Source of the DNA: Sediminispirochaeta smaragdinae DSM 11293
Lineage (GTDB): Bacteria > Spirochaetota > Spirochaetia > DSM-16054 > Sediminispirochaetaceae
Direction of reading: 5' to 3'
Length of the DNA: 64,000 bases
Assembly: GCF_000143985.1 (NCBI RefSeq)
Contig: NC_014364.1
Coordinates: forward strand, 124,001-188,000
In this document: positions 1 through 64,000 of the stretch, in pieces
Numbering within the stretch: the first letter of the stretch is position 1
Layout of the letters: the number at the start of each line of letters is the position of its first letter
Position numbers and translations under genes: made by a program
The notes under the pieces: generated by a model
Seen by the model: the letters and a program-made list of their open reading frames with translations, nothing else
What the model was told of the DNA's origin: nothing
Databases searched by the model: none

Positions 1-81
1 ATGGGTGGTAAAATAATCAGCCGCTCATAACCAATCGATTGAAAGATATTCAGCACTTGATAAGAGAATAAGGATGTATTT
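1..81 (+). other. Window edge and leader of the importer operon
   Basis: A reading frame open from base 1 closes with TAA at 28-30, so the first bases could be the tail of an upstream gene. In this transporter family the upstream gene is often the Bmp-type substrate-binding lipoprotein, but nothing here proves it. The rest is a short AT-rich leader before the ATPase start at 82. Confidence 0.2.
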
Positions 82-1605
82 ATGGCACAAGACGGTGCGT
101 TTGCATTGCGCATGGAAGGAATTTCTAAATTTTTTCCTGGAGTGATAGCCAATGATAGAATAAATCTCGATTGTCGTAGGGGTGAGGTTCTTGGAATTCT
201 TGGAGAGAATGGCGCAGGCAAAACAACCTTAATGAATATTCTATATGGACTTCACCAGCCGGATGAAGGTCAGATATTTCTTGATGGAAAACAAGTAACC
301 ATTGATTCTCCTTCTAAAGCAATTGACTTGGGAGTCGGAATGGTTCATCAACATTTCATGTTGGTGGAAGCTCTGTCCGCATTAGAAAATGTGATACTCG
401 GCATGCCTTCCAAAAGGATAACCCTGGATATAGAGTCTGCCCGTAAGCGTCTGGAGACTCTATGTGAGGATTATGAACTTCATGTAGATCCCTCTGTGGA
501 AGTGTGGAAAATGCCGGTGGGTAAGCAGCAGTGGCTAGAAATCCTGAAAGCATTATATAGAGATATCAATTTGCTGGTACTCGACGAACCGAGTTCTGTT
601 TTAACTCCTTCTGAAGGAAAGCAGCTTTTCAAGGCGATACGTAAAATAACAGCAGAGGGCCGCTCGGTAATCTTCATCAGCCATAAATTGGATGAAGTTC
701 TGGAGGTCACTGATCGTATCACAGTCATTCGGGATGGTCGTGTAGTTGGTACGGTTGAGACAAAGGATGCAAGTCAGGAAGAACTGACTCGTATGATGGT
801 TGGTCGTCCCGTGACAATTACAAGGAAACCCAGACCTGTCGTGACGAAGGATAGTCCTGTTCTCGTAATGGAGAATGTAAATGCTGATGATGACCGTGGT
901 CTACCTGCCTTAAAAAACTTTAACCTGACAGTCCGTGCTGGTGAAATTGTCGGCGTTGCCGGAGTTGACGGTAATGGTCAGCGGGAATTGGCTGAATGTA
1001 TTGTAGGAATGCGTAAGTATACGAGTGGTTCGGTTCAAATCCAGGACCGCCTCATTGATCGGATCATAGCTGATACTTCATTTGTCGGATATATACCTGA
1101 AGACAGACAGAAAACCGGTCTTTGTCTTGATATGACAGTGGCGGAAAATCTTATCTTTAAGGAAGTAGATAACCCTCCATACTTGAAAAATGGTATTCTT
1201 CGCTTAAATTCAATTAAAGAACATGCACAGAATATGATTCAGAAATATGACATACGGACACGATCCGGCGACGACCTCGTAGGGAATCTCTCGGGAGGGA
1301 ATCAGCAGAAAGTCATTTTCGCAAGGGAAATTAACAACGAACCGGTTTTGGTAATTGCATCTCAGGCAACCAGAGGTTTAGACCTTGGTGCGGTGGAAAA
1401 TGTTCATAATGTGCTGCTTAATGAACGTAATCGCGGTGCTGCAGTATTATTCATTTCTACGGAACTTCAGGAGGTTATGTCGCTTAGCGATCGTATTATA
1501 GTGATGTTTCGAGGTGAGTTGATGGGAGATGTAGCTGGTGAAGGAACGGATGTTTCAACGATCGGCAGGATGATGTTAGGAGAAACTTTGGAGTTAGACA
1601 AATGA
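82..1605 (+). CDS. Bmp-type nucleoside/simple-sugar ABC importer, ATP-binding protein (NupA/YufO-like)
   Basis: This 507-residue cytoplasmic ATPase should power import of a nucleoside or simple sugar through the two permeases that follow. It has two fused nucleotide-binding domains, as usual for the RbsA/MglA/YufO family. The first has a Walker A at about residues 41-49 (GENGAGKTT) and a Walker B LLVLDEP. The second has the signature LSGGNQQK and a family-typical degenerate Walker B region ending in TRGLD. Its stop overlaps the next start by 4 bases (ATGA), which suggests translational coupling. The domain layout and paired YufP/YufQ-type permeases favour a nucleoside system over ribose or galactose. 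The substrate is inferred. Confidence 0.9.
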   Translation: MAQDGAFALRMEGISKFFPGVIANDRINLDCRRGEVLGILGENGAGKTTLMNILYGLHQPDEGQIFLDGKQVTIDSPSKAIDLGVGMVHQHFMLVEALSALENVILGMPSKRITLDIESARKRLETLCEDYELHVDPSVEVWKMPVGKQQWLEILKALYRDINLLVLDEPSSVLTPSEGKQLFKAIRKITAEGRSVIFISHKLDEVLEVTDRITVIRDGRVVGTVETKDASQEELTRMMVGRPVTITRKPRPVVTKDSPVLVMENVNADDDRGLPALKNFNLTVRAGEIVGVAGVDGNGQRELAECIVGMRKYTSGSVQIQDRLIDRIIADTSFVGYIPEDRQKTGLCLDMTVAENLIFKEVDNPPYLKNGILRLNSIKEHAQNMIQKYDIRTRSGDDLVGNLSGGNQQKVIFAREINNEPVLVIASQATRGLDLGAVENVHNVLLNERNRGAAVLFISTELQEVMSLSDRIIVMFRGELMGDVAGEGTDVSTIGRMMLGETLELDK

Positions 1606-2717
1606 CTAAAATTAAACGACCTGGAATATTGAATTTACCGGGTATTGGAGAAGTTGTCTTATCAAGCGCACGCCCTCTCCTCGGCATCTTTTTAGGTTTG
1701 CTGGCTGGAGCACTATTAATTGCTATTTCGGGAGTTAATCCTTTTGTGGCATATTGGGCGATGGTGCAGGGGGCTTTTGGGAGTCCTCAGGCATTTGCGA
1801 ACGTGCTGGTACGTGCTTCCCCCCTGCTTCTTGCCGGCGTGGGTGTAGCAATCGGTATCAAGGCGGGTATATGGAATATTGGTGCAGAAGGATATATGTA
1901 TGCTGGTGCAATCGGTGCTGCAGTAGTCGGGATCGCACCATTATCTGTTCATCCCTTTATTCATATTCTGCTTTCCGTCATCGCAGCCATGGTATTTGCA
2001 GCTGTTTGGGGATTACTTCCCGCATTCCTGCGTGCCTATAAGGGATTAAACGAAGTCGTTACAACAATAATGATGAATTACGTGGCCATTGCATTTACCA
2101 GCTGGCTGGTGCACCCTCCCGTTTTCATGGCGGAACCGGACTCCTTTTTCCCCATGTCCTTAATGATTAAACCTTCAGCAAAAATACCCTTTTTAATGAA
2201 AGGGACCAGTTTGCATCCAGGTTTCATCTTTGGAATTATTGCATGTATTATTTGCTTTTTAGTAATCCGTTACACACCATTTGGTTTTAGAACACGTATG
2301 CTGGGCGTAAACCCCGAAGCATCCCGCTATGCCGGTCTAAATGAGAAGCGTCAGATTATGCTTGTTATGTTGATAGGGGCAGTTATGGGTGGCGTTGCCG
2401 GTGCATTTGAAGTTTTAGGACTTAAAACACGTTTGTATATGGACTTTGTGTCGGGAGTGGGGTATGAAGCGGTAGCTGTCGCCCTCCTGTCTGCCGGAAA
2501 TCCTCTGGGAGTCATTGGCAGTGCATTTTTCTTTTCAGCCTTAAAAGCAGGCGGTGCTACAATGTCTATTGTGACCGGAGTAGGAAAACCGATGACTATT
2601 GTCATTGAAGCTCTGTGTGTACTCTTCGTGATTGCATTGGGATATCATAAAAGAAAACGCCTGAAGCGGGAAGATAAAGAAATTGAAGATGAAGAGGTAC
2701 AAAAAGGTGAACAGTGA
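1602..2717 (+). CDS. Bmp-type ABC importer permease 1 (NupB/YufP-like)
   Basis: A 371-residue polytopic inner-membrane protein of the branched-chain permease superfamily (BPD_transp_2). It has about eight to ten hydrophobic segments and the family motif NIGAEGYMYAGAIGA near residue 90. It forms half of the transmembrane channel with the next gene. The C-terminus is a charged cytoplasmic tail. It overlaps the ATPase gene by 4 bases and the second permease by about 10, so the three genes are one operon. The assignment rests on motif and context; the transported nucleoside or sugar is not visible. Confidence 0.9.
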   Translation: MTKIKRPGILNLPGIGEVVLSSARPLLGIFLGLLAGALLIAISGVNPFVAYWAMVQGAFGSPQAFANVLVRASPLLLAGVGVAIGIKAGIWNIGAEGYMYAGAIGAAVVGIAPLSVHPFIHILLSVIAAMVFAAVWGLLPAFLRAYKGLNEVVTTIMMNYVAIAFTSWLVHPPVFMAEPDSFFPMSLMIKPSAKIPFLMKGTSLHPGFIFGIIACIICFLVIRYTPFGFRTRMLGVNPEASRYAGLNEKRQIMLVMLIGAVMGGVAGAFEVLGLKTRLYMDFVSGVGYEAVAVALLSAGNPLGVIGSAFFFSALKAGGATMSIVTGVGKPMTIVIEALCVLFVIALGYHKRKRLKREDKEIEDEEVQKGEQ

Positions 2718-3633
2718 AGTGATTATCAGCTGGCTGCAGGCAACTTTGCGATGGGGAGGCCCATTGATATTGGTATCAATTGGTGAAGTATACGCCGAAC
2801 GTTCAGGAATTATAAATATGGGAATTGAGGGAATTATGCTCTTTGGAGCTCTCACAGGAATTGCAGTGAGTTTTTTTACCGGAAGTGTTCTTATAGCAGT
2901 ACTTGGGACAATTCTTCTCGGCACCTTGTTCGGTATGGCATTTGCTTTTTTTACTGTGGATAGAAGAGCCAATCATGTTGTTACTGGGCTTATGTTCAAT
3001 CTGGCGGCCTTAGGCGGAACTAATCTTTTATTTGCCATGCTTTCGGAAACCAGATCTGTAAGGGTTGCAACTTTTCCGACCTTATTTCCTGAAAGTTTTT
3101 TCGATATTCCTGTACTTGGTCCTTTGTTATTCAGGCAATCGCTTATTACATGGATTGCCTTTATTCTGCCTTTCATTTCGTCTCGGATTCTCTATCGGAC
3201 TAACTGGGGCTTGAATATACGTGCCGTAGGTGATAATCCCCATGCGGCTGCCACTGCAGGATTAAATGTAAACAAGTATAAATACCAGGCAGTTATACTA
3301 AGTGGTATTTTTGCTGCTCTCGGAGGATGTGCCTTAACTCTTGGTGATGTAGGGTATTTTGCTTCAGGAGGTATGACGGCCGGGCGTGGATTTGTTGTTC
3401 TTGCTGCTGTTGTCGTGGGGGGATGGGACCCTCTGAAAACAGCTCTGGCATGTCTCGTCTTCGGGGCTGCCGATGCGGCACAGCTGAGGATGCAGACCAT
3501 AGGTTCGGCTATACCATACCAATTTTTACAGATGCTTCCGTATCTTATTACTATTGCTGCTCTGGCTGGTTTGGTCGGACGGACCAGACCTCCCAAAACA
3601 TGGGGCGCGTCCTATGATCCGGAGGATATTTGA
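2707..3633 (+). CDS. Bmp-type ABC importer permease 2 (NupC/YufQ-like)
   Basis: The second permease of the importer, a multi-pass membrane protein of the same superfamily with the typical GEVYAERSGIINMGIEGIM motif near its N-terminus. An in-frame ATG lies further upstream at 2683. I prefer GTG at 2707 because AAGAGG lies about 9 bases before it and because it shortens the overlap with permease 1. It is the last gene of the operon; a strong hairpin follows at 3690-3737. Confidence 0.88.
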   Translation: MNSEVIISWLQATLRWGGPLILVSIGEVYAERSGIINMGIEGIMLFGALTGIAVSFFTGSVLIAVLGTILLGTLFGMAFAFFTVDRRANHVVTGLMFNLAALGGTNLLFAMLSETRSVRVATFPTLFPESFFDIPVLGPLLFRQSLITWIAFILPFISSRILYRTNWGLNIRAVGDNPHAAATAGLNVNKYKYQAVILSGIFAALGGCALTLGDVGYFASGGMTAGRGFVVLAAVVVGGWDPLKTALACLVFGAADAAQLRMQTIGSAIPYQFLQMLPYLITIAALAGLVGRTRPPKTWGASYDPEDI

Positions 3634-3689
3634 TTTATTTCCTATCAGTAGTAAGAGAGGCGAATCGTCAAAATATCTAATTACAGCAG

Positions 3690-3737
3690 TATAAGCGGAC
3701 AGAAGGCAGGCACAAGTCTGCCTTCTGTCCGCTTATA
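3690..3737. terminator. Perfect 20-bp hairpin after the importer operon
   Basis: Two perfectly complementary arms (3690-3709 and 3718-3737) flank an 8-base loop. The stem is GC-rich in the middle. It lies 56 bases after the importer operon and no T-tract follows, so it could be a factor-independent-like terminator, an RNA-stabilising end or a protein-binding palindrome. The rest of the 3634-3940 gap shows no gene that I can support. Confidence 0.5.
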
Positions 3738-3940
3738 GTCAGGCTCATACTGAGATGTTTTGGTTTGTATAACTTGAAATACCACTACCTTTGGTTATGG
3801 TTGAATTAAGATGGCTATGCCGAAAGAAATGTCCGGCGTTGAAACAGAAATCGTACTAAAACACTATTTCTGGAGTCGAATATATCGCATAAGTCGTCTA
3901 AATATAGTAAGATTTGACAGGGAAAGGATAAGAAGGTGTT

Positions 3941-4690
3941 ATGATTAAATACCCAAAAGTTAGCGATGAATTGCTATCAGTAAAGGTGAAAAAAATACTC
4001 TTCAAAATGATGAAAGATGGAGAGTTTGATAAGACAGGGCGTCTTCCGTCCGAGGCAGAAATTGCAGATAAACTCAGTGTTAGTAGAACTGTAATTCGTG
4101 ATGTTTACCGGTTGCTGGAAACTGAAGGATACATTATTCGGCGTAGGGGAATAGGCACCCTTATAAATTACAACGTTCTTTATATAAAAGAACGTCTTGA
4201 TGTAGATCATGTGGATGAGTTTTATAATTTGGTCCGGGAATCTAATAATACTCCTGAAACGAGATTTCTGGAGTATTGTGAATTGGCCGCTACTCCCGAA
4301 TTGGCAGAGCGATTCAATATTGAACCGGGTGACCTTCTCATATGTTTAAAAAGAGTGATAACAGCGGATGGTATTCCGGTAATATACTGCGAAAACTATT
4401 TCCCTAAGGTGTTTCTTTGTAAAAAGATAAGTTCGGAGAATGATTTTAAAAGGCCGATTTTCGAGTTCATGGAACATTATTGTAATATGCGGATCCATCA
4501 TGAGATAGCGAACATCAAACCGATTCTTCTTTCCAAAAAAATGATTTCAATTTTTAATATTGAAAATACTGAACCAGCTTTAAAGTTACAAGAGATTAGT
4601 TATAATATTGAGCAGCAACCGATTCTTTACTCGTATGAATTTCATCGTTCAGGAATTCTTGAGCATACTCTACTTCGGAAAAGGATTTAG
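3941..4690 (+). CDS. GntR-family transcription regulator with UTRA-type ligand domain
   Basis: A 249-residue regulator. Residues about 10-75 form a winged helix-turn-helix of GntR type (motifs GRLPSEAEIADKLSVSRTVI and LLETEGYIIRRRG). The rest matches the HutC/UTRA ligand-binding fold, with the typical pattern of an early acidic/Arg segment and a late YSYEFHRSG strand. AAGAAGG lies just before the ATG. It probably controls the upstream importer in response to a sugar or nucleoside effector. This is inferred from adjacency and same orientation; no operator was identified. Confidence 0.82.
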   Translation: MIKYPKVSDELLSVKVKKILFKMMKDGEFDKTGRLPSEAEIADKLSVSRTVIRDVYRLLETEGYIIRRRGIGTLINYNVLYIKERLDVDHVDEFYNLVRESNNTPETRFLEYCELAATPELAERFNIEPGDLLICLKRVITADGIPVIYCENYFPKVFLCKKISSENDFKRPIFEFMEHYCNMRIHHEIANIKPILLSKKMISIFNIENTEPALKLQEISYNIEQQPILYSYEFHRSGILEHTLLRKRI

Positions 4691-4878
4691 CATTACCTGC
4701 TTTGAGTAAATCTGAAAACTGCAGGGGCTATCGGTCTATGATTCTTTCGGCCAGCGCGGTTCATCCGGCAGGAACTCCTTAAAGGCATCAAGAGCCTGTT
4801 CCCTACCGACCTCTATAATGGACCCGTGATTTTGGACAACAGATTAAGTTTGTTGTACCATGAAACACGGAGCATGAA

Positions 4879-5154
4879 GTGTCCAAGAGAAGAAGAAAAT
4901 TTACCAGTGAACAAAAGTTCCAGATTGTAATAGAAGCAATCAAAGGCGAACGGCAAATTTCTGAAATCGCAGCGCAGTATCAGGTTCATCCCAACCAGAT
5001 CAGCAACTGGAAGAAGCAATTTCTTGAAAAGGGAGCAACTGTTTTTAATACAAAGGCAGATGATTCCAAGAAGATTCTGGAAGAAACACAGGAAGATCTT
5101 TTCAAGAAAATTGGCCAGCAGCAATACGAGATCGAGTGGTTAAAAAAAACTTGA
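4879..5154 (+). CDS. IS3-family transposase OrfA (helix-turn-helix protein)
   Basis: This 91-residue protein begins with GTG (GGAG six bases upstream). It has a basic N-terminus (SKRRRKFTSEQK), a helix-turn-helix (ISEIAAQYQVHPNQISNWKK) that binds the IS ends, and a C-terminal leucine-zipper-like stretch. It ends in an A8 run (5142-5149) followed by ACT TGA. The downstream transposase frame is open across this run, so the product is normally made as an OrfAB fusion by slippage. Confidence 0.88.
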   Translation: MSKRRRKFTSEQKFQIVIEAIKGERQISEIAAQYQVHPNQISNWKKQFLEKGATVFNTKADDSKKILEETQEDLFKKIGQQQYEIEWLKKT

Positions 5155-5182
5155 AACTTGTGGAGTCCTGGAGAAAAGAGAA

Positions 5183-5998
5183 ATGATATCACCTGATGAA
5201 AAGCTATCGATATCACGGCAGTGCAAGCTGGTGTCTCTGAATCGCAGCTCCCTCTATTACAAGAGCATGCCTGTTAAAGGCGAGAACATAGAACTCATGA
5301 AAAGGATTGATGAACTATATACCGATAATCCCGACTTTGGTAGTCGCCAAATACGCAACAGCCTGCGTCGAGAAGGAAGGAAAATCAACAGGAAAAGAGT
5401 GCAGCGATTGATGCGCGACATGGGAATTATGGCGATTTTTCCTGGAAGAAACCTTTCAAAACCCGGTATAGGGTCAGAGCATAAAGTCTATCCGTACCTC
5501 TTGAGAAAGCTGAGTATCAGCCGACCAAACCAAGTGTGGGCTACAGATATTACCTATATCCGGCTTGCTCATGGTTTTGTCTATCTGGTCGCGATCATTG
5601 ACTGGTATAGCCGGAAAATCCTCAGTCATGAAATCTCTACCACTATGGATCAAGAGTTCTGTATCTCTGCATATCGAATGGCGATAACTCAATATGGTAA
5701 TCCGGAAATCTTGAACTCCGATCAGGGGAGCCAATTTACCTCAAAAGAATACAGAAAATTAGTCTTGGGTTCCGGGGCTACATTCAGCATGGATGGCAAA
5801 GGAAGAGCATTGGACAATATTGCAATAGAAAGGTTCTGGCGAACCCTGAAATATGGAGAAGTGTACCTCAAGGAATATGAATCAGTTAGGGAGGCAAAAG
5901 ACGGTATAAAAGCGCTCATTGAAAAGTATAACAGCAGGCGTCCGCATACCAAGCATGGTATTTCCACGCCGGATGAAGTATTTGGAGTGGCAGCATAA
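5183..5998 (+). CDS. IS3-family transposase OrfB (DDE integrase)
   Basis: This 271-residue catalytic part joins IS ends to target DNA. It contains an HTH_21-like segment (residues about 45-85), then the retroviral-integrase core. The DDE triad is visible as WATDITYI, LNSDQGSQFTS and NIAIERFWRTLK. The frame is open back to 5144, inside the A8 run. Losing one A would give one continuous OrfA-OrfB protein of about 370 residues. All key residues are present, so the element may be active. Confidence 0.88.
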   Translation: MISPDEKLSISRQCKLVSLNRSSLYYKSMPVKGENIELMKRIDELYTDNPDFGSRQIRNSLRREGRKINRKRVQRLMRDMGIMAIFPGRNLSKPGIGSEHKVYPYLLRKLSISRPNQVWATDITYIRLAHGFVYLVAIIDWYSRKILSHEISTTMDQEFCISAYRMAITQYGNPEILNSDQGSQFTSKEYRKLVLGSGATFSMDGKGRALDNIAIERFWRTLKYGEVYLKEYESVREAKDGIKALIEKYNSRRPHTKHGISTPDEVFGVAA

Positions 5999-6252
5999 AT
6001 CTCATTAAGATTTTCTAAATGCTGTCTTGACGAAGGGGTCCACTATACTCCGCATCTTTTGAGGTCTTCTTTGCCTCAATAACGGCTACAGGCTTGCCGT
6101 CTTTTCCCAATAACACAATCGTTGAATTGGTGCCCCTCATACTTTGTTCCGGGTTCAGCAACTCCATCACTAAGTGGTACGGGTATATCATATTCCAGTA
6201 CAACCTGAGTCCGGTCGTTTACATCCCATCCGGCTTCTTTTAGCTCTTTTAA

Positions 6253-6539
6253 TCACATACTTTTATTTATACCATATCTTTGTTACGTTTGTACCCCTTG
6301 TTCAAAGAAGCATTTCAGCAAGAGTTATTGGCGAGAAATATTTTGATATCATGGAATTGGCCGATCCTCTGTTGAATGAACTTGAGGAAAACTCATGGTA
6401 CATAAACGCTTTGCAGCGAAATCTACTTCATCTACGTAGGCAGAACCAGTATGCCTTGTGTCATGCTAGTTCTGCCGAAGTTTTTACTCTTTGTTCCCCT
6501 CTCCTCTATAATAAGCCATGCTCTTTTTCGGGAGCTGAT
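6253..6539. other. Gene-poor scar beside the hsdR remnant
   Basis: No intact gene is evident. On the plus strand around 6315-6460 one frame reads with protein-like composition (GEKYFDIMELADPLLNELEE followed by ALQRNLLHLRRQNQ). The second motif is reminiscent of the coiled C-terminus of HsdS specificity subunits. It might be a second restriction-system relic, but the match is weak and the direction is opposite to hsdR. Confidence 0.3.
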
Positions 6540-7487
6540 TTATTCTCCAAGGGCCTCTCTATCGGCCTTCTGCTTTTTCATCCGATTCATCTGGGCAATT
6601 GCTCTTTTGTCTCCCGAAGTTTTAGCCAACTGAGTCATATCATCAAGAGCCTTATCGTAATCGCCCATCACTTCGGTTAACAGTATTGCGTTGTACAAGG
6701 CAGCAAAATCCGAGGTTTCACTGTAGATCTCCATATACAGATCATAGGCTTCTTGGTAAAAATCTCCTTTGATGAGGTCATTAATCCTCTCTACACGGGG
6801 GTCCTTATCATTTTCAAGCTTCGCCATTGTTCGATATTCGGTATAGGTCTTGGGAATGAGATCATATGTTACTTTATTCACGATTCGATCGATGGCCTGG
6901 AATCGTACAGCTTCCTTTGATTTGAGGGCTTCGTATTTATTAGCGGTATCCTTTGCAGTTACCGTGTACTCAATGGTATCGAGGACGGTGAGGTCGGACG
7001 CCGAAAGAATTTTGAAAACAACTGTTATTTGGGCTTCTCGTGTGTATTCCGGTACTTTGGTAGTATTGCCGTCGGCATCGGTTCTCTCATTATATTCTTT
7101 ATTGTAATCATCCAGTACCGAAGCAATCTTTCCTGTCACGACAGCCTCTGCTGTAATGGTGCCATTTGCTGCCTGCTGCTGCAGTTGTTCTGTTGAGATA
7201 ACCGTAAAGTAATCGGAAGAAGCTAAAACCGACTCAACCTTACTTGTCAGGGCAGAGGCCAACTTCAAATCATCATGTAATGCTCTGCTATTGTACCAGG
7301 AAAAATAATACCGTAAGTCCTTTGTTGCTTCCGAGGCATCTTCAGAAGATGTGGTAAAGGGGATGACTCCGATGGTACGGGCACCACCATAATTTAGATT
7401 GGGAGGGACGGTCATCTGGACAGGAATGGATGTGCTGCAGCCAAATAAAATCATGCTGAGCACTAATGCAGTGAGAAGCTTTTTCAT
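6540..7487 (-). CDS. Outer-membrane lipoprotein with CsgG/LpoB-like features
   Basis: A 315-residue protein with a type II signal peptide whose lipobox is MILFGC (Cys17), so it is exported and lipidated. After the signal come a strand-rich region (RTIGVIPFTTSS) and a helix with DDLKLASALTSKVESVLAS. This pattern is seen in CsgG/LpoB-type lipoproteins that start with a predicted beta-strand and an oligomerising helix. The last 90 residues are helical and TPR-like (ALYNAILLTEVMGDYDKAL). AAGGAG precedes the ATG. It stands alone. I do not know its partner; the CsgG-like label is an inference from pattern only. Confidence 0.6.
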   Translation of the reverse strand: MKKLLTALVLSMILFGCSTSIPVQMTVPPNLNYGGARTIGVIPFTTSSEDASEATKDLRYYFSWYNSRALHDDLKLASALTSKVESVLASSDYFTVISTEQLQQQAANGTITAEAVVTGKIASVLDDYNKEYNERTDADGNTTKVPEYTREAQITVVFKILSASDLTVLDTIEYTVTAKDTANKYEALKSKEAVRFQAIDRIVNKVTYDLIPKTYTEYRTMAKLENDKDPRVERINDLIKGDFYQEAYDLYMEIYSETSDFAALYNAILLTEVMGDYDKALDDMTQLAKTSGDKRAIAQMNRMKKQKADREALGE

Positions 7488-7720
7488 GTTGTCTCCTTGA
7501 TTTACTTTGTAAAAATGATTTTTTAGAAAGATTTGCCTTTCTTGTCAAGGTAAAATTTGCTTTTTCCTTACCAATTATGTATGTCGTATCTTTTTTGTTG
7601 CCGACAGATACTGATATCGGTGATGACAAGCTTCCATGATGAAAAAGTATGGATATGGTTGCCGAGAGCTATATGGCTCAATTCCACGACTTTCTATCCC
7701 GCTTACTATCATTCACCACA

Positions 7721-8242
7721 TCAAATTTCTCTTTGGGGCTCCTGTGGGGTCGGAAGTATCAGTTGATAGAAGACCAGGTTAAGCCATCTTCCAAATTTGT
7801 AACCTACTTGTTTAAGTTCTCCGCATAAAGAAAAGCCCAGCTTTTTGTGGAGATGAATCGAGGCTGCGTTTTCTGAATCGATTCCAGCTATAAGGCAATG
7901 ATAATCCTGTTCTGCTGCCTTAGCGATAATTTCGCGGAGCAAAAGCTCTCCATATCCGCATCCCCGGTATTCTTTCTGAATGTAGATCGAATGCTCCACC
8001 GTGTAATGGTAGGCGGGTCTGGCCCTGAAATTCCCATAGGTTCCGAAACCGATCAGCCGATTCTTATCATCAACAAGACCTATTATCGGAAATCCCTTTT
8101 TCTCTTTGTCGTCGAACCAGGTTCCCATCGATTCGATTGTTCTTGGTTTGTAATCGTACAAGGCTGTCGAGTGGATAATCGCTTCATTGTAAATATCCAA
8201 GATCGAGGAAGCAAAGCTCCTGCCGCAATCAATTAATTTCAT
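7721..8242 (-). CDS. GNAT N-acetyltransferase, phosphinothricin acetyltransferase-like (PAT/Bar family)
   Basis: A 173-residue acetyl-CoA-dependent acetyltransferase. Family marks include the N-terminal DIYNEAIIHSTALYDYKPRT, the strand EHSIYIQKEYRGCGYGELLL carrying the acetyl-CoA pyrophosphate loop (R-G-C-G-Y-G), and the C-terminal HKKLGFSLCGELKQVGYKFG. PAT-like enzymes acetylate small amines such as methionine sulfone or phosphinothricin; the true substrate is unknown. The ATG lies one base after the stop of the esterase gene, so the two are co-transcribed. The last residues (PTPQEPQREI) look like a non-conserved tail. Confidence 0.85.
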   Translation of the reverse strand: MKLIDCGRSFASSILDIYNEAIIHSTALYDYKPRTIESMGTWFDDKEKKGFPIIGLVDDKNRLIGFGTYGNFRARPAYHYTVEHSIYIQKEYRGCGYGELLLREIIAKAAEQDYHCLIAGIDSENAASIHLHKKLGFSLCGELKQVGYKFGRWLNLVFYQLILPTPQEPQREI

Positions 8243-8243
8243 G

Positions 8244-9020
8244 TCAAACCTCGTTTATTCCTCTCAAGGCCTTTTCCAAAGCCTTATTGAAAAAATTCCA
8301 GTCATGACCACCTGGCCATTCTTCGTAACGGTGGGGAATATTTAGCTTTTCCAATTCGTGCGAGAAGCGTTGATTTTCATCTTTCAAATGATCTGCTGTT
8401 CCGCAGGCCAGATAGAGTCGGGGAGGGGCTGGTCTTGACTTTGCCAGTTCGAGCAGCTCGTATTCTGGTTTCCACTCCAATGCCTGACCGAATATCGACT
8501 CAAAATCGTTGAGAAGCTGCTTGCCATACTGTTTTTCCATTTCCGCTGTCTTCCCATAGCGTTGTTGCCTTTCCAGCCCTTCCTTCAGGAAAAGGCAGGC
8601 AGAAGAGAAGGCTGCACAATAGCCATACTGATCGGGATAGGAAAGCGCGCATTTCAATGCACCGTATCCCCCCATTGAAGCACCGATAACCAAGGTGTCT
8701 TCCCTTTTTGCCGATATATTGAAAACTTTTTTGACAATGACGGGTAGCTCCTGATGAATGTAGGTGAAGAATTTCTGGCCGAAGACCATATCGGTATAAA
8801 AACTTCTTGCCACTTCGGGCATGATGAACATGATGTCGAATACTTCGGCGTAGGCAGGAAGCATTGTGTAATCCAGCCAGTCTCCGTTTCTGCCGCAAAG
8901 GCCGTGCAAAAGATAGGCGACCCTGTATGGGGGAGTGTCTATGGTTCTATTGGGGATAAGTATTGAAAGGCCTGTTTCCATTTCAAGTATTTGTGAAAAA
9001 AAAGATCCTCGTAATATCAT
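8244..9020 (-). CDS. Esterase of the FrmB/esterase-D type (alpha/beta hydrolase)
   Basis: A 258-residue hydrolase. The nucleophile elbow is GASMGGYGALK, with acid and His in TADHLKDEN and GGHDWNFFN, as in the PF00756 family that cleaves S-formylglutathione, acetyl-xylan or similar esters. A longer frame exists back to 9134, but I start at 9020 because GAGGAG lies 7 bases upstream and the family normally begins there (MILRGSFFS). No signal peptide, so it is cytoplasmic. It heads a two-gene unit with the acetyltransferase. Substrate unknown. Confidence 0.85.
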   Translation of the reverse strand: MILRGSFFSQILEMETGLSILIPNRTIDTPPYRVAYLLHGLCGRNGDWLDYTMLPAYAEVFDIMFIMPEVARSFYTDMVFGQKFFTYIHQELPVIVKKVFNISAKREDTLVIGASMGGYGALKCALSYPDQYGYCAAFSSACLFLKEGLERQQRYGKTAEMEKQYGKQLLNDFESIFGQALEWKPEYELLELAKSRPAPPRLYLACGTADHLKDENQRFSHELEKLNIPHRYEEWPGGHDWNFFNKALEKALRGINEV

Positions 9021-9152
9021 AGTGGACTCCTCAAACAATAGCGATGCTATATCGAACACTTTACCTTGAGGTGGAGAAACGCCTTGTAGTTCGTGATTAT
9101 TGTTCAGCATAGATGCAATAGCCTGTCGTGACAAGCTGTATTGTTTACTTAG

Positions 9153-9295
9153 TGTTCCGAATCCTGGTGGTCTGTCTGCTCTTTTTTCGATAATATACTC
9201 GATTTAGTGCCGGTACTCGCTTTTTTCTGTGCTTTGTCCTCCAGGTGGCTGCAGGAAAAGGAATTACGTTCCTTCAATCACCAGGATTCGGAACA
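9153..9295. repeat. Miniature inverted-repeat element, copy 1 (143 bp)
   Basis: The ends are perfect 17-bp inverted repeats, TGTTCCGAATCCTGGTG at the left and its complement at the right. The outside bases are TA-G on the left and G-TA on the right. Copy 3 has the same length and an alignable interior. No ORF inside could make a transposase. It sits in the 9021-9392 gap between the esterase promoter region and the AraC gene; nothing else is evident in that gap. Confidence 0.82.
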
Positions 9296-9392
9296 GTAGG
9301 TATTGTTTATTAGCAGACATTCTCCCTATCTCTTTTGGCCTTGTCGTTGATTGTGTGTACTGAATTATATATAGATAGTAAGATGTCGTGCG

Positions 9393-10100
9393 ATGATAAA
9401 AATCCTACGATATTGTTCCGATCCTGTATGCGAGTTGAAATGGGGCTGGGGAGAACACGCTGTTAGAAAGCATGCTCATAGCCTCTGGTCTTTTAGCATT
9501 GTTTTGTCGGGCCGAACGCAGATTGCGCTTGGTAGAGATCGAGCGATCCTGTCGGCCGGCAGTTCCATTGCGATTCCAAGTGGGGTTGCTCATCTCTGTA
9601 CGCCGGAAAAGGAACCTCCTTTTACCTTTGCCGTTCTTTACTGTGACGAAAGGTGGTTGAAGACGTGTGGAGTTGATTCAGACCGTATCCTTTGGGGGCG
9701 GCTCGGTGCACAGGAGTTTCAGGAAATGCTGCATACATCGAAGGGAACTGAAGCTGGTAGGATGTTGGGATCCCTCTTGCAGCGCTTCGAAAGAATCCTG
9801 CCGGATGTGGATCGGCTTACCTTTCCCAAGAATGCAGATTCGGGGTTTGCCCCTGTTTCCATTAGGTCGACATCTGAGAACCGCTTCAAGGCGTATCGGC
9901 AATATGCTCAGCGTTATTCTTTAGGTCCCCATGCTGTTCGGCAGAATAGGCGTATCGAGTTGGCAAAAGCCGCCTTACGTACGGGGCTATCCGTTGCGGA
10001 AACAGCTGCAGCCTGCGAATTTTACGATCAAAGCCATTTTGTTAAAACCTTCCGCCTTTATACCGGCACCACCCCTTCATTATACAAAAAGGGCATATAG
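9393..10100 (+). CDS. AraC-family transcription regulator
   Basis: A 235-residue regulator with an N-terminal cupin-like sensor (RKHAHSLWSFSIVLSG, then AGSSIAIPSGVAHLCTPE). The C-terminal AraC domain carries two helix-turn-helices (LSVAETAAACEFYDQSHFVK is the second) and the signature end FRLYTGTTPSLYKKG. It lies 61 bases before a DUF2000 gene on the same strand, so it may control or be co-transcribed with it. The effector is unknown. Confidence 0.87.
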   Translation: MIKILRYCSDPVCELKWGWGEHAVRKHAHSLWSFSIVLSGRTQIALGRDRAILSAGSSIAIPSGVAHLCTPEKEPPFTFAVLYCDERWLKTCGVDSDRILWGRLGAQEFQEMLHTSKGTEAGRMLGSLLQRFERILPDVDRLTFPKNADSGFAPVSIRSTSENRFKAYRQYAQRYSLGPHAVRQNRRIELAKAALRTGLSVAETAAACEFYDQSHFVKTFRLYTGTTPSLYKKGI

Positions 10101-10161
10101 CGCACATTTTTACAAGCCAAAATTGCTGCTTTCTTCCATACTTTTCGGGTAAGGAGACCAT

Positions 10162-10563
10162 ATGAAAGCTGCCATCATTGTAGACACTGCTCTTCCCTTA
10201 GGCTTGATCGCTAATTCTGCTGCTGTACTTGGGGCCTCGCTTGGGGCATTGCATCCTGAAATTATCGGTGAGGACCTTGCCGACCTATCGGGGCGCAGAC
10301 ATGCGGGTATAACCGGCCTTCCAATTCCCATTCTTGGAGCAGATAAAGAACGACTTCGCAAGCTGGTAGACAGCGCGGAGCATGATGATGATATTGATTT
10401 TATTGCCTTTAACGATGTGGCACAACGATGCAAGAGCTATAAGGAGTATTCGGAATTATTGGCAACGGTCCCTTCGGATACACTTCGTTATCTTGCGCTT
10501 CTTGTTGTAGGAAAAAAACAAGCGGTTAACAGGCTTACCGGTTCTTTACCCTTGGCGAAGTGA
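10162..10563 (+). CDS. DUF2000 family protein
   Basis: A 133-residue soluble protein. The N-terminal VDTALPLGLIANSAAVLGAS and the central GITGLPIPILGADKERLR are hallmarks of DUF2000, a family with a peptidyl-tRNA-hydrolase-like fold and no established biochemical role. The start is clear (AAGGAG before ATG). DUF2000 genes are often found beside AraC-type regulators, as here. A 20-codon frame with a strong ribosome-binding site follows directly. Confidence 0.75.
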   Translation: MKAAIIVDTALPLGLIANSAAVLGASLGALHPEIIGEDLADLSGRRHAGITGLPIPILGADKERLRKLVDSAEHDDDIDFIAFNDVAQRCKSYKEYSELLATVPSDTLRYLALLVVGKKQAVNRLTGSLPLAK

Positions 10564-10589
10564 GGTGAAACTTCCATAAGGAGGGCCAT

Positions 10590-10652
10590 ATGCAGCTGCA
10601 GCCTGCTGTTTTTGAAGGTATGGGTTACTCATTATTTACCTTGTTGATATAG
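10590..10652 (+). CDS. Very short ORF (20 codons), possible decapitated gene start
   Basis: An ATG preceded by AAGGAGGGCCAT, the best ribosome-binding site nearby, opens a 20-residue frame that stops at 10650-10652 after overlapping the 3' end of the minus-strand regulator by 28 bases. It looks like the surviving start of a third gene of the AraC-DUF2000 unit whose body was lost, or a genuine small peptide. No family was recognised. Confidence 0.35.
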   Translation: MQLQPAVFEGMGYSLFTLLI

Positions 10653-11299
10653 CGATAGATAGTGGGTTCTGAACAGGCAAGTTGCTTCGCCGCCTCTTTT
10701 ACCGCTCCTTTTACCATGAAAATTCCTTTCTGATTAAGGATGTCGACGACGTGCAGACGATCATCCTGCGATAATCGATCCGAGGGAATACCGTTTTCAC
10801 TAAGATATTTGTCCAGTACACTACTAATTTCTTCGGCGGCTGAACCGTAAAAGCGTTCTTCCGCATTATCGACAATCGTACTGGAATCGTACGACGTATT
10901 CAGTTCTACGAGCTTATCCGGATGGCATAGCTTCAGTATATTTTCGCTTAACGCTTTATATCGTCTATCGTCGAAATTGATACAAAGAAGTCCTGCAATC
11001 TCATCTTTTTCATCCTTGATGAAAAGAGTGGAGGATCTTAAAATCCTTTGGTCCTTTGAAATGCCATTATAGTTTATCTTGTAATCTTCTTTTTTATACC
11101 GTTCTTCTGATATGACTTCGAGGCCAAAGTTCGTCATCGGCCCGCCGACGCTGCGATGGCTTACATGGCCATTTGCGATTGCCACAATGGAATTGATATG
11201 ATCGTCGACATCATGAAGAACCACCTCATAGTCCGGTCCCAAAGCTTTACCCAGAAATTCGACAATGATGCTGTACTGCTTTTTCATGGCATCGTTCAT
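10625..11299 (-). CDS. YheO/DauR-type transcription regulator (PAS_6 plus HTH_22)
   Basis: A 224-residue regulator. Residues about 5-120 match the YheO-like PAS domain (KALGPDYEVVLHDVDD, RSSTLFIKDEKDEIAGLLCI). The C-terminus is a helix-turn-helix (AAKQLACSEPTIYRYINKVN). Family members such as DauR sense amino-acid-type ligands. It sits at the 3' side of the tryptophanase operon in the same orientation, so it is a natural candidate regulator of that operon, by inference. A 14-bp hairpin at 11424-11459 separates them. Confidence 0.82.
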   Translation of the reverse strand: MNDAMKKQYSIIVEFLGKALGPDYEVVLHDVDDHINSIVAIANGHVSHRSVGGPMTNFGLEVISEERYKKEDYKINYNGISKDQRILRSSTLFIKDEKDEIAGLLCINFDDRRYKALSENILKLCHPDKLVELNTSYDSSTIVDNAEERFYGSAAEEISSVLDKYLSENGIPSDRLSQDDRLHVVDILNQKGIFMVKGAVKEAAKQLACSEPTIYRYINKVNNE

Positions 11300-11423
11300 A
11301 GTAGTGCCTGCTTTCTCTCATTCATTGTTTCTATGGAAGAATACTTTAATTCTACCATGCTGTTGGCGGAAGTACAACATGGCTAAAAATAAACGCTGTC
11401 GTTTTGGCGGGCACATGTTTTTT

Positions 11424-11459
11424 ACCTCTCTTTCCACTATGGACGGTGGAAAGAGAGGT
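11424..11459. terminator. 14-bp hairpin after the amino-acid transporter gene
   Basis: Perfect arms at 11424-11437 and 11446-11459 enclose an 8-base loop just downstream of the transporter stop. No U-tract follows on the minus strand, and T residues flank it on the other side. It may end the tryptophanase operon transcript or protect its 3' end. It also separates the operon from the regulator. Confidence 0.5.
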
Positions 11460-11465
11460 TATCGC

Positions 11466-12797
11466 TCAACCAATGCCGCCGTACAAAATACCAAGAATAT
11501 AAATAAGAATTGTAAAACCGCAGAACACATATTTTGTCATAGGTTCGAACCATCTGCCGATTTTCTTTTTGCGGCCTGTCTGGGCTTGCTGACGTGCGAA
11601 TCCCGGCCCGCAGACCCAGAAAAACATGATTCCGGAAAGCAATGCGCCTAGAGGTATAATATAAATTGATACAATATCCATCCATGTGCCCAACGTCGAC
11701 CCATTCTCCAGGATGAGCCCTGCACTTGCACTTATTATTGCGACAACGGCAATTGCCGTACCTCTTGATACCTTAAATCGTTGTTGGATTGCTTCGACTG
11801 GGGTTTCAAGCAGGTTCATAAGCGAGCTGATCCCGGCAAAGAGTACTGCAACGAAAAAAATGATGGAAAATAGGTAGCCCATCGGCATCATCTTGAAGAC
11901 ATTCGGCATGGTGATGAACATCAATGGAGGTCCTGCTGTCGGATCGAGGTGGAAGACAAAGACTGCGGGAAGAATTACGATCGCGGCAAGCAGCGCAGCA
12001 ATGGTATCGTAGAGGGCCACGTTTTTCGCGCAGCTGACGACATCTTCTGTATTCTTTAGATAGCTTCCGTACACTACCGTTCCGGATCCTGCAAGTGAAA
12101 GAGAGAAAAATGCCTGGCCGAGGGCGTATACCCAGGTTTTAGGTTTTGCAAGAAGTTCCCACTTAGGAATAAAAAGATACCTATAGCCTTCGATTGATCC
12201 GGGAAGCGTGAGGACTCGAATCGCTAGAAGAACAAAAAGAATGAAAAAGGTAGGCATCATGAATTTATTCACTTTTTCTATGCCTTTGGCAATTCCCATA
12301 AGCATAATTACAAAGGTTAAGGCCAGGCCGGTAAAATGCCAGCCGATACTTCCCAGCGGGCCTGCAATCTTGCCGAAATATGCGGCGCTGTCTGTTGTAT
12401 TGATCACGGCTCCGGTAATAGATCCCACTACAAAACGTAGTATCCAACCAACGACGACCGCGTAGCCAATGGCGATACCGAGGGAGCCTATGACCGGTAT
12501 AAGGCCCAAAAGCTCTCCGTGTTTTTTGCCTCTGCGTAGAAATGCCTTTTTGAAGGACCCCAATGGCCCTGTTCTCATTGCCCGACCGAAGGACATTTCT
12601 CCAATGACTCCCACCAGACCTATAACGATAATGGAAAGGCAGTAGGGTATGAGAAAAGCGGCTCCACCGAATTGCCCGATTCGGTAGGGAAACAGCCACA
12701 AATTTGCCATCCCGACGGCGGATCCGATACAGGCCAGAATAAAACCTATTCGTGTATTAAAGCTGTCACGGGTAATTTCTGCACTTTTGTCATCCAT
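11466..12797 (-). CDS. Sodium-dependent aromatic amino-acid transporter, NSS/SNF family (TnaT/Tyt1-like)
   Basis: A 443-residue inner-membrane symporter. TM1 carries the family signature RIGFILACIGSAVGMANLWLFPYR. About eleven hydrophobic segments follow, a length close to bacterial 11-TM members such as Tyt1. TnaT of Symbiobacterium (Trp) and Tyt1 of Fusobacterium (Tyr) are known aromatic amino-acid carriers of this family. It is preceded by AAGGAGAAAAGA and lies 73 bases after tnaA, so it very likely supplies tryptophan to that enzyme. Tyrosine cannot be excluded. Confidence 0.88.
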   Translation of the reverse strand: MDDKSAEITRDSFNTRIGFILACIGSAVGMANLWLFPYRIGQFGGAAFLIPYCLSIIVIGLVGVIGEMSFGRAMRTGPLGSFKKAFLRRGKKHGELLGLIPVIGSLGIAIGYAVVVGWILRFVVGSITGAVINTTDSAAYFGKIAGPLGSIGWHFTGLALTFVIMLMGIAKGIEKVNKFMMPTFFILFVLLAIRVLTLPGSIEGYRYLFIPKWELLAKPKTWVYALGQAFFSLSLAGSGTVVYGSYLKNTEDVVSCAKNVALYDTIAALLAAIVILPAVFVFHLDPTAGPPLMFITMPNVFKMMPMGYLFSIIFFVAVLFAGISSLMNLLETPVEAIQQRFKVSRGTAIAVVAIISASAGLILENGSTLGTWMDIVSIYIIPLGALLSGIMFFWVCGPGFARQQAQTGRKKKIGRWFEPMTKYVFCGFTILIYILGILYGGIG

Positions 12798-12870
12798 TCT
12801 TTTCTCCTTTTATTGTTTAAGAAGAAAGGCGGAACCGGAGCCTCCATTGAGAAAGCCCCGATTATTACTT

Positions 12871-14253
12871 TTATGTAAGAGGCTTAAGGCTTGCCTGAAA
12901 ATGTCGCAAGACAGGAGGTTCCCAGGTGATTTTGTAGCCTTTTACCCTATTTGCCCTCTTCTTTATCTCGATTAATGCTTCTGCCATTACGTCGATATGG
13001 GCCTGAGTGTAGACCCTTCTGGGAATGGCGAGTCTGGTGAACTCAAATTCCGCGTGAAGTTGTTTACCGGTATCGGGATCGTTGCCAAGCATGTACGAGC
13101 CTATGTCGCATGTTCGAATACCGGCCTCTTTGTAGAGTTCCACGGCAAGCGCCTGACCAGGGAACTCATAATAGGGAATATGGGGCAACAAGGCCTTTGC
13201 ATCTACAAAGATGCCGTGTCCCCCGGCCGGTGCCTGGTAGGTGATCCCCGCATCATCCAAGCGACTGGCGAGATATTCTATTTGCCCGATTCGGTAACGC
13301 AACTGATTTTCGTCGATTCCTTCGTAAAGGCCTATCGCAAGGCTTTCAAGATCCCGTCCCGAAAGACCTCCGTAGGTTATAAAGCCCTCGAACGATATGG
13401 TTCTCCCCTTGCAGGCCGAAAAAAGTTCGGCATCATCCTTTATACCAATAAGGCCTCCCATGTTTACAATGGCATCTTTTTTTGCACTCATGGTAAACAT
13501 ATCTGCATAGGAGAACATTTCATTGGTAATATCTTTAATCGAAGCATCACGATAACCATCTTCCCGCTTTTTGATGAAAAAGGCGTTTTCTGCAAAACGT
13601 GCTGCATCAATACAAAACTTGATATTATATTTCTTGCAAACCGATGCCGTTTCTCGGATGTTTTGCATCGATACCGGCTGCCCTCCTGCCGAATTGTTGG
13701 TAACGGTCATGACGACAAGCGCGACCTTTTCGGCTCCGTATTTTTTAATTAGTGATTCTAGCTTGTCAACGTCCATATTCCCTTTGAATGGTGCCCGTTT
13801 GGCAGGATCCATAGCATCGGAAACCACACAATCGATGGCCCTCGCTCCGGTAAGTTCGACGTGCGCTCTAGTTGTATCAAAATGCATGTTGGAAATCGAA
13901 AACTGGCCTTTTCCCATCAGAATGCCGAAAAGAACCTTTTCAGCTGCCCGCCCCTGATGGACCGGCTGGATGTATGCATAACCGGTGATATCCTGGGCTG
14001 CCTCGAGAAGTTTGTAATAGCTGGCACCGCCGGCATAGGCTTCGTCGCCTTTCATGACCCCGGCCCATTGTTCCTGACTCATTGCATTGGTACCGCTGTC
14101 GGTCAGTAGGTCGATATAGACATCTTTTCCTTTAAGATTGAAGAGGTTGTATTTTGCTTCAGCAATCCTTTGTTCCCGTTCTTCGGGGGTAAGCATCTTA
14201 ATTGTTTCAACCATTTTGATTCTAAACGGTTCTGGTAAATATGTTATTGCCAT
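12871..14253 (-). CDS. tnaA: Tryptophanase (PLP-dependent tryptophan indole-lyase)
   Basis: Cleaves L-tryptophan to indole, pyruvate and ammonia in the cytoplasm. The PLP lysine is the second Lys of MSAKKDA, and the cofactor site includes [24 protein letters not shown] and [13 protein letters not shown]. The related tyrosine phenol-lyase has Arg after the ME in its GVRSMERG motif and Phe in place of His near the end. Here the sites are CDIGSYMLG and RHFQASL, which fit tryptophanase. HQGRAAE replaces the usual HQGRGAE. I place the start at the second Met (GGAG six bases before ATG), giving about 460 residues. It lies between ridA and an NSS transporter. Confidence 0.9.
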
Positions 14254-14282
14254 AATGAACTCCAATGAAGATATGATGAAAA

Positions 14283-14666
14283 TTAGTTTTTAGCAGCAAT
14301 TGCTTCAATTTCTACCAAAGCATCTTTTGGTAATCGAGAAACTTCGACTGCAGAACGAGCGGGGACAGACTCTTGATCGAACATTTCCCGATATACTTCA
14401 TTCATGCTTGTGAAATTTTTCATGTCGCTTAAAAATACCGTTGTTTTCACGACCCGATCCAAATCGAGTCCTCGTGCCTGCAGTACCTGTTTTACATTCT
14501 CTACGGATTGTTGTGTTTGGCCCTTTATCTCGGCAGACGCAAAGCAACCAGTAGCGGGATTGATCGGAAGTTGTCCCGATACGAAGATTAGGGTATCGGT
14601 TTCAACGGCCTGAGAGTAAGGGCCTATTGCGGGCGGAGCTTTTTCGGTTACAATTCGTTTTATCAT
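14283..14666 (-). CDS. ridA: RidA-family enamine/imine deaminase
   Basis: A 127-residue RidA protein (YjgF/YER057c/UK114). Motifs include [20 protein letters not shown] at the N-terminus, the middle segment [20 protein letters not shown], and the C-terminal [24 protein letters not shown] with the Arg that binds the carboxylate. RidA hydrolyses 2-aminoacrylate and related enamines. Tryptophanase forms exactly this intermediate, so placing ridA first in the operon makes chemical sense. AGGAGG precedes the ATG. The stop lies about 30 bases before tnaA. Confidence 0.93.
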
Positions 14667-14681
14667 ATAAATCCTCCTGTT

Positions 14682-14716
14682 GATAAAATTTTATCTCTAT
14701 AATATTTTTTTGTCAA
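14682..14716 (-). promoter_or_regulatory. Promoter and palindromic operator of the ridA-tnaA operon
   Basis: On the minus strand TTGACA (14716-14711) is followed after 17 bases by TAAAAT (14693-14688), a near-consensus sigma-70 promoter 22 bases before the ridA ATG. The -10 box lies inside the perfect 14-bp palindrome GATAAAATTTTATC (14682-14695). A repressor bound there would block the promoter. Which regulator binds is unknown; the YheO-type protein is one candidate. Confidence 0.65.
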
Positions 14717-14845
14717 ATTAATAATAGAAAATTATCAAATTGAGTATATAATGTATGAATCTTGTGCATATAAATGCTGTTTTTGATTTTTGTGATAAAA
14801 ATTTATTGTATTGCTTATTGTCCTACTATTGTTCCGCCCGTTTGT

Positions 14846-16063
14846 CTATGCAGCGCAATTTCTCCTGTTTGTGCATTCTCTCTGTCCGGGGGAAGCCTTC
14901 TTTGTTGCGGCTTCATCCCAAATGGTTTGTATTGCATGTAGAAATATTTCCGCACTGCGTTGGTCTTGGCCACTTTCTTCTGCTACTATGTCTGGCGGGG
15001 GGAGGTTGCCATTTCTGGTACGGTAATACACTACCCTTTCAAGGCAGTGAAGCGGGGCTGTGTCCTGTTCATCGGCAAGGAACGTTGCATCAAAACTCAT
15101 CCAGTACGGTTGAACCTTGAAAAGCTGAAAAACTGCATATTGCATGGCACTGCTTACCGCTTGCTGGGGTTTTTCCGGGAATTCCACAGAGGAAAGAAGA
15201 GCAAAACGTGCTTTACGGTATCCTTCGAGGGTAAACGTTGCCAGCGTGAGTGAGTGGTCTTTTTTATCCAGATAAAGAGTCGGTGGATTCGTTACAAGAT
15301 TGCCGCCAAGACAAATCCGAAGATACCTGTCGTTTTCTATTATTTGGCGCTTGCATCGACATTGATCAATAAGGCATTTGATATCAGATGATAGCGTGAG
15401 TTGTGAGGAACAGGCTCTGGCAATTTCTCCGTGAAAAAGCGTTTGGGGAAGTTTAGAAAATTCTCTGAGCAATAGAAAAGGCAGAGGAGAAGCAATAATC
15501 GCACTTTCTATTCCCTTTTCTTCATATTCCCGGCATGCCGCGGTACGGGCAAAAAAACGGATGTCGCCTTCGAAAAAAGAATCGAGTAGTACGACTTCAC
15601 CCCAGCTCTGGAAACATGCGCCGTTGAAAAAAAGAAGCCCTAACATACAGCCTCCTCCCTCTCTCGCTTTTGCTTCCGCCGGTTTGCTGAAAAGCATTTC
15701 GTGGGAGTCCCGTATTTTGGCTATAAGGAAACCATCTCCCACTATTTTTTCCACTTCAAAGATGGTATAAAACCATGGATACGTAGTAAAATGCTCAAGT
15801 ACAGCCTTTATGTTGAGGTCGACTTTAGGTGCGATGCGCCTTGCAAAAGCCCTGGTAGATTCTGGATCCGTCAAAATGCTTCCTACTCTTGCGGTCTGAA
15901 ATACCCTTCTTTTTGTTTCTCCAGAAAAAGGCCCTGCGGCAAGGGAAAAACGCCTCCATTCACGGTCGATATCCTCACTTGTGGTCATAAGGTCGGCCAG
16001 GACCTCCAGAGCCGTTTGCATGTAGTATACACGGGCGGCGAATACTGTTTGAGTTGTTTCCAT
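14846..16063 (-). CDS. Protein of unknown function, 405 residues
   Basis: I do not recognise a family. The protein has no signal peptide and no clear membrane segment, and looks cytoplasmic and mixed alpha/beta. The N-terminal third is helical and charged (SEDIDREWRRFSLAAGPFSG). The middle has glycine/cysteine-rich strands (REGGGCMLGLLFF). A cysteine cluster (LIDQCRCKR) occurs around residue 245. A Thr/Leu-rich strand TLATFTLEGYRKARFALLSS follows. The C-terminus is Arg/Cys-rich. It reads continuously with normal local codon use and has GGAGAGC before the ATG, so it is probably a real gene. It stands alone between ridA and dcd. Confidence 0.6.
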   Translation of the reverse strand: METTQTVFAARVYYMQTALEVLADLMTTSEDIDREWRRFSLAAGPFSGETKRRVFQTARVGSILTDPESTRAFARRIAPKVDLNIKAVLEHFTTYPWFYTIFEVEKIVGDGFLIAKIRDSHEMLFSKPAEAKAREGGGCMLGLLFFNGACFQSWGEVVLLDSFFEGDIRFFARTAACREYEEKGIESAIIASPLPFLLLREFSKLPQTLFHGEIARACSSQLTLSSDIKCLIDQCRCKRQIIENDRYLRICLGGNLVTNPPTLYLDKKDHSLTLATFTLEGYRKARFALLSSVEFPEKPQQAVSSAMQYAVFQLFKVQPYWMSFDATFLADEQDTAPLHCLERVVYYRTRNGNLPPPDIVAEESGQDQRSAEIFLHAIQTIWDEAATKKASPGQRECTNRRNCAA

Positions 16064-16156
16064 GATATGCTCTCCTTTTTTCGTCTATGATAAATAAAGC
16101 GAAAAAAAGCATGGATGATTGCATTAAGGAAAATTATTGAGAGATTTTTCTGATAG

Positions 16157-16226
16157 TGTCCGGAATCCTGGTGGTAATAAGAGGATACCTTTCGATTGGA
16201 CCTACGAATCACCAGGATTCGGAACA
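16157..16226. repeat. Miniature inverted-repeat element, copy 2 (70 bp, internally deleted)
   Basis: The right end (16210-16226) is identical to copies 1 and 3. The left end (16157-16174) has two mismatches. The interior is shorter than in the 143-bp copies. TA-G precedes the left end; the right flank is G-TG rather than G-TA. The right end runs into the dcd reading frame and supplies its last codons and stop. Confidence 0.75.
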
Positions 16227-16744
16227 GTGCCGAAATCCTTAAAAAGCTGGCTTGTCTGAATACCGCTATTTGCCTGATATTTACCGTCTGTATATTCGAC
16301 ATGATCTTCGGAAATCTGGTGATAGTAGATCTGACAAATCTCAACTGCGGGATAAATGACAATGGGTTGAACACAGAAAATTTCCAGTGTCCAATATCCC
16401 CGAAATCCGACATCACCGAAGCCTGCCGTGACATGGATGAACAGTCCCAGCCTTCCAACGGAAGAGCGCCCCTCAAGCATGGGGACAGCATGATGGGTTT
16501 CGGTATATTCGATGGTCCTTCCAAGGTATAACCTGCCAGGCTCCAGGGTAAGACCTTCCTGCGGAATGGTTATTTCGTCTGCAGGGTTATCACGCTTCAT
16601 ATCTAAAAGGCGATCTCGATAGACCACCAATTTGTTATGAAGCCGGAGATTGTAGCTATTCGGATTCAGCTGTCCTTCATTGTATGGTTCAATGATGATG
16701 TGCTTTCCGAGCTTTTTTTTGATTTCGTTTCCCGAGAGAATCAT
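16202..16744 (-). CDS. dcd: dCTP deaminase
   Basis: Deaminates dCTP to dUTP (some family members continue to dUMP) for thymidylate synthesis. The 180-residue sequence shows the Dcd/dUTPase beta-fold marks QLNPNSYNLRLHN, the catalytic MLEGRSSVGRLGLFIHVTAGFGD (Glu in EGRSS), and the C-terminal GIQTSQLFKDF. Family proteins normally end a residue or two after KDF. Here GTVPNPGDS follows, encoded by the end of repeat copy 2. The core is complete, so the enzyme is probably active. No strong ribosome-binding site is visible. Confidence 0.92.
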   Translation of the reverse strand: MILSGNEIKKKLGKHIIIEPYNEGQLNPNSYNLRLHNKLVVYRDRLLDMKRDNPADEITIPQEGLTLEPGRLYLGRTIEYTETHHAVPMLEGRSSVGRLGLFIHVTAGFGDVGFRGYWTLEIFCVQPIVIYPAVEICQIYYHQISEDHVEYTDGKYQANSGIQTSQLFKDFGTVPNPGDS

Positions 16745-16832
16745 GTTGGCAGTGTAGCCGGATATGCTTTCGAGTACAAGCAGGAAATCTGCTCTTGCCG
16801 GCTGAGCTCTTTGTTGGTAGTTTTGAGGTATA

Positions 16833-17891
16833 ATGGATCCTGTCGAATGCCTCGCCGAGGCCGGACATAATAGTGCCTATGTTCTCTGGAGCGCCTTGGA
16901 TGGCTATTTTGGCAGTGATAGTTCTTCCGATTACCAAATTGCTTGCACCGAGGCAACGCTTCCGCAGCTTGCGGGCATGCCGGGAGCTCTTGAATTCCCC
17001 GGTTCAGAATGGGCCGATGCTATCTGGTATCCGGCCGATCGAGGCCGTGGTGTTATGCTTCGTTGCGTTGATGCACTTGATGTTGCTCCTCCCAGCACCG
17101 TGATACAGGGCCGTTTGTTACGTATGCCGGGGAAGGCGTGGTATCGAGATCCTTTTGGATGCTATCCTCTCCTTCGAAATTCGCAGCTTAGTGTGGATTT
17201 TGAGGATGAGGGAAGTTGGCTTGATGCTGCGGAGATTGCCATCTATCTCTCACGATATGATTATCGACTGCCCGAAAAGGGTTTCGGTCCAAAGCGTTTT
17301 ACCGGTCTGAAATTGCTTCCGGGTGAGCAACGGATGCTTTTGATGCTGATGCTTGGTGGTGAGCACCCAGATAGAGGCCTGCGTTTTCTTTTTGACTGCG
17401 GCTTTATTGAAGAACATTGGCCTCTCTTTCTCAGTATGGCAAGGACACATCAAAGCAAGGATTTTCATCCGGAAGGTAATGTGTGGGACCATACTCTTGC
17501 CACGCTTGTGCACCGAAAGAAGGCGGATCCCGAGCTGGGGCTGGCTCTTTTACTCCATGACTGCGGAAAACCCTCTTCTCACCGGTCGGAAGGTAATCAA
17601 TTTCACCGACATGCACAGATAGGAGCCGCTGTTGCGGTTCGTTTTCTTCGTTCGCTTGAGTTCGATGAAGAAGTGATCAGGCGTATTCGTTATCTGGTCG
17701 CAAATCATATGGTTCCCTCGTTTTTGTCTGCCTCTCCGCCTCCTGCGATTGCCGAAGTACTTGACCATGAACTCTTTCCCTTGCTTCTTGAACTTTTTCG
17801 CTGTGATATTTCTTCGTCATTTCGGGGACCCGAGCCCTATTATCAGGCGTGCAAGTTGTATCGTAATTGGAAAAGAAAGCGTAGGGTTTGA
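16833..17891 (+). CDS. Degenerate CCA-adding-enzyme/poly(A)-polymerase-like protein with intact HD domain
   Basis: This 352-residue protein keeps the layout of class II tRNA nucleotidyltransferases. An N-terminal part reads GYFGSDSSSDYQIACTEATL, where active enzymes have a DxD-containing DYDIATSATP-like motif. A linker follows, then a C-terminal HD phosphohydrolase domain with HPEGNVWDHTL, LLHDCGKP, HRHAQIG and YLVANHM. The nucleotidyl-transfer carboxylates appear lost, so it is probably an HD phosphohydrolase or RNA-binding paralogue, not a CCA enzyme. The ATG overlaps a TATAAT-like sequence, so the start is not certain. Confidence 0.65.
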   Translation: MDPVECLAEAGHNSAYVLWSALDGYFGSDSSSDYQIACTEATLPQLAGMPGALEFPGSEWADAIWYPADRGRGVMLRCVDALDVAPPSTVIQGRLLRMPGKAWYRDPFGCYPLLRNSQLSVDFEDEGSWLDAAEIAIYLSRYDYRLPEKGFGPKRFTGLKLLPGEQRMLLMLMLGGEHPDRGLRFLFDCGFIEEHWPLFLSMARTHQSKDFHPEGNVWDHTLATLVHRKKADPELGLALLLHDCGKPSSHRSEGNQFHRHAQIGAAVAVRFLRSLEFDEEVIRRIRYLVANHMVPSFLSASPPPAIAEVLDHELFPLLLELFRCDISSSFRGPEPYYQACKLYRNWKRKRRV

Positions 17892-18011
17892 TTTTTAGGC
17901 TAAGAGTACTTAACGTTTGTGTTAGAATACCATGATGTTTTTGTTAGATAATTATCGTTTCTCGCTTTTGGGCGCTGTTGGGATTAAGCGTCTTTATACT
18001 AAGATTTTTCC

Positions 18012-19247
18012 ATGATTACGATTCTTTATATTGACGATGATCTGCATGACGGAGAGCTTGTTCATTCCATGCTGTTCGGTTACCGTGTAGTTCTTGCCAG
18101 AAACGGTACGGCTGGGCTTGAAGCCTATTATCGCTTTATGCCGGATATTGTCATTCTCGACATACTTTTGCCCGATATGAACGGCTTGGAATTGCTTGAT
18201 CGCTTGCCTACCGGTTGTGAACAGCATCCCGAAATTATTGCCCTTTCAGGTGTCGCCGATCCTGGTCTTGCTCAGGAGGTTCGGCGGCGGGGTGTGAAGA
18301 AATTTTTGAGAAAACCTATAGAGAGTAAAATACTCAAAGGTGCCATCAACGAGTTGCTTAGAGGCAATGGTGCGGCGGGCCATGGGCAGCTGCAGGAACA
18401 TCCTCCTGAATATGAGAACACCTTGAACGTGAAAAGCCCCGCATTTGCTTCGATTATTGGTTCTTCAAGGATAATTTCCCGGTTGAAGGATCGGGCACAT
18501 CGTTATGCCCGCTGCTCTTTTCCTGTTCTCATCCTAGGCGAGAGCGGAACCGGTAAGGAGCTTTTCGCAAAGAGTATTCATGAACTTTCCAGACGATGCA
18601 AAGATCCTTTTATCGTTCTTAATTGTGCAGCACTCCCCGACACTTTGATCGAGTCGGAACTTTTCGGTACCGAAGCAGGGGCCTTCACCGGGGCGGTCAA
18701 TCGGGCCGGAGGATTCGAGCTGGCAAACGGTGGAACCCTTTTCCTCGATGAGATCGGTGAGCTCTCGCCTTCCGGGCAGGCGAAACTCCTTCGTATCTTG
18801 GAAGAGAAGGTGGTATATAGACTTGGGTCAAGACGGGCTAGGAAAATCGATGTCCGTTTTGTTGCTGCCACGAATAAAGATCTCTTTTTGCGCGCCGAGG
18901 GAGGGATGTTTCGGAAGGATCTCTTCTATCGGATTTCCGGTCTCGAACTGCATATTCCCCCGCTTCGGGAACGGAAAGAAGATATAGAGGAACTTTCAGA
19001 CACGATTCTTCGCAAAGGGGTTGAGGGGGCTGAGTCGAATAGGCATTATCGTCTTTCAGCGGGAGCCTTGGCACAACTCAGGGCTCATCATTGGCCGGGA
19101 AATGTAAGGGAACTGGAACACGTCCTTCATCGTGCCATGCTTCATAGCGATTCGGCAGTAATCGAAGCAGCCCATTTGGAAATTTCTCGTAATGGGAGGG
19201 GCTATGCTTCTTTGCCTATGGATGAAAAGCAACTCCCTCTTTTTTGA
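18012..19247 (+). CDS. NtrC-like sigma-54 activator with receiver and AAA+ domains but no DNA-binding domain
   Basis: Residues 1-120 are a receiver with the acidic pair DDD at 7-9, the phospho-acceptor Asp of VILDILLPDMNG and the conserved Lys of FLRKPIE. Residues about 145-385 are a sigma-54-interacting AAA+ ATPase with Walker A GESGTGKE and the sigma-54 contact loop GAFTGA, ending with WPGNVRELEHVL. The protein stops about 35 residues later with no Fis-type helix-turn-helix. Helicobacter FlgR is a known activator of this shape. No sensor kinase is adjacent. Confidence 0.88.
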   Translation: MITILYIDDDLHDGELVHSMLFGYRVVLARNGTAGLEAYYRFMPDIVILDILLPDMNGLELLDRLPTGCEQHPEIIALSGVADPGLAQEVRRRGVKKFLRKPIESKILKGAINELLRGNGAAGHGQLQEHPPEYENTLNVKSPAFASIIGSSRIISRLKDRAHRYARCSFPVLILGESGTGKELFAKSIHELSRRCKDPFIVLNCAALPDTLIESELFGTEAGAFTGAVNRAGGFELANGGTLFLDEIGELSPSGQAKLLRILEEKVVYRLGSRRARKIDVRFVAATNKDLFLRAEGGMFRKDLFYRISGLELHIPPLRERKEDIEELSDTILRKGVEGAESNRHYRLSAGALAQLRAHHWPGNVRELEHVLHRAMLHSDSAVIEAAHLEISRNGRGYASLPMDEKQLPLF

Positions 19248-19260
19248 CACAAATTCATCG

Positions 19261-19740
19261 CTATCGAATAATTCGTACTGCATTTCCCAATAAGACAGGA
19301 TAACGATTGCCTTGTGCGTCTTCGGAATATCCAATATACGTACCGAAAACGAGAACCTTTGTATTTAATGGAATTTCAGTCGGACTTGTTTCTCGCGTTC
19401 TTCCTGCCGGGATCATATCAGCAAAACGATCACCTTCAAGCTGAACATAGCAACGGTACACTTCAACCGATTCCAATCCCTCCCATTCTCCTACGGTTAA
19501 CTCTAAAAGGCCGATAAAGCCTTCTTCCGCAGGCTGGAGGATTTCTCGTGCCGATACCGTCCCATCGATGGCTAATGTTTGATTCTGATTAATCTCCGGT
19601 GGCTGTGAACTATTTACCGAAAGATAGAGCGTTTTCAGATCAATTTCGGGAGCTATCGTTTGGGCGTTGGAAAAAGAAATCGCAAAACAGAAAAGGAGAA
19701 GAAAAAAGGAAAAAAAATGGTGAAAGCTTCGTCTCATCAT
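19261..19740 (-). CDS. Secreted protein of unknown function
   Basis: A protein of about 159 residues from the Met chosen here. A longer frame goes back to 19803, but the signal peptide (MRRSFHHFFSFFLLLFCFA, cleaved near SNA-QT) starts at the internal Met pair. The mature part is acidic and strand-rich (LAIDGTVSAREIL, LNTKVLVFGTYIGY), possibly an OB-like or SH3-like periplasmic domain; no family was recognised. It converges with the sigma-54 activator gene, 13 bases apart. No good ribosome-binding site is visible for either start. Confidence 0.55.
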   Translation of the reverse strand: MMRRSFHHFFSFFLLLFCFAISFSNAQTIAPEIDLKTLYLSVNSSQPPEINQNQTLAIDGTVSAREILQPAEEGFIGLLELTVGEWEGLESVEVYRCYVQLEGDRFADMIPAGRTRETSPTEIPLNTKVLVFGTYIGYSEDAQGNRYPVLLGNAVRIIR

Positions 19741-19871
19741 GATATTGTAGAACGTGGAAACGTGCCGGTCAAGGACTGCCCACTGTTTTGCTGATTGCTT
19801 CATAGGTTATTTGACAAACTATCAGTAACTTCATACTATAACGAGAAGAGAACGAAGATAGAGGGTTGCTC

Positions 19872-20423
19872 ATGAATAATAACGATATTGTACCCGGATT
19901 CGATGATGAAAAAGACGATAGTCTTAAAATACGGCTGCAGAAGGTGGATGATGTTGAAGGGTGCCTGGTTCTCTATCTGACCGGCTATATTGATACCTAC
20001 AATTCCAACTTCTTTCAGAAACGGGTAACGAAAGCAGTTGAGCACAATTTTACCAGGCTGATTTTCAACTGTGGCGGACTTAACTATGTTTCCAGTACCG
20101 GTATTGGATCTTTCACTGCTTTCCTTAAGGCGGTAAAGCCTCGAGGGGGGGATTTGGTTCTGCTGGAGATCCAGCCGAAGGTCTATGAGGTATTTCAGCT
20201 GCTTGGGTTCAGCCAGTTTTTCAATATTAAAGATAATCTAAATGAAGCCGTCGAATTCTTTTCTTCGGAAGGGAAGAGTGGTGCGACGGATGTCTTCCCC
20301 AAGATTTTCCAATGTCCTATTTGCAGTAAAAAGCTCAAGGCGACAAAATCCGGAAGATTCCGCTGTAGCGAATGTAAGACGATTCTTGCCATCGATAACG
20401 CGGGGCAAGTCTTTCTGGGATAG
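19872..20423 (+). CDS. STAS-domain anti-sigma-factor antagonist-like protein with C-terminal zinc ribbon
   Basis: A protein of about 183 residues. Residues about 20-125 form a STAS domain (GCLVLYLTGYIDTYNSNFF, then LNYVSSTGIGSFTAFL, whose Ser is the usual phosphorylation site). After a linker comes a four-cysteine ribbon, CPICSKK and CSECKTI. ATG at 19872 has GAGGG six bases upstream, so it is chosen over TTG at 19866. STAS proteins of SpoIIAA type relay kinase/phosphatase signals to an anti-sigma factor; no such partner is adjacent. The fused ribbon is unusual. It starts a tight unit with the YbjN-like and pspA genes. Confidence 0.82.
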   Translation: MNNNDIVPGFDDEKDDSLKIRLQKVDDVEGCLVLYLTGYIDTYNSNFFQKRVTKAVEHNFTRLIFNCGGLNYVSSTGIGSFTAFLKAVKPRGGDLVLLEIQPKVYEVFQLLGFSQFFNIKDNLNEAVEFFSSEGKSGATDVFPKIFQCPICSKKLKATKSGRFRCSECKTILAIDNAGQVFLG

Positions 20424-20428
20424 ATGTG

Positions 20429-20800
20429 ATGAACGCAGTGGAGCGTTACCTTCTAAATCTTGATCTGAATTATGAAGAGGTTGCTGCAAAAACCTATATT
20501 ATTCATGAGCCCGAAAAGGGACTTGAGAATGTTGCGGTTATGCTTGATGAACCCTTGGTGATTGTGCAGGTTAAGGTGATGGATGTTCCGTCTTCCGGCC
20601 GGGAACGATTTTTCAGGACATTATTAAACCTCAACGCAACCGATTTGATCCATGGCGCCTACGGTGTCAACGGGGACGAGGTTATTCTGATAGACACCCT
20701 TCGTTCGGCTACCATGGATCTCGAAGAATTTCAGGCCTGTCTTGATGCGATCGGTCTGGCTCTTTCGCAGCATTACCGAATTCTGTCGGATTTCCGATAA
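20429..20800 (+). CDS. YbjN/type III chaperone-like domain protein
   Basis: A 123-residue acidic cytoplasmic protein. The pattern RYLLNLDLNYEEVAAKTYII, then LVIVQVKVMDVP, FFRTLLNLNATDLIHGAYG and LRSATMDLEEFQACLDAIG fits the alpha/beta YbjN fold related to secretion chaperones. These domains bind partner proteins. Five bases separate it from the STAS gene, and 21 from pspA, which suggests that all three act together. The function is an inference from fold pattern and context. Confidence 0.62.
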   Translation: MNAVERYLLNLDLNYEEVAAKTYIIHEPEKGLENVAVMLDEPLVIVQVKVMDVPSSGRERFFRTLLNLNATDLIHGAYGVNGDEVILIDTLRSATMDLEEFQACLDAIGLALSQHYRILSDFR

Positions 20801-20821
20801 TATTCAGAAGGAGAATCGTAG

Positions 20822-21508
20822 ATGGGGTTCTTCCAACGATTCAGACGAATGATTAAATCTAATCTGAACGAAATGATCAGCAAGGCCGAAGATCCGGAAA
20901 AAATGCTTGATCAGGTTATCGTCGATATGAATCGGCAGATGATCGAGTCGAAAAAAAGTGTTGCCGGTGCCATTGCCGATGAAAAGAAGCTTGAGCGCCA
21001 ATTGAATCAAACCATTGCTGCCGCTAGGGAATGGGAAGAAAAAGCAAAGCTTGCGGTACGGGCAGGGAAAGACGATCTCGCTAAGGAAGCTCTTTTACGG
21101 AAGCAGGAGTATATGGGAGAGGCCGCCCAGTATCGGGAGCAACTTGAGGGACAGCATGACTCGGTGGAGAAGCTGAAGCAGAGCCTTCGCCAGCTTCAAC
21201 AAAAAATCGACGAAGCCCAGAGAAAAAGAAATCTTCTGATTGCCAGGGCAAAGCGAGCCAAGGCTCAGCAAAAAATGCAGGAGACTATCAAGGGCATTAA
21301 TCAGAACAGTGCCTTTGAAGCGTTTGATCGACTCAGCGAAAAGGTCGACCGTATGGAGGCCGAGAACGAAGCGTATGAAGAATTGGATGCCCCGGTCAAG
21401 GATGATTTGGAGCGTCAGTTTGAAGCCTTGGAAGACGGTAGCGGCACGAGCGCCGACCTGTTGCTGGAGGATCTTAAGCAGCGGATGAAGCATGAAGAAC
21501 CATCGTAA
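20822..21508 (+). CDS. pspA: PspA/IM30 (ESCRT-III-like) membrane-stress protein
   Basis: A 228-residue protein, nearly all long amphipathic coiled coil. The N-terminal helix FFQRFRRMIKSNLNEMISKA and the following EDPEKMLDQVIVDMNRQM are diagnostic of PspA/IM30. These proteins assemble on the inner face of the stressed inner membrane. AAGGAG precedes the ATG. No PspF-type regulator is next to it. Instead it follows STAS and YbjN-like genes and overlaps by 17 bases a pseudo-receiver regulator. Confidence 0.92.
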   Translation: MGFFQRFRRMIKSNLNEMISKAEDPEKMLDQVIVDMNRQMIESKKSVAGAIADEKKLERQLNQTIAAAREWEEKAKLAVRAGKDDLAKEALLRKQEYMGEAAQYREQLEGQHDSVEKLKQSLRQLQQKIDEAQRKRNLLIARAKRAKAQQKMQETIKGINQNSAFEAFDRLSEKVDRMEAENEAYEELDAPVKDDLERQFEALEDGSGTSADLLLEDLKQRMKHEEPS

Positions 21509-22151
21509 TAATAACTCTTTTCGTTTTGTCGCAGCGGGAATTGATAGTGGAATTCGTATGCGCCTAAAGGAGGCGACCATTATTGATTCCCGTTTCCGTT
21601 TGAAAGAAATCGATCATTTTACTATTCCTCTCGAATACGATGGTCCCGTTATTCTTTTTTCTACCTTTGGAGTTCTCAGCAGTCCTATGTTGAATGAAAT
21701 TATGGAAAGGGGATTTCCATTGATTGTTTCGGGGCCTGCTTCTTCGCTGCTGCGGGCTTTTGAGTTGGGCGTTGCCGATTACCTGAGAGAGCCTTGGTCG
21801 GTAGAAGAGCTTTTGGCTCGCTGTGGTCGGATTGCCTCTCGTTTCCCCATTCCCGTCTCCGACGGTCTTTTGACCATTACGAGCGAGGGTATAACCGGTC
21901 CCGGCGGTAGTGTCGATCTCAGTGCAGCGGAAGGGAAGTTGCTTCGGCTGCTGTGTAGCGTACCGGGACGATTGGTTGGTAGGATGGAACTTGCATTAAG
22001 AGTAGGGCTTGAGAATAGGTCGAGAGCCTTGGATGTTCACATTTGTCATCTGCGGAAAAAGCTTGTTCAGGCCGTTCCTGCTTGGGCAAATGCGCATCGG
22101 GGCCCGATTATTTGTGAGCGGGCAAAGGGTTACCGGTTTATCCCCTCGTGA
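21492..22151 (+). CDS. OmpR-like winged-helix regulator with degenerate receiver domain
   Basis: A 219-residue protein. The C-terminal 90 residues are an OmpR/PhoB-type winged helix (VDLSAAEGKLLRLLCSVPGR, then RALDVHICHLRKKL and GYRFIPS). The N-terminal part resembles a receiver in length and end (LGVADYLREPWSVEELLARC), but the acidic pair and the phospho-acceptor Asp are absent (PVILFSTFGVLSSP). It probably acts without phosphorylation. It overlaps pspA by 17 bases, so it is a likely regulator of this unit. Confidence 0.75.
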   Translation: MKNHRNNNSFRFVAAGIDSGIRMRLKEATIIDSRFRLKEIDHFTIPLEYDGPVILFSTFGVLSSPMLNEIMERGFPLIVSGPASSLLRAFELGVADYLREPWSVEELLARCGRIASRFPIPVSDGLLTITSEGITGPGGSVDLSAAEGKLLRLLCSVPGRLVGRMELALRVGLENRSRALDVHICHLRKKLVQAVPAWANAHRGPIICERAKGYRFIPS

Positions 22152-22452
22152 CTGGGATAACCTGTGGATAATTTGTATAAGAATGTGGATGAGCGTATCA
22201 TATGATCAATTTTTCTAGTAAAGCCGAGTATAGAAATATTAATAAAGGAGTAAGGAATTGGGGAATGTCCTTGTAATTTTTTTAATGATAAAGAATTACA
22301 TGCCTATTATGGAATTTCTTGCTATATAGAAAATTTAATTTTAAACAGTAGATGTAGATATTGTTAGCTATAAACCAATGGAGTTTTTTGTGGATGCTTG
22401 TGGATAACCTGTTATTAATGTTGCTCGTCGCACGCTTGCGTGGTAGAGTTTG
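22152..22452. other. AT-rich gap with DnaA-box-like sites
   Basis: This 300-base gap has no gene. It carries two perfect DnaA-box nonamers (TGTGGATAA at 22163-22171 and 22399-22407) and two with one or two changes (22184-22192 and 22389-22397), all in the same orientation, around an AT-rich core. No DnaA or DnaN gene is adjacent. It could be a DnaA-titration or regulatory site or chance in an AT-rich stretch. Confidence 0.4.
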
Positions 22453-23415
22453 ATGGTGAAGAAGATAATTCTTACGCCCTTTGTCCATTTGCTTTGGTTC
22501 CTCGTAGTGTTTATAGTGGTTTTTTTCTTTATTGTTACATATGGAACCGTAGTTTCTTCGCTTCCGGGAACCCCCAATCCATCCTTGTTTCCCATTGCTG
22601 CAGATGCACTCTGGGATGCTTTTCTTATTGCAATGCCACTTTCGCTTTTTCTGGTGATTTTTTTTATTCGCAGGCGCCGTAGTTTTCGTTTCCTTTCGGG
22701 AATCATAACGCTTGTTACCGCAACCTTGTTGTATGCAGCATGTTTTATTGCTCTGCAAACACTTATCGCTCCCTCTCAGATAAGAAATGACCGGGGACCT
22801 CGTCAACTCTTCGTCGAAGGAATGTTTCATCGATTCGGCGACGTATCGCTCTATCCCTTTACAGTGAAGGATGATGGTAGCCCCGGTGAAAGTCTTTTGA
22901 TACGCCCCGGAGAAAACCCTTGTTTTTCTCTACAAAGCGGTTTTTCGTTACAGCGCAGTGGAGCAGGGGTTTCTCTGGTCGCTTCCGACGGATATCGGTT
23001 GTCGTCACCCATGGTTAATCCCGTGGTTGAGCCCTATATTGAGCCGCCTGCGATCGTCTTGCGGTTATCATATGACTTAGAAACCAGCCGTGACGTATTA
23101 TTGCGCGCCCGAGAGGATGGGCTCATGTTCTTTCTTCTTATGATCGGGGTTCAGTGTTGGTTTTGTATTCAGAGCTGGGTCATTGTGCGGGCGGGTAGAT
23201 GGCCGCTCATGAATGCCGTACTTGGCATTGGACTTTTTTGGCTCTTTCTACGTGCTCATTGGTTTTTTGTATCTGATCTCTGGTTGCGTTTTCTTGATTG
23301 GCTTCCCTCTTCTCTGCCCTATACGGCCATTACGGCAGGAGCCTTTTTCTTCCTTGCCTTACCCCTCTTTTTCTGGAATATTTTCAGCAGCGGGGAGGCA
23401 GCGGGTCATGAGTAA
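22453..23415 (+). CDS. Membrane protein of unknown function with extracytoplasmic domain
   Basis: A protein of about 320 residues. Two hydrophobic segments occur near residues 8-30 and 50-70, another near 75-95. A soluble strand-rich region of about 110 residues follows, and three hydrophobic segments near the C-terminus. ATG at 22453 is preferred over TTG at 22450. I recognise no family. It overlaps the next membrane-protein gene by 8 bases, so the two products probably form one complex. Confidence 0.7.
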   Translation: MVKKIILTPFVHLLWFLVVFIVVFFFIVTYGTVVSSLPGTPNPSLFPIAADALWDAFLIAMPLSLFLVIFFIRRRRSFRFLSGIITLVTATLLYAACFIALQTLIAPSQIRNDRGPRQLFVEGMFHRFGDVSLYPFTVKDDGSPGESLLIRPGENPCFSLQSGFSLQRSGAGVSLVASDGYRLSSPMVNPVVEPYIEPPAIVLRLSYDLETSRDVLLRAREDGLMFFLLMIGVQCWFCIQSWVIVRAGRWPLMNAVLGIGLFWLFLRAHWFFVSDLWLRFLDWLPSSLPYTAITAGAFFFLALPLFFWNIFSSGEAAGHE

Positions 23416-25150
23416 ATCGGCAACGGGAAGGTGGCTTTTTGTACTTGTGCTGTTTTGGCTTATCGCTTTTGGAGTTGCTTTCGGGTACGCATTTTTTACC
23501 TTTCCTGCCGATCACATTCTGCCGCTTTTCCGGCTGCCATGGAGTTTTTATACCGGCTTTGATCTCTGGATTGATTTCTTACCCGCCGTTACCTCGGCCT
23601 CCATGCTGCTCTCGTTCTCTTTTTTCTTTCCCACAATAGCTTCTTCGAATTCCGGAAAGATAAGCTTTTTCGGACGTATCTTTCCAGGAGTAATGGCCTG
23701 GGGGATTGTTTTTACCCTGCTATATGTGATCGGGGCCGAGCTGATCCTTCCTTCCTTAACAGAACGGAGGGAAGATATTGCGTATCAGAGTGAGAGGGCC
23801 GGAGAATGGGCACGGCAGGGGGCTGCTGCGGAGGCTCTTGCCGATTTTTCCGAAGCATATGACGCTTATAAAAGAGCTCTCGCCATCGACCTTGATAATC
23901 CTCTTCTTGTCGAAGATCTGGAACGGGTTGAGGGGCAGATCCCCCTTGCCGAACAAGGCTCTCCTCCCTCTTTTATAGAAAGTAAAACCGGCCCGACGAG
24001 GCAGGAGCTTGAGATGCAGGCCTCCGATGCGCTTGTGCTTGCGAAAAAGGCCTATGAGGACGAGGATTATTTTACCGCCCATTATTGGGCACTTCTTGCC
24101 GCGAGATGGGATCCCGAGCAAAAACCTACGGCAATGGGGATAGCAGGACGTTCCTGGGAGGCTATTGGGAAACTTTCTCCCGGCCAACGGGATGAAGAAC
24201 GGTTCGGTCGATTTGCCAAGAAAATTGCAGGATACCAGGCTCTCGAACAGGGTGATGTGATTGAAGCATATCAGACATTTCTTGAACTTGCTGGAGATTC
24301 TGAAGCAAAATCCGATCCCGATATTGTCGAATTTCTGGAGCGTAGTCGGGAGGCTGTCGCTGATGTTTCCTATTCGGCGGAATTGGCGATTCAGGCCGAA
24401 GCGATGCCTGGTGTTCCCGATCTTCTGTTCCGCGATTCTTCAAACGGTCCCTTTATTGCTGCGGGAAAGATGGTATCCATCGAGGGGAAATCCTTTCTGC
24501 TCCATTTGGAGCTACTGGCATTGGATGATGACGGAAAACAGTTAGTGCATATCACGGCCCCTGCCGCGCAGTTTCATGGAAAAACCCTTTTGCTCAGAGG
24601 CATTGATCCGAACAGTGGTAGGATTGTAGATATTCCAGAAGAACTCTTTGCGCAGAGGCGGCTCTACCGTGGTAATGGCTGGATGCTGGACCTTGATCGT
24701 GGCCTTCTGGCACTATCTTCCGATCAGCGTGAAATAGCCGATTTCGGGTCTCAAAGTCACGACTTGGGTGTGAGCAATGCCGCCGCGCTGTTTCGCTCCT
24801 CGATCCGTGAGAGCCGTCACGGATACTTTCGATTTCCCGGGCAGCTTGAGCTTCTCTTCCGCGGGTCTATGCCCTTTTTGTTCCTGAATATAATGATCTT
24901 TTCCGTAGGATTGGGCCATTTCTTCCGGTTTCGGGGGGAACGTATCCCTATTTTCGGCTTTCTTTTTGTTCCCTTCGTGCCTTTCCTGATGAAATGGGCC
25001 ATTGATCTGTTCTCATATGCCATGAGGCTTGTAACGGCATTATTGCTATTTTCCGTTTCTTTTTCTCTTGCCTTTGCCGCAATGCTGGTTTTTCACGGGA
25101 TAATGCTCTTCGTGGTTTTGCTTTTTTCTGCTGGTCAACGTGATGCCTGA
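23408..25150 (+). CDS. Large membrane protein with central TPR-like domain
   Basis: A protein of about 580 residues. An open frame extends to 23213, but ATG at 23408 fits the 8-base overlap and begins a sensible membrane segment (GRWLFVLVLFWLIAFGVAFG). Three or four N-terminal hydrophobic helices are followed by an acidic helical region with TPR-like pairs (EALADFSEAYDAYKRALAID; YEDEDYFTAHYWALLAARWD). A beta-rich stretch and three C-terminal membrane segments come next. TPR domains bind proteins. It lies between a membrane protein and a membrane J-domain protein. No family is assigned. Confidence 0.7.
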   Translation: MSKSATGRWLFVLVLFWLIAFGVAFGYAFFTFPADHILPLFRLPWSFYTGFDLWIDFLPAVTSASMLLSFSFFFPTIASSNSGKISFFGRIFPGVMAWGIVFTLLYVIGAELILPSLTERREDIAYQSERAGEWARQGAAAEALADFSEAYDAYKRALAIDLDNPLLVEDLERVEGQIPLAEQGSPPSFIESKTGPTRQELEMQASDALVLAKKAYEDEDYFTAHYWALLAARWDPEQKPTAMGIAGRSWEAIGKLSPGQRDEERFGRFAKKIAGYQALEQGDVIEAYQTFLELAGDSEAKSDPDIVEFLERSREAVADVSYSAELAIQAEAMPGVPDLLFRDSSNGPFIAAGKMVSIEGKSFLLHLELLALDDDGKQLVHITAPAAQFHGKTLLLRGIDPNSGRIVDIPEELFAQRRLYRGNGWMLDLDRGLLALSSDQREIADFGSQSHDLGVSNAAALFRSSIRESRHGYFRFPGQLELLFRGSMPFLFLNIMIFSVGLGHFFRFRGERIPIFGFLFVPFVPFLMKWAIDLFSYAMRLVTALLLFSVSFSLAFAAMLVFHGIMLFVVLLFSAGQRDA

Positions 25151-25604
25151 TATGCGAAGCTTTGGAAAAGGGGTTCACTTAGCCTTTGAACGTTATCCGA
25201 TGGAAGTGTTGATCGGGCTGTTGCTTGGGGTCTTGATTGGCTGGGGTGTGTTCGGATCGGTTATCGGTGCTCTGTGTGGATACTTTTTTCGGGTTCTTCG
25301 CAGACAACTGGCGGCTGAACGTAAAGAATGTAATCATGAAGGATCAATCCCAAGGGGAGCGCTTGATGGCGAGGAGCAAGAGGCAAGAAGACGGGCCCTC
25401 GCCGAAGCGTATCGGGTTCTTGGGGTTGATTCGGATAGCGAGGTCGAAGCGATCAGAAAGGTGTACCGTTCGCTTGCTGCATCTTTTCACCCCGATGGTA
25501 TGGTAGCTCTCACCGATGAGCAGCGAAGGGACGCTGAGGAAGCCTTTCTGCGTATCCGTTCCGCATGGGAGTGTATTGCCCGGGATAGGGGAGTCCGCCC
25601 CTAA
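25143..25604 (+). CDS. Membrane-anchored J-domain protein (DjlA-like)
   Basis: A protein of about 153 residues. An N-terminal hydrophobic, glycine-rich segment (LIGLLLGVLIGWGVFGSVIG) anchors it. The last 65 residues are a J domain (AYRVLGVDSDSEVEAIRKVY) with the HPD tripeptide in SFHPDGM, which stimulates DnaK ATPase. It overlaps the preceding gene by 8 bases, so it may recruit DnaK to the two membrane proteins. It converges with murA, overlapping by 4 bases. Confidence 0.82.
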   Translation: MPDMRSFGKGVHLAFERYPMEVLIGLLLGVLIGWGVFGSVIGALCGYFFRVLRRQLAAERKECNHEGSIPRGALDGEEQEARRRALAEAYRVLGVDSDSEVEAIRKVYRSLAASFHPDGMVALTDEQRRDAEEAFLRIRSAWECIARDRGVRP

Positions 25605-26887
25605 TCTGCGGCTCCATCCCGCTCTATTCTTGCTCCCAGGCTTTTCAGTCTTTCTGCAAGCTTCTCATATCCCCTTTCGATCTGATAAACGTTGTGGATA
25701 ATGCTTTTCCCTTCGGCACAAAGGGCGGCGATGACCATTGCCATGCCTGCCCGGACATCGGGACTGACCAGCTCTCCGCCACGGAGACGGCAGGGCCCGC
25801 TGACTACGGCCCGATGAGGATCGCAAAGGATGATTCGTGCACCCATGCCGATGAGTTTATCGACAAAAAACATCCGAGATTCGAACATTTTTTCATGGAT
25901 CAGAGTCGTCCCCTCCACCTGCGTCGCGACTACCGTTATAATACTGGTAAGGTCTGCGGGAAATCCCGGCCAGGGGGCATCATCAATCTTGGGGATCATA
26001 CCTCCGAGATCAGGAACGACCTTGAGGGACTGGCCTCCGGGGATATGTATGGTAGAACCGTCGGTTTCCCAGTGAATGCCCAATTTTGCAAAGGCGAGAC
26101 GGGTCATACGCAGATGTTTTGGATCGGCTTCTTCGATTTCCAGATCTCCTCTGGTAACAGCGGCCAGGCCGATGTATGATCCTGTTTCCATAAAATCAGC
26201 ACCGATGCGAAAATTGGTACCTTGAAGTTTTTTTACGCCCTTTACATAGAGGATGTTCGAACCAATACCGGTAATATTGGCTCCCATGGTGTTGAGCATG
26301 TTGCAAAGGTCCTGAACGTGGGGCTCACTTGCCGCATTCGAGATGATCGTTTCGCCATCGGCCAGTACCGCCGCCATGATGGCATTTTCCGTAGCAGTTA
26401 CCGATGCCTCGTCGAGAAATATATCTTCACCAACAAGTTTGTTGGCCGTGATTCTGAACATACCATCGACTTCGATGCGACCACCGAGAGCACTTAAGGC
26501 AAGAAAATGGCTGTCTAATCGTCTGCGCCCTATCACGTCACCGCCGGGCGGGGGTAGCTGCACTTTTCCCGTTCTGGCAAGTAGCGGACCCGCAAAGAGA
26601 ATCGAGGCCCGTATGCTTTTGGCCATATCCGATGGTATTTCACTGGAGACAATATCGCTTGCCTTGATGTGATATACTCCCCTTTTCTCTTGTGTAACCG
26701 TCGCACCTAATTTTTCCGCAATCTCAAGCATGACCGAAACATCTTCGATGTCCGGGATATTGTGCAAAACAATCTCTTCCTCGGTCAGAAGAGAGGCCGC
26801 GATGCAGGGGAGCGCTGCGTTTTTATTCCCACTTGCCGTAATGCGGCCACCTATCGGATAACTTCCATCTATTGTATACGTGCTCAT
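25601..26887 (-). CDS. murA: UDP-N-acetylglucosamine 1-carboxyvinyltransferase
   Basis: Transfers enolpyruvate from PEP to UDP-GlcNAc, the first committed step of peptidoglycan synthesis, in the cytoplasm. The 428-residue protein has the substrate Lys/Asn in SGNKNAALPCIAAS and the late RGYEKLAERLKSLGA. The catalytic loop reads LPPPGGDVIGRRRLD, so residue 117 is Asp where E. coli MurA has Cys115. Asp enzymes, as in Borrelia, Chlamydia and Mycobacterium, work but are not alkylated by fosfomycin. Length and ends are normal. Confidence 0.95.
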   Translation of the reverse strand: MSTYTIDGSYPIGGRITASGNKNAALPCIAASLLTEEEIVLHNIPDIEDVSVMLEIAEKLGATVTQEKRGVYHIKASDIVSSEIPSDMAKSIRASILFAGPLLARTGKVQLPPPGGDVIGRRRLDSHFLALSALGGRIEVDGMFRITANKLVGEDIFLDEASVTATENAIMAAVLADGETIISNAASEPHVQDLCNMLNTMGANITGIGSNILYVKGVKKLQGTNFRIGADFMETGSYIGLAAVTRGDLEIEEADPKHLRMTRLAFAKLGIHWETDGSTIHIPGGQSLKVVPDLGGMIPKIDDAPWPGFPADLTSIITVVATQVEGTTLIHEKMFESRMFFVDKLIGMGARIILCDPHRAVVSGPCRLRGGELVSPDVRAGMAMVIAALCAEGKSIIHNVYQIERGYEKLAERLKSLGARIERDGAAD

Positions 26888-26934
26888 AACAAAAAGAATG
26901 TAGCCGACGTTGGCAAATTTAGCAAGGTGGCTTG

Positions 26935-28191
26935 CTACCTGACGATGATCCTGTACTGTGGCGCAACAAAAGGGTTTTTGCTAATGGCAATTTCCATTCT
27001 GCATAGGAGGCTTTCACTGTTTTTACATATCAATCGAAGGTCGAGAGGAACACTCTTGCCGGAACTGCTATCCAGAGAGAAGGGATTTTCCAGAATGGGA
27101 GGATAAATGATAGAGACAATCTCATCGCAATAATCCAGACCACTTTCGAGACTGTTTTCGTCAAGGGGTGTAAATATGCGCTTTAGAAGGTCATTGCTCT
27201 TCTGCAGTTCCACAGGCCGGGAGAGATACGGGGTAAGCTTTTGCGGGGTGCCGGTGAGGATTGCTTCTTCCACCAGGGAAAGGAAGGCATTGAGATTCCT
27301 TACTATATTTGTTGCCCCTGCTTCGCCGAAGTTTGTTCCATTCCAGCGATACCAGGTAAGGAAGGTTTCGTAACCGGTGCCTTCTTCGATCCCTTTGTGC
27401 CATTCTACGATGTCGAGAAGGCCGTCTTCATCAATATCTTCCACAAAGCTGCCGATGCTTACCGATCTGTGCATCGAAAAAAGCGAAAATTGATTGTAGC
27501 TTGAGAAGATCACCCATTCTATGGCTAAACCGTCGTGATTTTGAAACGCGGCTTCTACGGCATAGGGGTAGAGGGCGTTTTCCCGAAGATGAAAAGCCCT
27601 AAAACCATCGAGGACCATGCGCCCGCCGAAAGGAATTCGGTACATGGATATAAGCTTGCCCCTAATTTGAAAGTACACGGAAAGATAGTAGTTTACCGAC
27701 TTTGCTTGGCTCTGGTAGAGCCTTTTTACATTTCCAAGATCACTCTGAAAGATAGACTGGCCATTCTGCTCCACCGTAAGAACGAAAGCGTCATCCTCTC
27801 CGTTTTGGTCTATGTCCTGAATAGCCAGCAGCGGCGTTCCGTTGTTCCTTCGCACCGGGGTGAATCGTTGGCCGGCAGCCTGAATAACAGAGAGCATCAA
27901 CTGCTCTTTACTCATCGCTTTCGGAGGGGCTGCAGATTCTTCGCTCCGATCCGTGGACGCTTCCTGTTCCCTTGTCGCTTCTTGCTCTCCTTGTTGTGAG
28001 GAAGAAATCGTCCTTTCTCCCTCACGTTCCTTCGTCGCGGCATGTTCTGCCAGGCCTGTTTCGGCAGAGGAAGTGCTTGGGGGAGGCTGCTCTTTTATCG
28101 TTTTTGGCGTACTTCCACAACCAAGAAGCAGTATTCCCGTCAATACCAGCGAAAAAAAAAGTATCTTGGAAAACCGATTTTGAGGGCTCAC
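26935..28191 (-). CDS. Lipoprotein of unknown function
   Basis: A 418-residue exported lipoprotein (signal peptide ILFFSLVLTGILLLGC, lipobox LLGC). A Ser/Glu/Thr-rich linker of about 65 residues (KEREGERTISSSQQGEQEA) is followed by a beta-rich domain. That domain has two Asp-rich loops, DIDQNGEDD and DIDEDGLLD, of the type seen in calcium-binding FG-GAP-like repeats. It is probably anchored in the outer membrane or on the periplasmic side. No family or partner was recognised. The gene runs opposite to fxsA with a promoter gap of about 50 bases. Confidence 0.65.
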   Translation of the reverse strand: MSPQNRFSKILFFSLVLTGILLLGCGSTPKTIKEQPPPSTSSAETGLAEHAATKEREGERTISSSQQGEQEATREQEASTDRSEESAAPPKAMSKEQLMLSVIQAAGQRFTPVRRNNGTPLLAIQDIDQNGEDDAFVLTVEQNGQSIFQSDLGNVKRLYQSQAKSVNYYLSVYFQIRGKLISMYRIPFGGRMVLDGFRAFHLRENALYPYAVEAAFQNHDGLAIEWVIFSSYNQFSLFSMHRSVSIGSFVEDIDEDGLLDIVEWHKGIEEGTGYETFLTWYRWNGTNFGEAGATNIVRNLNAFLSLVEEAILTGTPQKLTPYLSRPVELQKSNDLLKRIFTPLDENSLESGLDYCDEIVSIIYPPILENPFSLDSSSGKSVPLDLRLICKNSESLLCRMEIAISKNPFVAPQYRIIVR

Positions 28192-28241
28192 GCCGCTATC
28201 CTATCAGTGTAGCCCCCTTTGCGCCATCACTTTTTTCGGGT

Positions 28242-28700
28242 ATGATCCATTTCATGGCTGATGTACGTGATTACATTAGATTGTTTGATACGAACAATGT
28301 GCTTAAGTGGTTCTTTCTTATCATGCTCTGCGGCCTTGTCCTTGTCGGAGAGGCGGTTGTCCTTCTTTTTGCTGTAGATCGCTTTAGCCGTTATTATGTG
28401 CTTGCCTGCCTGACCGGAAGTGCCGTTATCGGACTGCTTTTGACCTGGCCGGCCGTGCATAGAATCGTAAAGCATATCAGGAAGGACATTGCAGAGGGGG
28501 AATTCCCCGAACATGATATGGAACGTCTCTTAGGGACCATTGCCTCGGGAATTTTCATGCTCATTCCCGGCTTTGTTACCGACTGTCTCGGACTTATTAT
28601 CTTTTTCTTCGGTCTGCGTCGTCCCGTCGGTAAACTTATCATGATGAAAAACAGGGATCGACTCTTTCAGGCCTATGAGTATCTGAAACTTTACGATTAG
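28242..28700 (+). CDS. fxsA: FxsA-family cytoplasmic membrane protein
   Basis: A protein of about 152 residues with four membrane helices and the FxsA-family end pattern LLGTIASGIFMLIPGFVTDCLGL. In E. coli FxsA affects F-plasmid exclusion of phage T7; the general role is unknown. The frame is open far upstream, overlapping the lipoprotein gene. The real start is probably ATG 28242 or 28254, because homologues begin near the LFDTNNVLKW segment. No strong ribosome-binding site separates the two. Confidence 0.8.
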   Translation: MIHFMADVRDYIRLFDTNNVLKWFFLIMLCGLVLVGEAVVLLFAVDRFSRYYVLACLTGSAVIGLLLTWPAVHRIVKHIRKDIAEGEFPEHDMERLLGTIASGIFMLIPGFVTDCLGLIIFFFGLRRPVGKLIMMKNRDRLFQAYEYLKLYD

Positions 28701-29447
28701 CTATAGATTCCTTCGTCGCATTTTCTCGATGAACAGCAAAATTCCGTAAAGGATGTACCTTAAAAAGGAAAACCAGCGCCACGGTCGAATTATTACTGCG
28801 GGAATCCACCAACTGTTGCGTTCCCAGCTTTTATTTGAGATGCGTTGTCGTTTTCCGCTGAAAATCTTGAAGCAACCGTCACAGAAGAGACTGATACCGA
28901 AACCGAAGGACCTTTCGTGCCGTTTCAACCAGAGGGCTTTTCCCTTCAGCCCGTCGCCTGCCAGTAGGATGGTCGGCCCTGCTTTCTTGATTGCTGTGAT
29001 CACATCCCTTTCAATATCTTTTCGAAAATAGCCGGCATAACGGCCGACCAGCCGAAGTCCGGGAAAGGAGTCTCTAACATTACCGAAGGCCTTCTGAAGG
29101 GCATCGGGGCGACTCCCTACCAGATAGAGTGTTCCTCCGATTTGTTCGATGGCACCAAGTAATTTGATGACGAAGGCAAAGGGATTGTGACGGTGGGGAA
29201 CCGGGAGCTTGAGAAATCGTGCACCGGCAAGGATAGACTTCGATGTGGGAACGACAAGACTTGCCGTTCTAATCATATCCGCGTATTCACCTTTTCCCCG
29301 TGCCCTCATTAAGCCCCGAAAATCGAGAAATACTATCTGATGTTTACCATTGTCGGTTGCCAGTCTCCGTATTGTTTCTCCAAATCGTTCTTCATCAATA
29401 TCATCTACGGGGACACCGAAAATTTGTATCCGGTTTTGATCGTTCAT
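28701..29447 (-). CDS. WecG/TagA/CpsF-family (GT26) glycosyltransferase
   Basis: A protein of about 248 residues, which likely adds an N-acetyl-mannosamine-type or related sugar to a lipid-linked saccharide at the inner membrane. Family marks: NGKHQIVFLDFRGLMRARG, ADMIRTASLVVPTSKSILAG, GGTLYLVGSRPDALQKAFG, and the late LLAGDGLKGKALWLKRHERS. The C-terminus adds one or two hydrophobic helices. ATG at 29447 is preferred, with GGAG nine bases upstream. It overlaps the rsmE stop by 4 bases. The sugar and acceptor are unknown. Confidence 0.82.
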   Translation of the reverse strand: MNDQNRIQIFGVPVDDIDEERFGETIRRLATDNGKHQIVFLDFRGLMRARGKGEYADMIRTASLVVPTSKSILAGARFLKLPVPHRHNPFAFVIKLLGAIEQIGGTLYLVGSRPDALQKAFGNVRDSFPGLRLVGRYAGYFRKDIERDVITAIKKAGPTILLAGDGLKGKALWLKRHERSFGFGISLFCDGCFKIFSGKRQRISNKSWERNSWWIPAVIIRPWRWFSFLRYILYGILLFIEKMRRRNL

Positions 29448-30262
29448 TGGACCAATCTCCATATATCACGCTCAGCCACAAGAGCCCTGATAGCTGCCAG
29501 GCCATAAATTGCGGCGGTTTCCGCCCTGAGGATGTTCCCGGAAAAAAAGAGCGGGCAAAAGCCGGCTTGTAAAAACATCTCGCTCTCTTTCGGGGAAAAG
29601 CCCCCCTCCGGCCCAACCGCTGCCGTTATTGAGCTGATCTCCCCAGAAAGATATCCATGAAGCGAACCGTTTGCAATAGGCCGTTCGTGAAAAAAGAGTT
29701 TAACCTCCCTTCCTCCACCCTGAGGTCTCGGCATCGGAGGATCTTCTATCACCTTTTTTAATGAACGGGGAAGCAATAGGGTTGTTCCTGTGGCTCCACT
29801 TTGTTGGATCGCTTCTCGGACGATTATTTCCCACCGTTTTTGTTTTTTTTCCGCTTCTCCGGGAGTAAATTGGGGCACCGAGCGGTCGGTAAGCACCGGT
29901 ATGATGAAATCAGCCCCCGCTTCCGTTGCCTGTCGGATAACCTGATCCATCTTCTTCCCTTTTAAGATCGCCTGATAGAAGATAATCGGAGGAAAATCGG
30001 GGCCTTGTTCGGGAAGTTCACGAAAACACGCCTCCACTTCCCTTGCAGATGCCTCTTCCTCCCTCCTTAGGCTGAGGGTACAGGGGGTTTCCGATTCAAG
30101 AGTGATAAGATAGCGTTTGCCCCGGCTATCCTGGCCCGGAAATACCGCTCCCTGCGAGAGACGAAGCACCCGAAGCAGGTAATGGGCCCTCTCGGGGGCC
30201 GGGGAAAAACGCTTACCTGAGGCAAGCTTCGTCTCACTATCATCTAGAACGAAAGTACGCAT
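29444..30262 (-). CDS. rsmE: 16S rRNA m3U1498 methyltransferase
   Basis: Methylates N3 of U1498 of 16S rRNA using SAM. The SPOUT-fold C-terminus shows ITAAVGPEGGFSPKESEMF and the late AETAAIYGLAAI, both diagnostic, and the N-terminus has the PUA-like HYLLRVLRLSQGA. A frame is open to 30364, but Met at 30262 begins a normal RsmE (272 residues). It starts about 10 bases after yjbQ and overlaps the downstream glycosyltransferase gene. Confidence 0.92.
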   Translation of the reverse strand: MRTFVLDDSETKLASGKRFSPAPERAHYLLRVLRLSQGAVFPGQDSRGKRYLITLESETPCTLSLRREEEASAREVEACFRELPEQGPDFPPIIFYQAILKGKKMDQVIRQATEAGADFIIPVLTDRSVPQFTPGEAEKKQKRWEIIVREAIQQSGATGTTLLLPRSLKKVIEDPPMPRPQGGGREVKLFFHERPIANGSLHGYLSGEISSITAAVGPEGGFSPKESEMFLQAGFCPLFFSGNILRAETAAIYGLAAIRALVAERDIWRLVQ

Positions 30263-30272
30263 AGGAAGAACC

Positions 30273-30677
30273 CTATCCAAAGATTTGGACTGATACGGTT
30301 CTGCTCCTCGGCCCGTCGAATTCGCAGAGATAGATCCCCTGCCAGGTCCCCAAGGGGAGAGCACCTTCGGTAATTGGTATTGTCTGCGAGAAGCCGAACA
30401 TACTGGACTTGATATGCGCAGCGCTGTTTCCTTCCATGTGATGATAGGCGTCCTTCCAGGGGACTATCTTGTCCAGTTCAGCCATAATATCATGTTTGAC
30501 CGCAGGATCGGCATTCTCGTTGATGGTGACGGCACAGGTGGTATGGGGAATATATACCATGCATATGCCGTTGCGCACCCCGCTTTCCTGCACGGCGGAC
30601 GTTATCTTGTCGGTGATATCCACCATATCGCTTCTACCTGAGGTTTTGATGTTTAGAACTGTTTCCCATCTGTTCAC
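30273..30677 (-). CDS. yjbQ: YjbQ/UPF0047 family protein
   Basis: A 134-residue cytoplasmic protein. The conserved pieces are GICMVYIPHTTCAVTINENADPAVK, HHMEGNSAAHIKSSMFG and LGTWQGIYLCEFDGPR, covering the His/Glu-lined pocket of this widespread family. E. coli YjbQ has weak thiamine-phosphate-synthase activity; the real role is unclear. Its ATG overlaps the ctpA stop by 4 bases, so it belongs to the ctpA-yjbQ-rsmE-glycosyltransferase operon. Confidence 0.9.
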   Translation of the reverse strand: MNRWETVLNIKTSGRSDMVDITDKITSAVQESGVRNGICMVYIPHTTCAVTINENADPAVKHDIMAELDKIVPWKDAYHHMEGNSAAHIKSSMFGFSQTIPITEGALPLGTWQGIYLCEFDGPRSRTVSVQIFG

Positions 30678-32176
30678 TGTTTCTGCTCCTGAGCCAGCGT
30701 TCCCGTCGTTGGCTGAATTGCTCCGGTCTCCAGTAATGAAACGGCTTTTTTCAGCACCGGATCGTAATCAAGATCGTAGACCGGCGGCTGGTCCATTCTT
30801 CTGAACACCTCACCCCTGATCAGTCGCATCAGCAAATCGAAGGGGAGTGTTATTTCTTCTTCCTGCTGCAACCGTCTGGCAAAGGCTTTCTGTTCCTGTT
30901 CGCTGGGTTTGGGGTTTCCATTCACGAAATTTTCCACAAGATGCTCTTCGAAAAGTTTCTTGAGAGATGCATTTTCTTCGTCGTTAAGCTCCGGTTCTGC
31001 GATTTTCAGGTTCGGTTCGATCCCCGTTCCGTTGATGTTTACTCCGGATGGTGTGTAATAGCGACTGATGGTAAGCTTGAACCCTTCCCTGCCCAGAGGT
31101 ACCACCGTCTGAACCAGCCCCTTTCCAAAGCTCGTATTTCCGATGAGATAGCCTCTCCCCGTATCTTTAAACGCCCCTGCGAGAATTTCCGATGCCGATG
31201 CAGATCCGCCATCTATCAGAATCGCTATCGGTACATCTGCGGCTACTTCCAACGATGAGGTTGCGTTAAAGACCTTGTTCTCTTCCGCAATCCTTCCCTT
31301 CGTGCTGACGATGGGGCCGGAGGAGAGAAACATATCGATGATATTAACCGCTGCATTCAGAAGCCCCCCTCCATTGCCTCTGACATCGATAATGAGAGAG
31401 TCGTACCCCTGGCTGTTGAGGGTCTTTAAGGCCTCTCTGACCCTCGGTTCGGTATAGGGGGAGAATTGAATGATGCGTATATAGCCGATCCTGCCGGGAA
31501 TCATTGCTTCTTTTACCGTGGGAATTTCGATACTTGCGCGGGTGATTGTCACATCGAAAATGATATTCTTTCCCCGCAGTATGGTTACCGTTACATCGGT
31601 GCCGGGGAGCCCTTTCATCTTCCCCGAAGCATCGTCGGAGGTCATATTCTCCGTCGACTGGTCTCCGATCGCGATGATGTAGTCCCCGGAATGAATTCCC
31701 TTTCGGTATGCCGGGGTATCTTCGATTGGAGAGACGACCTTTATGAAAGGAAGATCCTCTTTCGTGGTATCAAGCTCTGGCCACTGATCGGGAATCTTCA
31801 TGACCTTTCCTTTGTCCTTTTCATCGACGGGAACGGGTCGTGCAATATAGAGGCCGACCCCGCCGTATCGTCCGACCGTGGTATTGTTGTTCAGATCTTC
31901 CATGTCGTCTTCGGAGAGATAGTAGGACCATGGGTCGTCAAGGGTATCGAACATACCGTTCAGGGCCCCTTCGTAAAGCTGCTTCGGATCTACCTCGTCG
32001 ACGTATGCCTGAAGAATGTACTGAAAGATATACTGAAATCTGGCAAGGTAGTTTTTCACCTCAACCGATGACGACGATTGTGCCGAAAGGGTGGGGGTGA
32101 TGATTAAGAATAAGGAAAAGCTTACGGTAACGATGGCGACCATAAGCCAGGCGAGTCTATTTCGTATCTGTTTCAT
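30674..32176 (-). CDS. ctpA: C-terminal processing protease (S41 family)
   Basis: This 500-residue periplasmic serine protease trims C-termini of exported proteins. It has an N-terminal hydrophobic signal/anchor, then a PDZ domain around residues 120-215 (TPAYRKGIHSGDYIIAIGD). The S41 catalytic domain follows, with the nucleophile Ser in GGSASASEILAGA and the Lys in SFGKGLVQTVVPLG, spaced as in CtpA/Prc proteases. GAGG precedes the ATG. It heads a four-gene minus-strand operon; its C-terminal extension of about 120 residues is helical and charged. Confidence 0.95.
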   Translation of the reverse strand: MKQIRNRLAWLMVAIVTVSFSLFLIITPTLSAQSSSSVEVKNYLARFQYIFQYILQAYVDEVDPKQLYEGALNGMFDTLDDPWSYYLSEDDMEDLNNNTTVGRYGGVGLYIARPVPVDEKDKGKVMKIPDQWPELDTTKEDLPFIKVVSPIEDTPAYRKGIHSGDYIIAIGDQSTENMTSDDASGKMKGLPGTDVTVTILRGKNIIFDVTITRASIEIPTVKEAMIPGRIGYIRIIQFSPYTEPRVREALKTLNSQGYDSLIIDVRGNGGGLLNAAVNIIDMFLSSGPIVSTKGRIAEENKVFNATSSLEVAADVPIAILIDGGSASASEILAGAFKDTGRGYLIGNTSFGKGLVQTVVPLGREGFKLTISRYYTPSGVNINGTGIEPNLKIAEPELNDEENASLKKLFEEHLVENFVNGNPKPSEQEQKAFARRLQQEEEITLPFDLLMRLIRGEVFRRMDQPPVYDLDYDPVLKKAVSLLETGAIQPTTGTLAQEQKQ

Positions 32177-32265
32177 TGGAGTACCTCATCTTTTGTTATT
32201 CTCTAGGTTCCGTATAATTTGTCAAGTTATTGACGCCCCGGTGGCCTGCGGCGTACACTTTTTTC

Positions 32266-32727
32266 ATGATTAAGAAACTTGTGCTTCTTCTCATCGTGCT
32301 CTGGGAAGCTTTTCGCGCCGTCGGACTCTTTTTTTCTGCCGTTGCGCTCCTTAACCCAACATACCGTACGGAAACAACACTACTTATGGGATGGCTTTTT
32401 TCCGGTTCTCTCACTGTTTTGGCGACCGAGGCCTTACTCCTTTTTCGTGGGCCGACGGCCCAAGGTGGTCGTATTTTACCCGGCATCGCCGCTCTCGGCA
32501 AGTTTGTCACGCTTTTGCCCGGCATTATGCTCTTTTTATTGCTTTCCGGAGTGGGACCCCAGCAGGATCAGACCCCGCTTCTGCTGTTTCCCTTTCGAAC
32601 CATCATCGCTTTGGTGAGTTTTGTTGATTTGCTTTGCATCGGCTTTCTGTTATTATTACTGAAGGACGGGTCTGGTACATCTCGTCCCGATTCTGATTAT
32701 CGTTTCACTGTTGTTGAGGAGGAATAG
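32266..32727 (+). CDS. Small inner-membrane protein of unknown function
   Basis: A protein of about 153 residues. ATG at 32266 is used because the longer frame from 32230 adds a poor hydrophilic start. Four hydrophobic segments of about 20 residues are visible (KKLVLLLIVLWEAFRAVGLF, then three more), followed by a short acidic tail (YRFTVVEEE). No family is recognised. It lies directly before flhG with its stop touching the flhG ATG, so it may be co-expressed with the motility genes. Confidence 0.68.
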   Translation: MIKKLVLLLIVLWEAFRAVGLFFSAVALLNPTYRTETTLLMGWLFSGSLTVLATEALLLFRGPTAQGGRILPGIAALGKFVTLLPGIMLFLLLSGVGPQQDQTPLLLFPFRTIIALVSFVDLLCIGFLLLLLKDGSGTSRPDSDYRFTVVEEE

Positions 32728-33870
32728 ATGCGAATCTTGCCGATTGCAAGCGGTAAAGGAGGCGTCGGCAAATCTCTTGTCGCTGCGAATCTTTCCATTG
32801 CCCTCGCCCAGTCCGGAAAAAAAGTCGTTCTTGCTGATTTGGATCTGGGAGCTTCGAATTTGCATCTCATTCTCGGAGTGAGGGCCGTTCAGCAGGGCAT
32901 TGGGACGTTTCTGACCAACGCTGAGATCGAATTTGAAGAGGTTATTCTTCCTACCGATTATCCAAATCTACGGTTTATCCCCGGAGATGCTGAAATTCCC
33001 GGTATGGCCAACCTGAAAAGTTCTCAAAAGGCAAAGTTGATTCGGAAACTTAGGACAATCGAAGCTGACTATATCATTATCGACCTGGGCGCCGGTACTA
33101 GCTACAATACGCTCGATTTTTTTCTTTCCAGTTCTCGAGGGATTATCGTCACCGCACCAACCTTGACGGCTACGCTGAATGCCTATCTTTTCCTGAAAAA
33201 TTCCGTTTTCAGACTTATGAATGGAGCTTTCCGCAAGAGTAGTCCTGCAGGAAAGTATATTGAGAATCTTCAACGCGAGGGAACGCCGCTCCAGCGGGTG
33301 TACATCCCCCGATTATTGGAACGGATCATGGAAGAGGATCCTGACAGCTATAAAAATTTCGCCCGCAGCATGGCGAATTTCCACCCAATGCTGGTTCTCA
33401 ATATGCTGGAGGACCCCGAGGACGGGAAAAAGGCGGCAAGAATCCGTCGTTCCTGTAAACAATACCTTGATGTAGATATGGAGCATCTGGGGGTGCTTTA
33501 CTTTGACCATCTTCAGGAGATTGCTTTAGGAAGTCGAATTCCTATTGTCGCATATAAACCCCAGTCGGTTTTGAGCCAGGGGATTTATCGGATTGCCGAT
33601 AAATTGATCCAGAAACAGGACGAGGGAGAAAGTCCTCTTGATCTGATGAGTCTTGAAGAGAGTTATCAGGTTGCCGAGATGGAGGCTGAGATCGATTTTG
33701 AAGCAAAGGTCCAGGATATGGAGAACCTTCTCCACTCCGGTGCCCTTACCCGGGGAGATCTGATTGATACGATTCGGTCTCAACAATATGAGATATCAAC
33801 ATTGAAAAAAGAGAATCAGCTGTTAAAATCAAAATTACTGAAAGCAGCGGAAAACGGTTTTCAGATATAA
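32728..33870 (+). CDS. flhG: FlhG/MinD-like ATPase with long C-terminal extension
   Basis: A 380-residue P-loop ATPase of the MinD/ParA family. Residues 8-17 carry the deviant Walker A SGKGGVGKSL. The Walker B region is YIIIDLGAGTSYNTLDFF. FlhG proteins set flagellar number and position with FlhF. The last 100 residues form a coiled extension (EMEAEIDFEAKVQDMENLL) longer than usual. It is followed 18 bases later by a giant FapA, a combination known for polar-flagellum proteins. FlhF is not in the window. Confidence 0.8.
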   Translation: MRILPIASGKGGVGKSLVAANLSIALAQSGKKVVLADLDLGASNLHLILGVRAVQQGIGTFLTNAEIEFEEVILPTDYPNLRFIPGDAEIPGMANLKSSQKAKLIRKLRTIEADYIIIDLGAGTSYNTLDFFLSSSRGIIVTAPTLTATLNAYLFLKNSVFRLMNGAFRKSSPAGKYIENLQREGTPLQRVYIPRLLERIMEEDPDSYKNFARSMANFHPMLVLNMLEDPEDGKKAARIRRSCKQYLDVDMEHLGVLYFDHLQEIALGSRIPIVAYKPQSVLSQGIYRIADKLIQKQDEGESPLDLMSLEESYQVAEMEAEIDFEAKVQDMENLLHSGALTRGDLIDTIRSQQYEISTLKKENQLLKSKLLKAAENGFQI

Positions 33871-33888
33871 CGAGGCCGCGGAAGTCAT

Positions 33889-36840
33889 ATGGAGCAGGGA
33901 AAGGGTTCGCTGAAGATTGAGATTAATGAAGGTGGTTTGAATGCAACGCTTGTTCTGACGGCCGACCCTGAAGGGGAGGTCTGGAGCCTCCCCAAAGTCC
34001 AGAATGTTCTCGAAGAAAAGGGCATCATCGAAGGGGTTTCCAAGGCGGCCGTGCAGGAGGCTTTGCAGGCTTTCGCCGAGGCCGAAGCGGGCATCTCTGT
34101 GCGTAAAGAGATTGCCCGGGGAACCGAACCGGAACCTGCCACGAGTGAATATTACGAGTGGAAAGAGCTTCCCCTTCCCGAGTCTCTGAAAACGCAGGCT
34201 GATCGTCTGTTCCTGGAATATGCTTTTCCCGATATCAAGATAAAACGAACCGAGAAGGTCAAGGTCCGAAAGAAGGTCCTGAAAAAATCAAAGCTTCTTT
34301 TTGTCGCTCCGAAGGAACAGATCGTTGAAGAATGGCAAAAAAAAATCGTTGAAGAACCAGCCCCGATAAATCCGAAGGTAGCGGCTACAGGCTATGTGGA
34401 ACAAGGCGAGTATATAGCGGAACTGAGGGCGGGAGAGCCGGGTAAGGATGGTAGAAGTGTTTTGGGTAAGCCACTTTCCCCCGATCCTGCCAAGCCGATT
34501 CTTTTTTATCCCGGGAAAGGGGTAAAGGTCGATAGGAACGGACTCGTTGCCGAAAAAAGTGGTTTTTTTCGTCGTGGGAGCAACTGGGTCGAGGTATTTG
34601 ATTTCCTTTCCCATAGCTGGGAGCTTTCGCTCTCAAAGGACAAGGCAACACTCCTTTTTGCCTTTACTCCTGGGCATCGGGAGGCTTCCATTCCCGAGCC
34701 TTCTCTGATTATTTCCAAGGCCGGCGAAGAGTTCGGGTTTTCCGTCGAACAGTTGAAGGGCCCCGATAAGCTTCGAGAGGTGATGACCAGGAGCGTGCAA
34801 ACCGGGAAAGCGCTCGAACGCATCCCTTTGACGCGAGACCGGGATGCATTCTTTTCCGTTGAAGCCTCATCGGATAATCTGAAAGGGCTGCTTACCGTCG
34901 TAAAGGGAAGTGGTCGGGGGAAACCGCTGATCTTGAGGGACGTCGGTGCCGCCATCAAGGCCAGCGGCTTTTCCGGACTTGATTTTGGAAAAATACAGAA
35001 CGACCTACTTGAGTTTTATCACGGCAACGGTATCGAGTTGCGTGATTACCTTCTGGCGGAAGGTGCTGCCCCTAGTCGGGGCGAGGATCGTTCCTTCGAT
35101 TTTTCGGTTGATTTTCTTCCCGAGACCGAATATGAGGCCCTAAAGGTGGGGGAGAGCGGCTTCCCCTCGGAAGAGGCATATCCGATGAGTCAGGCTCGAT
35201 CCCTTGCCAGGGTTGCAGAAGGGACGGTTGTCGGTGTGCTCTCGTCTGCGCAGGAAGGAAGCCCTGGAAAAGATGTGTACGGTAAGGTCATTCCCGGAAT
35301 TCCCGGAATCGACCCTCATATCGAACTCCTGGAAAACGTCCGGATGGAAAAAGAGCGTTTTATCGCCGAGACGGCAGGGCTTCTTGAGGTTTTTGACGGC
35401 GCCGACGGTATTATCCTCAGGGTGAGACCCTATCGGGATGCAGAGGTAAAGATCGAGCTTTCGACCGATAAGATGGAAGCGTGGCTCACCATAGAACCCC
35501 CGGCGGGTAGCGGCACAAAGGCAAACAGAAGCGAGATCGATCAGGCTCTGAAAGAGGTCGGTATCGTAAAAGGAATTATTGAAGAAGCAATAACCGATGC
35601 CCTTGAGATCAGTGGAGCGGGAAGTCCTGTCCGAAGAAGCGTTGTTGCCAGGGGCAAGCGTCCGGATGATGCAGGGGGAAGCAGGATTGCTCTTATTGCC
35701 GATAGGGCCTCGGGCAAAGGGGTAACGATTACCCGATCCGGTAGGGCCGATTACCGAAATCAAGACCGTTTCGTATCGGTTAAAGCGGGGGCCCTTTTGG
35801 CTGAGATCCTTCCGAACGATCAGCCGGCAGAGGACGGATGGGATCTTACCGGGAAGCCTATTTCCGCTAAAGATGCCCCGGCCCTTGATATCGACATCGG
35901 TGAGAATATCAGGCAAGAAGAAGAGGGTAATCGTATAAAACTTTATGCGGCTTGTTCCGGTGAGTTTGTATACGAGAAAAAAAAGCTGGATATTCTCAAG
36001 GTCCATACGGTCTCCGGGGATGTTGATTTTTCTTCGGGCAATGTTAAATTCTCCGGTACCGTGGCGGTAAGCGGGAGTGTGCGAAGCGGTTTTTCGATCC
36101 TTGCCGAGGGACATGTAAAGGTTGCCGGTAATGCGGAGTCATCGCTTATATCATCGGGAGAAAGTATTACCATAGCGCAGGGAATCGTTGGCGGCGGTAA
36201 GGCCGTCATACGGGCAAAAAGCAGTATTGAGACAATTTTTGCAGAGCAGGCTACCCTTCTCGCCGTGGGGTCGGTTTCCATGAAGAATGCCTGTCTTCGA
36301 TGTATGGTGAAGTGTAATGGACGGCTTCGTCTGGTGGGGGAAAAAGGCAATCTTATCGGCGGTGTGGTTCGTGCCAGGGAGGGGGTTATTGCCGCCAATA
36401 TCGGAAATCCGAAGGGCTCCCGAACAGAGATCTCTTTTGGACAAGATTATCTGGTCATGGATCGTATCGAACTTGAAGAGCGTGAGGTGAAAAAGCTCCG
36501 CAACGCCCTTGCCAGAATCGATACTACCATGGCCAGCTTAGAAAAACAGGGAGACAAGGGGCGTCTTGAGATGGCGAGAAAAGAAAAACTTAAGATGATG
36601 AAGATGCTCGAAAAGCGAAGTATGTTGCTCTTTACCCTGCGTGAGAGATTCGAACAGCATTTCGATTCTTCGGTTGTTGTCCGGGGGACCGTCTACCCCG
36701 GAGTCGTTATAGAAAGTCACGGCCGTTACTGGAGCACCGAAACACCGAAAAAGGGGATTACCCTAATCTTCGATCAGGAAACCGGCCGAATTATCGAGGT
36801 TTCCGAAGCGGAGCCCAAGGAAGGGGAAAAATCTGCATGA
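33889..36840 (+). CDS. fapA: Giant FapA/DUF342 protein
   Basis: A 983-residue protein, much longer than usual FapA (about 450-700). Its N-terminal module (VLEEKGIIEGVSKAAVQEAL) has further copies: a degenerate AIKASGFSGLDFGKIQ and ALKEVGIVKGIIEEAITDAL. The repeated glycine-loop strings GEPGKDGRSVLGKP, GSPGKDVYGKVIPG and DGWDLTGKPIS show about three FapA modules in a row. A right-handed beta-helix-like region follows (SGDVDFSSGNVKFSGTVAVS), then a C-terminal coiled coil. DUF342 proteins take part in flagellar assembly with FlhG. The stop overlaps lgt. Confidence 0.85.
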   Translation: MEQGKGSLKIEINEGGLNATLVLTADPEGEVWSLPKVQNVLEEKGIIEGVSKAAVQEALQAFAEAEAGISVRKEIARGTEPEPATSEYYEWKELPLPESLKTQADRLFLEYAFPDIKIKRTEKVKVRKKVLKKSKLLFVAPKEQIVEEWQKKIVEEPAPINPKVAATGYVEQGEYIAELRAGEPGKDGRSVLGKPLSPDPAKPILFYPGKGVKVDRNGLVAEKSGFFRRGSNWVEVFDFLSHSWELSLSKDKATLLFAFTPGHREASIPEPSLIISKAGEEFGFSVEQLKGPDKLREVMTRSVQTGKALERIPLTRDRDAFFSVEASSDNLKGLLTVVKGSGRGKPLILRDVGAAIKASGFSGLDFGKIQNDLLEFYHGNGIELRDYLLAEGAAPSRGEDRSFDFSVDFLPETEYEALKVGESGFPSEEAYPMSQARSLARVAEGTVVGVLSSAQEGSPGKDVYGKVIPGIPGIDPHIELLENVRMEKERFIAETAGLLEVFDGADGIILRVRPYRDAEVKIELSTDKMEAWLTIEPPAGSGTKANRSEIDQALKEVGIVKGIIEEAITDALEISGAGSPVRRSVVARGKRPDDAGGSRIALIADRASGKGVTITRSGRADYRNQDRFVSVKAGALLAEILPNDQPAEDGWDLTGKPISAKDAPALDIDIGENIRQEEEGNRIKLYAACSGEFVYEKKKLDILKVHTVSGDVDFSSGNVKFSGTVAVSGSVRSGFSILAEGHVKVAGNAESSLISSGESITIAQGIVGGGKAVIRAKSSIETIFAEQATLLAVGSVSMKNACLRCMVKCNGRLRLVGEKGNLIGGVVRAREGVIAANIGNPKGSRTEISFGQDYLVMDRIELEEREVKKLRNALARIDTTMASLEKQGDKGRLEMARKEKLKMMKMLEKRSMLLFTLRERFEQHFDSSVVVRGTVYPGVVIESHGRYWSTETPKKGITLIFDQETGRIIEVSEAEPKEGEKSA

Positions 36841-37784
36841 TATATATCAACTATCCGGAATGGATAAGCCCCCAAATTATTCCTGGTCTGCCGTTTCACT
36901 GGTACGGAATGATGTACCTGGTAGCCTTCGGTATCACCTATCTTTTATTCAATTATCAGCGAAAGCATGGAGAGATCGCGGTGAGCGAGGACCAGATGGC
37001 CGGCATTTTTTTCTGGGTTATTCTTGGCCTGCTCATTGGAGCGAGAATTGTTGCAACCCTAGTGTATGATACGAGCGGACAATACCTTAGACGTCCTTGG
37101 CTGATTTTCTGGCCCTTTGACGAACATATGCACCTTGTCGGACTTCAGGGCATGAGTTATCACGGCGGTCTTATCGGGGGTGTCGTTGCGGGCGTCCTCT
37201 ACTGCAGAAAGGAAAAGATCAGTTTTTGGGCGGTCGCCGATACTGCGGTCGCCGGCATTCCTCTGGGATACACCTTTGGACGATTGGGCAACTTTATCAA
37301 TGGTGAACTCTGGGGCCGTGTGACAGCTTCTCCCCTCGGGATGATATTCCCCCATGCTCCAGGTCTCTCTTCCCGTTACGAGTGGGTCCGCCGCATAGCC
37401 GATAGTGTAGGCATTGGCTATAGCCCTGGGAGCTTGGTGAACCTTCCCCGTCATCCGTCGCAGCTCTATGAGGCCTTTTTCGAAGGAGTTTTTTTGTGGC
37501 TCATCATCTGGTTTGTTTTTCGTAAGCGGAAACAGATTCAGGGTACTCTTCTTGGTGTCTATCTGATTGGGTATGGGATTATTCGTTTCTTTATTGAGTA
37601 TTTTCGTCAACCCGATGCAGATATCGGTTTCCCTATTGCTCTTGGTCCCGATAGCCCTCCCTCTCTTTTCCTATCGCCGTTGAACATTTCCACAGGACAG
37701 ATTTTCTGCTTCGCAATGATTCTTGCCGGTATTGCCGTTATTGTATTCAGAAGGCTTGTATCGTCCAGAAAAGCAGGATCGTGA
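36837..37784 (+). CDS. lgt: Prolipoprotein diacylglyceryl transferase
   Basis: Transfers diacylglycerol from phosphatidylglycerol to the lipobox Cys in the inner membrane, the first step of lipoprotein maturation. The 315-residue, multi-pass protein carries the signature GRLGNFINGELWGR, the HGGLIGG-type loop (SYHGGLIGGVVAGVLYCRK) and RHPSQLYEAFFEG. It overlaps fapA by 4 bases (ATGA). It serves the many lipoproteins seen here. Confidence 0.96.
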   Translation: MIYINYPEWISPQIIPGLPFHWYGMMYLVAFGITYLLFNYQRKHGEIAVSEDQMAGIFFWVILGLLIGARIVATLVYDTSGQYLRRPWLIFWPFDEHMHLVGLQGMSYHGGLIGGVVAGVLYCRKEKISFWAVADTAVAGIPLGYTFGRLGNFINGELWGRVTASPLGMIFPHAPGLSSRYEWVRRIADSVGIGYSPGSLVNLPRHPSQLYEAFFEGVFLWLIIWFVFRKRKQIQGTLLGVYLIGYGIIRFFIEYFRQPDADIGFPIALGPDSPPSLFLSPLNISTGQIFCFAMILAGIAVIVFRRLVSSRKAGS

Positions 37785-37850
37785 TCTCCTCTCTCATTGT
37801 ATAGTTCTTTTTAGTTGACAGCGGCTCGACGGCTTTCTACTATGAGGTGT

Positions 37851-38195
37851 ATGGAAACAATCATCCACTTCGATGCCGCCGAGTCGGCGCTTCGCCTGGA
37901 CCGGGAAACGCTCCTCATGCTTTTGGACGCTTTTTTTTCGACAAGAGAGGACTATATCAAACCGATCAAAGGGGCGATAGAATCTCGGGATGCCGAAGCT
38001 TTGAGAAGTGAAGCGCACCGCCTCAAAGGGGCTGCCAATAATCTGCGGGTCACAAAGATCGGGACCCTGGCCCAAACTCTTGAAAAAAGTTCTTCGGATG
38101 CCGATCCCTCTTTACTTCTATCTACACTCGAACAGATAGAGGTCTCATTTTCTGCAGGAGAAAAAGAGCTGTCGGTCCTCAAGTCTGAGGTGTAA
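37851..38195 (+). CDS. Hpt (histidine phosphotransfer) domain protein
   Basis: A 114-residue protein made of one four-helix Hpt domain with the phosphate-accepting His in SEAHRLKGAANNL. It passes phosphoryl groups between a hybrid kinase and a response regulator. ATG at 37851 follows GAGGTGT; a longer frame from 37815 gives a poor N-terminus. No kinase is adjacent. It probably serves a phosphorelay in trans. Confidence 0.86.
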   Translation: METIIHFDAAESALRLDRETLLMLLDAFFSTREDYIKPIKGAIESRDAEALRSEAHRLKGAANNLRVTKIGTLAQTLEKSSSDADPSLLLSTLEQIEVSFSAGEKELSVLKSEV

Positions 38196-38199
38196 ATAT

Positions 38200-40248
38200 T
38201 TGAATACCTCCTGGTCGATTCTTTTTTCGTATCATCTCGGCTCGGAAGAATTCGAGTTAGGTGGCTTAAGCGGTGGTGCCACCTTTGCCGACGGAGTCCG
38301 CATCGTCGTTGAGCAGAGAAAACTTCCATTGGGAGAGCGTATTCTTTTCCATGCCGAGCCGGCTCCCGGGGGGGAGGGGCTTTTCCCTGTGGCCGAACGT
38401 TTGGAGCTTAGGTTACGGTGTTCCTCCTGTGAAGCGGTTTTTCTCAACGGCTATCAAAGCTGGACCGAGAGCAGGGAACTGGAGGCAGAGGTTTTCCCGT
38501 TTCGATTTCGGCGCTTGTTTCGTCCCTGGATCAATCACTACCTTCTCGACCGCTATGGTGATGCATGCTTTACCGGTCGTTCCTTTTCAAAAAAGCGATA
38601 TCATGGATGTTCTTTTGCCACGCTTCGTAAAGGAAAGCAGGTGACATTGCTCGCCGGGATGATTGAGGATAGAGCCCTCTCTCGAATCGAGTGGAGATCG
38701 GAGCGCCGTGGTCGTGGATACTTGAGTTTTCTGCCCGAGCTCTCCAGTAATAAAATCAGTGGTGTTCGAACCTTGATGGATCTTGTTGTACTGACAGGAG
38801 AGGAAGAGGCCGTCTATGAAGGTTGGGCCTCGGCAGCCGACGGTTTCGGACCCGTGGAGCCTGGTGAGAGCCTGAGCGGTTGGACCAGCTGGTACGACCA
38901 CTACGAAAAGGTGACGGAGGCGGATGTACTGAGAGTGCTTGATTCATGGCAGCGGCTTTCGCTTCCTCCCGGAGTTATCCAAATAGATGATGGATGGCAG
39001 CAGGCTGTCGGTGACTGGCTGCGTGTCAAGCCGACTTTTCCCCGCGGAATGGCCCCCCTCGCCGCCGATATTTCCAAGGCCGGGATGGAACCTGGGCTTT
39101 GGGTGGCGCCCTTTATTGCAGAGGGCTCTTCCCTGCTTTTTGCCGAGCATCGCGACTGGTTTCTCACCGATGACGCTGCAGAACCTCTTGCCGCGGGTAA
39201 TAATCCTTTCAATTGGAGTGGCTATTTTTATGCCCTGAATATCTATCACCCTGAAGTGAAGACGTATCTTCGTACGCTCTTCTCGACAATTGTGAAACAG
39301 TGGGGCTTTCGTTTCCTTAAGCTTGATTTTCTTTATGCTGCGGCTCTTCGCCTGCCCGAAGGAAAGACCAGAGGAGAGGTGATGCGGGATGCCGTGGCGT
39401 TCCTTCGTGAGATCTCCGGTGAAGCCAAGCTCTTGGGCTGCGGGGTTCCTCTTGCTTCCGCAGCCGGGCTTGTTGAATATTGCAGAGTTGGGGCAGATGT
39501 GGCACTGCGCTGGGAAGACCGTCGGCTACGGGCCCTCGGTTATCCTGAGCGTGTTTCCACCCTCAATGCCTTACGCAGCACCATCTCCCGCAGGGGCTTG
39601 GACGGTCGGTTTTTTCTTAATGATCCCGATGTTTTTCTGCTCCGGGACTGGAATTCTGACCTGAATGAGCAGGAACGTTTTACCCTTTTCCTTTGCAATC
39701 ATATATTTGGCTCTTTGCTTTTTACCAGCGACGATCCCGGCCGCTATGACGAGGCGACGCTTGCCCTGTTTCGGTCGGGATATCCTCTTCGAAAGAAGCA
39801 TGGCCTTCGGATGAACCGGATAGGAGAGTGCTTCGAGATTGAATTCTCTATCGGTACCCTTTGCTATCTTGCCTTTATTAATCTTGAGAATCGACCTCAT
39901 CATGTTACCTTGGCTTCCGGGCTGTACTATGCATATGGCGAAGGGTTTCGGCGGGAAGGCCCTCTTGACCTGCGTCCTCATCAATCGATCTGTTTTCTCG
40001 TTGTTGGTGAAACCGATTTTGCCGTTGCTGGTTCTACCGGCATGCTTTTCCCCGGTAGTGAAGTCGAAAGGATAGATGTGGATGGAGAGCACGTGACGCT
40101 TTCCCTTGCTCCCGGGACCCTATCCGAGGGGCTGCTCTTCTTTCGGGCCCCTCAGGGGGCCAGTGGTTGCAGTATCAATGGTATCGACATAGAGGCGGAA
40201 GAGAAGGTCGGCCTTCGTCTCTGTGTAGTTGAAAAACGTCTCCTATAG
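38200..40248 (+). CDS. Alpha-galactosidase, GH36 family
   Basis: A 682-residue cytoplasmic enzyme (no signal peptide) that hydrolyses alpha-1,6-galactosides such as melibiose and raffinose. The barrel is marked by GWTSWYDHYEKV, IQIDDGWQ, WVAPFIAEGSSL and the nucleophile region FRFLKLDFLYA. The acid/base region is CRVGADVALRWED. This matches the Thermotoga GalA layout. The start is TTG after GAGGTG, 4 bases after the hpt stop. It is out of place among motility genes, and no sugar transporter is adjacent. Confidence 0.88.
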   Translation: MNTSWSILFSYHLGSEEFELGGLSGGATFADGVRIVVEQRKLPLGERILFHAEPAPGGEGLFPVAERLELRLRCSSCEAVFLNGYQSWTESRELEAEVFPFRFRRLFRPWINHYLLDRYGDACFTGRSFSKKRYHGCSFATLRKGKQVTLLAGMIEDRALSRIEWRSERRGRGYLSFLPELSSNKISGVRTLMDLVVLTGEEEAVYEGWASAADGFGPVEPGESLSGWTSWYDHYEKVTEADVLRVLDSWQRLSLPPGVIQIDDGWQQAVGDWLRVKPTFPRGMAPLAADISKAGMEPGLWVAPFIAEGSSLLFAEHRDWFLTDDAAEPLAAGNNPFNWSGYFYALNIYHPEVKTYLRTLFSTIVKQWGFRFLKLDFLYAAALRLPEGKTRGEVMRDAVAFLREISGEAKLLGCGVPLASAAGLVEYCRVGADVALRWEDRRLRALGYPERVSTLNALRSTISRRGLDGRFFLNDPDVFLLRDWNSDLNEQERFTLFLCNHIFGSLLFTSDDPGRYDEATLALFRSGYPLRKKHGLRMNRIGECFEIEFSIGTLCYLAFINLENRPHHVTLASGLYYAYGEGFRREGPLDLRPHQSICFLVVGETDFAVAGSTGMLFPGSEVERIDVDGEHVTLSLAPGTLSEGLLFFRAPQGASGCSINGIDIEAEEKVGLRLCVVEKRLL

Positions 40249-40350
40249 TATAGGGGAAATCCCTATAAAAACTCTCAAAAACGCCTTATTGTTTTCTAAC
40301 CCAAGCCGTTGCATAGTAACATCAACCATTTCTCTGGTAAGGGGTGGAAG

Positions 40351-41319
40351 ATGAAATACGGTACATACAGCGACACAGTTATCGATTCTGATGTGGATTT
40401 CAACGACAGCGATCCTCTCTCCCTCTATTTGAAACAAATTTCTGCTTATCCTCTGTTGACAAAAGAAGAGGAACTGATGATCGGAAGGGAAATCCAAGAG
40501 AGAAAACAAGAGTTGCTTGAGCTTGAGGAGCTCTTAGGCAAGGAAGAAATCGAGCGGAGTGCCTATCTTTTTAGAAAACGAACGATCGAAGCCGTACTTC
40601 GGAAAAGTAGGGATCGAATGATTACCAGCAACCTGCGGCTGGTTGTATCCATCGCTAAAAAATACCAACATCGTGGCTTGAGCTTTCTCGATTTGATCGA
40701 TGAAGGAAATATCGGATTGATTGAGGCGGTGGAACGTTTCGATTACACCAAGCGCTGCAAATTTTCCACATATGGAACCTGGTGGATTCAGCAATCCGTT
40801 ATCAAGGCGCTTGCGGATAAGGGGCGTACCATTCGTATTCCCATCCATGTTCTCAATATCATTCGCAAGCTTTTTTCGGTTACCAAGCATCTTACCCAGG
40901 AGCTCGGCCGCGATCCCTCCTCTGCAGAGATTGCCGCCTATATGGACCTTCCTGTGGAAAGGGTCGAAAGTATCCTTCAGTATTCCGGAGAGACGGCGAG
41001 TCTTGATGTAACCGTCGATGATGAGAATATTACAAGCCTTTCCGATCTTGTTTTCAGTGATGATTACATCGAACCTTTCGAGTCCGTTTTTCATGTGACC
41101 CTGAAGGATTTGCTTGATACTATCCTGGGCCAGCTCTCCGAGCGTGAGCAGACCATCATTAAACTGCGTTTCGGACTTGCCGATCGGACTCCTCTTACAC
41201 TTGAGGAAATTGGCTCTATTCTCGGTATTACCCGGGAAAGGGTTCGACAAATCCAAAATAAGGCGATCGAGAAATTGCGCAGTATCGCTGCTATACAGGA
41301 GCTTGAAGAGATCGTATAG
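40351..41319 (+). CDS. Sigma-70-family RNA polymerase sigma factor (RpoD/RpoS-like, group 2)
   Basis: A protein of about 322 residues from ATG 40351 (GGGGTGGAAG upstream). Regions: 1.2 (DPLSLYLKQISAYPLLTKEEE), 2 (ITSNLRLVVSIAKKYQHRGL, then FSTYGTWWIQQSVIKAL for -10 contact), 3, and 4.2 (LTLEEIGSILGITRERVRQI for -35 contact). It lacks the large RpoD region 1.1 and nonconserved insert, so it is an alternative primary-like factor, as RpoS or SigB-group sigmas. Its regulon is unknown; the adjacent motility genes are one guess. Confidence 0.88.
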   Translation: MKYGTYSDTVIDSDVDFNDSDPLSLYLKQISAYPLLTKEEELMIGREIQERKQELLELEELLGKEEIERSAYLFRKRTIEAVLRKSRDRMITSNLRLVVSIAKKYQHRGLSFLDLIDEGNIGLIEAVERFDYTKRCKFSTYGTWWIQQSVIKALADKGRTIRIPIHVLNIIRKLFSVTKHLTQELGRDPSSAEIAAYMDLPVERVESILQYSGETASLDVTVDDENITSLSDLVFSDDYIEPFESVFHVTLKDLLDTILGQLSEREQTIIKLRFGLADRTPLTLEEIGSILGITRERVRQIQNKAIEKLRSIAAIQELEEIV

Positions 41320-41409
41320 AAAGCCTCTTTTTTACTTTATACTCTGGCAATCCTAACAGCATGGCATTATACTTACGGATAAAGTCTGAAGGAGGATGGA
41401 AAAGATCTA

Positions 41410-41775
41410 ATGACGAAGAAGGTACTAGTTGTTGACGACTCTCGGGCCATCCGCCGAAGTATAAGCTTCGTGCTTGAGCAGAACGGGTATGAGGTGCTTG
41501 AGGCGAGTGATGGAGTGGTGGGACTTGCGAAGCTTGAAGAAGGTACGGTTGAGCTTATCATTACCGATGTGAATATGCCGAACATGGATGGTATCACCTT
41601 TATTAAAAAGGTTCGGGAGTTAGATGCTTTTCGATTCGTACCCATCCTGGTGCTGACTACGGAATCTCAGAAATCCGTTATGGAAGACGGCAAAGCTGCG
41701 GGGGCCACCGGTTGGATTGTTAAGCCCTTTTCAACCGATAAACTGATGGCTGCCGTTCGGAGGGTTGCTGGCTGA
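41410..41775 (+). CDS. CheY-like single-domain response regulator
   Basis: A 121-residue lone receiver. The acidic pair is VVDDSRAIRR, the phospho-acceptor Asp lies in ELIITDVNMPNMDG, the conserved Thr in VLTTESQ and the Lys in WIVKPFS. Such proteins carry signals to the flagellar motor (CheY) or within phosphorelays. AAGGAGG lies 16 bases before ATG. The sigma-factor gene is upstream on the same strand. Whether this is the motor CheY cannot be told from one gene. Confidence 0.87.
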   Translation: MTKKVLVVDDSRAIRRSISFVLEQNGYEVLEASDGVVGLAKLEEGTVELIITDVNMPNMDGITFIKKVRELDAFRFVPILVLTTESQKSVMEDGKAAGATGWIVKPFSTDKLMAAVRRVAG

Positions 41776-41784
41776 TCTACGGTA

Positions 41785-42672
41785 TCATGTCAGCATGAAC
41801 AGTGCAAAGGTTGTTATTACCACTCCTCCTGCGAACTCGAGGGCCGAGTGAATTCGATCGGTCCTCTTTGACCTTTCACCTAGTTTGATCAAAGATGCCC
41901 CTATGCTCTTTGCTGCAACTGCAATGATACTTAATGCCGTTCCCATGCCGACCGACATACAAAATACCGCAACAATACCGTAGGGAACGATGTCATATAC
42001 AAGGGCGAAAGAAAGAATTAATGCCGCTCCGGGACAGGGAATGAGGCCCGAGCCTATGATGGTAATTACCGTCACACCCTTTTTTGCTGGTTTGTCCTCT
42101 TTTGCCATTAATGCTCTTATTGCCGATATCATTATCCAGAGACCGATACCAACCAGCAACAAAAAACTTCCTTTTTCAAGGGCAAGTCCTATCTTGTCCA
42201 TTCCCGCCGAAATTGGCCCGGAGGAAAGGAAATAAAGAAATCCGACGATGGCGACGGCGCTGCTTGCGTGAAGAAAGGCAAAGCCCATTCCCGCCCCCAG
42301 GGCATCTCGTTTTCTATAGCGTCCCGAAGCAAAAAGAGCCGCCAGAATGGTCTTTCTGTGCCCTGGACCCAAGGCGTGAATAAAGCCATAGCCGAAGGCT
42401 ATAAGCATGGTAAGGGCCATAACAGGGGCCGATGGGTGATCTTTCAGCTGCTTCATGGTATCGGACAATGCGGCATTTAACTGTTTCTGCATCGACGACA
42501 GGGTTTGCAGTGTTCCGCTCTCCACCGCCTTTTGTGGTTGCGAGCTTTGCTTCGATTCTGTAGGAGCCTTTTGCGTCGCAGTAAAGGGGTTTACTTGTTG
42601 TCCCCAGCTATTTGTGACGAAAATAATAATAAAAATAAAAGGGAATAGAACATACCGATGTCGGGTATTCAT
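41785..42672 (-). CDS. NicO/RcnA-family divalent-metal permease (ZevB-like)
   Basis: A 295-residue inner-membrane protein with a signal-like N-terminus, a Gln/Ser/Lys-rich linker (QKAPTESKQSSQPQKAVE), then six to seven membrane helices. The family motif AFGYGFIHALGPGHRKT carries the His of the metal path, and GSGLIPCPGAALILSFALVY is the second motif. NicO-type proteins move Ni, Co or Zn. A DUF1007 partner immediately upstream makes a ZevAB-type pair likely. It ends a feoA-feoB-zevA-zevB minus-strand operon. Confidence 0.82.
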   Translation of the reverse strand: MNTRHRYVLFPFIFIIIFVTNSWGQQVNPFTATQKAPTESKQSSQPQKAVESGTLQTLSSMQKQLNAALSDTMKQLKDHPSAPVMALTMLIAFGYGFIHALGPGHRKTILAALFASGRYRKRDALGAGMGFAFLHASSAVAIVGFLYFLSSGPISAGMDKIGLALEKGSFLLLVGIGLWIMISAIRALMAKEDKPAKKGVTVITIIGSGLIPCPGAALILSFALVYDIVPYGIVAVFCMSVGMGTALSIIAVAAKSIGASLIKLGERSKRTDRIHSALEFAGGVVITTFALFMLT

Positions 42673-42683
42673 GGTTTTGGGTC

Positions 42684-43337
42684 CTATTTCGATACCTCAA
42701 TATATAGCTCTTCGGGATAAACGGTTCCTGAATAATCGACCCCGTTTCTTCTTGCCGTACCCCCGGTCGGGTCGTAGATGATTGGTGCGTTTTTGTTCCG
42801 CAGAATTTTCCAATCAACGGAAAAAACACCGGGAGCACGGACGATAACAGAGTCCTTTTCCATCCATGCAATATCACAAAAAAAGGTATCGTCGAAGATG
42901 GAAATACGAAACTGTACAGGCTTCTTTTCATTGTTTATGGGAATAGCCATAGGGACAAAAAAGGTATAGCCAAGGCGATCATCCTTCATAAAGGCGCGGA
43001 AATCGGAAACCTTTTTAATATCGACTTGGGCTTCTCCGGTAGTGACGCTGATAAAGTAATGGTAGTTGGCCAGATTGCTGAAGGCTCCGGCCTCAATGGC
43101 TGAAATTTCATCTGCGGAAAAATTCTTATCCATATTACGATCGTAATCGAGAAGAATTTGAGCCGTAAAAAATTGATCAAAAAGCCATTCGACCCAGAAT
43201 CCCTTCATACCTGCCTCGTCGAATTCAAGGGTGGTTTTACTATCGATGAACATATGCGGATGGGCAAATAGGGTACAGGGTATGAAAAGTGTGAACACAA
43301 AGAGGAACAAGGGAAGATGCCGCTTTTCTAATTTCAT
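42684..43337 (-). CDS. DUF1007 periplasmic metal-uptake partner (ZevA-like)
   Basis: A 217-residue exported protein. The start at 43337 is chosen over 43436 because it begins the signal peptide (HLPLFLFVFTLFIPCTLFA). The mature N-terminus HPHMFIDSKTTLEF, with a His pair, then WLFDQFFTAQILLDYDRN and VQFRISIFDDTFFCD fit DUF1007. In Haemophilus, ZevA (DUF1007) and ZevB (NicO) act together in zinc uptake. The C-terminal AHPHM-type His may bind metal. It lies 22 bases after feoB and 11 before the permease. Confidence 0.8.
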   Translation of the reverse strand: MKLEKRHLPLFLFVFTLFIPCTLFAHPHMFIDSKTTLEFDEAGMKGFWVEWLFDQFFTAQILLDYDRNMDKNFSADEISAIEAGAFSNLANYHYFISVTTGEAQVDIKKVSDFRAFMKDDRLGYTFFVPMAIPINNEKKPVQFRISIFDDTFFCDIAWMEKDSVIVRAPGVFSVDWKILRNKNAPIIYDPTGGTARRNGVDYSGTVYPEELYIEVSK

Positions 43338-43359
43338 GAAGGCTATTCTATCCTGCTCC

Positions 43360-45501
43360 TTATCCCAGGCCAAGGATGATACCGCCCCGATACACAATAA
43401 AAGCGGCAATCCAGGCGAGGGTAAGCTGATATCCAAGAGAAAAGATCGACCATTTCCACGAGCCGACCTCTTTCACAAGGGTGACGAAAGCTACGATACA
43501 GGGCGTATAAAGCATGACGAAAATCAAAAAGGCGAAGCCGACCAACGGTGAATAAGCGTCTCTGAGTGCATCCCTGAGCTCGGTTCCCGACTCCTCTTTT
43601 CCCTCTTCGTTTCCAGCGGTAAAAAGGACGCCGAGGGTTGAAACGACGACCTCTTTTGCTACAAAACCAGTCATGAGACTGACATCCATGCGCCAATCAA
43701 AGCCAAGGGGCGCAAGCACCGGCTCGATAAAGGTCCCTGCCTTTCCTATGTAACTCTGCATCACCTGCTTACGCTTAAGCTCTCGCTGTAGAGCCTGGAC
43801 CTCCTCCTGATGCCCCTGTTCCCGTTGCTCGGCGATCATCGTATCGTACTGCTTTTCCATTTCGGGCTGTTTCGGGTAATTTCCGAGGAACCAAATGATG
43901 ATGGAGAAGATCAGCACAACGCCTCCCATTTTCTGGAGATAGTGCTTTGCCTTTTCCCACATATGGATCAATGCACTGCGAAAGGTTGGAATTCGATAAG
44001 GGGGGAGTTCCATCACAAAGGGATACTCTTCGCCACGGAAGAGTGTCTTTCGAAAAAGCCATCCCATACCAAAGGCAAAAAGGAAACTCAAAAAGTAGAG
44101 TATAAAAATCACATTGCCGGCGATATTGGGAAAAAAGGCGCCGGTAAACAGGATGTAAACCGGAAGTCGGGCGCTGCAGGTAATCAGGGGGGCAATTAAA
44201 ATGGTTAGGATACGGTCTTTCTTGGACTCCAGAGTTCTAGCTGCCATGATGGCCGGTACACTACAGCCCACTCCCATGACCAGAGGAATGAAGCTTTTCC
44301 CATGAAGTCCGATCCTGTGCATGACCTTGTCCATGATAAAGGCGATTCTGGCCATGTATCCGGTGTCTTCAAGGATGGAGATTCCAAGAAAGAGGATGAG
44401 AATATTCGGAAGAAACACAAGAACGCCGCCGACCCCTGCAATAACTCCGTCGGTCAGCAGATCGCGAATCGCTCCCGGTGGCATGGTCGTACCGATCCAG
44501 TTGCCTAGTGCGGTTATCCCCGATTCGATCCAGGCCATGGGATAGGCTCCCAGCCCGAAGGTCGTCTGGAACAGTATCCACATAAAAAAGGCGAAGATAG
44601 GATATGCCAGAAAGCGGTTTGTGAGAACATCATCGATCTTTTCACTGATATTAATCCTATTTGCTTTCGGCTTGTTGACGGTTTCGTTCAGTGCTCCGAT
44701 GATGAAGCCGTAACGTCGTTCACTAATGATCGTTGCCGCATCTTCTCCGTAGAGCTGTTCGATTTCCTTGCTCCGACTTTCCAGCTCTTTGAAGATCACA
44801 TTATCATCGGGAGAATCTGCGGGAACACGTTCCCGCACCTTGCGGAGAATTTCATCGTCCCGTTCCAGTAGTTTCAATGCATACCAACGCGGGCTTATTC
44901 CCCGAAGATTAAAGGAACTTTTTTCCACAAGTTCGGCAAGGCTTTCGATAGCCGCCTCGATCTCCTTGCCGTAGTTAACGGAAACCTGGCGAGTCGCCGG
45001 GTGTTCTCCCTTTGCGACCCGGATTGCTTCGTCAAGGAGCTCACGGACCCCTTCTCCATTGCGGCCTACGGTAAAGCGAATGGGAATTCCGAAGAGCCTG
45101 CTGAGGGCTTCGGTATCGATAACCGTTCCCGATCGCTTTAACTCATCACTCATGTTAAAGGCCAACACCATGGGACGACCCATTTCCATAACCTGAACTC
45201 CGAGGTAGAGGTTTCGTTCCAGGTTGGTTGAATCGAGAACGTTGATGATGACATCTGCATCGCCCTTGATAATGACTTCTCTGGCGACCAGTTCCTCCAT
45301 GGTGTAGGCAGATAGGCTGTAGGTCCCCGGGATATCGATCAAGGTAACGCGATCGTTTCCCCGTCGTATATTCCCCTCTTTGACGTCGACGGTGACCCCT
45401 CCCCAGTTCCCAACCTTTTGATTAGCGCCTGTTGCGGCATTAAAGATTGAGGTTTTTCCCGAGTTGGGATTTCCGGTCAGAGCAAAACGGAATGAGCCCA
45501 T
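43360..45501 (-). CDS. feoB: Ferrous iron transporter B, copy 1
   Basis: Imports Fe(II) across the inner membrane. ATG at 45501 is used (GGGGAG six bases upstream, overlapping the feoA stop). The N-terminal G protein has GNPNSGKTS, GNWGGVTVD, DIPGTYSLSA and FNMSDELKR for the G1-G4 motifs. A helical spacer and the gate/pore region (GVGCSVPAIMAARTLESKKD; APLITCSARLPVYILF) follow. The pore motifs CxxP and the second Gate half are present. It is coupled to feoA. Confidence 0.94.
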   Translation of the reverse strand: MGSFRFALTGNPNSGKTSIFNAATGANQKVGNWGGVTVDVKEGNIRRGNDRVTLIDIPGTYSLSAYTMEELVAREVIIKGDADVIINVLDSTNLERNLYLGVQVMEMGRPMVLAFNMSDELKRSGTVIDTEALSRLFGIPIRFTVGRNGEGVRELLDEAIRVAKGEHPATRQVSVNYGKEIEAAIESLAELVEKSSFNLRGISPRWYALKLLERDDEILRKVRERVPADSPDDNVIFKELESRSKEIEQLYGEDAATIISERRYGFIIGALNETVNKPKANRINISEKIDDVLTNRFLAYPIFAFFMWILFQTTFGLGAYPMAWIESGITALGNWIGTTMPPGAIRDLLTDGVIAGVGGVLVFLPNILILFLGISILEDTGYMARIAFIMDKVMHRIGLHGKSFIPLVMGVGCSVPAIMAARTLESKKDRILTILIAPLITCSARLPVYILFTGAFFPNIAGNVIFILYFLSFLFAFGMGWLFRKTLFRGEEYPFVMELPPYRIPTFRSALIHMWEKAKHYLQKMGGVVLIFSIIIWFLGNYPKQPEMEKQYDTMIAEQREQGHQEEVQALQRELKRKQVMQSYIGKAGTFIEPVLAPLGFDWRMDVSLMTGFVAKEVVVSTLGVLFTAGNEEGKEESGTELRDALRDAYSPLVGFAFLIFVMLYTPCIVAFVTLVKEVGSWKWSIFSLGYQLTLAWIAAFIVYRGGIILGLG

Positions 45502-45779
45502 CAAAGGCTCCCCGCACATTCGCCTTCGGCTGCATGTATGTACTGATCCTTCGCCGGCTCAACTTCTATCATATCTGCTTCTTCGACTCGCAGCGAAACA
45601 TTGCACCCTGCAACCAAAATTTCAACCGGATCTTTTAGGGGGGCGTATCTGATAATTGATATCGTTTCACCTCGGCGAAAACCCAATTCCATGAGTCTAT
45701 TTTTGAGCCTTCCGCTTCCGTTTAATCTTGTTATGGTGACGATATCTCCCTGGCGATATTGACTGAGCGTTTTCTTCAT
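45501..45779 (-). CDS. feoA: Ferrous iron transport protein A, copy 1
   Basis: A 92-residue SH3-like domain protein that associates with FeoB in the cytoplasm. The pattern LNGSGRLKNRLMELGFRRGET followed by PVEILVAGCNVSLRVEEADMI is FeoA. It heads a four-gene metal operon (feoA, feoB, DUF1007, NicO). A promoter-like pair sits at 45791-45819, but no strong ribosome-binding site precedes the ATG. No TTAGG-N4-CCTAA site is seen here, unlike at the second Feo locus. Confidence 0.88.
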   Translation of the reverse strand: MKKTLSQYRQGDIVTITRLNGSGRLKNRLMELGFRRGETISIIRYAPLKDPVEILVAGCNVSLRVEEADMIEVEPAKDQYIHAAEGECAGSL

Positions 45780-45790
45780 AGGTACTAGTA

Positions 45791-45819
45791 AGATAAAGAG
45801 GTGCTGCTATCTATGTCAA
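45791..45819 (-). promoter_or_regulatory. Probable sigma-70 promoter of the feoAB-DUF1007-NicO operon
   Basis: On the minus strand TTGACA (45819-45814) and TTATCT (45796-45791) are separated by 17 bases. Transcription would start only a few bases before the feoA ATG, giving a very short leader. That fits the lack of a visible ribosome-binding site, but could also mean the true promoter is elsewhere. Confidence 0.45.
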
Positions 45820-45859
45820 TCCTGTGTCCCTCTCCGGTGATTGACATGCCGAATTGTTT

Positions 45860-45985
45860 TATGCACGATACAAAAACGTTTCCGTCATATATGGGGAAGT
45901 CCTGTGAGAATCAGGCACAGTCGCGCTGCGGTGTTGAGAAGCTCGTAAAGTGCATGCTCTTAGTCCGAATGCCATGATGGGAAAT
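45860..45985 (+). promoter_or_regulatory. Cobalamin riboswitch (compact form) before metE
   Basis: The core is visible as GGGGAAGTCCTGTGAGAATC, then GGCACAGTCGCGCTGCGGTG, and the 3' end AGTCCGAATGCC (45962-45973). These are the conserved B12-box and flanking elements. The peripheral part between core and 3' end is short, so it is likely a compact, class-II-like version. It lies ahead of B12-independent methionine synthase, the expected logic being that cobalamin shuts off metE. A MeCbl or AdoCbl preference is not readable by eye. Confidence 0.8.
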
Positions 45986-46021
45986 AATCCGATTTTGTCG
46001 CGTCAGCAAAGGGAGATATGA

Positions 46022-48286
46022 ATGATTTGCAAAACTCTGGTTACCGGTTTTCCTCGGATTGGGGAAAACAGAGAGCTGAAAAGGGCCCTCGAACACTATT
46101 GGTCGAAAACTGCTTCGCTTCAGGAGCTCCGCGCAACGGCTGCCGAGTTACGAAAACGGCATTGGCTGTTCCAAAAAAGACAAAACATCGACTTTATCAG
46201 CTCAAATGATTTCAGCTATTACGACAATATGCTTGACACCATTGTGATGCTGAATGCCGTTCCCGACCGCTTTTCCGGTATCGAGGATGAGACCGAGCGT
46301 TATTTTGCCATGGCAAGAGGGACGGCTGGAGCTTCAGCCATGACCATGTCCAAATGGTTTGATACGAACTATCACTATATCGTTCCTGAGCTTTCCGGGA
46401 CGCTTGATTTTCGCCTTTGTCCCGGAAAAATCTTGACTGAGTATGCCGAAGCTAAGAAACTCGGGGTAAAAACAAAAATAAATGTGATAGGCCCCATTAC
46501 CTTTATGGGCCTATCACGGGCTTCCAAAGGTGAAAACCCTTTCGGCTATGCGAGTCGCATCATACCGCTCTACAAAGAACTTTTGGCAAGGTGTGCGGAG
46601 CTGGATGATACCCTTTATATTCAGATGGAAGAGCCTTATCTTGTGAAGAATCCGACTGCGGAGGTTCTTGCTCTGCTTAAAGCGGCATATCAGGACCTGG
46701 CTTCCGTCAGCTCCAATATTCGGATTATCGTGACAAGCTACTTTGAGCACTCGAACGAGACAACGAAAATTCTTGCAGAAACTCCTATCTGGGGGCTGGG
46801 CCTTGATTTCGTCCACGGCCCTCAAAATATTCAGGGATTGAAATACGCAAAGGGTAAAAAAATTTTTGCCGGTGTTGTCGACGGACGCAATATTTGGAGG
46901 AATGATCTTGGTGCCTCTCTTTTTCTCCTTGAGAAAATCTCAGATATGGTCGGTAGGGAACAGGTCGTTGTTTCCACGAGTTGTTCTCTTCTCCATGTTC
47001 CTTATTCGCTTCAGAATGAGCCTGAAAGTGATATTAAGCAGCATCTTGCTTTCTGCTGTGAGAAGGTCGAAGAGTTGGCTTTGCTCGGTAGAGTCTTTCG
47101 GGGTGAGGTAGTATTGGATTCGGATAACATAGGTATGAAAACGGCCAGGAGCCGAACCCCCAGCACACAACACGATGGTCCGGCCGATATCGCGTTCGGA
47201 GAGCGAAAGGTGCGTGCCGGTGATTTTGCCGAGAGAAACGCCCTTCAGCGAAGGAAATTCCATTTGCCGAAACTTCCGACGACGACAATCGGCAGCTTTC
47301 CTCAGACTCAGGAATTAAGAAGGTTGAGACGGGATTTCAAAAAACGTGCTATATCGGAAGAGGCGTATGAACAGGGTATAAAGACCTATATTGATGACTG
47401 TATTGCATTTCAAGAGGAAATTGGCCTTGATGTTCTGGTTCATGGGGAGCCCGAGCGAAACGATATGGTTGAGTATTTCGGCGAAATGCTTAAGGGTTTC
47501 CATTTTACCGACAACGGATGGGTGCAAAGCTATGGGAGCCGCTGTGTAAAACCTCCTATCATATATGGCGATATCAGCCGGACGAAACCCATGACCGTAC
47601 GCTGGATCAGTTATGCCCAGAGGCGAAGTAAAAAGCCGGTCAAGGGGATGCTGACCGGGCCTGTGACAATCCTCAACTGGTCTTTTGTCCGGGAAGATAT
47701 CCCCCGCCCTCTTGTGGCGCGGCAGATTGCTGCTGCCTTATGTGAGGAAGTGGCGGATCTCCAGGCTGCCGGGATCTCGATCATCCAGGTCGACGAGGCT
47801 GCTTTTCGCGAAGGCTACCCCTTGCGCAAGGAGAATGTTTCCGCATATGAGCGGTGGGCGGTCGATAGTTTCCGTTTGGCTGTTTCTTCTGCGGCTAAAG
47901 AGACCCAAATCCACACACATATGTGCTATAGCGATTTTACCGACATTATAAAAACGATTGAGGCCATGGATGCCGATGTCATAACGATTGAAACGGCCAG
48001 GGGCGGCAATCGGCTCCTGGATGTGTTTGAACGGGAAGGCTACCACAATGAAATCGGTCCAGGCGTGTACGATATCCACTCCCCCCGCATCCCTTCGGAA
48101 GATGAATTTGAGAAGCAGATTTTTTCTCGTCTCGAGGTTCTTGATGGAAAACGCATGTGGATTAATCCCGACTGTGGCCTGAAAACACGAAGATGGGAAG
48201 AGGTTCGCCCTGCTTTGCAGCACATGGTATCCGCTACCCGAAACGTCAGGCTCACTCTGGAGAGAAACGAGACTTCTCTAACATAA
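46022..48286 (+). CDS. metE: Cobalamin-independent methionine synthase
   Basis: Transfers a methyl group from methyltetrahydrofolate (triglutamate) to homocysteine without B12, in the cytoplasm. The 754-residue protein has the two-barrel MetE layout. N-terminal LVTGFPRIGENRELKRALE and the C-terminal TTIGSFPQTQELRRLRRDFK mark the repeated halves. The zinc ligands are seen as HTHMCYSDF, plus a Glu and the Cys of WINPDCGLKTRRWEE. Its only visible control is the riboswitch upstream. GGGAGATATGA precedes the start. Confidence 0.96.
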   Translation: MICKTLVTGFPRIGENRELKRALEHYWSKTASLQELRATAAELRKRHWLFQKRQNIDFISSNDFSYYDNMLDTIVMLNAVPDRFSGIEDETERYFAMARGTAGASAMTMSKWFDTNYHYIVPELSGTLDFRLCPGKILTEYAEAKKLGVKTKINVIGPITFMGLSRASKGENPFGYASRIIPLYKELLARCAELDDTLYIQMEEPYLVKNPTAEVLALLKAAYQDLASVSSNIRIIVTSYFEHSNETTKILAETPIWGLGLDFVHGPQNIQGLKYAKGKKIFAGVVDGRNIWRNDLGASLFLLEKISDMVGREQVVVSTSCSLLHVPYSLQNEPESDIKQHLAFCCEKVEELALLGRVFRGEVVLDSDNIGMKTARSRTPSTQHDGPADIAFGERKVRAGDFAERNALQRRKFHLPKLPTTTIGSFPQTQELRRLRRDFKKRAISEEAYEQGIKTYIDDCIAFQEEIGLDVLVHGEPERNDMVEYFGEMLKGFHFTDNGWVQSYGSRCVKPPIIYGDISRTKPMTVRWISYAQRRSKKPVKGMLTGPVTILNWSFVREDIPRPLVARQIAAALCEEVADLQAAGISIIQVDEAAFREGYPLRKENVSAYERWAVDSFRLAVSSAAKETQIHTHMCYSDFTDIIKTIEAMDADVITIETARGGNRLLDVFEREGYHNEIGPGVYDIHSPRIPSEDEFEKQIFSRLEVLDGKRMWINPDCGLKTRRWEEVRPALQHMVSATRNVRLTLERNETSLT

Positions 48287-48303
48287 TAATATAGATTCTT
48301 CAT

Positions 48304-48335
48304 CGTCCCTTGCTTGACAGAAATAGCAAGGGACG
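48304..48335. terminator. 10-bp hairpin after metE, overlapping the next promoter
   Basis: Perfect arms CGTCCCTTGC (48304-48313) and GCAAGGGACG (48326-48335) flank a 12-base loop. No T-tract follows. The hairpin lies 18 bases after metE and also contains the -35 box of the next promoter, so it may act both as an RNA end and as a regulatory structure. Confidence 0.5.
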
Positions 48336-48342
48336 GTACTAT
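48314..48342 (+). promoter_or_regulatory. Strong sigma-70 promoter of the second Feo locus
   Basis: TTGACA (48314-48319), 17 bases, then TACTAT (48337-48342). The predicted start point lies at about 48349, exactly where the palindrome TTAGG-N4-CCTAA begins, so a repressor there would block the promoter. The -35 box lies within the hairpin after metE. Confidence 0.65.
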
Positions 48343-48349
48343 GCAAATG

Positions 48350-48363
48350 TTAGGAATGCCTAA
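48350..48363. promoter_or_regulatory. Palindromic operator, TTAGGAATGCCTAA
   Basis: A 5-4-5 palindrome at the predicted transcription start of feoA copy 2. The same architecture occurs at 48739-48752, and with one mismatch at 52564-52577. The TTAGG/CCTAA half-sites resemble DtxR/IdeR iron boxes. No DtxR, Fur or MntR gene is in the window, so the regulator is inferred. Confidence 0.6.
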
Positions 48364-48377
48364 TTAAGGAAGGACTG

Positions 48378-48701
48378 ATGCACAATACCTTTGCAATGAA
48401 ATTTGGGCTTGATAGAGGCCGGCGGCATATGTTTCACGGACATGGTCACAGAAATCACCACTGTCAGGAGATGGGCTCTGTGGTATTAAGTGGTGTGGAT
48501 GCCGGAAGCTCTGTGCGCGTGGTATGTCTTTTCGGAGGCCAGGATGCCAAGCGCAAACTCCTCGATATGGGTCTTGTGCCCGGTGAACTCCTCAAGGTTG
48601 TTCAAAATGATAGCGACGGGCCGCTTTTACTGCAGGTACAAGGGAGTCGACTCATGATAGGGAGAGGTCTTGCTGATAAGATTCGTGTCGCTGCAGCATA
48701 G
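48378..48701 (+). CDS. FeoA-domain protein with His-rich N-terminus
   Basis: A 107-residue protein. The C-terminal 75 residues are FeoA-like (SVRVVCLFGGQDAKRKLLDM, GRGLADKIRVA). The first 30 residues are a His-rich leader (HMFHGHGHRNHHC) not found in standard FeoA, which could bind metal. AAGGA precedes the ATG. It is separated from the next feoA by 97 bases with a second operator, so it may be expressed on its own. The role as metal sensor or donor for FeoB is an inference. Confidence 0.82.
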   Translation: MHNTFAMKFGLDRGRRHMFHGHGHRNHHCQEMGSVVLSGVDAGSSVRVVCLFGGQDAKRKLLDMGLVPGELLKVVQNDSDGPLLLQVQGSRLMIGRGLADKIRVAAA

Positions 48702-48735
48702 GTTGCATTTTTTTGAGAAGGTTTTTTTGTGGCAA

Positions 48736-48755
48736 ATATTAGGCAATCCTAATAT
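48736..48755. promoter_or_regulatory. Perfect 8-4-8 palindromic operator before feoA-feoB copy 2
   Basis: ATATTAGG-CAAT-CCTAATAT is a perfect palindrome 43 bases before the feoA start. A further half-site TGCCTAA lies at 48765-48771. The TTAGG-N4-CCTAA core (48739-48752) matches the operator at 48350 in architecture. Confidence 0.65.
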
Positions 48756-48798
48756 AAAGAACATTGCCTAACTATATCAAATGAAAATAGGGGGAAGT

Positions 48799-49035
48799 AT
48801 GGGGCAGCTCAAGGAATTTCGAGCCGGTGATAACGGAACCGTTATTGGATTCGCTCCAGGTTCTGCACAATGGAAGAGTCGGCTTCTTGCGATGGGAATG
48901 ACCGTAGGAACGGCGTTTCAGGTGGAGCGTGTAGCACCACTGGGGGATCCCGTGGAAATAATGGTTCGGGGCAGCCGGATCACACTTAGGAAGGGCGAAG
49001 CAGAAGCGCTTCTTGTTGAAAGGAGAGTATCATGA
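48799..49035 (+). CDS. feoA: Ferrous iron transport protein A, copy 2
   Basis: A protein of about 78 residues from ATG 48799, preceded by GGGGGAAG. An in-frame ATG at 48781 has no ribosome-binding site. The SH3-like FeoA fold is seen in WKSRLLAMGMTVGTAFQVER and PVEIMVRGSRITLRKGEAEA. It overlaps feoB by 4 bases, so it is the dedicated partner of FeoB copy 2. The upstream FeoA-like gene makes a second, possibly modified FeoA in the same locus. Confidence 0.86.
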   Translation: MGQLKEFRAGDNGTVIGFAPGSAQWKSRLLAMGMTVGTAFQVERVAPLGDPVEIMVRGSRITLRKGEAEALLVERRVS

Positions 49036-51332
49036 AACGAGTAGAAGGTGGTGCCTCGGTGAGCAATTTCACCATAGCTCTTGCCGGAAACCCGAATTGC
49101 GGAAAGACAACGCTTTTTAATGCTCTAACCGGTGGAAATCAACGGATAGGAAACTGGCCGGGCGTTACGGTTGAAAAAAAAGAGGGCTGGCTTTCCGGAA
49201 GTAAACAGCGAAAGGTGGTAGACCTTCCCGGTATTTACAGCCTGAATGCCGGTAGTGAAGATGAGAGGGTTGCACGCGACTATCTACTTTCGGGGGAAGC
49301 TGATCTTGTTGTCAACATAGTCGATGCCTCCCACCTTGAGCGAAATCTTTACTTAACCACGACCATCATGGAAATGGGTGTTCCTGTGGTTCTGTTCCTC
49401 AACATGATGGACCTTCTCGAGAAAGAAGGGAGTACCATCAATATTAAGGAACTGGAATCCGCTTTAGGAGTTCCTGTTGTTGCTGGTACCGCTACAGATA
49501 AGAAAAGTGTTGCCGAAGCGGTTGCACGGATTACCGAGCTCGTTGGGAACGTTCGCCCTTCGGATCATAAACCTGTCTATCCCAATGAGATAGAAGAGCT
49601 TATTTCGAAGTGGGAGAAGCAAGCCGGTGGCCGCTGGAATGCGTTGGCCCTTTATGAGGGAACTGCGCCTTCTGAGCTGCACGGACGGATTCCTACAGAA
49701 AAAATCGCTGCTGAGCGTGAAAAGATTTCATCGCTTCTGAAGGAAGAATCGGAAGTAATCTTAGCCGACAGCAGGTATGGTTTTATTCGTGGAGTCATTC
49801 ATGATGTATTTCATGCACAGGAACGTCGAAGGAGTGTCTCCGAGCAAATTGATAAAGTCGTTTTGAATCGATTTCTTGGTATTCCGATTTTCCTTGTTGT
49901 AATGTACCTGATGTTTTGGCTTGCCATTTCCGTGGGCTCATCGTTTATCGATTTCTTCGATGTCTTATTTGGAACCATTTTTGTTGACGGATTTGGAGTG
50001 TTATTAGGTAGTATCGGCTCTCCGGATTGGGTCGTTAGTTTTCTGGCCGGAGGAGTTGGAGCCGGTATTCAAACGGTGGCAACCTTTGTTCCCGTGGTTT
50101 TCTTTATGTTCCTTGCTCTAAGCCTTCTTGAAGATTCAGGTTATATGGCCAGGGCCGCCTTTGTTATGGACCGCCTGATGCGGGCTCTCGGACTTCCCGG
50201 TAAGGCCTTTGTCCCGATGATCGTCGGTTTCGGATGTACGGTGCCTGCAATCCTGGCAACCAGGACCCTCGAAAACAAGCGGGACCGCTTTATGACGATC
50301 TTTATGGCGCCTTTTATGAGTTGTGGGGCGCGTCTGCCCGTGTATGCTCTCTTTGGTGCAGCTCTTTTTGGTGCTCATGCGGGAGCCATTGTGTTTTCGA
50401 TTTATATTATCGGTGTTCTTTTGGCCGTTCTTACGGGCCTCTTTTTAAAGCATTCGCTTTTCAGGGGCGAACCTGGCTACTTTATCATGGAACTTCCTCC
50501 TTATCATGCTCCCCGTTTTAAGCATGTTATGATTCATACATGGACACGCTTGAAGGTTTTTCTTGCGAGAGCTGGAAAAGTGATTGTCATTGCCGTATTC
50601 CTCCTGGGTGTTCTCAATAGTCTTGGTACCGATGGTAGTTTTGGAAACGAGGATACCGAGAATTCGGTTCTTGCCGTTACCGGCAAGGCTATTACGCCTA
50701 TATTCTCGCCGATGGGTATCAAAGAAGAAAGCTGGCCTGCAACCGTCGGACTTTTTACCGGTCTCTTTGCAAAGGAAGCGGTTGTTGGAACCCTCAATGG
50801 TCTTTACGGTCAGATAGCAGCGGCCGAAAACAATGTCGCTGGTGATGAAGGTGGGGAGGAAGAAGCCTTTAGCCTTGGTGCTGGTATTAAAGATTCTTTT
50901 GTTGCCTTGAAAGATGGAGTCCTTGGCATATCAGGTGGTATAGGCTCTATTGTCGGTGCTGATGTGATCAGTGGCGGGGATGAAGAAGCTGTTGCCGAAG
51001 CGGCGGAAGTTGATATTTCGATATTTTCTCTCATGCGGCGTGGTTTTACCCCTGTATCTGGATATGCTTATTTACTTTTTGTATTGATCTATTTCCCCTG
51101 TCTGGCAGCTTTTGGAGCGATCGTAAAAGAAATGGGGATTGGTTTAGGTATTCTTGAGGCTATTTATTTGACGGTTTCGGCTTGGGCTGTGGCTGTGTTC
51201 TACTATCAGATTGCTGAGGGCGGAAACTTCCTGTGGATGATTGTCTCGGCCGCAATCATGGTCGCCCAGTTCTTCGTGTTCAGGGCGATTGGCAACCGCA
51301 ATAGGAAGAAAGAAGCGCTCCAATCTGCTTAA
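49032..51332 (+). CDS. feoB: Ferrous iron transporter B, copy 2
   Basis: A 766-residue Fe(II) importer with an N-terminal G protein (GNPNCGKTTLFN; GNWPGVTVEKKEG; DLPGIYSLNAGSED; FLNMMDLLEK), spacer and pore domain (VGFGCTVPAILATRTLENKRD; APFMSCGARLPVYALF). An Asp/Glu/Gly-rich insert near residues 597-615 is a distinctive loop. It differs clearly from copy 1, so the two are not recent duplicates. Expression from the two TTAGG-type operators suggests iron-starvation control. A hairpin at 51356 follows. Confidence 0.94.
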   Translation: MKRVEGGASVSNFTIALAGNPNCGKTTLFNALTGGNQRIGNWPGVTVEKKEGWLSGSKQRKVVDLPGIYSLNAGSEDERVARDYLLSGEADLVVNIVDASHLERNLYLTTTIMEMGVPVVLFLNMMDLLEKEGSTINIKELESALGVPVVAGTATDKKSVAEAVARITELVGNVRPSDHKPVYPNEIEELISKWEKQAGGRWNALALYEGTAPSELHGRIPTEKIAAEREKISSLLKEESEVILADSRYGFIRGVIHDVFHAQERRRSVSEQIDKVVLNRFLGIPIFLVVMYLMFWLAISVGSSFIDFFDVLFGTIFVDGFGVLLGSIGSPDWVVSFLAGGVGAGIQTVATFVPVVFFMFLALSLLEDSGYMARAAFVMDRLMRALGLPGKAFVPMIVGFGCTVPAILATRTLENKRDRFMTIFMAPFMSCGARLPVYALFGAALFGAHAGAIVFSIYIIGVLLAVLTGLFLKHSLFRGEPGYFIMELPPYHAPRFKHVMIHTWTRLKVFLARAGKVIVIAVFLLGVLNSLGTDGSFGNEDTENSVLAVTGKAITPIFSPMGIKEESWPATVGLFTGLFAKEAVVGTLNGLYGQIAAAENNVAGDEGGEEEAFSLGAGIKDSFVALKDGVLGISGGIGSIVGADVISGGDEEAVAEAAEVDISIFSLMRRGFTPVSGYAYLLFVLIYFPCLAAFGAIVKEMGIGLGILEAIYLTVSAWAVAVFYYQIAEGGNFLWMIVSAAIMVAQFFVFRAIGNRNRKKEALQSA

Positions 51333-51355
51333 TACATTGCTTCTCTCTAACGTAA

Positions 51356-51389
51356 GGCAGCCTGTGGGTGGATTCACTCACAGGCTGCC
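51356..51389 (+). terminator. 11-bp hairpin after feoB copy 2
   Basis: Arms GGCAGCCTGTG (51356-51366) and CACAGGCTGCC (51379-51389) with further partial pairing inside the loop. GC-rich and 23 bases after the feoB stop. No long T-tract follows, so it is a terminator or a transcript-end structure. Confidence 0.55.
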
Positions 51390-51462
51390 CACCCCCTTTG
51401 GGAAAAAGTTTGATGGAAAAAAGTGTCTATTCCCCTGATATGAGGACGTGGAGTGTTTGCTG

Positions 51463-51849
51463 ATGAAGGTACTTGCTCACCATATCTATGAATACAAAAA
51501 GGGGCTTCGCAGCCTGGTGCTGCATACCCTGGATGCCTCATATGAAGCTGAGGCCGTTCGTCGTCTTGAGCGAAATAATATCAGCTATTTGATCAGAAGG
51601 GTAAATAAGCGGAAAATTAATATTTTTTTCGGTAACAAGGCCTGCGTTCATGTTGTAACAAGTTTCGGTGATAAACCTTTGAACGCTTTTACGCCAGAAG
51701 AAGATTTCATTTTGGGAATTATGCTTGGCTACAACAGGACCGAGCAGTGTAAGCGCTATCTGGCCAGAAAAGAGATTTTCGAAATAGAGGCTGAGACCGC
51801 CCGTGACCTATCATTTCTGCCTTCAGGATCATTGGAGAAAACCGGCTGA
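51463..51849 (+). CDS. DUF2023 family protein
   Basis: A protein of about 128 residues from ATG 51463 (GGAG nine bases upstream). The strings MKVLAHHIYEYKKGLRSLVL, NISYLIRRVNKRKINIFFGN and FTPEEDFILGIMLGYNRTEQ are the hallmark of DUF2023. The family has no established function. It lies between feoB and the HD-GYP/flavodoxin pair, in the presumed iron-controlled stretch. No membrane or signal segment is seen. Confidence 0.75.
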   Translation: MKVLAHHIYEYKKGLRSLVLHTLDASYEAEAVRRLERNNISYLIRRVNKRKINIFFGNKACVHVVTSFGDKPLNAFTPEEDFILGIMLGYNRTEQCKRYLARKEIFEIEAETARDLSFLPSGSLEKTG

Positions 51850-51885
51850 TCAAAGCTGATTAACTGGTTTTCTGTGTCTTTCCAG

Positions 51886-52524
51886 TTATTTTTTTAATGA
51901 TCTACCGGCTTCCTTTAGCTCTTGTTCAACAGTACCGAGAAGTTGTGTTATCTTTTTCTCCATCCCGATAAAAACCTCGCAGGTTTCGGGGCAAAGCTGG
52001 CTTCCTGCCGCTGCTTTTATCTCGGTGAAGGCTTCTCCTAATGGCCGAGGGGAGCGATATGGTCTATGGGTTGTGATAGCGTCGAAGGTATCTGCTACCG
52101 CAATGATTCTGGAGCCCAGGGGTATCTCCTTCCCTGCCAAACCATCGGGATAGCCCTTACCGTCCCATCGCTCATGATGATGCCTGATATAGAGTGCAAT
52201 CTCCTGCAGAATGGGAATCTTGTGGACGATTTGATACCCTATGATCGAATGAGCCTTGATAAGCTCGTATTCATACGGCAAAAGCTTACCAGGTTTGTTT
52301 AGAATAAAATCGGGAATGCCCACCTTACCTATGTCGTGAAGATGTGCCGCAATATGCAAAGTGTCTATCCATTTTTGTGGAACATTCATCTCTTTTGCAA
52401 TTTGCTCGCATAGTGCCGCAACTCTCCAGGAATGTTCGTAGGTGTAGGGATCCCGTGCGTTTAAAATCGTTACAATAACTTCCACCATCTCATGGAGGGT
52501 GATTTTATCTTCTGCTGTTGCCAT
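51886..52524 (-). CDS. HD-GYP domain protein (c-di-GMP phosphodiesterase type)
   Basis: A 212-residue protein composed of the HD-GYP domain only. Metal ligands and the GYP signature are visible: YTYEHSWRVAALCEQIA, HLHDIGKVGIPDFILNKPG, HHHERWDGKGYPDGLAGKEI and ADTFDAITTHRPYR. Such domains degrade c-di-GMP, lowering it and changing motility or adhesion. It lacks a sensor domain. It is divergent from flavodoxin, and the 120-base gap between them holds an operator-like palindrome. Confidence 0.9.
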   Translation of the reverse strand: MATAEDKITLHEMVEVIVTILNARDPYTYEHSWRVAALCEQIAKEMNVPQKWIDTLHIAAHLHDIGKVGIPDFILNKPGKLLPYEYELIKAHSIIGYQIVHKIPILQEIALYIRHHHERWDGKGYPDGLAGKEIPLGSRIIAVADTFDAITTHRPYRSPRPLGEAFTEIKAAAGSQLCPETCEVFIGMEKKITQLLGTVEQELKEAGRSLKK

Positions 52525-52563
52525 GCAATCTCCTCTTGACGGTAATCATGCTTTTTTGTATAA

Positions 52564-52577
52564 TTAGGCATAACTAA
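52564..52577. promoter_or_regulatory. Operator-like palindrome in the flavodoxin/HD-GYP gap
   Basis: TTAGGCATAACTAA is a 5-4-5 arrangement with one mismatch in the right half. A further CCTAA half-site follows at 52586-52590. The spacing matches the two palindromes at the Feo locus, so the same regulator may control the flavodoxin. Confidence 0.5.
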
Positions 52578-52645
52578 TTAGATTACCTAAGACGAATAGT
52601 GTCAAGCGATAACGATCCGGGATGTTCGGATGGAAAGGAGTTTTT

Positions 52646-53143
52646 ATGAGTAAGATTGCTATATTTTATGGCTCTACGACTGGAAATACAAAGGATGCCG
52701 CCGAGCGGATAAAAAATGCCTTTGGTGATGTGGAGTTGTTCGACATTGCCGATACTTCGGTTGAAAAGATGGAACAATTCGATGCCGTTGTCGTGGGAAC
52801 CTCTACATGGGGTGCAGGAGATCTGCAGGATGATTGGGAGATGGCCATCGGAAAGCTTGGTGCTGTAAACCTGGCTGGGAAAAAGATGGCATTTTTTGGG
52901 CTCGGCGATCAGGAAAGCTATTCCGATACCTTTGTCGACGGGATGGGGCAACTTTATGATGCCTTTGCAAAAAAAGATGTAAGCTGCATCGGCCAGTGGC
53001 CGACCGACGGCTATGATTTTGAAGAATCCAGTGCGGTCAGGGACAATGCCTTTATCGGCCTTGCCCTGGACGAGGATAATCAGTCCGATCTAAGCGATGG
53101 ACGCATCGCTTCATGGGCCGAACAGGTCAAAAAGGAGTTGTAA
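52646..53143 (+). CDS. Flavodoxin (long-chain, FMN electron carrier)
   Basis: A protein of about 165 residues from ATG 52646 (AAAGGAG upstream). The FMN phosphate loop is FYGSTTGNTKDAAERI. The flavin-stacking loops are TSTWGAGDLQDDWE and GLGDQESYSDTFVDGMG. Flavodoxins replace ferredoxin under low iron. It lies downstream of an operator matching those at the Feo locus, fitting that role. The loop GDQESYSD with the inserted segment marks the long-chain type. A good terminator follows. Confidence 0.93.
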   Translation: MSKIAIFYGSTTGNTKDAAERIKNAFGDVELFDIADTSVEKMEQFDAVVVGTSTWGAGDLQDDWEMAIGKLGAVNLAGKKMAFFGLGDQESYSDTFVDGMGQLYDAFAKKDVSCIGQWPTDGYDFEESSAVRDNAFIGLALDEDNQSDLSDGRIASWAEQVKKEL

Positions 53144-53183
53144 AAAACATATCACATGAGTTCTTTCGTTTGGGGTTGGTTGA

Positions 53184-53221
53184 GGGGCCGTTCGGTAACA
53201 TGCTGAACGGCCCCGTTTTTT
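53184..53221 (+). terminator. Rho-independent terminator of flavodoxin
   Basis: Arms GGGGCCGTTC (53184-53193) and GAACGGCCCC (53205-53214) with an 11-base loop, directly followed by GTTTTTT. This is the clearest intrinsic terminator in the window. Confidence 0.9.
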
Positions 53222-53236
53222 GGTAGAATCGGCCAG

Positions 53237-54136
53237 CTATTCGTTTATGACTTCGGCGCTATGCAGATTATCAATGTACATATTCTGGATTATGCTGTTT
53301 TCTCCAAGTCCATGGAGATAGACATCGACCGTAAAGCCTTCTTTGGTAAGAATGCTCTTCCAGGAATCATCCTCGTCCCCAGCCATATCGTTTGTTGCAT
53401 GATCTCCTGCTACAACCATGAAGGGCATCAATGTCACCTTTGAGATATGATCACGATGCAGCAGATCGATAACATCGTCGAGTGCAGGATACCCTTCCAC
53501 GGTTCCCACATATACGGGTAAACCCTTTCGCGCGAGCATGTACTGGAATGCTGCGTAGGCGCAGTTTGCTGGATGCTCGGTCCCATGTCCCATCAGCACC
53601 ACGGCTTCTCCTGTTCCGAGGGAAGGCAACTGGGCTGAAACGGCATCGACTGCTTTCCAATAATTCTCCGTGGTGGAAAGGATCGGAGAGCCTATCGCTA
53701 TCTTTTCGAATTTTCCAGAATAGCGACGTGCGACGGCGAGAACCTCGCCCGTGTATTCCTCTCCGGGAATGATGTGCAGGGGCTGGATAAGCACTTCCGA
53801 AAAGCCTTCTTTATACATCTTCTCCAAAGCCTCTGCGGGCGCGTCGACATGAATACCATCCCGTTTATCCAGAATACCAATGATAATATGGCTGGTAAAA
53901 GCGCGCCGTACCTCATATTCGGGGAAGGCCTCGGCAATCTTTTGTTCACAGGCATCAATGGTCACTGCCCGTGTTTCGGGATAGCTCGTACCGAAACTTA
54001 TCACAAGAATTCCCTTTTTGCCGTTTGTGTTCATTGTCAGCTTTTCTCCTCCCGTGCTTGCACAAGCAGCAAGCATCAAACTCCCTGCGAGGGCAAGAGC
54101 CATGCAGGCTACTTTCCTCATGCTTTTGCTTTTCAT
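53237..54136 (-). CDS. CbiK-type tetrapyrrole metallochelatase with lipoprotein signal
   Basis: A 299-residue protein of the CbiK class II chelatase family, which inserts Co (or Fe) into sirohydrochlorin. The family marks are KKGILVISFGTSYPETRAVT, SHIIIGILDKRDGIHVDAP, EVLIQPLHIIPGEEYT with its metal-binding His, VVLMGHGTEHPANC and MPFMVVAGDHATND. The N-terminus is a lipoprotein signal (ALAGSLMLAACASTGG, lipobox Cys24), so it acts outside the cytoplasm, unlike ordinary CbiK. Desulfovibrio has a periplasmic CbiK thought to handle heme. It follows a TonB receptor by 27 bases. Confidence 0.88.
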   Translation of the reverse strand: MKSKSMRKVACMALALAGSLMLAACASTGGEKLTMNTNGKKGILVISFGTSYPETRAVTIDACEQKIAEAFPEYEVRRAFTSHIIIGILDKRDGIHVDAPAEALEKMYKEGFSEVLIQPLHIIPGEEYTGEVLAVARRYSGKFEKIAIGSPILSTTENYWKAVDAVSAQLPSLGTGEAVVLMGHGTEHPANCAYAAFQYMLARKGLPVYVGTVEGYPALDDVIDLLHRDHISKVTLMPFMVVAGDHATNDMAGDEDDSWKSILTKEGFTVDVYLHGLGENSIIQNMYIDNLHSAEVINE

Positions 54137-54163
54137 CCTTTACTCCTTTCCATTGTATTTTCT

Positions 54164-56143
54164 TTAGAAGCTGCCGCGGATGCCGAGATAGAGAACCGGC
54201 CCTGCAAGAAGGTCCGAGAAGTCGTCTTGTACACCCGTAATATTGTCGACGCCTCCGAATAGTTCAAAATTATCTTTAAGGCTTTTTTCGAGATACACAT
54301 CAAAGGTAACGAGGGTATGCTCGCTTCTTTCGTGAGGGCCTGTCACCGAAGTCGAGAACTTGGCCTTCAAGGCAAGAGGCTTCAGGAGGTAGTGCACAGA
54401 TGCCCCTCCTGTATGGCTTGGTACAAGGTCGAGCTCTTCACCTGCGCTTCTATCGTAGGCAAAAAGATACCCATAACGTGCGGTCATGGAGAGGTCGCTT
54501 AGCACGTTCCAGTTCAAGGAAAGGTCGAAACCGCTTCTCGATGAACGATCGAGGTTTTCCTTGATGATGACCTGCCGTCCGTCGTCGTCGGCCCGGTCCG
54601 TGTAGTCATAGACGATTTCGTCGCTCAATTCGCTATGATATCCGGCGAATTGCAGCGTTACGTTTTCCCTGGTCCAATCCACACCGAGATTGAAGGAAAC
54701 GGATCTTTCCGGATCCAGGTCGGGATTGCCGTATTTGTGATAGATATTGCCTGCGGAATCGAGATAGAGCTCGAGAAATGAGGGCGCACGGTAACCAAGC
54801 CCGACAGAGGGTAGGATTCTTATCCCGGGCCTAGGCACATACATGCCGGAGAGTTTTGGTGCGAAGAAGATGCCGTAATCGTTGCTGTACTCGCTCCGCA
54901 AGCCTGCGAGCAGGGAATAGCTGTCCTTCTTGTACTGTTCATCCTGCAATACCAGAGAAAAGGTATGGCGCTGGTGAACCGCATAGTCTCCGATATTGTA
55001 CTTTTTGAGTCTGTCGTAACCGTAGGAACCGATCATCGTCAGCTCGTTCTGGTCTCCAAGCGGCTGAGTGTACTGGAGATCCCCGCTTAGATAGTGCTGA
55101 TATTCGCTGCCGGAGTCGTTCCACTCGTCCAGAATGCTGCTGTATTGGGATTTATCCCGCTGGAAGTAGTTATGGTAGAGGTTTGCTTTGAGAAAGCCTT
55201 TCTTCTCTGTGGTAACATCATAGGCGATGTAGGAATTAAGCCTCTGGGTATCGATTCGGTCGAAGGCCCCTCCCGAGGAGATATTCTCCTTCTGGCGATG
55301 AAAGGAGTAGGCACTACCAAAGGCCAGGGTCCCTCCGGATGAAAGAACGATATCGGAATCAAGTCCTGCGTCTGCCCTGGTGGCGCCCGGATAGAGGGAC
55401 TGGTCTTCATCGTCCAGATAGGGAAAGGCGTGTTCCGCCGACAGGGTAAGGCGGTTGGCGAAGGCCCCGATAGGAAGGTTTAGGTGGGCCAGGCCGCTTT
55501 GTTTGTTTGCCAATGATGTGTAAGCGGGATCGGAACTCTCCGAGATCGGTAGCAGGGCTCGGGTCGTGACCTGATAATCTCCCGATAGTTCGTAGTCCGG
55601 TTCCTTGGTGATGATGTTGATCACTCCGCCGATTGCCTCGGAACCGTACAGGGCCGACTGCGGACCTCGTATGATCTCAATCCGTTCAACATTATCCATG
55701 GCAATGGTATTCGCCACGATATTGGATGCCACCCTGCCGCTTACCCTTCGGCCGTCGATGAGAAAAAGAATCCTTTCCCCGTCCATACCCTGCATCTGGA
55801 CATGGCTTCCCATTCCCGTTTCGGCAAACTGAAGGCCCGTTTCTCCCAGAACTCCTTCAAGAGTATCGGAACCGGAAGCCTCAATCTGATCCTCCGTGAT
55901 CACCTCGGTCTGAATCGGCGAATCCTTCTGTTCTTTTTCGGTCCGCGTTCCCGCCACCACGATATTCAGCACAGGCAGTGCATCTGCTTCCTCTGTTTGC
56001 TCTTCTATTGTTTCTGCTTGTGCTTCGGCTGCTTCATCTTCTGGCTTTCCCTCCTGTTGCTGAGCGGAAAGGGCCGGGGGCCATGCAAAGGCCCCGGCAA
56101 TGAGCAATACGACCGGTAAAAGCTGTCTTGTCATGGCCATCAC
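54164..56143 (-). CDS. TonB-dependent outer-membrane receptor (BtuB-like)
   Basis: A 659-residue outer-membrane receptor. Signal peptide (about 27 residues, ends ALSA-QQ), a Glu/Ala-rich linker (EGKPEDEAAEAQAETIEEQT), TonB-box-like PVLNIVVAGTRTE, the plug domain (GVLGETGLQFAETGMGSHVQ; IEIIRGPQSALYGSEAIGGV) and a barrel of about 22 strands ending GIRGSF. The B12 riboswitch upstream of the operon points to a corrinoid or related tetrapyrrole, not iron-siderophore. It overlaps the HmuY-like gene by 4 bases. Confidence 0.9.
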   Translation of the reverse strand: MMAMTRQLLPVVLLIAGAFAWPPALSAQQQEGKPEDEAAEAQAETIEEQTEEADALPVLNIVVAGTRTEKEQKDSPIQTEVITEDQIEASGSDTLEGVLGETGLQFAETGMGSHVQMQGMDGERILFLIDGRRVSGRVASNIVANTIAMDNVERIEIIRGPQSALYGSEAIGGVINIITKEPDYELSGDYQVTTRALLPISESSDPAYTSLANKQSGLAHLNLPIGAFANRLTLSAEHAFPYLDDEDQSLYPGATRADAGLDSDIVLSSGGTLAFGSAYSFHRQKENISSGGAFDRIDTQRLNSYIAYDVTTEKKGFLKANLYHNYFQRDKSQYSSILDEWNDSGSEYQHYLSGDLQYTQPLGDQNELTMIGSYGYDRLKKYNIGDYAVHQRHTFSLVLQDEQYKKDSYSLLAGLRSEYSNDYGIFFAPKLSGMYVPRPGIRILPSVGLGYRAPSFLELYLDSAGNIYHKYGNPDLDPERSVSFNLGVDWTRENVTLQFAGYHSELSDEIVYDYTDRADDDGRQVIIKENLDRSSRSGFDLSLNWNVLSDLSMTARYGYLFAYDRSAGEELDLVPSHTGGASVHYLLKPLALKAKFSTSVTGPHERSEHTLVTFDVYLEKSLKDNFELFGGVDNITGVQDDFSDLLAGPVLYLGIRGSF

Positions 56144-56976
56144 TGAATTTTGGCGGTCTTGACCTTGTAGATGTATGTTCTGTTTGTACTATCCGACAAA
56201 TATTCGGCATCCAGAATCTGCAACTTGTAGTAGGAACTCCCATCCCCACCGCGGACAATATAAACATTATTCGTAAAGTTGGAGAAGTTTGGACTCATCC
56301 GTTCCCACTCGGCATAGGCCCTGCCAAGACCGAAATTTACATCGACATGCGCTCCTACCTCTCCGAAAGCCCATGCGGTGGAGGGCGCTTGCCCGTCACG
56401 TTGCGGATCCTGCGGATAGCTGCTGTTATAGGCATAACCTGGGTAGGAGATGGCATTCCCCGTGGTTGGTTCAGAGGGATCTGAACTGTCTACTTTGTAT
56501 TTACCATAGTAGGAATAATCTTTTCCGTCGTTTGAGTAGTCATTTGAATCATCGGCAAAGAGGGCTTGTGCCTCGGTGATGCTTATCGACTGGTCGAAGT
56601 TGCTTGTCTGGGCATAGACTACACCACCCTGGCCGCTGGAACTTAACGATGTTGCGGTTACCCCGCTGTTGGTCAGGATTTCCTTCTGGGCCGTGATCAT
56701 AATCTCCCAGTTGGTGTTTGACCCTTCTGTAATAGTTGAAAGATCATCCCCTCCGGTAGCTTCCACCGGGTTTTCAGGATCTTCAAGGTCGATAAAAAGA
56801 TAGGTATAGATCCATGTGTCAGAGGGCTTGTTCCGTTTCCCCTCATAGGTAATGGTGTCGCCGTCGGAGTCGGAACTTCCGGAACTATTAAGGTCGCAGC
56901 CAGCAAAGAACAGAAGGATTACCAAAAATGGCGTGATAGCCTTCCCTACGTTTTTCGTGTACACATGTTTTCGCAT
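56140..56976 (-). CDS. HmuY-like lipoprotein
   Basis: A protein of about 278 residues from ATG 56976 (GAGGAGGAGACT upstream). Signal peptide with lipobox LFFAGC, then a Ser/Asp-rich linker. The mature part has HmuY-like patterns: NTNWEIMITAQKEILTNSG, QGGVVYAQTSNFDQSISITE and a C-terminal VRGGDGSSYYKLQILDA. HmuY in Porphyromonas is a surface hemophore. Control by a cobalamin riboswitch and co-transcription with a BtuB-like receptor suggest that this one binds a corrinoid or porphyrin. Ligand unproven. Confidence 0.72.
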   Translation of the reverse strand: MRKHVYTKNVGKAITPFLVILLFFAGCDLNSSGSSDSDGDTITYEGKRNKPSDTWIYTYLFIDLEDPENPVEATGGDDLSTITEGSNTNWEIMITAQKEILTNSGVTATSLSSSGQGGVVYAQTSNFDQSISITEAQALFADDSNDYSNDGKDYSYYGKYKVDSSDPSEPTTGNAISYPGYAYNSSYPQDPQRDGQAPSTAWAFGEVGAHVDVNFGLGRAYAEWERMSPNFSNFTNNVYIVRGGDGSSYYKLQILDAEYLSDSTNRTYIYKVKTAKIQ

Positions 56977-57149
56977 AGTCTCCTCCTCGTTTAATTGAAT
57001 CACGGGGACAGAAAGACTACCTGGAAAAATCATAGATAGAGACCGGGCCGACAGTGAACCGGAATGGTAGGATTTTTCTGCGTCACACTCTTCCCCGAGA
57101 TGCGCTTTGCATGGTGGTGGGCACCTTTCGTTTCAGAAAGGTCCTTTTT

Positions 57150-57306
57150 CAAGGCCGGATATCCTGACTCCCGGATTGGCCCTCGTTTCCGCCTTCCCGG
57201 CGTCCTGCGCCAGTGGCTTTGTAGAAACTTGGTACCCGGTTACAGTAGCGGGGTCTGTTCCGGATTTTCACCGGATTCCCCGAACCCAACACCATCTAAA
57301 TATGTA
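57150..57306 (-). promoter_or_regulatory. Cobalamin riboswitch before the HmuY-like/TonB/CbiK operon
   Basis: On the minus strand the strings GGGAATCCGGTGAAAATCCG, GGAACAGACCCCGCTACTGT (B12 box), AGCCACTGG, CGGGAAGGCGGAAACGAGGG and GGGAGTCAGGATATCC appear in the canonical order of the AdoCbl-type riboswitch, with full peripheral elements. The operon ATG is about 175 bases downstream of its end. No other gene is seen in the 57034-57580 gap except the repeat copy 3. Confidence 0.93.
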
Positions 57307-57377
57307 CGACAAAAGCATGACGGAAAAAATTCGATTGGTATAGTACTTTTTATTGCGAATTGGTATTTATTTCTTAG

Positions 57378-57520
57378 TGTTCCGAATCCTGGTGGTATGC
57401 ATACCTTTTTGCCGGTAAAATCCTTGCTTTTATGTCGGTGCTTGTTTTTCCCCATAGTTTGACTTTCAATTGACTGCGGAAAAAAGAATTGTGTCGCTTT
57501 AATCACCAGGATTCGGAACA
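57378..57520. repeat. Miniature inverted-repeat element, copy 3 (143 bp)
   Basis: Same ends (TGTTCCGAATCCTGGTG and its complement) and same length as copy 1. The interior aligns to copy 1, for example CTGC-GGAAAA-GAATT-CAATCACC patterns near the right end. TA-G precedes the left end and G-TA follows the right end, consistent with TA target duplication. It lies between the riboswitch and cobT. Confidence 0.82.
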
Positions 57521-57580
57521 GTAGATATAGTAAGAAGCAGGGGGAGGCTGCCGCCGAAGCATTATCCGGCGGCGATACCC

Positions 57581-58609
57581 TTAGTAGTTTTCTTCTTTGC
57601 CGGTACTTTGGGAGACTCCCGCATCGTTGAAGGATGCCATTTCCGAAGCGATTTTGATTCCGAGATTGACCAGAAAGCCGCCGATAACCGCTCCCGTCCC
57701 TTCTCCCAGTCGCATATCCAGCTCCACAATCGCTTCGAGGCCCATGGCCTGGAGCATTACCGCGTGTCCTTTCACCTTTGATTTGTGGCCGGCGAATAGA
57801 TAAGCCGAGACTTCATTGTCCATGAGCCAGGCCATATAGGCCCCGGCTGTTACCGGAAATCCGTCGATCATGCAGGCGCAGCCCTTCCCTTTAAGACCGA
57901 GGATAAAGCCTGCCATGGTAGCCAGCTCGAAGCCACCGACCTTGCGCATGATATCCTTTGCATCGGAAAAAGGGGCATGGCGTTCGATAGATTCGAGGAT
58001 GACACGTCGTTTGTGATCGAGCATTTCGCTGCTGATGCCCGTTCCCTTGTCGATGATCGATTCGGCAGGTAGCCCCCCGGCAATTGCCATGGCCGCGGCG
58101 GTCGTCGTGTTGCTGATCCCCATATCACCGAGGGCGAGGATTTTGTAGCCCTCGGTAACCGCGTTTTCCGCTAGTTGTTTTCCATTCGCAAGGCAGATCT
58201 CAAGCTGGTCGGCGGTCATTGCTTCTATCTCGTGAAAGTTCCGGGTTCCGTATCCTGCCTTGCAGCCGATCACCTGGGAAAGATCGACGTCCGAGGCTAT
58301 CCCTGCATCGACGATGAAAACATCGAATCCGCAGTGACGCGCAAGTACGTTGATCCCTGCACCGTTTTGGGTAAAATTGGCAACCATCTGCTTGGTGACC
58401 TCCTTGGGATACATGGAGACCCCTGCTTCATTGATGCCGTGGTCTGCGGCAATGACAAAGGCGCCCATTTTTCCCGATTCTGGAACGACCTTTCCCTGAA
58501 TCTCCGCCATTTTGACGGCAAAGTCCTCCAGTTTCCCCAGGCTTCCCACCGGTTTGGTCAGTCCGTCAAGGTGCTTCCGGGCTGCTGTTCTGATCTGTTC
58601 GTTGTTCAT
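57581..58609 (-). CDS. cobT: Nicotinate-nucleotide--dimethylbenzimidazole phosphoribosyltransferase
   Basis: Makes the alpha-ribazole phosphate lower ligand of cobalamin from nicotinate mononucleotide and dimethylbenzimidazole (or another base). The 342-residue protein has LTKPVGSLGKLEDFAVKMAE, FVIAADHGINEAGVSMYPKE, the active-site GDMGISNTTTAAAMAIAGG and the late LDMRLGEGTGAVIGGFLV with the catalytic Glu. Its ATG overlaps the cobD-like stop by 4 bases. It is the last gene of the operon. Confidence 0.95.
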   Translation of the reverse strand: MNNEQIRTAARKHLDGLTKPVGSLGKLEDFAVKMAEIQGKVVPESGKMGAFVIAADHGINEAGVSMYPKEVTKQMVANFTQNGAGINVLARHCGFDVFIVDAGIASDVDLSQVIGCKAGYGTRNFHEIEAMTADQLEICLANGKQLAENAVTEGYKILALGDMGISNTTTAAAMAIAGGLPAESIIDKGTGISSEMLDHKRRVILESIERHAPFSDAKDIMRKVGGFELATMAGFILGLKGKGCACMIDGFPVTAGAYMAWLMDNEVSAYLFAGHKSKVKGHAVMLQAMGLEAIVELDMRLGEGTGAVIGGFLVNLGIKIASEMASFNDAGVSQSTGKEENY

Positions 58610-59748
58610 GTCTTCTCCCGTTTCTCTGTTGTTTCATCCTGTCCGGTCGGACCGCTTTCGGCGGCAAGGAAACCGAGCAGTTGTCTATTGTTTTCTTCGC
58701 TTGAAATTCCTATCCGGTAGAACCCTGGCAGGTCAAAGGATGTACAGTCGCGCAGGGCGATGTCCGAGGCGGCAAGATGTTCACGGAACCGCCGTGCACG
58801 CGCTTTTGCTCCGGAGTACAGGAGGAAAAAGTTGGCCGTTCCAGGGAATATGCCGTAACCTAATGCTGCGGCTGCTGTCTCAAGGCTCTGCCGCTGTAGT
58901 CGGAGCCGTCGCCACTGTGTTTCAAAGACTTCCCGATGCTGTATGGCGGCAAGGCCTGCGGCAAGAGCCGGGGCGTTGATGCTCCACTCGGGGCGGGCGG
59001 CGCTAAGGGCCCTTGCAATCCGGTGAGGCGCGATACTATAGCCCAGTCTGAGTCCGGGAAGGGCAAAATCCTTTGTCATGGAACGCAGTACCACGATGTT
59101 TTCGGCCTCCGCGCAGTAGCGTCTGTTTTCATCGACAAAGTTCATGTACGCCTCGTCCACGACCAGGAGACCGCCGCAGCTGGAACAGGAGTCTGCTATC
59201 TCCTCGATGTCCCGTCTGTCGAGAAGGAGCCCTGTGGGGTTGTTGGGATTGCAGATCCATGTCAGCGCGGGCTTCAACTCACCAATGGTCCTGATAAGGG
59301 AAGGGATGGATAGCGTGAATCCTTCCTGCGGCTTCGCCCGGAAACTATCAATCCGTGCCCCCATGAGGGCACTGTTTTTTGCATACTCTTCGTAGGTTGG
59401 ACCGACAACCAGCACGTTTCTTCCCCGTTCCAGGAGGCCAAAAGCGGTGAGAAAGATGGCCTGGCTCACCCCGTTGGTAAGCAGCAGGCGTTCGGGATCA
59501 CAGCCGTGTAACCTTGCAAGCTCCCCGGCAAGTTGCCGGCCTCTTGTGTCGGGGTAGCGGTTCATCGGCGCGGCCGCAATGGCCGTGACAACCGGGTCTG
59601 GAAGGGGAAAGGGGTTGAGGCAGACCGAGAAATCAAAGGGCTTTGCCTCTCTTCCTCCGTGAGGTACCGTTTGAGATGTAAGAAGCTCGGGGCGTATCAG
59701 CGCCGCTTGTTCCGGTTTCCCGGCTTGGTGTTTTGCATCAGGAACCAA
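58606..59748 (-). CDS. cobD: L-threonine-O-3-phosphate decarboxylase, CobD-like (class I/II aminotransferase fold)
   Basis: A 380-residue PLP enzyme of the HisC-like fold. The pieces NRYPDTRGRQLAGELARLHG, LTNGVSQAIFLTAFGLLERG, WICNPNNPTGLLLDRRDIEE and RSMTKDFALPGLRLGYSIAP (PLP Lys) match CobD/CobC. CobD makes (R)-1-amino-2-propanol phosphate for the CbiB step. Position between cobT and cbiB supports this. It overlaps cbiB by 11 bases. HisC itself is excluded mainly by context. Confidence 0.9.
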   Translation of the reverse strand: MVPDAKHQAGKPEQAALIRPELLTSQTVPHGGREAKPFDFSVCLNPFPLPDPVVTAIAAAPMNRYPDTRGRQLAGELARLHGCDPERLLLTNGVSQAIFLTAFGLLERGRNVLVVGPTYEEYAKNSALMGARIDSFRAKPQEGFTLSIPSLIRTIGELKPALTWICNPNNPTGLLLDRRDIEEIADSCSSCGGLLVVDEAYMNFVDENRRYCAEAENIVVLRSMTKDFALPGLRLGYSIAPHRIARALSAARPEWSINAPALAAGLAAIQHREVFETQWRRLRLQRQSLETAAAALGYGIFPGTANFFLLYSGAKARARRFREHLAASDIALRDCTSFDLPGFYRIGISSEENNRQLLGFLAAESGPTGQDETTEKREKT

Positions 59749-60700
59749 GGATCACCCCCGTACAGGCAAGGATACCGGCCAAAAGTAGAAGAAAAAGAAG
59801 GGCCGATCTTCGAACCAGCCTAATGCAACGGCGAATGTCGGCGGGTTTCGGAAGGCGACCTGTACTGTTTATGACGTAGTGCCCTCTTTTTTCCAGGCGT
59901 AAGCCTAAAATAGCGGCTGCGGCGCCCATGGTCCAGCCTGCGTTGGGGCTTTCGGTAGCATTCTGCCATGCAAAGAGGGACGCCAGGGATCTTTTCCTCC
60001 CGGCACCATTACCCTCCCCAGGGGCTGATCGTATCGGTATGATGCTTCCGGCCAAAATGATGAGCAAGGCCGTCACTCTGGCCGGGATAAAATTCAGAAG
60101 ATCATCACAACGAGCCGCCCATTTACCTCCGAACTCGAAGTCTCCCGTGCGGTAGCCTATCATGGCATCGCTGGTATTGATATAGCGGAAGGCAAAGGCA
60201 CCGGGAAGGCCCGCAAGAAGATAGTACAAAAGGGGTGAGGTAAAGCTGTCGGTAAGGTTCTCCGCAAGGGATTCGACCACCGCACCGCAGAGCTCCGACT
60301 CCTCCAGTTCGCTCGTGTTCCGACTGACAAGGTGAAAGGCTGTCAGCTTTCTCGCCGATGCAAGGTCCCCGGCTTCCAGCGCCCGTGCGATCTTGTCCCC
60401 CGTTCGCAGGAGGGTGGTGAGAGAAAAGCTCATTTTCAAAAAAACGATCGACAGAACCAACCTCGGCAGGATCGGAATCCTGTTTAGAAGAAGCAGGGGA
60501 AGGGAAAAGAGCAGGGCTCCACAGATGGTCATAAGGGCGCCGTAGGAAAAAAGAAGCCACTTCCCCTGTTTGGGCCGATGCTGCCAGAGGCGGGAAATGA
60601 GGCTTCCCATCCAGGCTACCGGATGAAAACGGTTGGGAGGATCGCCCCAAAGCAGGTCGTAAAGCAGGGCTCCCGCAAGAATCGGCAGGCAAAGGTTCAT
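59738..60700 (-). CDS. cbiB: Adenosylcobinamide-phosphate synthase
   Basis: Joins adenosylcobyric acid and aminopropanol (or its phosphate) in the inner membrane. This 320-residue, multi-span protein has the typical LLYDLLWGDPPNRFHPVAWM, then VVESLAENLTDSFTSPLLYY, AFRYINTSDAMIGYRTGDFE and a C-terminal membrane helix. It overlaps cbiP by 4 bases. It works directly after CbiP and with the neighbouring CobD product. Confidence 0.95.
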   Translation of the reverse strand: MNLCLPILAGALLYDLLWGDPPNRFHPVAWMGSLISRLWQHRPKQGKWLLFSYGALMTICGALLFSLPLLLLNRIPILPRLVLSIVFLKMSFSLTTLLRTGDKIARALEAGDLASARKLTAFHLVSRNTSELEESELCGAVVESLAENLTDSFTSPLLYYLLAGLPGAFAFRYINTSDAMIGYRTGDFEFGGKWAARCDDLLNFIPARVTALLIILAGSIIPIRSAPGEGNGAGRKRSLASLFAWQNATESPNAGWTMGAAAAILGLRLEKRGHYVINSTGRLPKPADIRRCIRLVRRSALLFLLLLAGILACTGVILGS

Positions 60701-62184
60701 AGTCCGATGATTGCCTCCAGCTGCTTCATATCAATGGCCGCTTCCACCGCATCGGCCAGGGCCTCCAGTTCTTCTTCCCTCCTCTGGACAAGGCTTACAG
60801 GCTTGCCTTCAGGCTCCCAGCCCAGAGATGCGAGCCAGCCCCGTCTGAAAGCGGCCTCGTCGAAGAGACCGTGAAAGTAGGTTCCGATGATGCGGCCGTC
60901 CGGTGATACTGCACCGTCGCGCCCTCCTGAGCCGGTTGCAAGAAAAGGACCGGCCGACTCTCCCAGCGCGCTATGACCCATGTGGATTTCATAACCGCTG
61001 ACCTTGTACCCTTTCATCGGAGCAAGGGTTCCCTTATCACTGCAGAGGGTCCCTGTCTCCTGGATCGTCTTCTTTTCCCGACTGAAGTAGGTGGTTACAT
61101 CCAGCAGCCCAAGGCCCCGGAGGCTTCCGGCGCTGCCCTCCACCCCCTCTTTGTCGATGATCTGCCTTCCCAGCATCTGAAAGCCCCCGCAGATACCAAT
61201 GACCGATGTTCCCTCTTCGACTTTGCGGCAAATAGCCTCGGCAAGGCCGCTCTGCCTGAGCCAGAGCAGATCTGCCATGGTGGTTTTGGTTCCCGGCAGG
61301 ATGATTGCCGCAGGGTTACCCAGCTCTCTTGGATGTTCCACAAAACGAAGCTGTAGGCCCGGCTCCATGGTCAGGGCGTCGAAATCATCGTAATTGGAGA
61401 TGTGGGGCAGAAGCATGACCGCTATCTCGGTACTTCCGGAGCCGAAAAAGCGGTGCTCTTCGAGAAACACCGAATCTTCCTGGGCGAGGGAGATCTCCTT
61501 CAGGTAGGGAACTACGCCCAGGGTCGGGACGCCTCCTGTCAGGTTCCGAAGCATATCGAGCCCCGGTTTGAGCAGTTCGACATCGCCCCGGAATTTATTG
61601 ATGATAAAACCTTTGACCAGTTCCCGTTCCTCCGGCTCGAGAAGGGCAAGGGTGCCGTAAAGGAATGCGAAAACGCCGCCCCTGTCGATGTCGGCGGCCA
61701 GAAGAACCGGGGCCTGTAGATATCTTGCCACCCGCATGTTGACGATTTCGTGTTCCTTCAGATTGATCTCGGCGGGGCTGCCCGCTCCTTCGACGATAAG
61801 CAGGTCGTTCTCTTTCCCCGCCCTATCCAGAACCTCGGTGATGGTTTCCCACAACGCAGGCTTCGCCTTGTAATACTCACCTCCGCTTAGGCGTCGCCAC
61901 GGCTTTCCCATCAGCACCACTTGGGAGCTGCTGTTACCCTCCGGCTTGAGCAGTACCGGGTTCATGGCTACCTCGGCATCCCGTTTTGCCGCGGTAGCCT
62001 GGAGGGCCTGGGCTCTGCCGATCTCCAGGCCTTCGCTGGTTACGAAAGAGTTGAGGGCCATGTTCTGGCTTTTAAAGGGAAAGACCCGAAGCCCCTTTCG
62101 CGCAAAGATTCGGCAAAAGGCGGCGACAAGGAGGCTTTTACCGACATTCGAGGATGTTCCCTGGATCATTAAGGTTCGTGACAT
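60697..62184 (-). CDS. cbiP: Adenosylcobyric acid synthase
   Basis: Amidates adenosylcobyrinic acid a,c-diamide at four positions using glutamine and ATP. The 495-residue protein has an N-terminal dethiobiotin-synthetase-like ATPase (IQGTSSNVGKSLLVAAFCRI; YKAKPALWETITEVLDRAGK; LIVEGAGSPAEINL) and a C-terminal class-I-like glutaminase (VIGICGGFQMLGRQIIDKEG with the Cys, and TYFHGLFDEAAFR with His). It heads the cbiP-cbiB-cobD-cobT operon. cobU and cobS are not in the window. No cobalamin riboswitch is seen on its own side. Confidence 0.95.
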   Translation of the reverse strand: MSRTLMIQGTSSNVGKSLLVAAFCRIFARKGLRVFPFKSQNMALNSFVTSEGLEIGRAQALQATAAKRDAEVAMNPVLLKPEGNSSSQVVLMGKPWRRLSGGEYYKAKPALWETITEVLDRAGKENDLLIVEGAGSPAEINLKEHEIVNMRVARYLQAPVLLAADIDRGGVFAFLYGTLALLEPEERELVKGFIINKFRGDVELLKPGLDMLRNLTGGVPTLGVVPYLKEISLAQEDSVFLEEHRFFGSGSTEIAVMLLPHISNYDDFDALTMEPGLQLRFVEHPRELGNPAAIILPGTKTTMADLLWLRQSGLAEAICRKVEEGTSVIGICGGFQMLGRQIIDKEGVEGSAGSLRGLGLLDVTTYFSREKKTIQETGTLCSDKGTLAPMKGYKVSGYEIHMGHSALGESAGPFLATGSGGRDGAVSPDGRIIGTYFHGLFDEAAFRRGWLASLGWEPEGKPVSLVQRREEELEALADAVEAAIDMKQLEAIIGL

Positions 62185-62319
62185 AGTGTAGATCTAGTAG
62201 AGCCGAAATCTTCTCTTTCCTCAAGGAGTATTGTTTTTATTTTTGCACTATTTTTCGAAAAAGAAGGTCCCGATCCCTTTCCAAAGGGGCATGCCTCTTG
62301 CAAGGCTTTTTCTTGGAGC

Positions 62320-62515
62320 TATAATGAAGCCAACCATTCCAGGTGGCCAGAATCGGCAGAATAGGGAAGCAGGTGTGAGTCCTGCACTCGGCAAGAGAGC
62401 TGTAAACGGGGATGAACCTACCATCCGCCACAGGCGGAACGTCACTGCATCTGAAGGTGTGGGAAGGCGGTAGAAGTAAGATGATCCGTGAGTCAGAAGA
62501 CCTGCCTGGGAAAAC
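62320..62515 (+). promoter_or_regulatory. Cobalamin riboswitch before the BtuF/BtuC-type importer
   Basis: In order: CCATTCCAGGTGGCCAGAAT, GGGAAGCAGGTGTGAGTCCT, CGGCAAGAGAGCTGTAAACG (B12-box region), GTCACTGCATCTGAAGGTGT, GGGAAGGCGGTAGAAGTAAG and GAGTCAGAAGACCTGCC. This is a canonical full-size cobalamin riboswitch. Its end is about 85 bases before the importer start. The remaining bases of the 62185-62598 gap include the divergent promoter area of the cbiP operon, in which I see no clear element. Confidence 0.93.
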
Positions 62516-62598
62516 GGAGAGCATCCATGCTTTTGCACTTTTGCAGCTCTCCGGATCTTCCTGTCTCTGGTCCTCCTGTGTCTATCAGAGGAGGAACA

Positions 62599-63630
62599 AT
62601 GGTTTTCGTTCGAAGGGCTCTCGCCGTTTTTCTTTTGTTTGTGTGCATGACATCTCTGCTTTTTGCCGGAGGGACGCAGGAGCCGGCATCCGACCGAAAG
62701 GTGGCCGGTAGTCCGCAGTCGGGGATGTCGATCTTGGGCGAGAGCGATGCGTCGGTACGCTTTCGGGAGGTTTCGGGCCGGATTGTCGAAATTCCCAAAT
62801 TCCCCAAACGAACCGTCATCATGCACAATTCGATACTCGACCTCTGGTATATGGCCGGAGGAACAAGCCTTGCCCGCCTGAGGGGAGCAATCAATGTGCC
62901 CGCCGAGGCAAAAGATCTTCCCGTGCTTGGTTCCATTGCCAGTATCGATGTCGAAAAAATCATGAAACTGGAACCGGACTTGCTTATCTTTTCGGGAACA
63001 AGTGAATACCAGCGAAAAATCAGTGATTTTTTTGCCTCTGAAGGGGTGGCGAGCCTTGGGATCAATTATGAAAACTATGATGATTTTGGTCTCATCTTCG
63101 ATCTCTTTACCAGGCTCAACGGCCGACGGGATCTCTACGAAGCGTATTTGATTCCGACGCAGGAAAAGGTTCAGTCCATTATCGATCGGGTACCGAAGGG
63201 CGTGCATCCAAAGGTGTGTATCCTCTTTGCTTCCACCAACTACGTGAAGGTGGAAACCGAGGAGACCGTGACCGGAGACTACTGCAAGCGTCTTGGAGCG
63301 GTGAATATCTATCGTGAATCGGCCTTCGAAGGAGCCGGTCGAGTCGACCTCAGTCTTGAATACATCCTCGAACAGGATCCTGATCTCATATTCGTCACCA
63401 CCATGGGTGATGTGGAAAAGTGTACGGCCAGGATAGAAATGGAGGTTTCATCCAATCCTGTATGGGCTTCCCTTTCGGCTGTGAAAAACGGACGGTTTCA
63501 TTATCTGGATAAGTCCTTTTCCATCTACAAGCCGAACCGCGCCTATCCCGAGGCATTTCAGAGGATTGCCGAACTCCTGTATCCTGGAACGGATTTCAGT
63601 CTCGGTTCCGGGGAGGGGAAGGCTGAGTGA
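62599..63630 (+). CDS. Periplasmic cobalamin/corrinoid-binding protein of an ABC importer (BtuF-like)
   Basis: A protein of about 343 residues from ATG 62599 (AGAGGAGGAACA upstream; the longer frame back to 62488 overlaps the riboswitch and is not used). A signal peptide ending LLFAGGTQEPASD is cut there. The mature part is a helical-backbone class III binding protein (DLWYMAGGTSLARLRGAINV; IMKLEPDLLIFSGTSEYQRK; LEQDPDLIFVTTMGDVEKC). The riboswitch and adjacent FecCD-type permease point to a corrinoid; heme or siderophore remain possible. Overlaps the permease by 4 bases. Confidence 0.85.
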   Translation: MVFVRRALAVFLLFVCMTSLLFAGGTQEPASDRKVAGSPQSGMSILGESDASVRFREVSGRIVEIPKFPKRTVIMHNSILDLWYMAGGTSLARLRGAINVPAEAKDLPVLGSIASIDVEKIMKLEPDLLIFSGTSEYQRKISDFFASEGVASLGINYENYDDFGLIFDLFTRLNGRRDLYEAYLIPTQEKVQSIIDRVPKGVHPKVCILFASTNYVKVETEETVTGDYCKRLGAVNIYRESAFEGAGRVDLSLEYILEQDPDLIFVTTMGDVEKCTARIEMEVSSNPVWASLSAVKNGRFHYLDKSFSIYKPNRAYPEAFQRIAELLYPGTDFSLGSGEGKAE

Positions 63631-64000
63631 GCCGTTTCGATATCAGGAGCCGTACCGGTTACCGTCTTGCAATCTTAGTACTTCTTCTCTGTCTGCTGTT
63701 TGCCGCCCTCCTTTTGGCGATCCGCTTCGGTTCTTCCGGTTTTACCTTCCGCCAGATCCTTCGGGCGCTTTTTATCGACACTACGTCGGTGGATCATCGC
63801 ATCCTCATGATGGTGCGGATGCCGCGAGCCATTGCCGCCGCCCTGGTCGGTTTTTGTCTTGCCCTTTCCGGTACACTCCTGCAGGGGGTGATGCGCAATC
63901 CCCTTGCCTCACCGAATGTGATCGGGGTTTCCGCCGGGGCCGGGCTTGCGGCGGTCTGCATCTATATCCTTTTTCCCGGCCACTATTTCCTTGTGACGCC
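63627..64000 (+). CDS. FecCD/BtuC-family ABC permease, cut by the window end
   Basis: GTG at 63627 overlaps the BtuF-like stop by 4 bases, with GGGGAGGGGAAG upstream. The first 124 residues include a membrane helix (LAILVLLLCLLFAALLLAIR), then VRMPRAIAAALVGFCLALSG and TLLQGVMRNPLASPNVIGVS, the typical FecCD strings. The rest of the gene and the expected ATPase lie beyond the window. Confidence 0.9.
   Translation, partial: MSRFDIRSRTGYRLAILVLLLCLLFAALLLAIRFGSSGFTFRQILRALFIDTTSVDHRILMMVRMPRAIAAALVGFCLALSGTLLQGVMRNPLASPNVIGVSAGAGLAAVCIYILFPGHYFLVT

Follow-up and report, generated by a model that had tools for sequence, protein, structure and literature searches.

A cobalamin riboswitch-controlled operon of Sediminispirochaeta smaragdinae with a HmuY-like lipoprotein, a TonB-dependent receptor and an exported CbiK: a candidate system for salvage of B12 precursors

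A 64,000-nucleotide stretch (hereafter the window) of the Sediminispirochaeta smaragdinae DSM 11293 genome, which is complete and consists of a single contig, carries a three-gene minus-strand operon behind a cobalamin riboswitch, encoding in order a surface lipoprotein, a TonB-dependent receptor, and a CbiK-type chelatase with a lipoprotein signal. On balance, the sequence evidence tips towards this operon serving, under repression by B12, to salvage a sirohydrochlorin-level tetrapyrrole, which would receive its cobalt outside the cytoplasm and then be imported. The type of locus is already known from the iht genes of Porphyromonas gingivalis; what is new is the variant layout and a testable precursor-salvage reading. 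If true, this reading would explain in concrete terms how a precursor reaches bacteria whose corrin pathway is headless, P. gingivalis (puzzling since 2000) among them, would predict cross-feeding of early B12 intermediates within anaerobic communities, and would suggest that some systems classed as heme uptake carry B12 precursors.

Operon structure and gene neighbourhood

Coordinates of all features are summarized in Table 1. The RF00174 match spans model positions 1-189, the full length of the model, against a gathering score of 31.5 bits, confirming the cobalamin riboswitch that the first-pass annotation had placed ahead of the operon. Three exported proteins in a single minus-strand operon had likewise been claimed, and lipoboxes, receptor domains, and gene order all agree: the receptor ATG shares the sequence TGATG with the lipoprotein stop, and 27 nt separate the receptor stop from the CbiK start. 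The likely lipoprotein start is preceded by GAGGAGGAG.

Table 1. Features of the operon and its surroundings (positions within the window)
Feature	Position	Strand	Remarks
Cobalamin riboswitch (RF00174)	57334-57137	-	cmscan 102.5 bits, E 1.6e-24; heads operon
Surface lipoprotein, probably divergent HmuY-like	56976-56140 (likely start); 57033-56140 (longest ORF)	-	278 aa from likely start
TonB-dependent outer-membrane receptor	56143-54164	-	GTG 56143 or ATG 56140; overlaps stop of upstream gene
CbiK-type class II chelatase with lipoprotein signal	54136-53237	-	PF06180, E 2.4e-93
Late B12 genes cbiP, cbiB, cobD-type aminotransferase, cobT	57581-62184	-	directly upstream of operon
Second cobalamin riboswitch	62324-62523	+	cmscan 92.1 bits, E 1.5e-21; ahead of importer and corrin-ring operon
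Substrate-binding protein	62599-63630	+	best NCBIfam model heme binder IsdE, 84 bits, below cut-off

Among the late B12 genes, CobT exceeds the TIGR03160 cut-off and the CobD-type aminotransferase has TIGR01140 as its best model (NCBIfam), while cbiP and cbiB were named from reading the sequence, with no HMM behind the names. The importer genes are not part of the CbiK operon; they start on the opposite strand, behind the second riboswitch, approximately 5 kb upstream of the first. An identification of the substrate-binding protein as BtuF was dropped in view of its best model, and 3' of it, beyond the window (locus L035), lie BtuC/BtuD-type importer genes, cbiA, cbiC, cbiD, cbiE, cbiF, and cbiG-cbiH.

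The exact three-gene order was encountered in the genus only (2 genomes), whereas its parts, namely HmuY adjoining a receptor and a riboswitch together with exported CbiK, recur widely. The survey of gene order behind B12 riboswitches proposed at first pass thus upheld the component pairs across genomes, and the whole trio within the genus only.

Proteins encoded by the operon

The PF06180 match to CbiK covers positions 1-260 of 262 and the protein carries the lipobox LMLAAC, so that the earlier description of a CbiK-type chelatase carrying a lipoprotein signal was borne out. His184 and His246, in the C-terminal half, align with the metal-ligand histidines His145 and His207 of Salmonella CbiK, both being conserved; the protein matches FetB (PDB 9b86) with E 1e-52 and scores 312 bits on the sirohydrochlorin cobaltochelatase model NF047852, whose equivalog cut-off of 400 is not reached. 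It is the sole PF06180 gene in the genome. A cytoplasmic, de novo role for CbiK despite its signal, through inefficient export or a double location and with the receptor linkage a chance operon assembly, would suit its being the only CbiK/CbiX-type chelatase of a genome having corrin-ring genes, but we give this very little credence given the strong lipobox, the retention, in many phyla, of export together with a gene neighbourhood of its own, and the lack of CobA or HemB to provide a cytoplasmic substrate.

The lipoprotein (lipobox LLFFAGC) had been described as HmuY-like. Direct membership was rejected, as PF14064 (HmuY) gave no match even at E 10, and searching the PDB with its sequence alone returned chance matches only; the description stood up in remote methods. 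Comparison by hhalign with PF14064-positive proteins of the same phylum gave 95.4% probability (E 1.7e-8), and the A3 profile matched PDB 8b61 with E 0.0025. In structural comparison, HmuY-family proteins made up 6 of the top 7 matches (Z 8.9-10.9, against Z <=2.9 from rank 8 onward), obtained with an AlphaFold model of low confidence (pLDDT 45) whose alignment includes three PF14064 proteins and which was retained solely for the wide margin by which the HmuY matches outscore the rest. Profile and fold comparison therefore point, remotely, to a divergent HmuY. HmuY holds heme via a bis-histidine site, and such a site is unlikely in the present protein because its mature part lacks any histidine shared across the genus.

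The receptor contains a Plug domain (PF07715, E 7.8e-21) and a TonB barrel (PF00593, E 9.8e-33), in keeping with a TonB-dependent receptor. The label "BtuB-like" given at first pass is not established, because its nearest NCBIfam models, for hemin (135.5 bits, cut-off 316.85) and for B12 (TIGR01779, 126.5 bits, cut-off 599.7), leave the choice undecided and are both far from their cut-offs.

These features bear on heme or iron acquisition as described for Iht/FetB, in which the HmuY-like protein would take heme and the exported CbiK would strip iron or swap the metal at the surface. Such a role would suit the HmuY fold, the IsdE-like binding protein, the slight lead of the hemin-type receptor model, the IhtB/FetB literature, and a genome that cannot make heme (HemB being absent). 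We nonetheless regard it as improbable, since a B12 riboswitch, rather than the iron or heme regulation one would expect, controls this operon and most exported-CbiK loci, and since the bis-histidine heme site is probably missing.

Corrin pathway and spirochaete survey

The genome encodes CbiA, CbiC, CbiD, CbiE, CbiF, CbiG-H, and CbiL, the last above cut-off. Genome searches found no HemB, no SirC/Met8, and no CbiX, leaving the exported CbiK as the only CbiK/CbiX-type chelatase, and for CobA only the CbiF gene matched (139 bits, cut-off 185). The searches for missing genes covered HemB, CobA, SirC/Met8, and CbiX. With corrin-ring genes present and both HemB and CobA absent, the gene content is that of a precorrin-2 salvager, and the putative cargo is therefore more in line with a sirohydrochlorin-level ring than with a finished corrinoid.

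Among 31 surveyed CbiK-bearing spirochaete genomes, HemB and CobA were jointly lost in 24, of which 23 retained CbiD. Several matches in this survey were rejected: those to CbiX in other spirochaetes were mostly CbiK itself, plus pieces of approximately 140 aa in genomes G318 and G149; PF13241 matches of 20-30 bits were discounted as SirC/Met8, true ones scoring 99-117 bits; and a HemB match in G149 was a 46-residue stretch within a 1739-aa frame. It is highly improbable that the corrin-ring genes are decaying remnants and the operon a leftover or in the service of an unrelated metal or tetrapyrrole; the upper pathway is indeed gone, but 23 genomes from several genera share the headless state while keeping CbiD and CbiK intact, and between the two genomes of the genus the lipoprotein is 82% and CbiK 97% identical.

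The main weakness of the salvage reading is that, within Spirochaetota, CbiK export does not track precursor auxotrophy: exported CbiK also occurs in 6-7 of the 7 genomes having HemB and CobA, and the CbiK of 7 of 23 auxotrophs is cytoplasmic.

Proposed salvage route

Under the precursor-salvage reading, low B12 would permit operon expression through the riboswitch, the HmuY-like lipoprotein would capture the ring extracellularly, and the TonB-dependent receptor would move it across the outer membrane. Lipoprotein CbiK would then insert Co2+, with both its extracytoplasmic position and the direction of metal transfer being predicted, and the IsdE/BtuCD-type importer encoded next door behind the second B12 riboswitch, presumably coupled to the operon, would bring the product in for CbiL and the remaining corrin enzymes to complete cobalamin inside. 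The first-pass annotation had suggested outer-membrane capture with metal insertion outside the cytoplasm; this is partly supported overall, fitting the evidence better than heme or plain B12 uptake, and it had omitted the iht precedent, the loss of HemB and CobA with the specific cargo that this suggests, and the occurrence of the exact gene order, as far as found, in the genus only.

Exported and cytoplasmic CbiK across phyla

Gene neighbours were compared at 119 CbiK loci, 56 exported and 63 cytoplasmic, the latter including L036 and L165, which the signal test classes as cytoplasmic though both have a hydrophobic N-terminus. Exported CbiK was accompanied far more often by a periplasmic-binding protein (46/56 vs 4/63), BtuC (41/56 vs 3/63), and a NEAT-related gene (30/56 vs 0/63), and less often by CbiL (5/56 vs 37/63). 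Kinship inflates these statistics: after merging at 60% identity, the binding protein has p 0.0007 and the NEAT-related gene p 0.11. Independent-pair comparisons along the CbiK tree yielded too few supported pairs to be of use. The PF05031 cut-off is passed by a single NEAT-related protein; NEAT-related domains are fused to exported CbiK in seven loci, and locus L190 holds, in one run, a riboswitch, a NEAT-related protein, an importer, a CbiK-NEAT fusion, and CbiD.

A same-strand B12 riboswitch lies upstream of exported CbiK in 18 of 24 spirochaete and 22 of 26 non-spirochaete loci. Of 8 cytoplasmic CbiK loci examined, 5 likewise have a B12 riboswitch, in several cases a long way upstream within a long operon; a riboswitch alone is therefore no marker of exported CbiK.

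One exported-CbiK locus (L037) encodes a DUF4465 protein, a member of a proven B12-binding family. This can be read in favour of corrinoid uptake, in which lipoprotein and receptor would take corrinoids, whether complete or not (cobamides, cobinamide), while the CbiK homologue would only bind the ring or handle metal as a BtuG/BtuH/BtuJ-like accessory, as can the B12 riboswitch control, the late salvage genes cbiP, cbiB, cobD, and cobT directly upstream, and the B12 lipoprotein and TonB receptor pairs proven in Bacteroides. We consider it unlikely, if worth keeping in view: it leaves unexplained why the chelatase keeps both catalytic histidines, why no other CbiK/CbiX-type chelatase is present, and why the CbiL-to-CbiA genes are retained, and the HmuY, NEAT-related, and IsdE-like partners suggest flat porphyrin-type rings.

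Extending precursor salvage beyond spirochaetes, we tentatively propose that in many anaerobes that lost the upper tetrapyrrole pathway, exported CbiK may perform cobalt insertion, the first committed anaerobic B12 step, outside the cytoplasm on a ring scavenged from other microbes, with P. gingivalis Iht as one such system. The ring would be caught by HmuY-receptor pairs in diderms and by NEAT-related proteins in monoderms and treponemes, and an IsdE/BtuCD-type importer would take in the cobalt form of this sirohydrochlorin-type ring.

Comparison with known systems

Desulfovibrio CbiK-P (PDB 2xvx) is a periplasmic class II cobaltochelatase acting outside the cytoplasm, and Desulfovibrio owns a second, cytoplasmic CbiK. 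Its cbiK-cbiL-btuCDF genes resemble the present locus in combining a B12 element with importer genes and differ in lacking a HmuY-like protein. The HmuY-HmuR heme uptake system of Bacteroidota shares the HmuY-fold lipoprotein adjoining a TonB receptor, whereas S. smaragdinae has a B12 riboswitch, CbiK in place of the CobN-like HmuS, and a lipoprotein with neither a direct PF14064 match nor a conserved histidine. Cobamide uptake by BtuG/BtuH/BtuJ-BtuB in Bacteroides likewise couples a surface lipoprotein and a TonB receptor behind cobalamin riboswitches, but includes no chelatase, and its described binding lipoproteins are not HmuY-like.

Precorrin-2 salvagers, from the tetrapyrrole precursor salvager class of Shelton et al., also have corrin-ring genes without the upper pathway; that work predicted a metabolic class only, and in the literature searched we found no proposal for uptake or metal-insertion machinery.

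The closest likeness is to P. gingivalis iht (ihtA, ihtB/fetB, and the ihtCDE importer), where a coenzyme-B12 riboswitch precedes ihtA, the gene for a BtuB-like receptor, and ihtB/fetB encodes a lipoprotein of the CbiK type (PMC3764172). The order of B12 riboswitch, TonB receptor, and outer-membrane CbiK lipoprotein is found in both, and P. gingivalis similarly lacks the steps to precorrin-2, yet has corrin genes. Unlike iht, the S. smaragdinae operon is led by a HmuY-like lipoprotein, and its importer lies not within the operon but in a neighbouring one, with its own riboswitch and corrin-ring genes. The literature usually assigns iht to heme or iron uptake and labels IhtB accordingly. A precedent for a surface CbiK-type protein working as a chelatase comes from P. 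gingivalis, in the form of FetB-dependent Mn-protoporphyrin (reviewed in PMC13402209).

Operon and CbiK-type lipoprotein

The first-pass annotation had placed three tightly packed genes, the last encoding a CbiK-type chelatase with a lipoprotein signal, behind a cobalamin riboswitch, and both claims were borne out. By sequence, the third gene product is unmistakably a CbiK (PF06180, E 2.4e-93), and the two histidines that serve as metal ligands in Salmonella CbiK are both conserved in it. Related solved structures are those of Salmonella CbiK, Desulfovibrio CbiK, and the Porphyromonas gingivalis lipoprotein FetB (PDB 9b86, E 1e-52).

Coordinates of features in the window and in surveyed loci (L numbers)
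Feature	Location	Strand	Remark
Cobalamin riboswitch	57334-57137	minus	RF00174, E 1.6e-24; heads operon
Lipoprotein gene	likely start 56976	minus	first of three closely packed genes
TonB-dependent receptor gene		minus	ATG overlaps lipoprotein stop codon (TGATG)
CbiK-type chelatase gene	27 nt beyond receptor gene	minus	own lipobox
Strong terminator-like hairpin	53184-53214	plus	14 pairs, 9 GC; between flavodoxin gene and CbiK gene end
FeoB-like ferrous iron transporter gene	43360-45519	minus	near the next
FeoB-like ferrous iron transporter gene	49032-51332	plus	
Second B12 riboswitch	62324-62523		precedes importer and corrin-ring genes
Third cobalamin riboswitch of the genome	L131 10252-10376 (genome 2942251-2942375)		precedes an apparent operon for a corrinoid protein and methyltransferase
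Exported CbiK immediately preceding TonB receptor	L062 9528-12499		treponeme
Cytoplasmic ABC ATPase-CbiK fusions	L189 8149-9807; L211 8149-9804; L222 8098-9771		CbiK behind ATPase
Exported tandem double-CbiK proteins	L167 8998-10734; L206 8962-10662; L218 366-2210; L182 4139-6277		NEAT-related tail on L182
Tandem B12 riboswitches, importer gene, TonB receptor, ExbB/ExbD/TonB-looking genes, exported CbiK	L161 845-9915		Bacillota MAG
DUF4465 protein with Ig-like domain	L037 14161-15309		exported-CbiK locus, downstream of BtuFCD-type genes; family with proven B12 binding

HmuY-like lipoprotein

The first gene product had been called HmuY-like, an assignment on which Pfam and NCBIfam models are silent (none recognises the protein) but which remote comparison supports. 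When a two-sequence profile (the window lipoprotein and its congener's) was searched over 393 spirochaete genomes, its weak matches included proteins with PF14064 hits of their own (about 1e-16 to 1e-18), encoded immediately upstream of TonB receptors. Profile-profile comparison with these proteins gave 95.4% probability (E 1.7e-8), and the alignment shows motifs in common: a W-D/E pair with TNSG and G-rich stretches after it, and VYIVR-x-GDGS-x-YYK-x-Q. Among the seven best structural matches of the low-confidence predicted structure, six were of the HmuY family (Z 8.9-10.9) and one was a DUF4466 protein (Z 8.1); all further matches had Z <= 2.9. From these profiles and this model we take the lipoprotein as a divergent HmuY, in which a bis-histidine heme site is unlikely since none of the histidines of the mature part is shared across the genus. 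HmuY (PF14064) genes adjoin TonB receptors on the upstream side in distant phylum members (L143, L144, L147).

Corrin pathway and proposed mechanism

Behind the second riboswitch lie genes for a substrate-binding protein (closest to the heme binder IsdE, scoring under its cut-off), BtuC- and BtuD-type proteins, and cbiA, cbiC, cbiD, cbiE, cbiF and a cbiG-cbiH fusion, with cbiL nearby. In the S. smaragdinae genome (one contig, 4,653,970 bases), CbiD is present, the sole CbiK is the exported one, and HemB, CobA, SirC/Met8, and CbiX were each sought and not found; the retained corrin pathway therefore begins at the CbiK/CbiL steps, without an internal ring source.

The best-supported model is salvage of a sirohydrochlorin-level ring with extracytoplasmic cobalt insertion, the cargo and coupling steps of which we infer. 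The riboswitch would open at low B12, the HmuY-like protein and receptor would capture the ring, the CbiK lipoprotein would insert cobalt on the extracytoplasmic side, and an IsdE/BtuCD-type importer would carry the product to CbiL. Neither 5-aminolevulinate nor uroporphyrinogen would suffice as a source because CobA is missing, and cobinamide alone fails to account for the gene set because CbiL is kept. Siroheme is a possible cargo, with CbiK first removing the iron.

Distribution across spirochaetes

Among 31 CbiK-containing spirochaete genomes, HemB and CobA were both present in 7 and both absent in 24, of which 23 keep CbiD; true SirC/Met8 occurred in 5/7 and 0/24, respectively. Shelton et al. 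had predicted a precorrin-2 salvager class comprising 0.6% of genomes (PMC6461909; figures cited via PMC8123684), and P. gingivalis is already known to miss the steps to precorrin-2; we found no uptake machinery proposed for such salvagers in the literature searched. The main weak point of the salvage reading is that CbiK export goes beyond precursor auxotrophs: exported CbiK also occurs in 6 or 7 of the 7 genomes with both enzymes (G131/L036 being ambiguous), and 7/23 auxotrophs have a non-exported CbiK. In the five of the seven HemB- and CobA-containing genomes that have SirC/Met8, this enzyme could insert cobalt inside the cell, and salvage may then be a supplementary route. A further weak point is that the exact three-gene order was encountered in only two genomes, both of one genus. 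The treponeme at L062 lacks CbiD, CobA, and HemB, and its CbiK, without the GDHxxND motif, is perhaps a binding-only form.

Neighbourhood of exported and cytoplasmic CbiK

The comparison covered 119 CbiK loci, drawn both from spirochaetes and from further phyla; a simple signal test classed 56 as exported and 63 as cytoplasmic. Within 6 kb, exported and cytoplasmic forms differed in periplasmic-binding proteins (46/56 vs 4/63), BtuC (41/56 vs 3/63), and NEAT-related proteins (30/56 vs 0/63), a cautious label as one member scored above the PF05031 cut-off and others under it; CbiL neighboured 37/63 cytoplasmic vs 5/56 exported CbiK. As the loci are related, they were merged at 60% identity, after which the binding-protein association survived (p 0.0007) and the NEAT-related one was not significant (p 0.11). 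A same-strand upstream B12 riboswitch was found at 18/24 spirochaete and 22/26 non-spirochaete exported loci. Exported CbiK is fused to a NEAT-related domain at L182, L059, L190, L188, L174, L196, and L054; L190 runs riboswitch, NEAT-related protein, binding protein, BtuC, BtuD, CbiK-NEAT fusion, CbiD. The Bacillota-style CbiK-NEAT module of L174 stands in a record named Alistipes, a bin that may be mixed. The ATPase-CbiK fusions possibly link cobalt import to insertion.

Comparison with the iht locus

The P. gingivalis receptor IhtA is homologous to BtuB and has a coenzyme-B12 riboswitch upstream, and the product of the second gene, ihtB, is a chelatase of the outer membrane (PMC3764172) that has been treated as a heme or iron protein (PMC10913741, PMC13227078). 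Manganese protoporphyrin at the cell surface is reported to depend on FetB (review PMC13402209), which favours a CbiK-type lipoprotein acting as a chelatase on the extracytoplasmic side. Both loci combine a riboswitch, a TonB receptor, and a CbiK lipoprotein; the window therefore contains an Iht-type locus to which an HmuY-like protein has been added.
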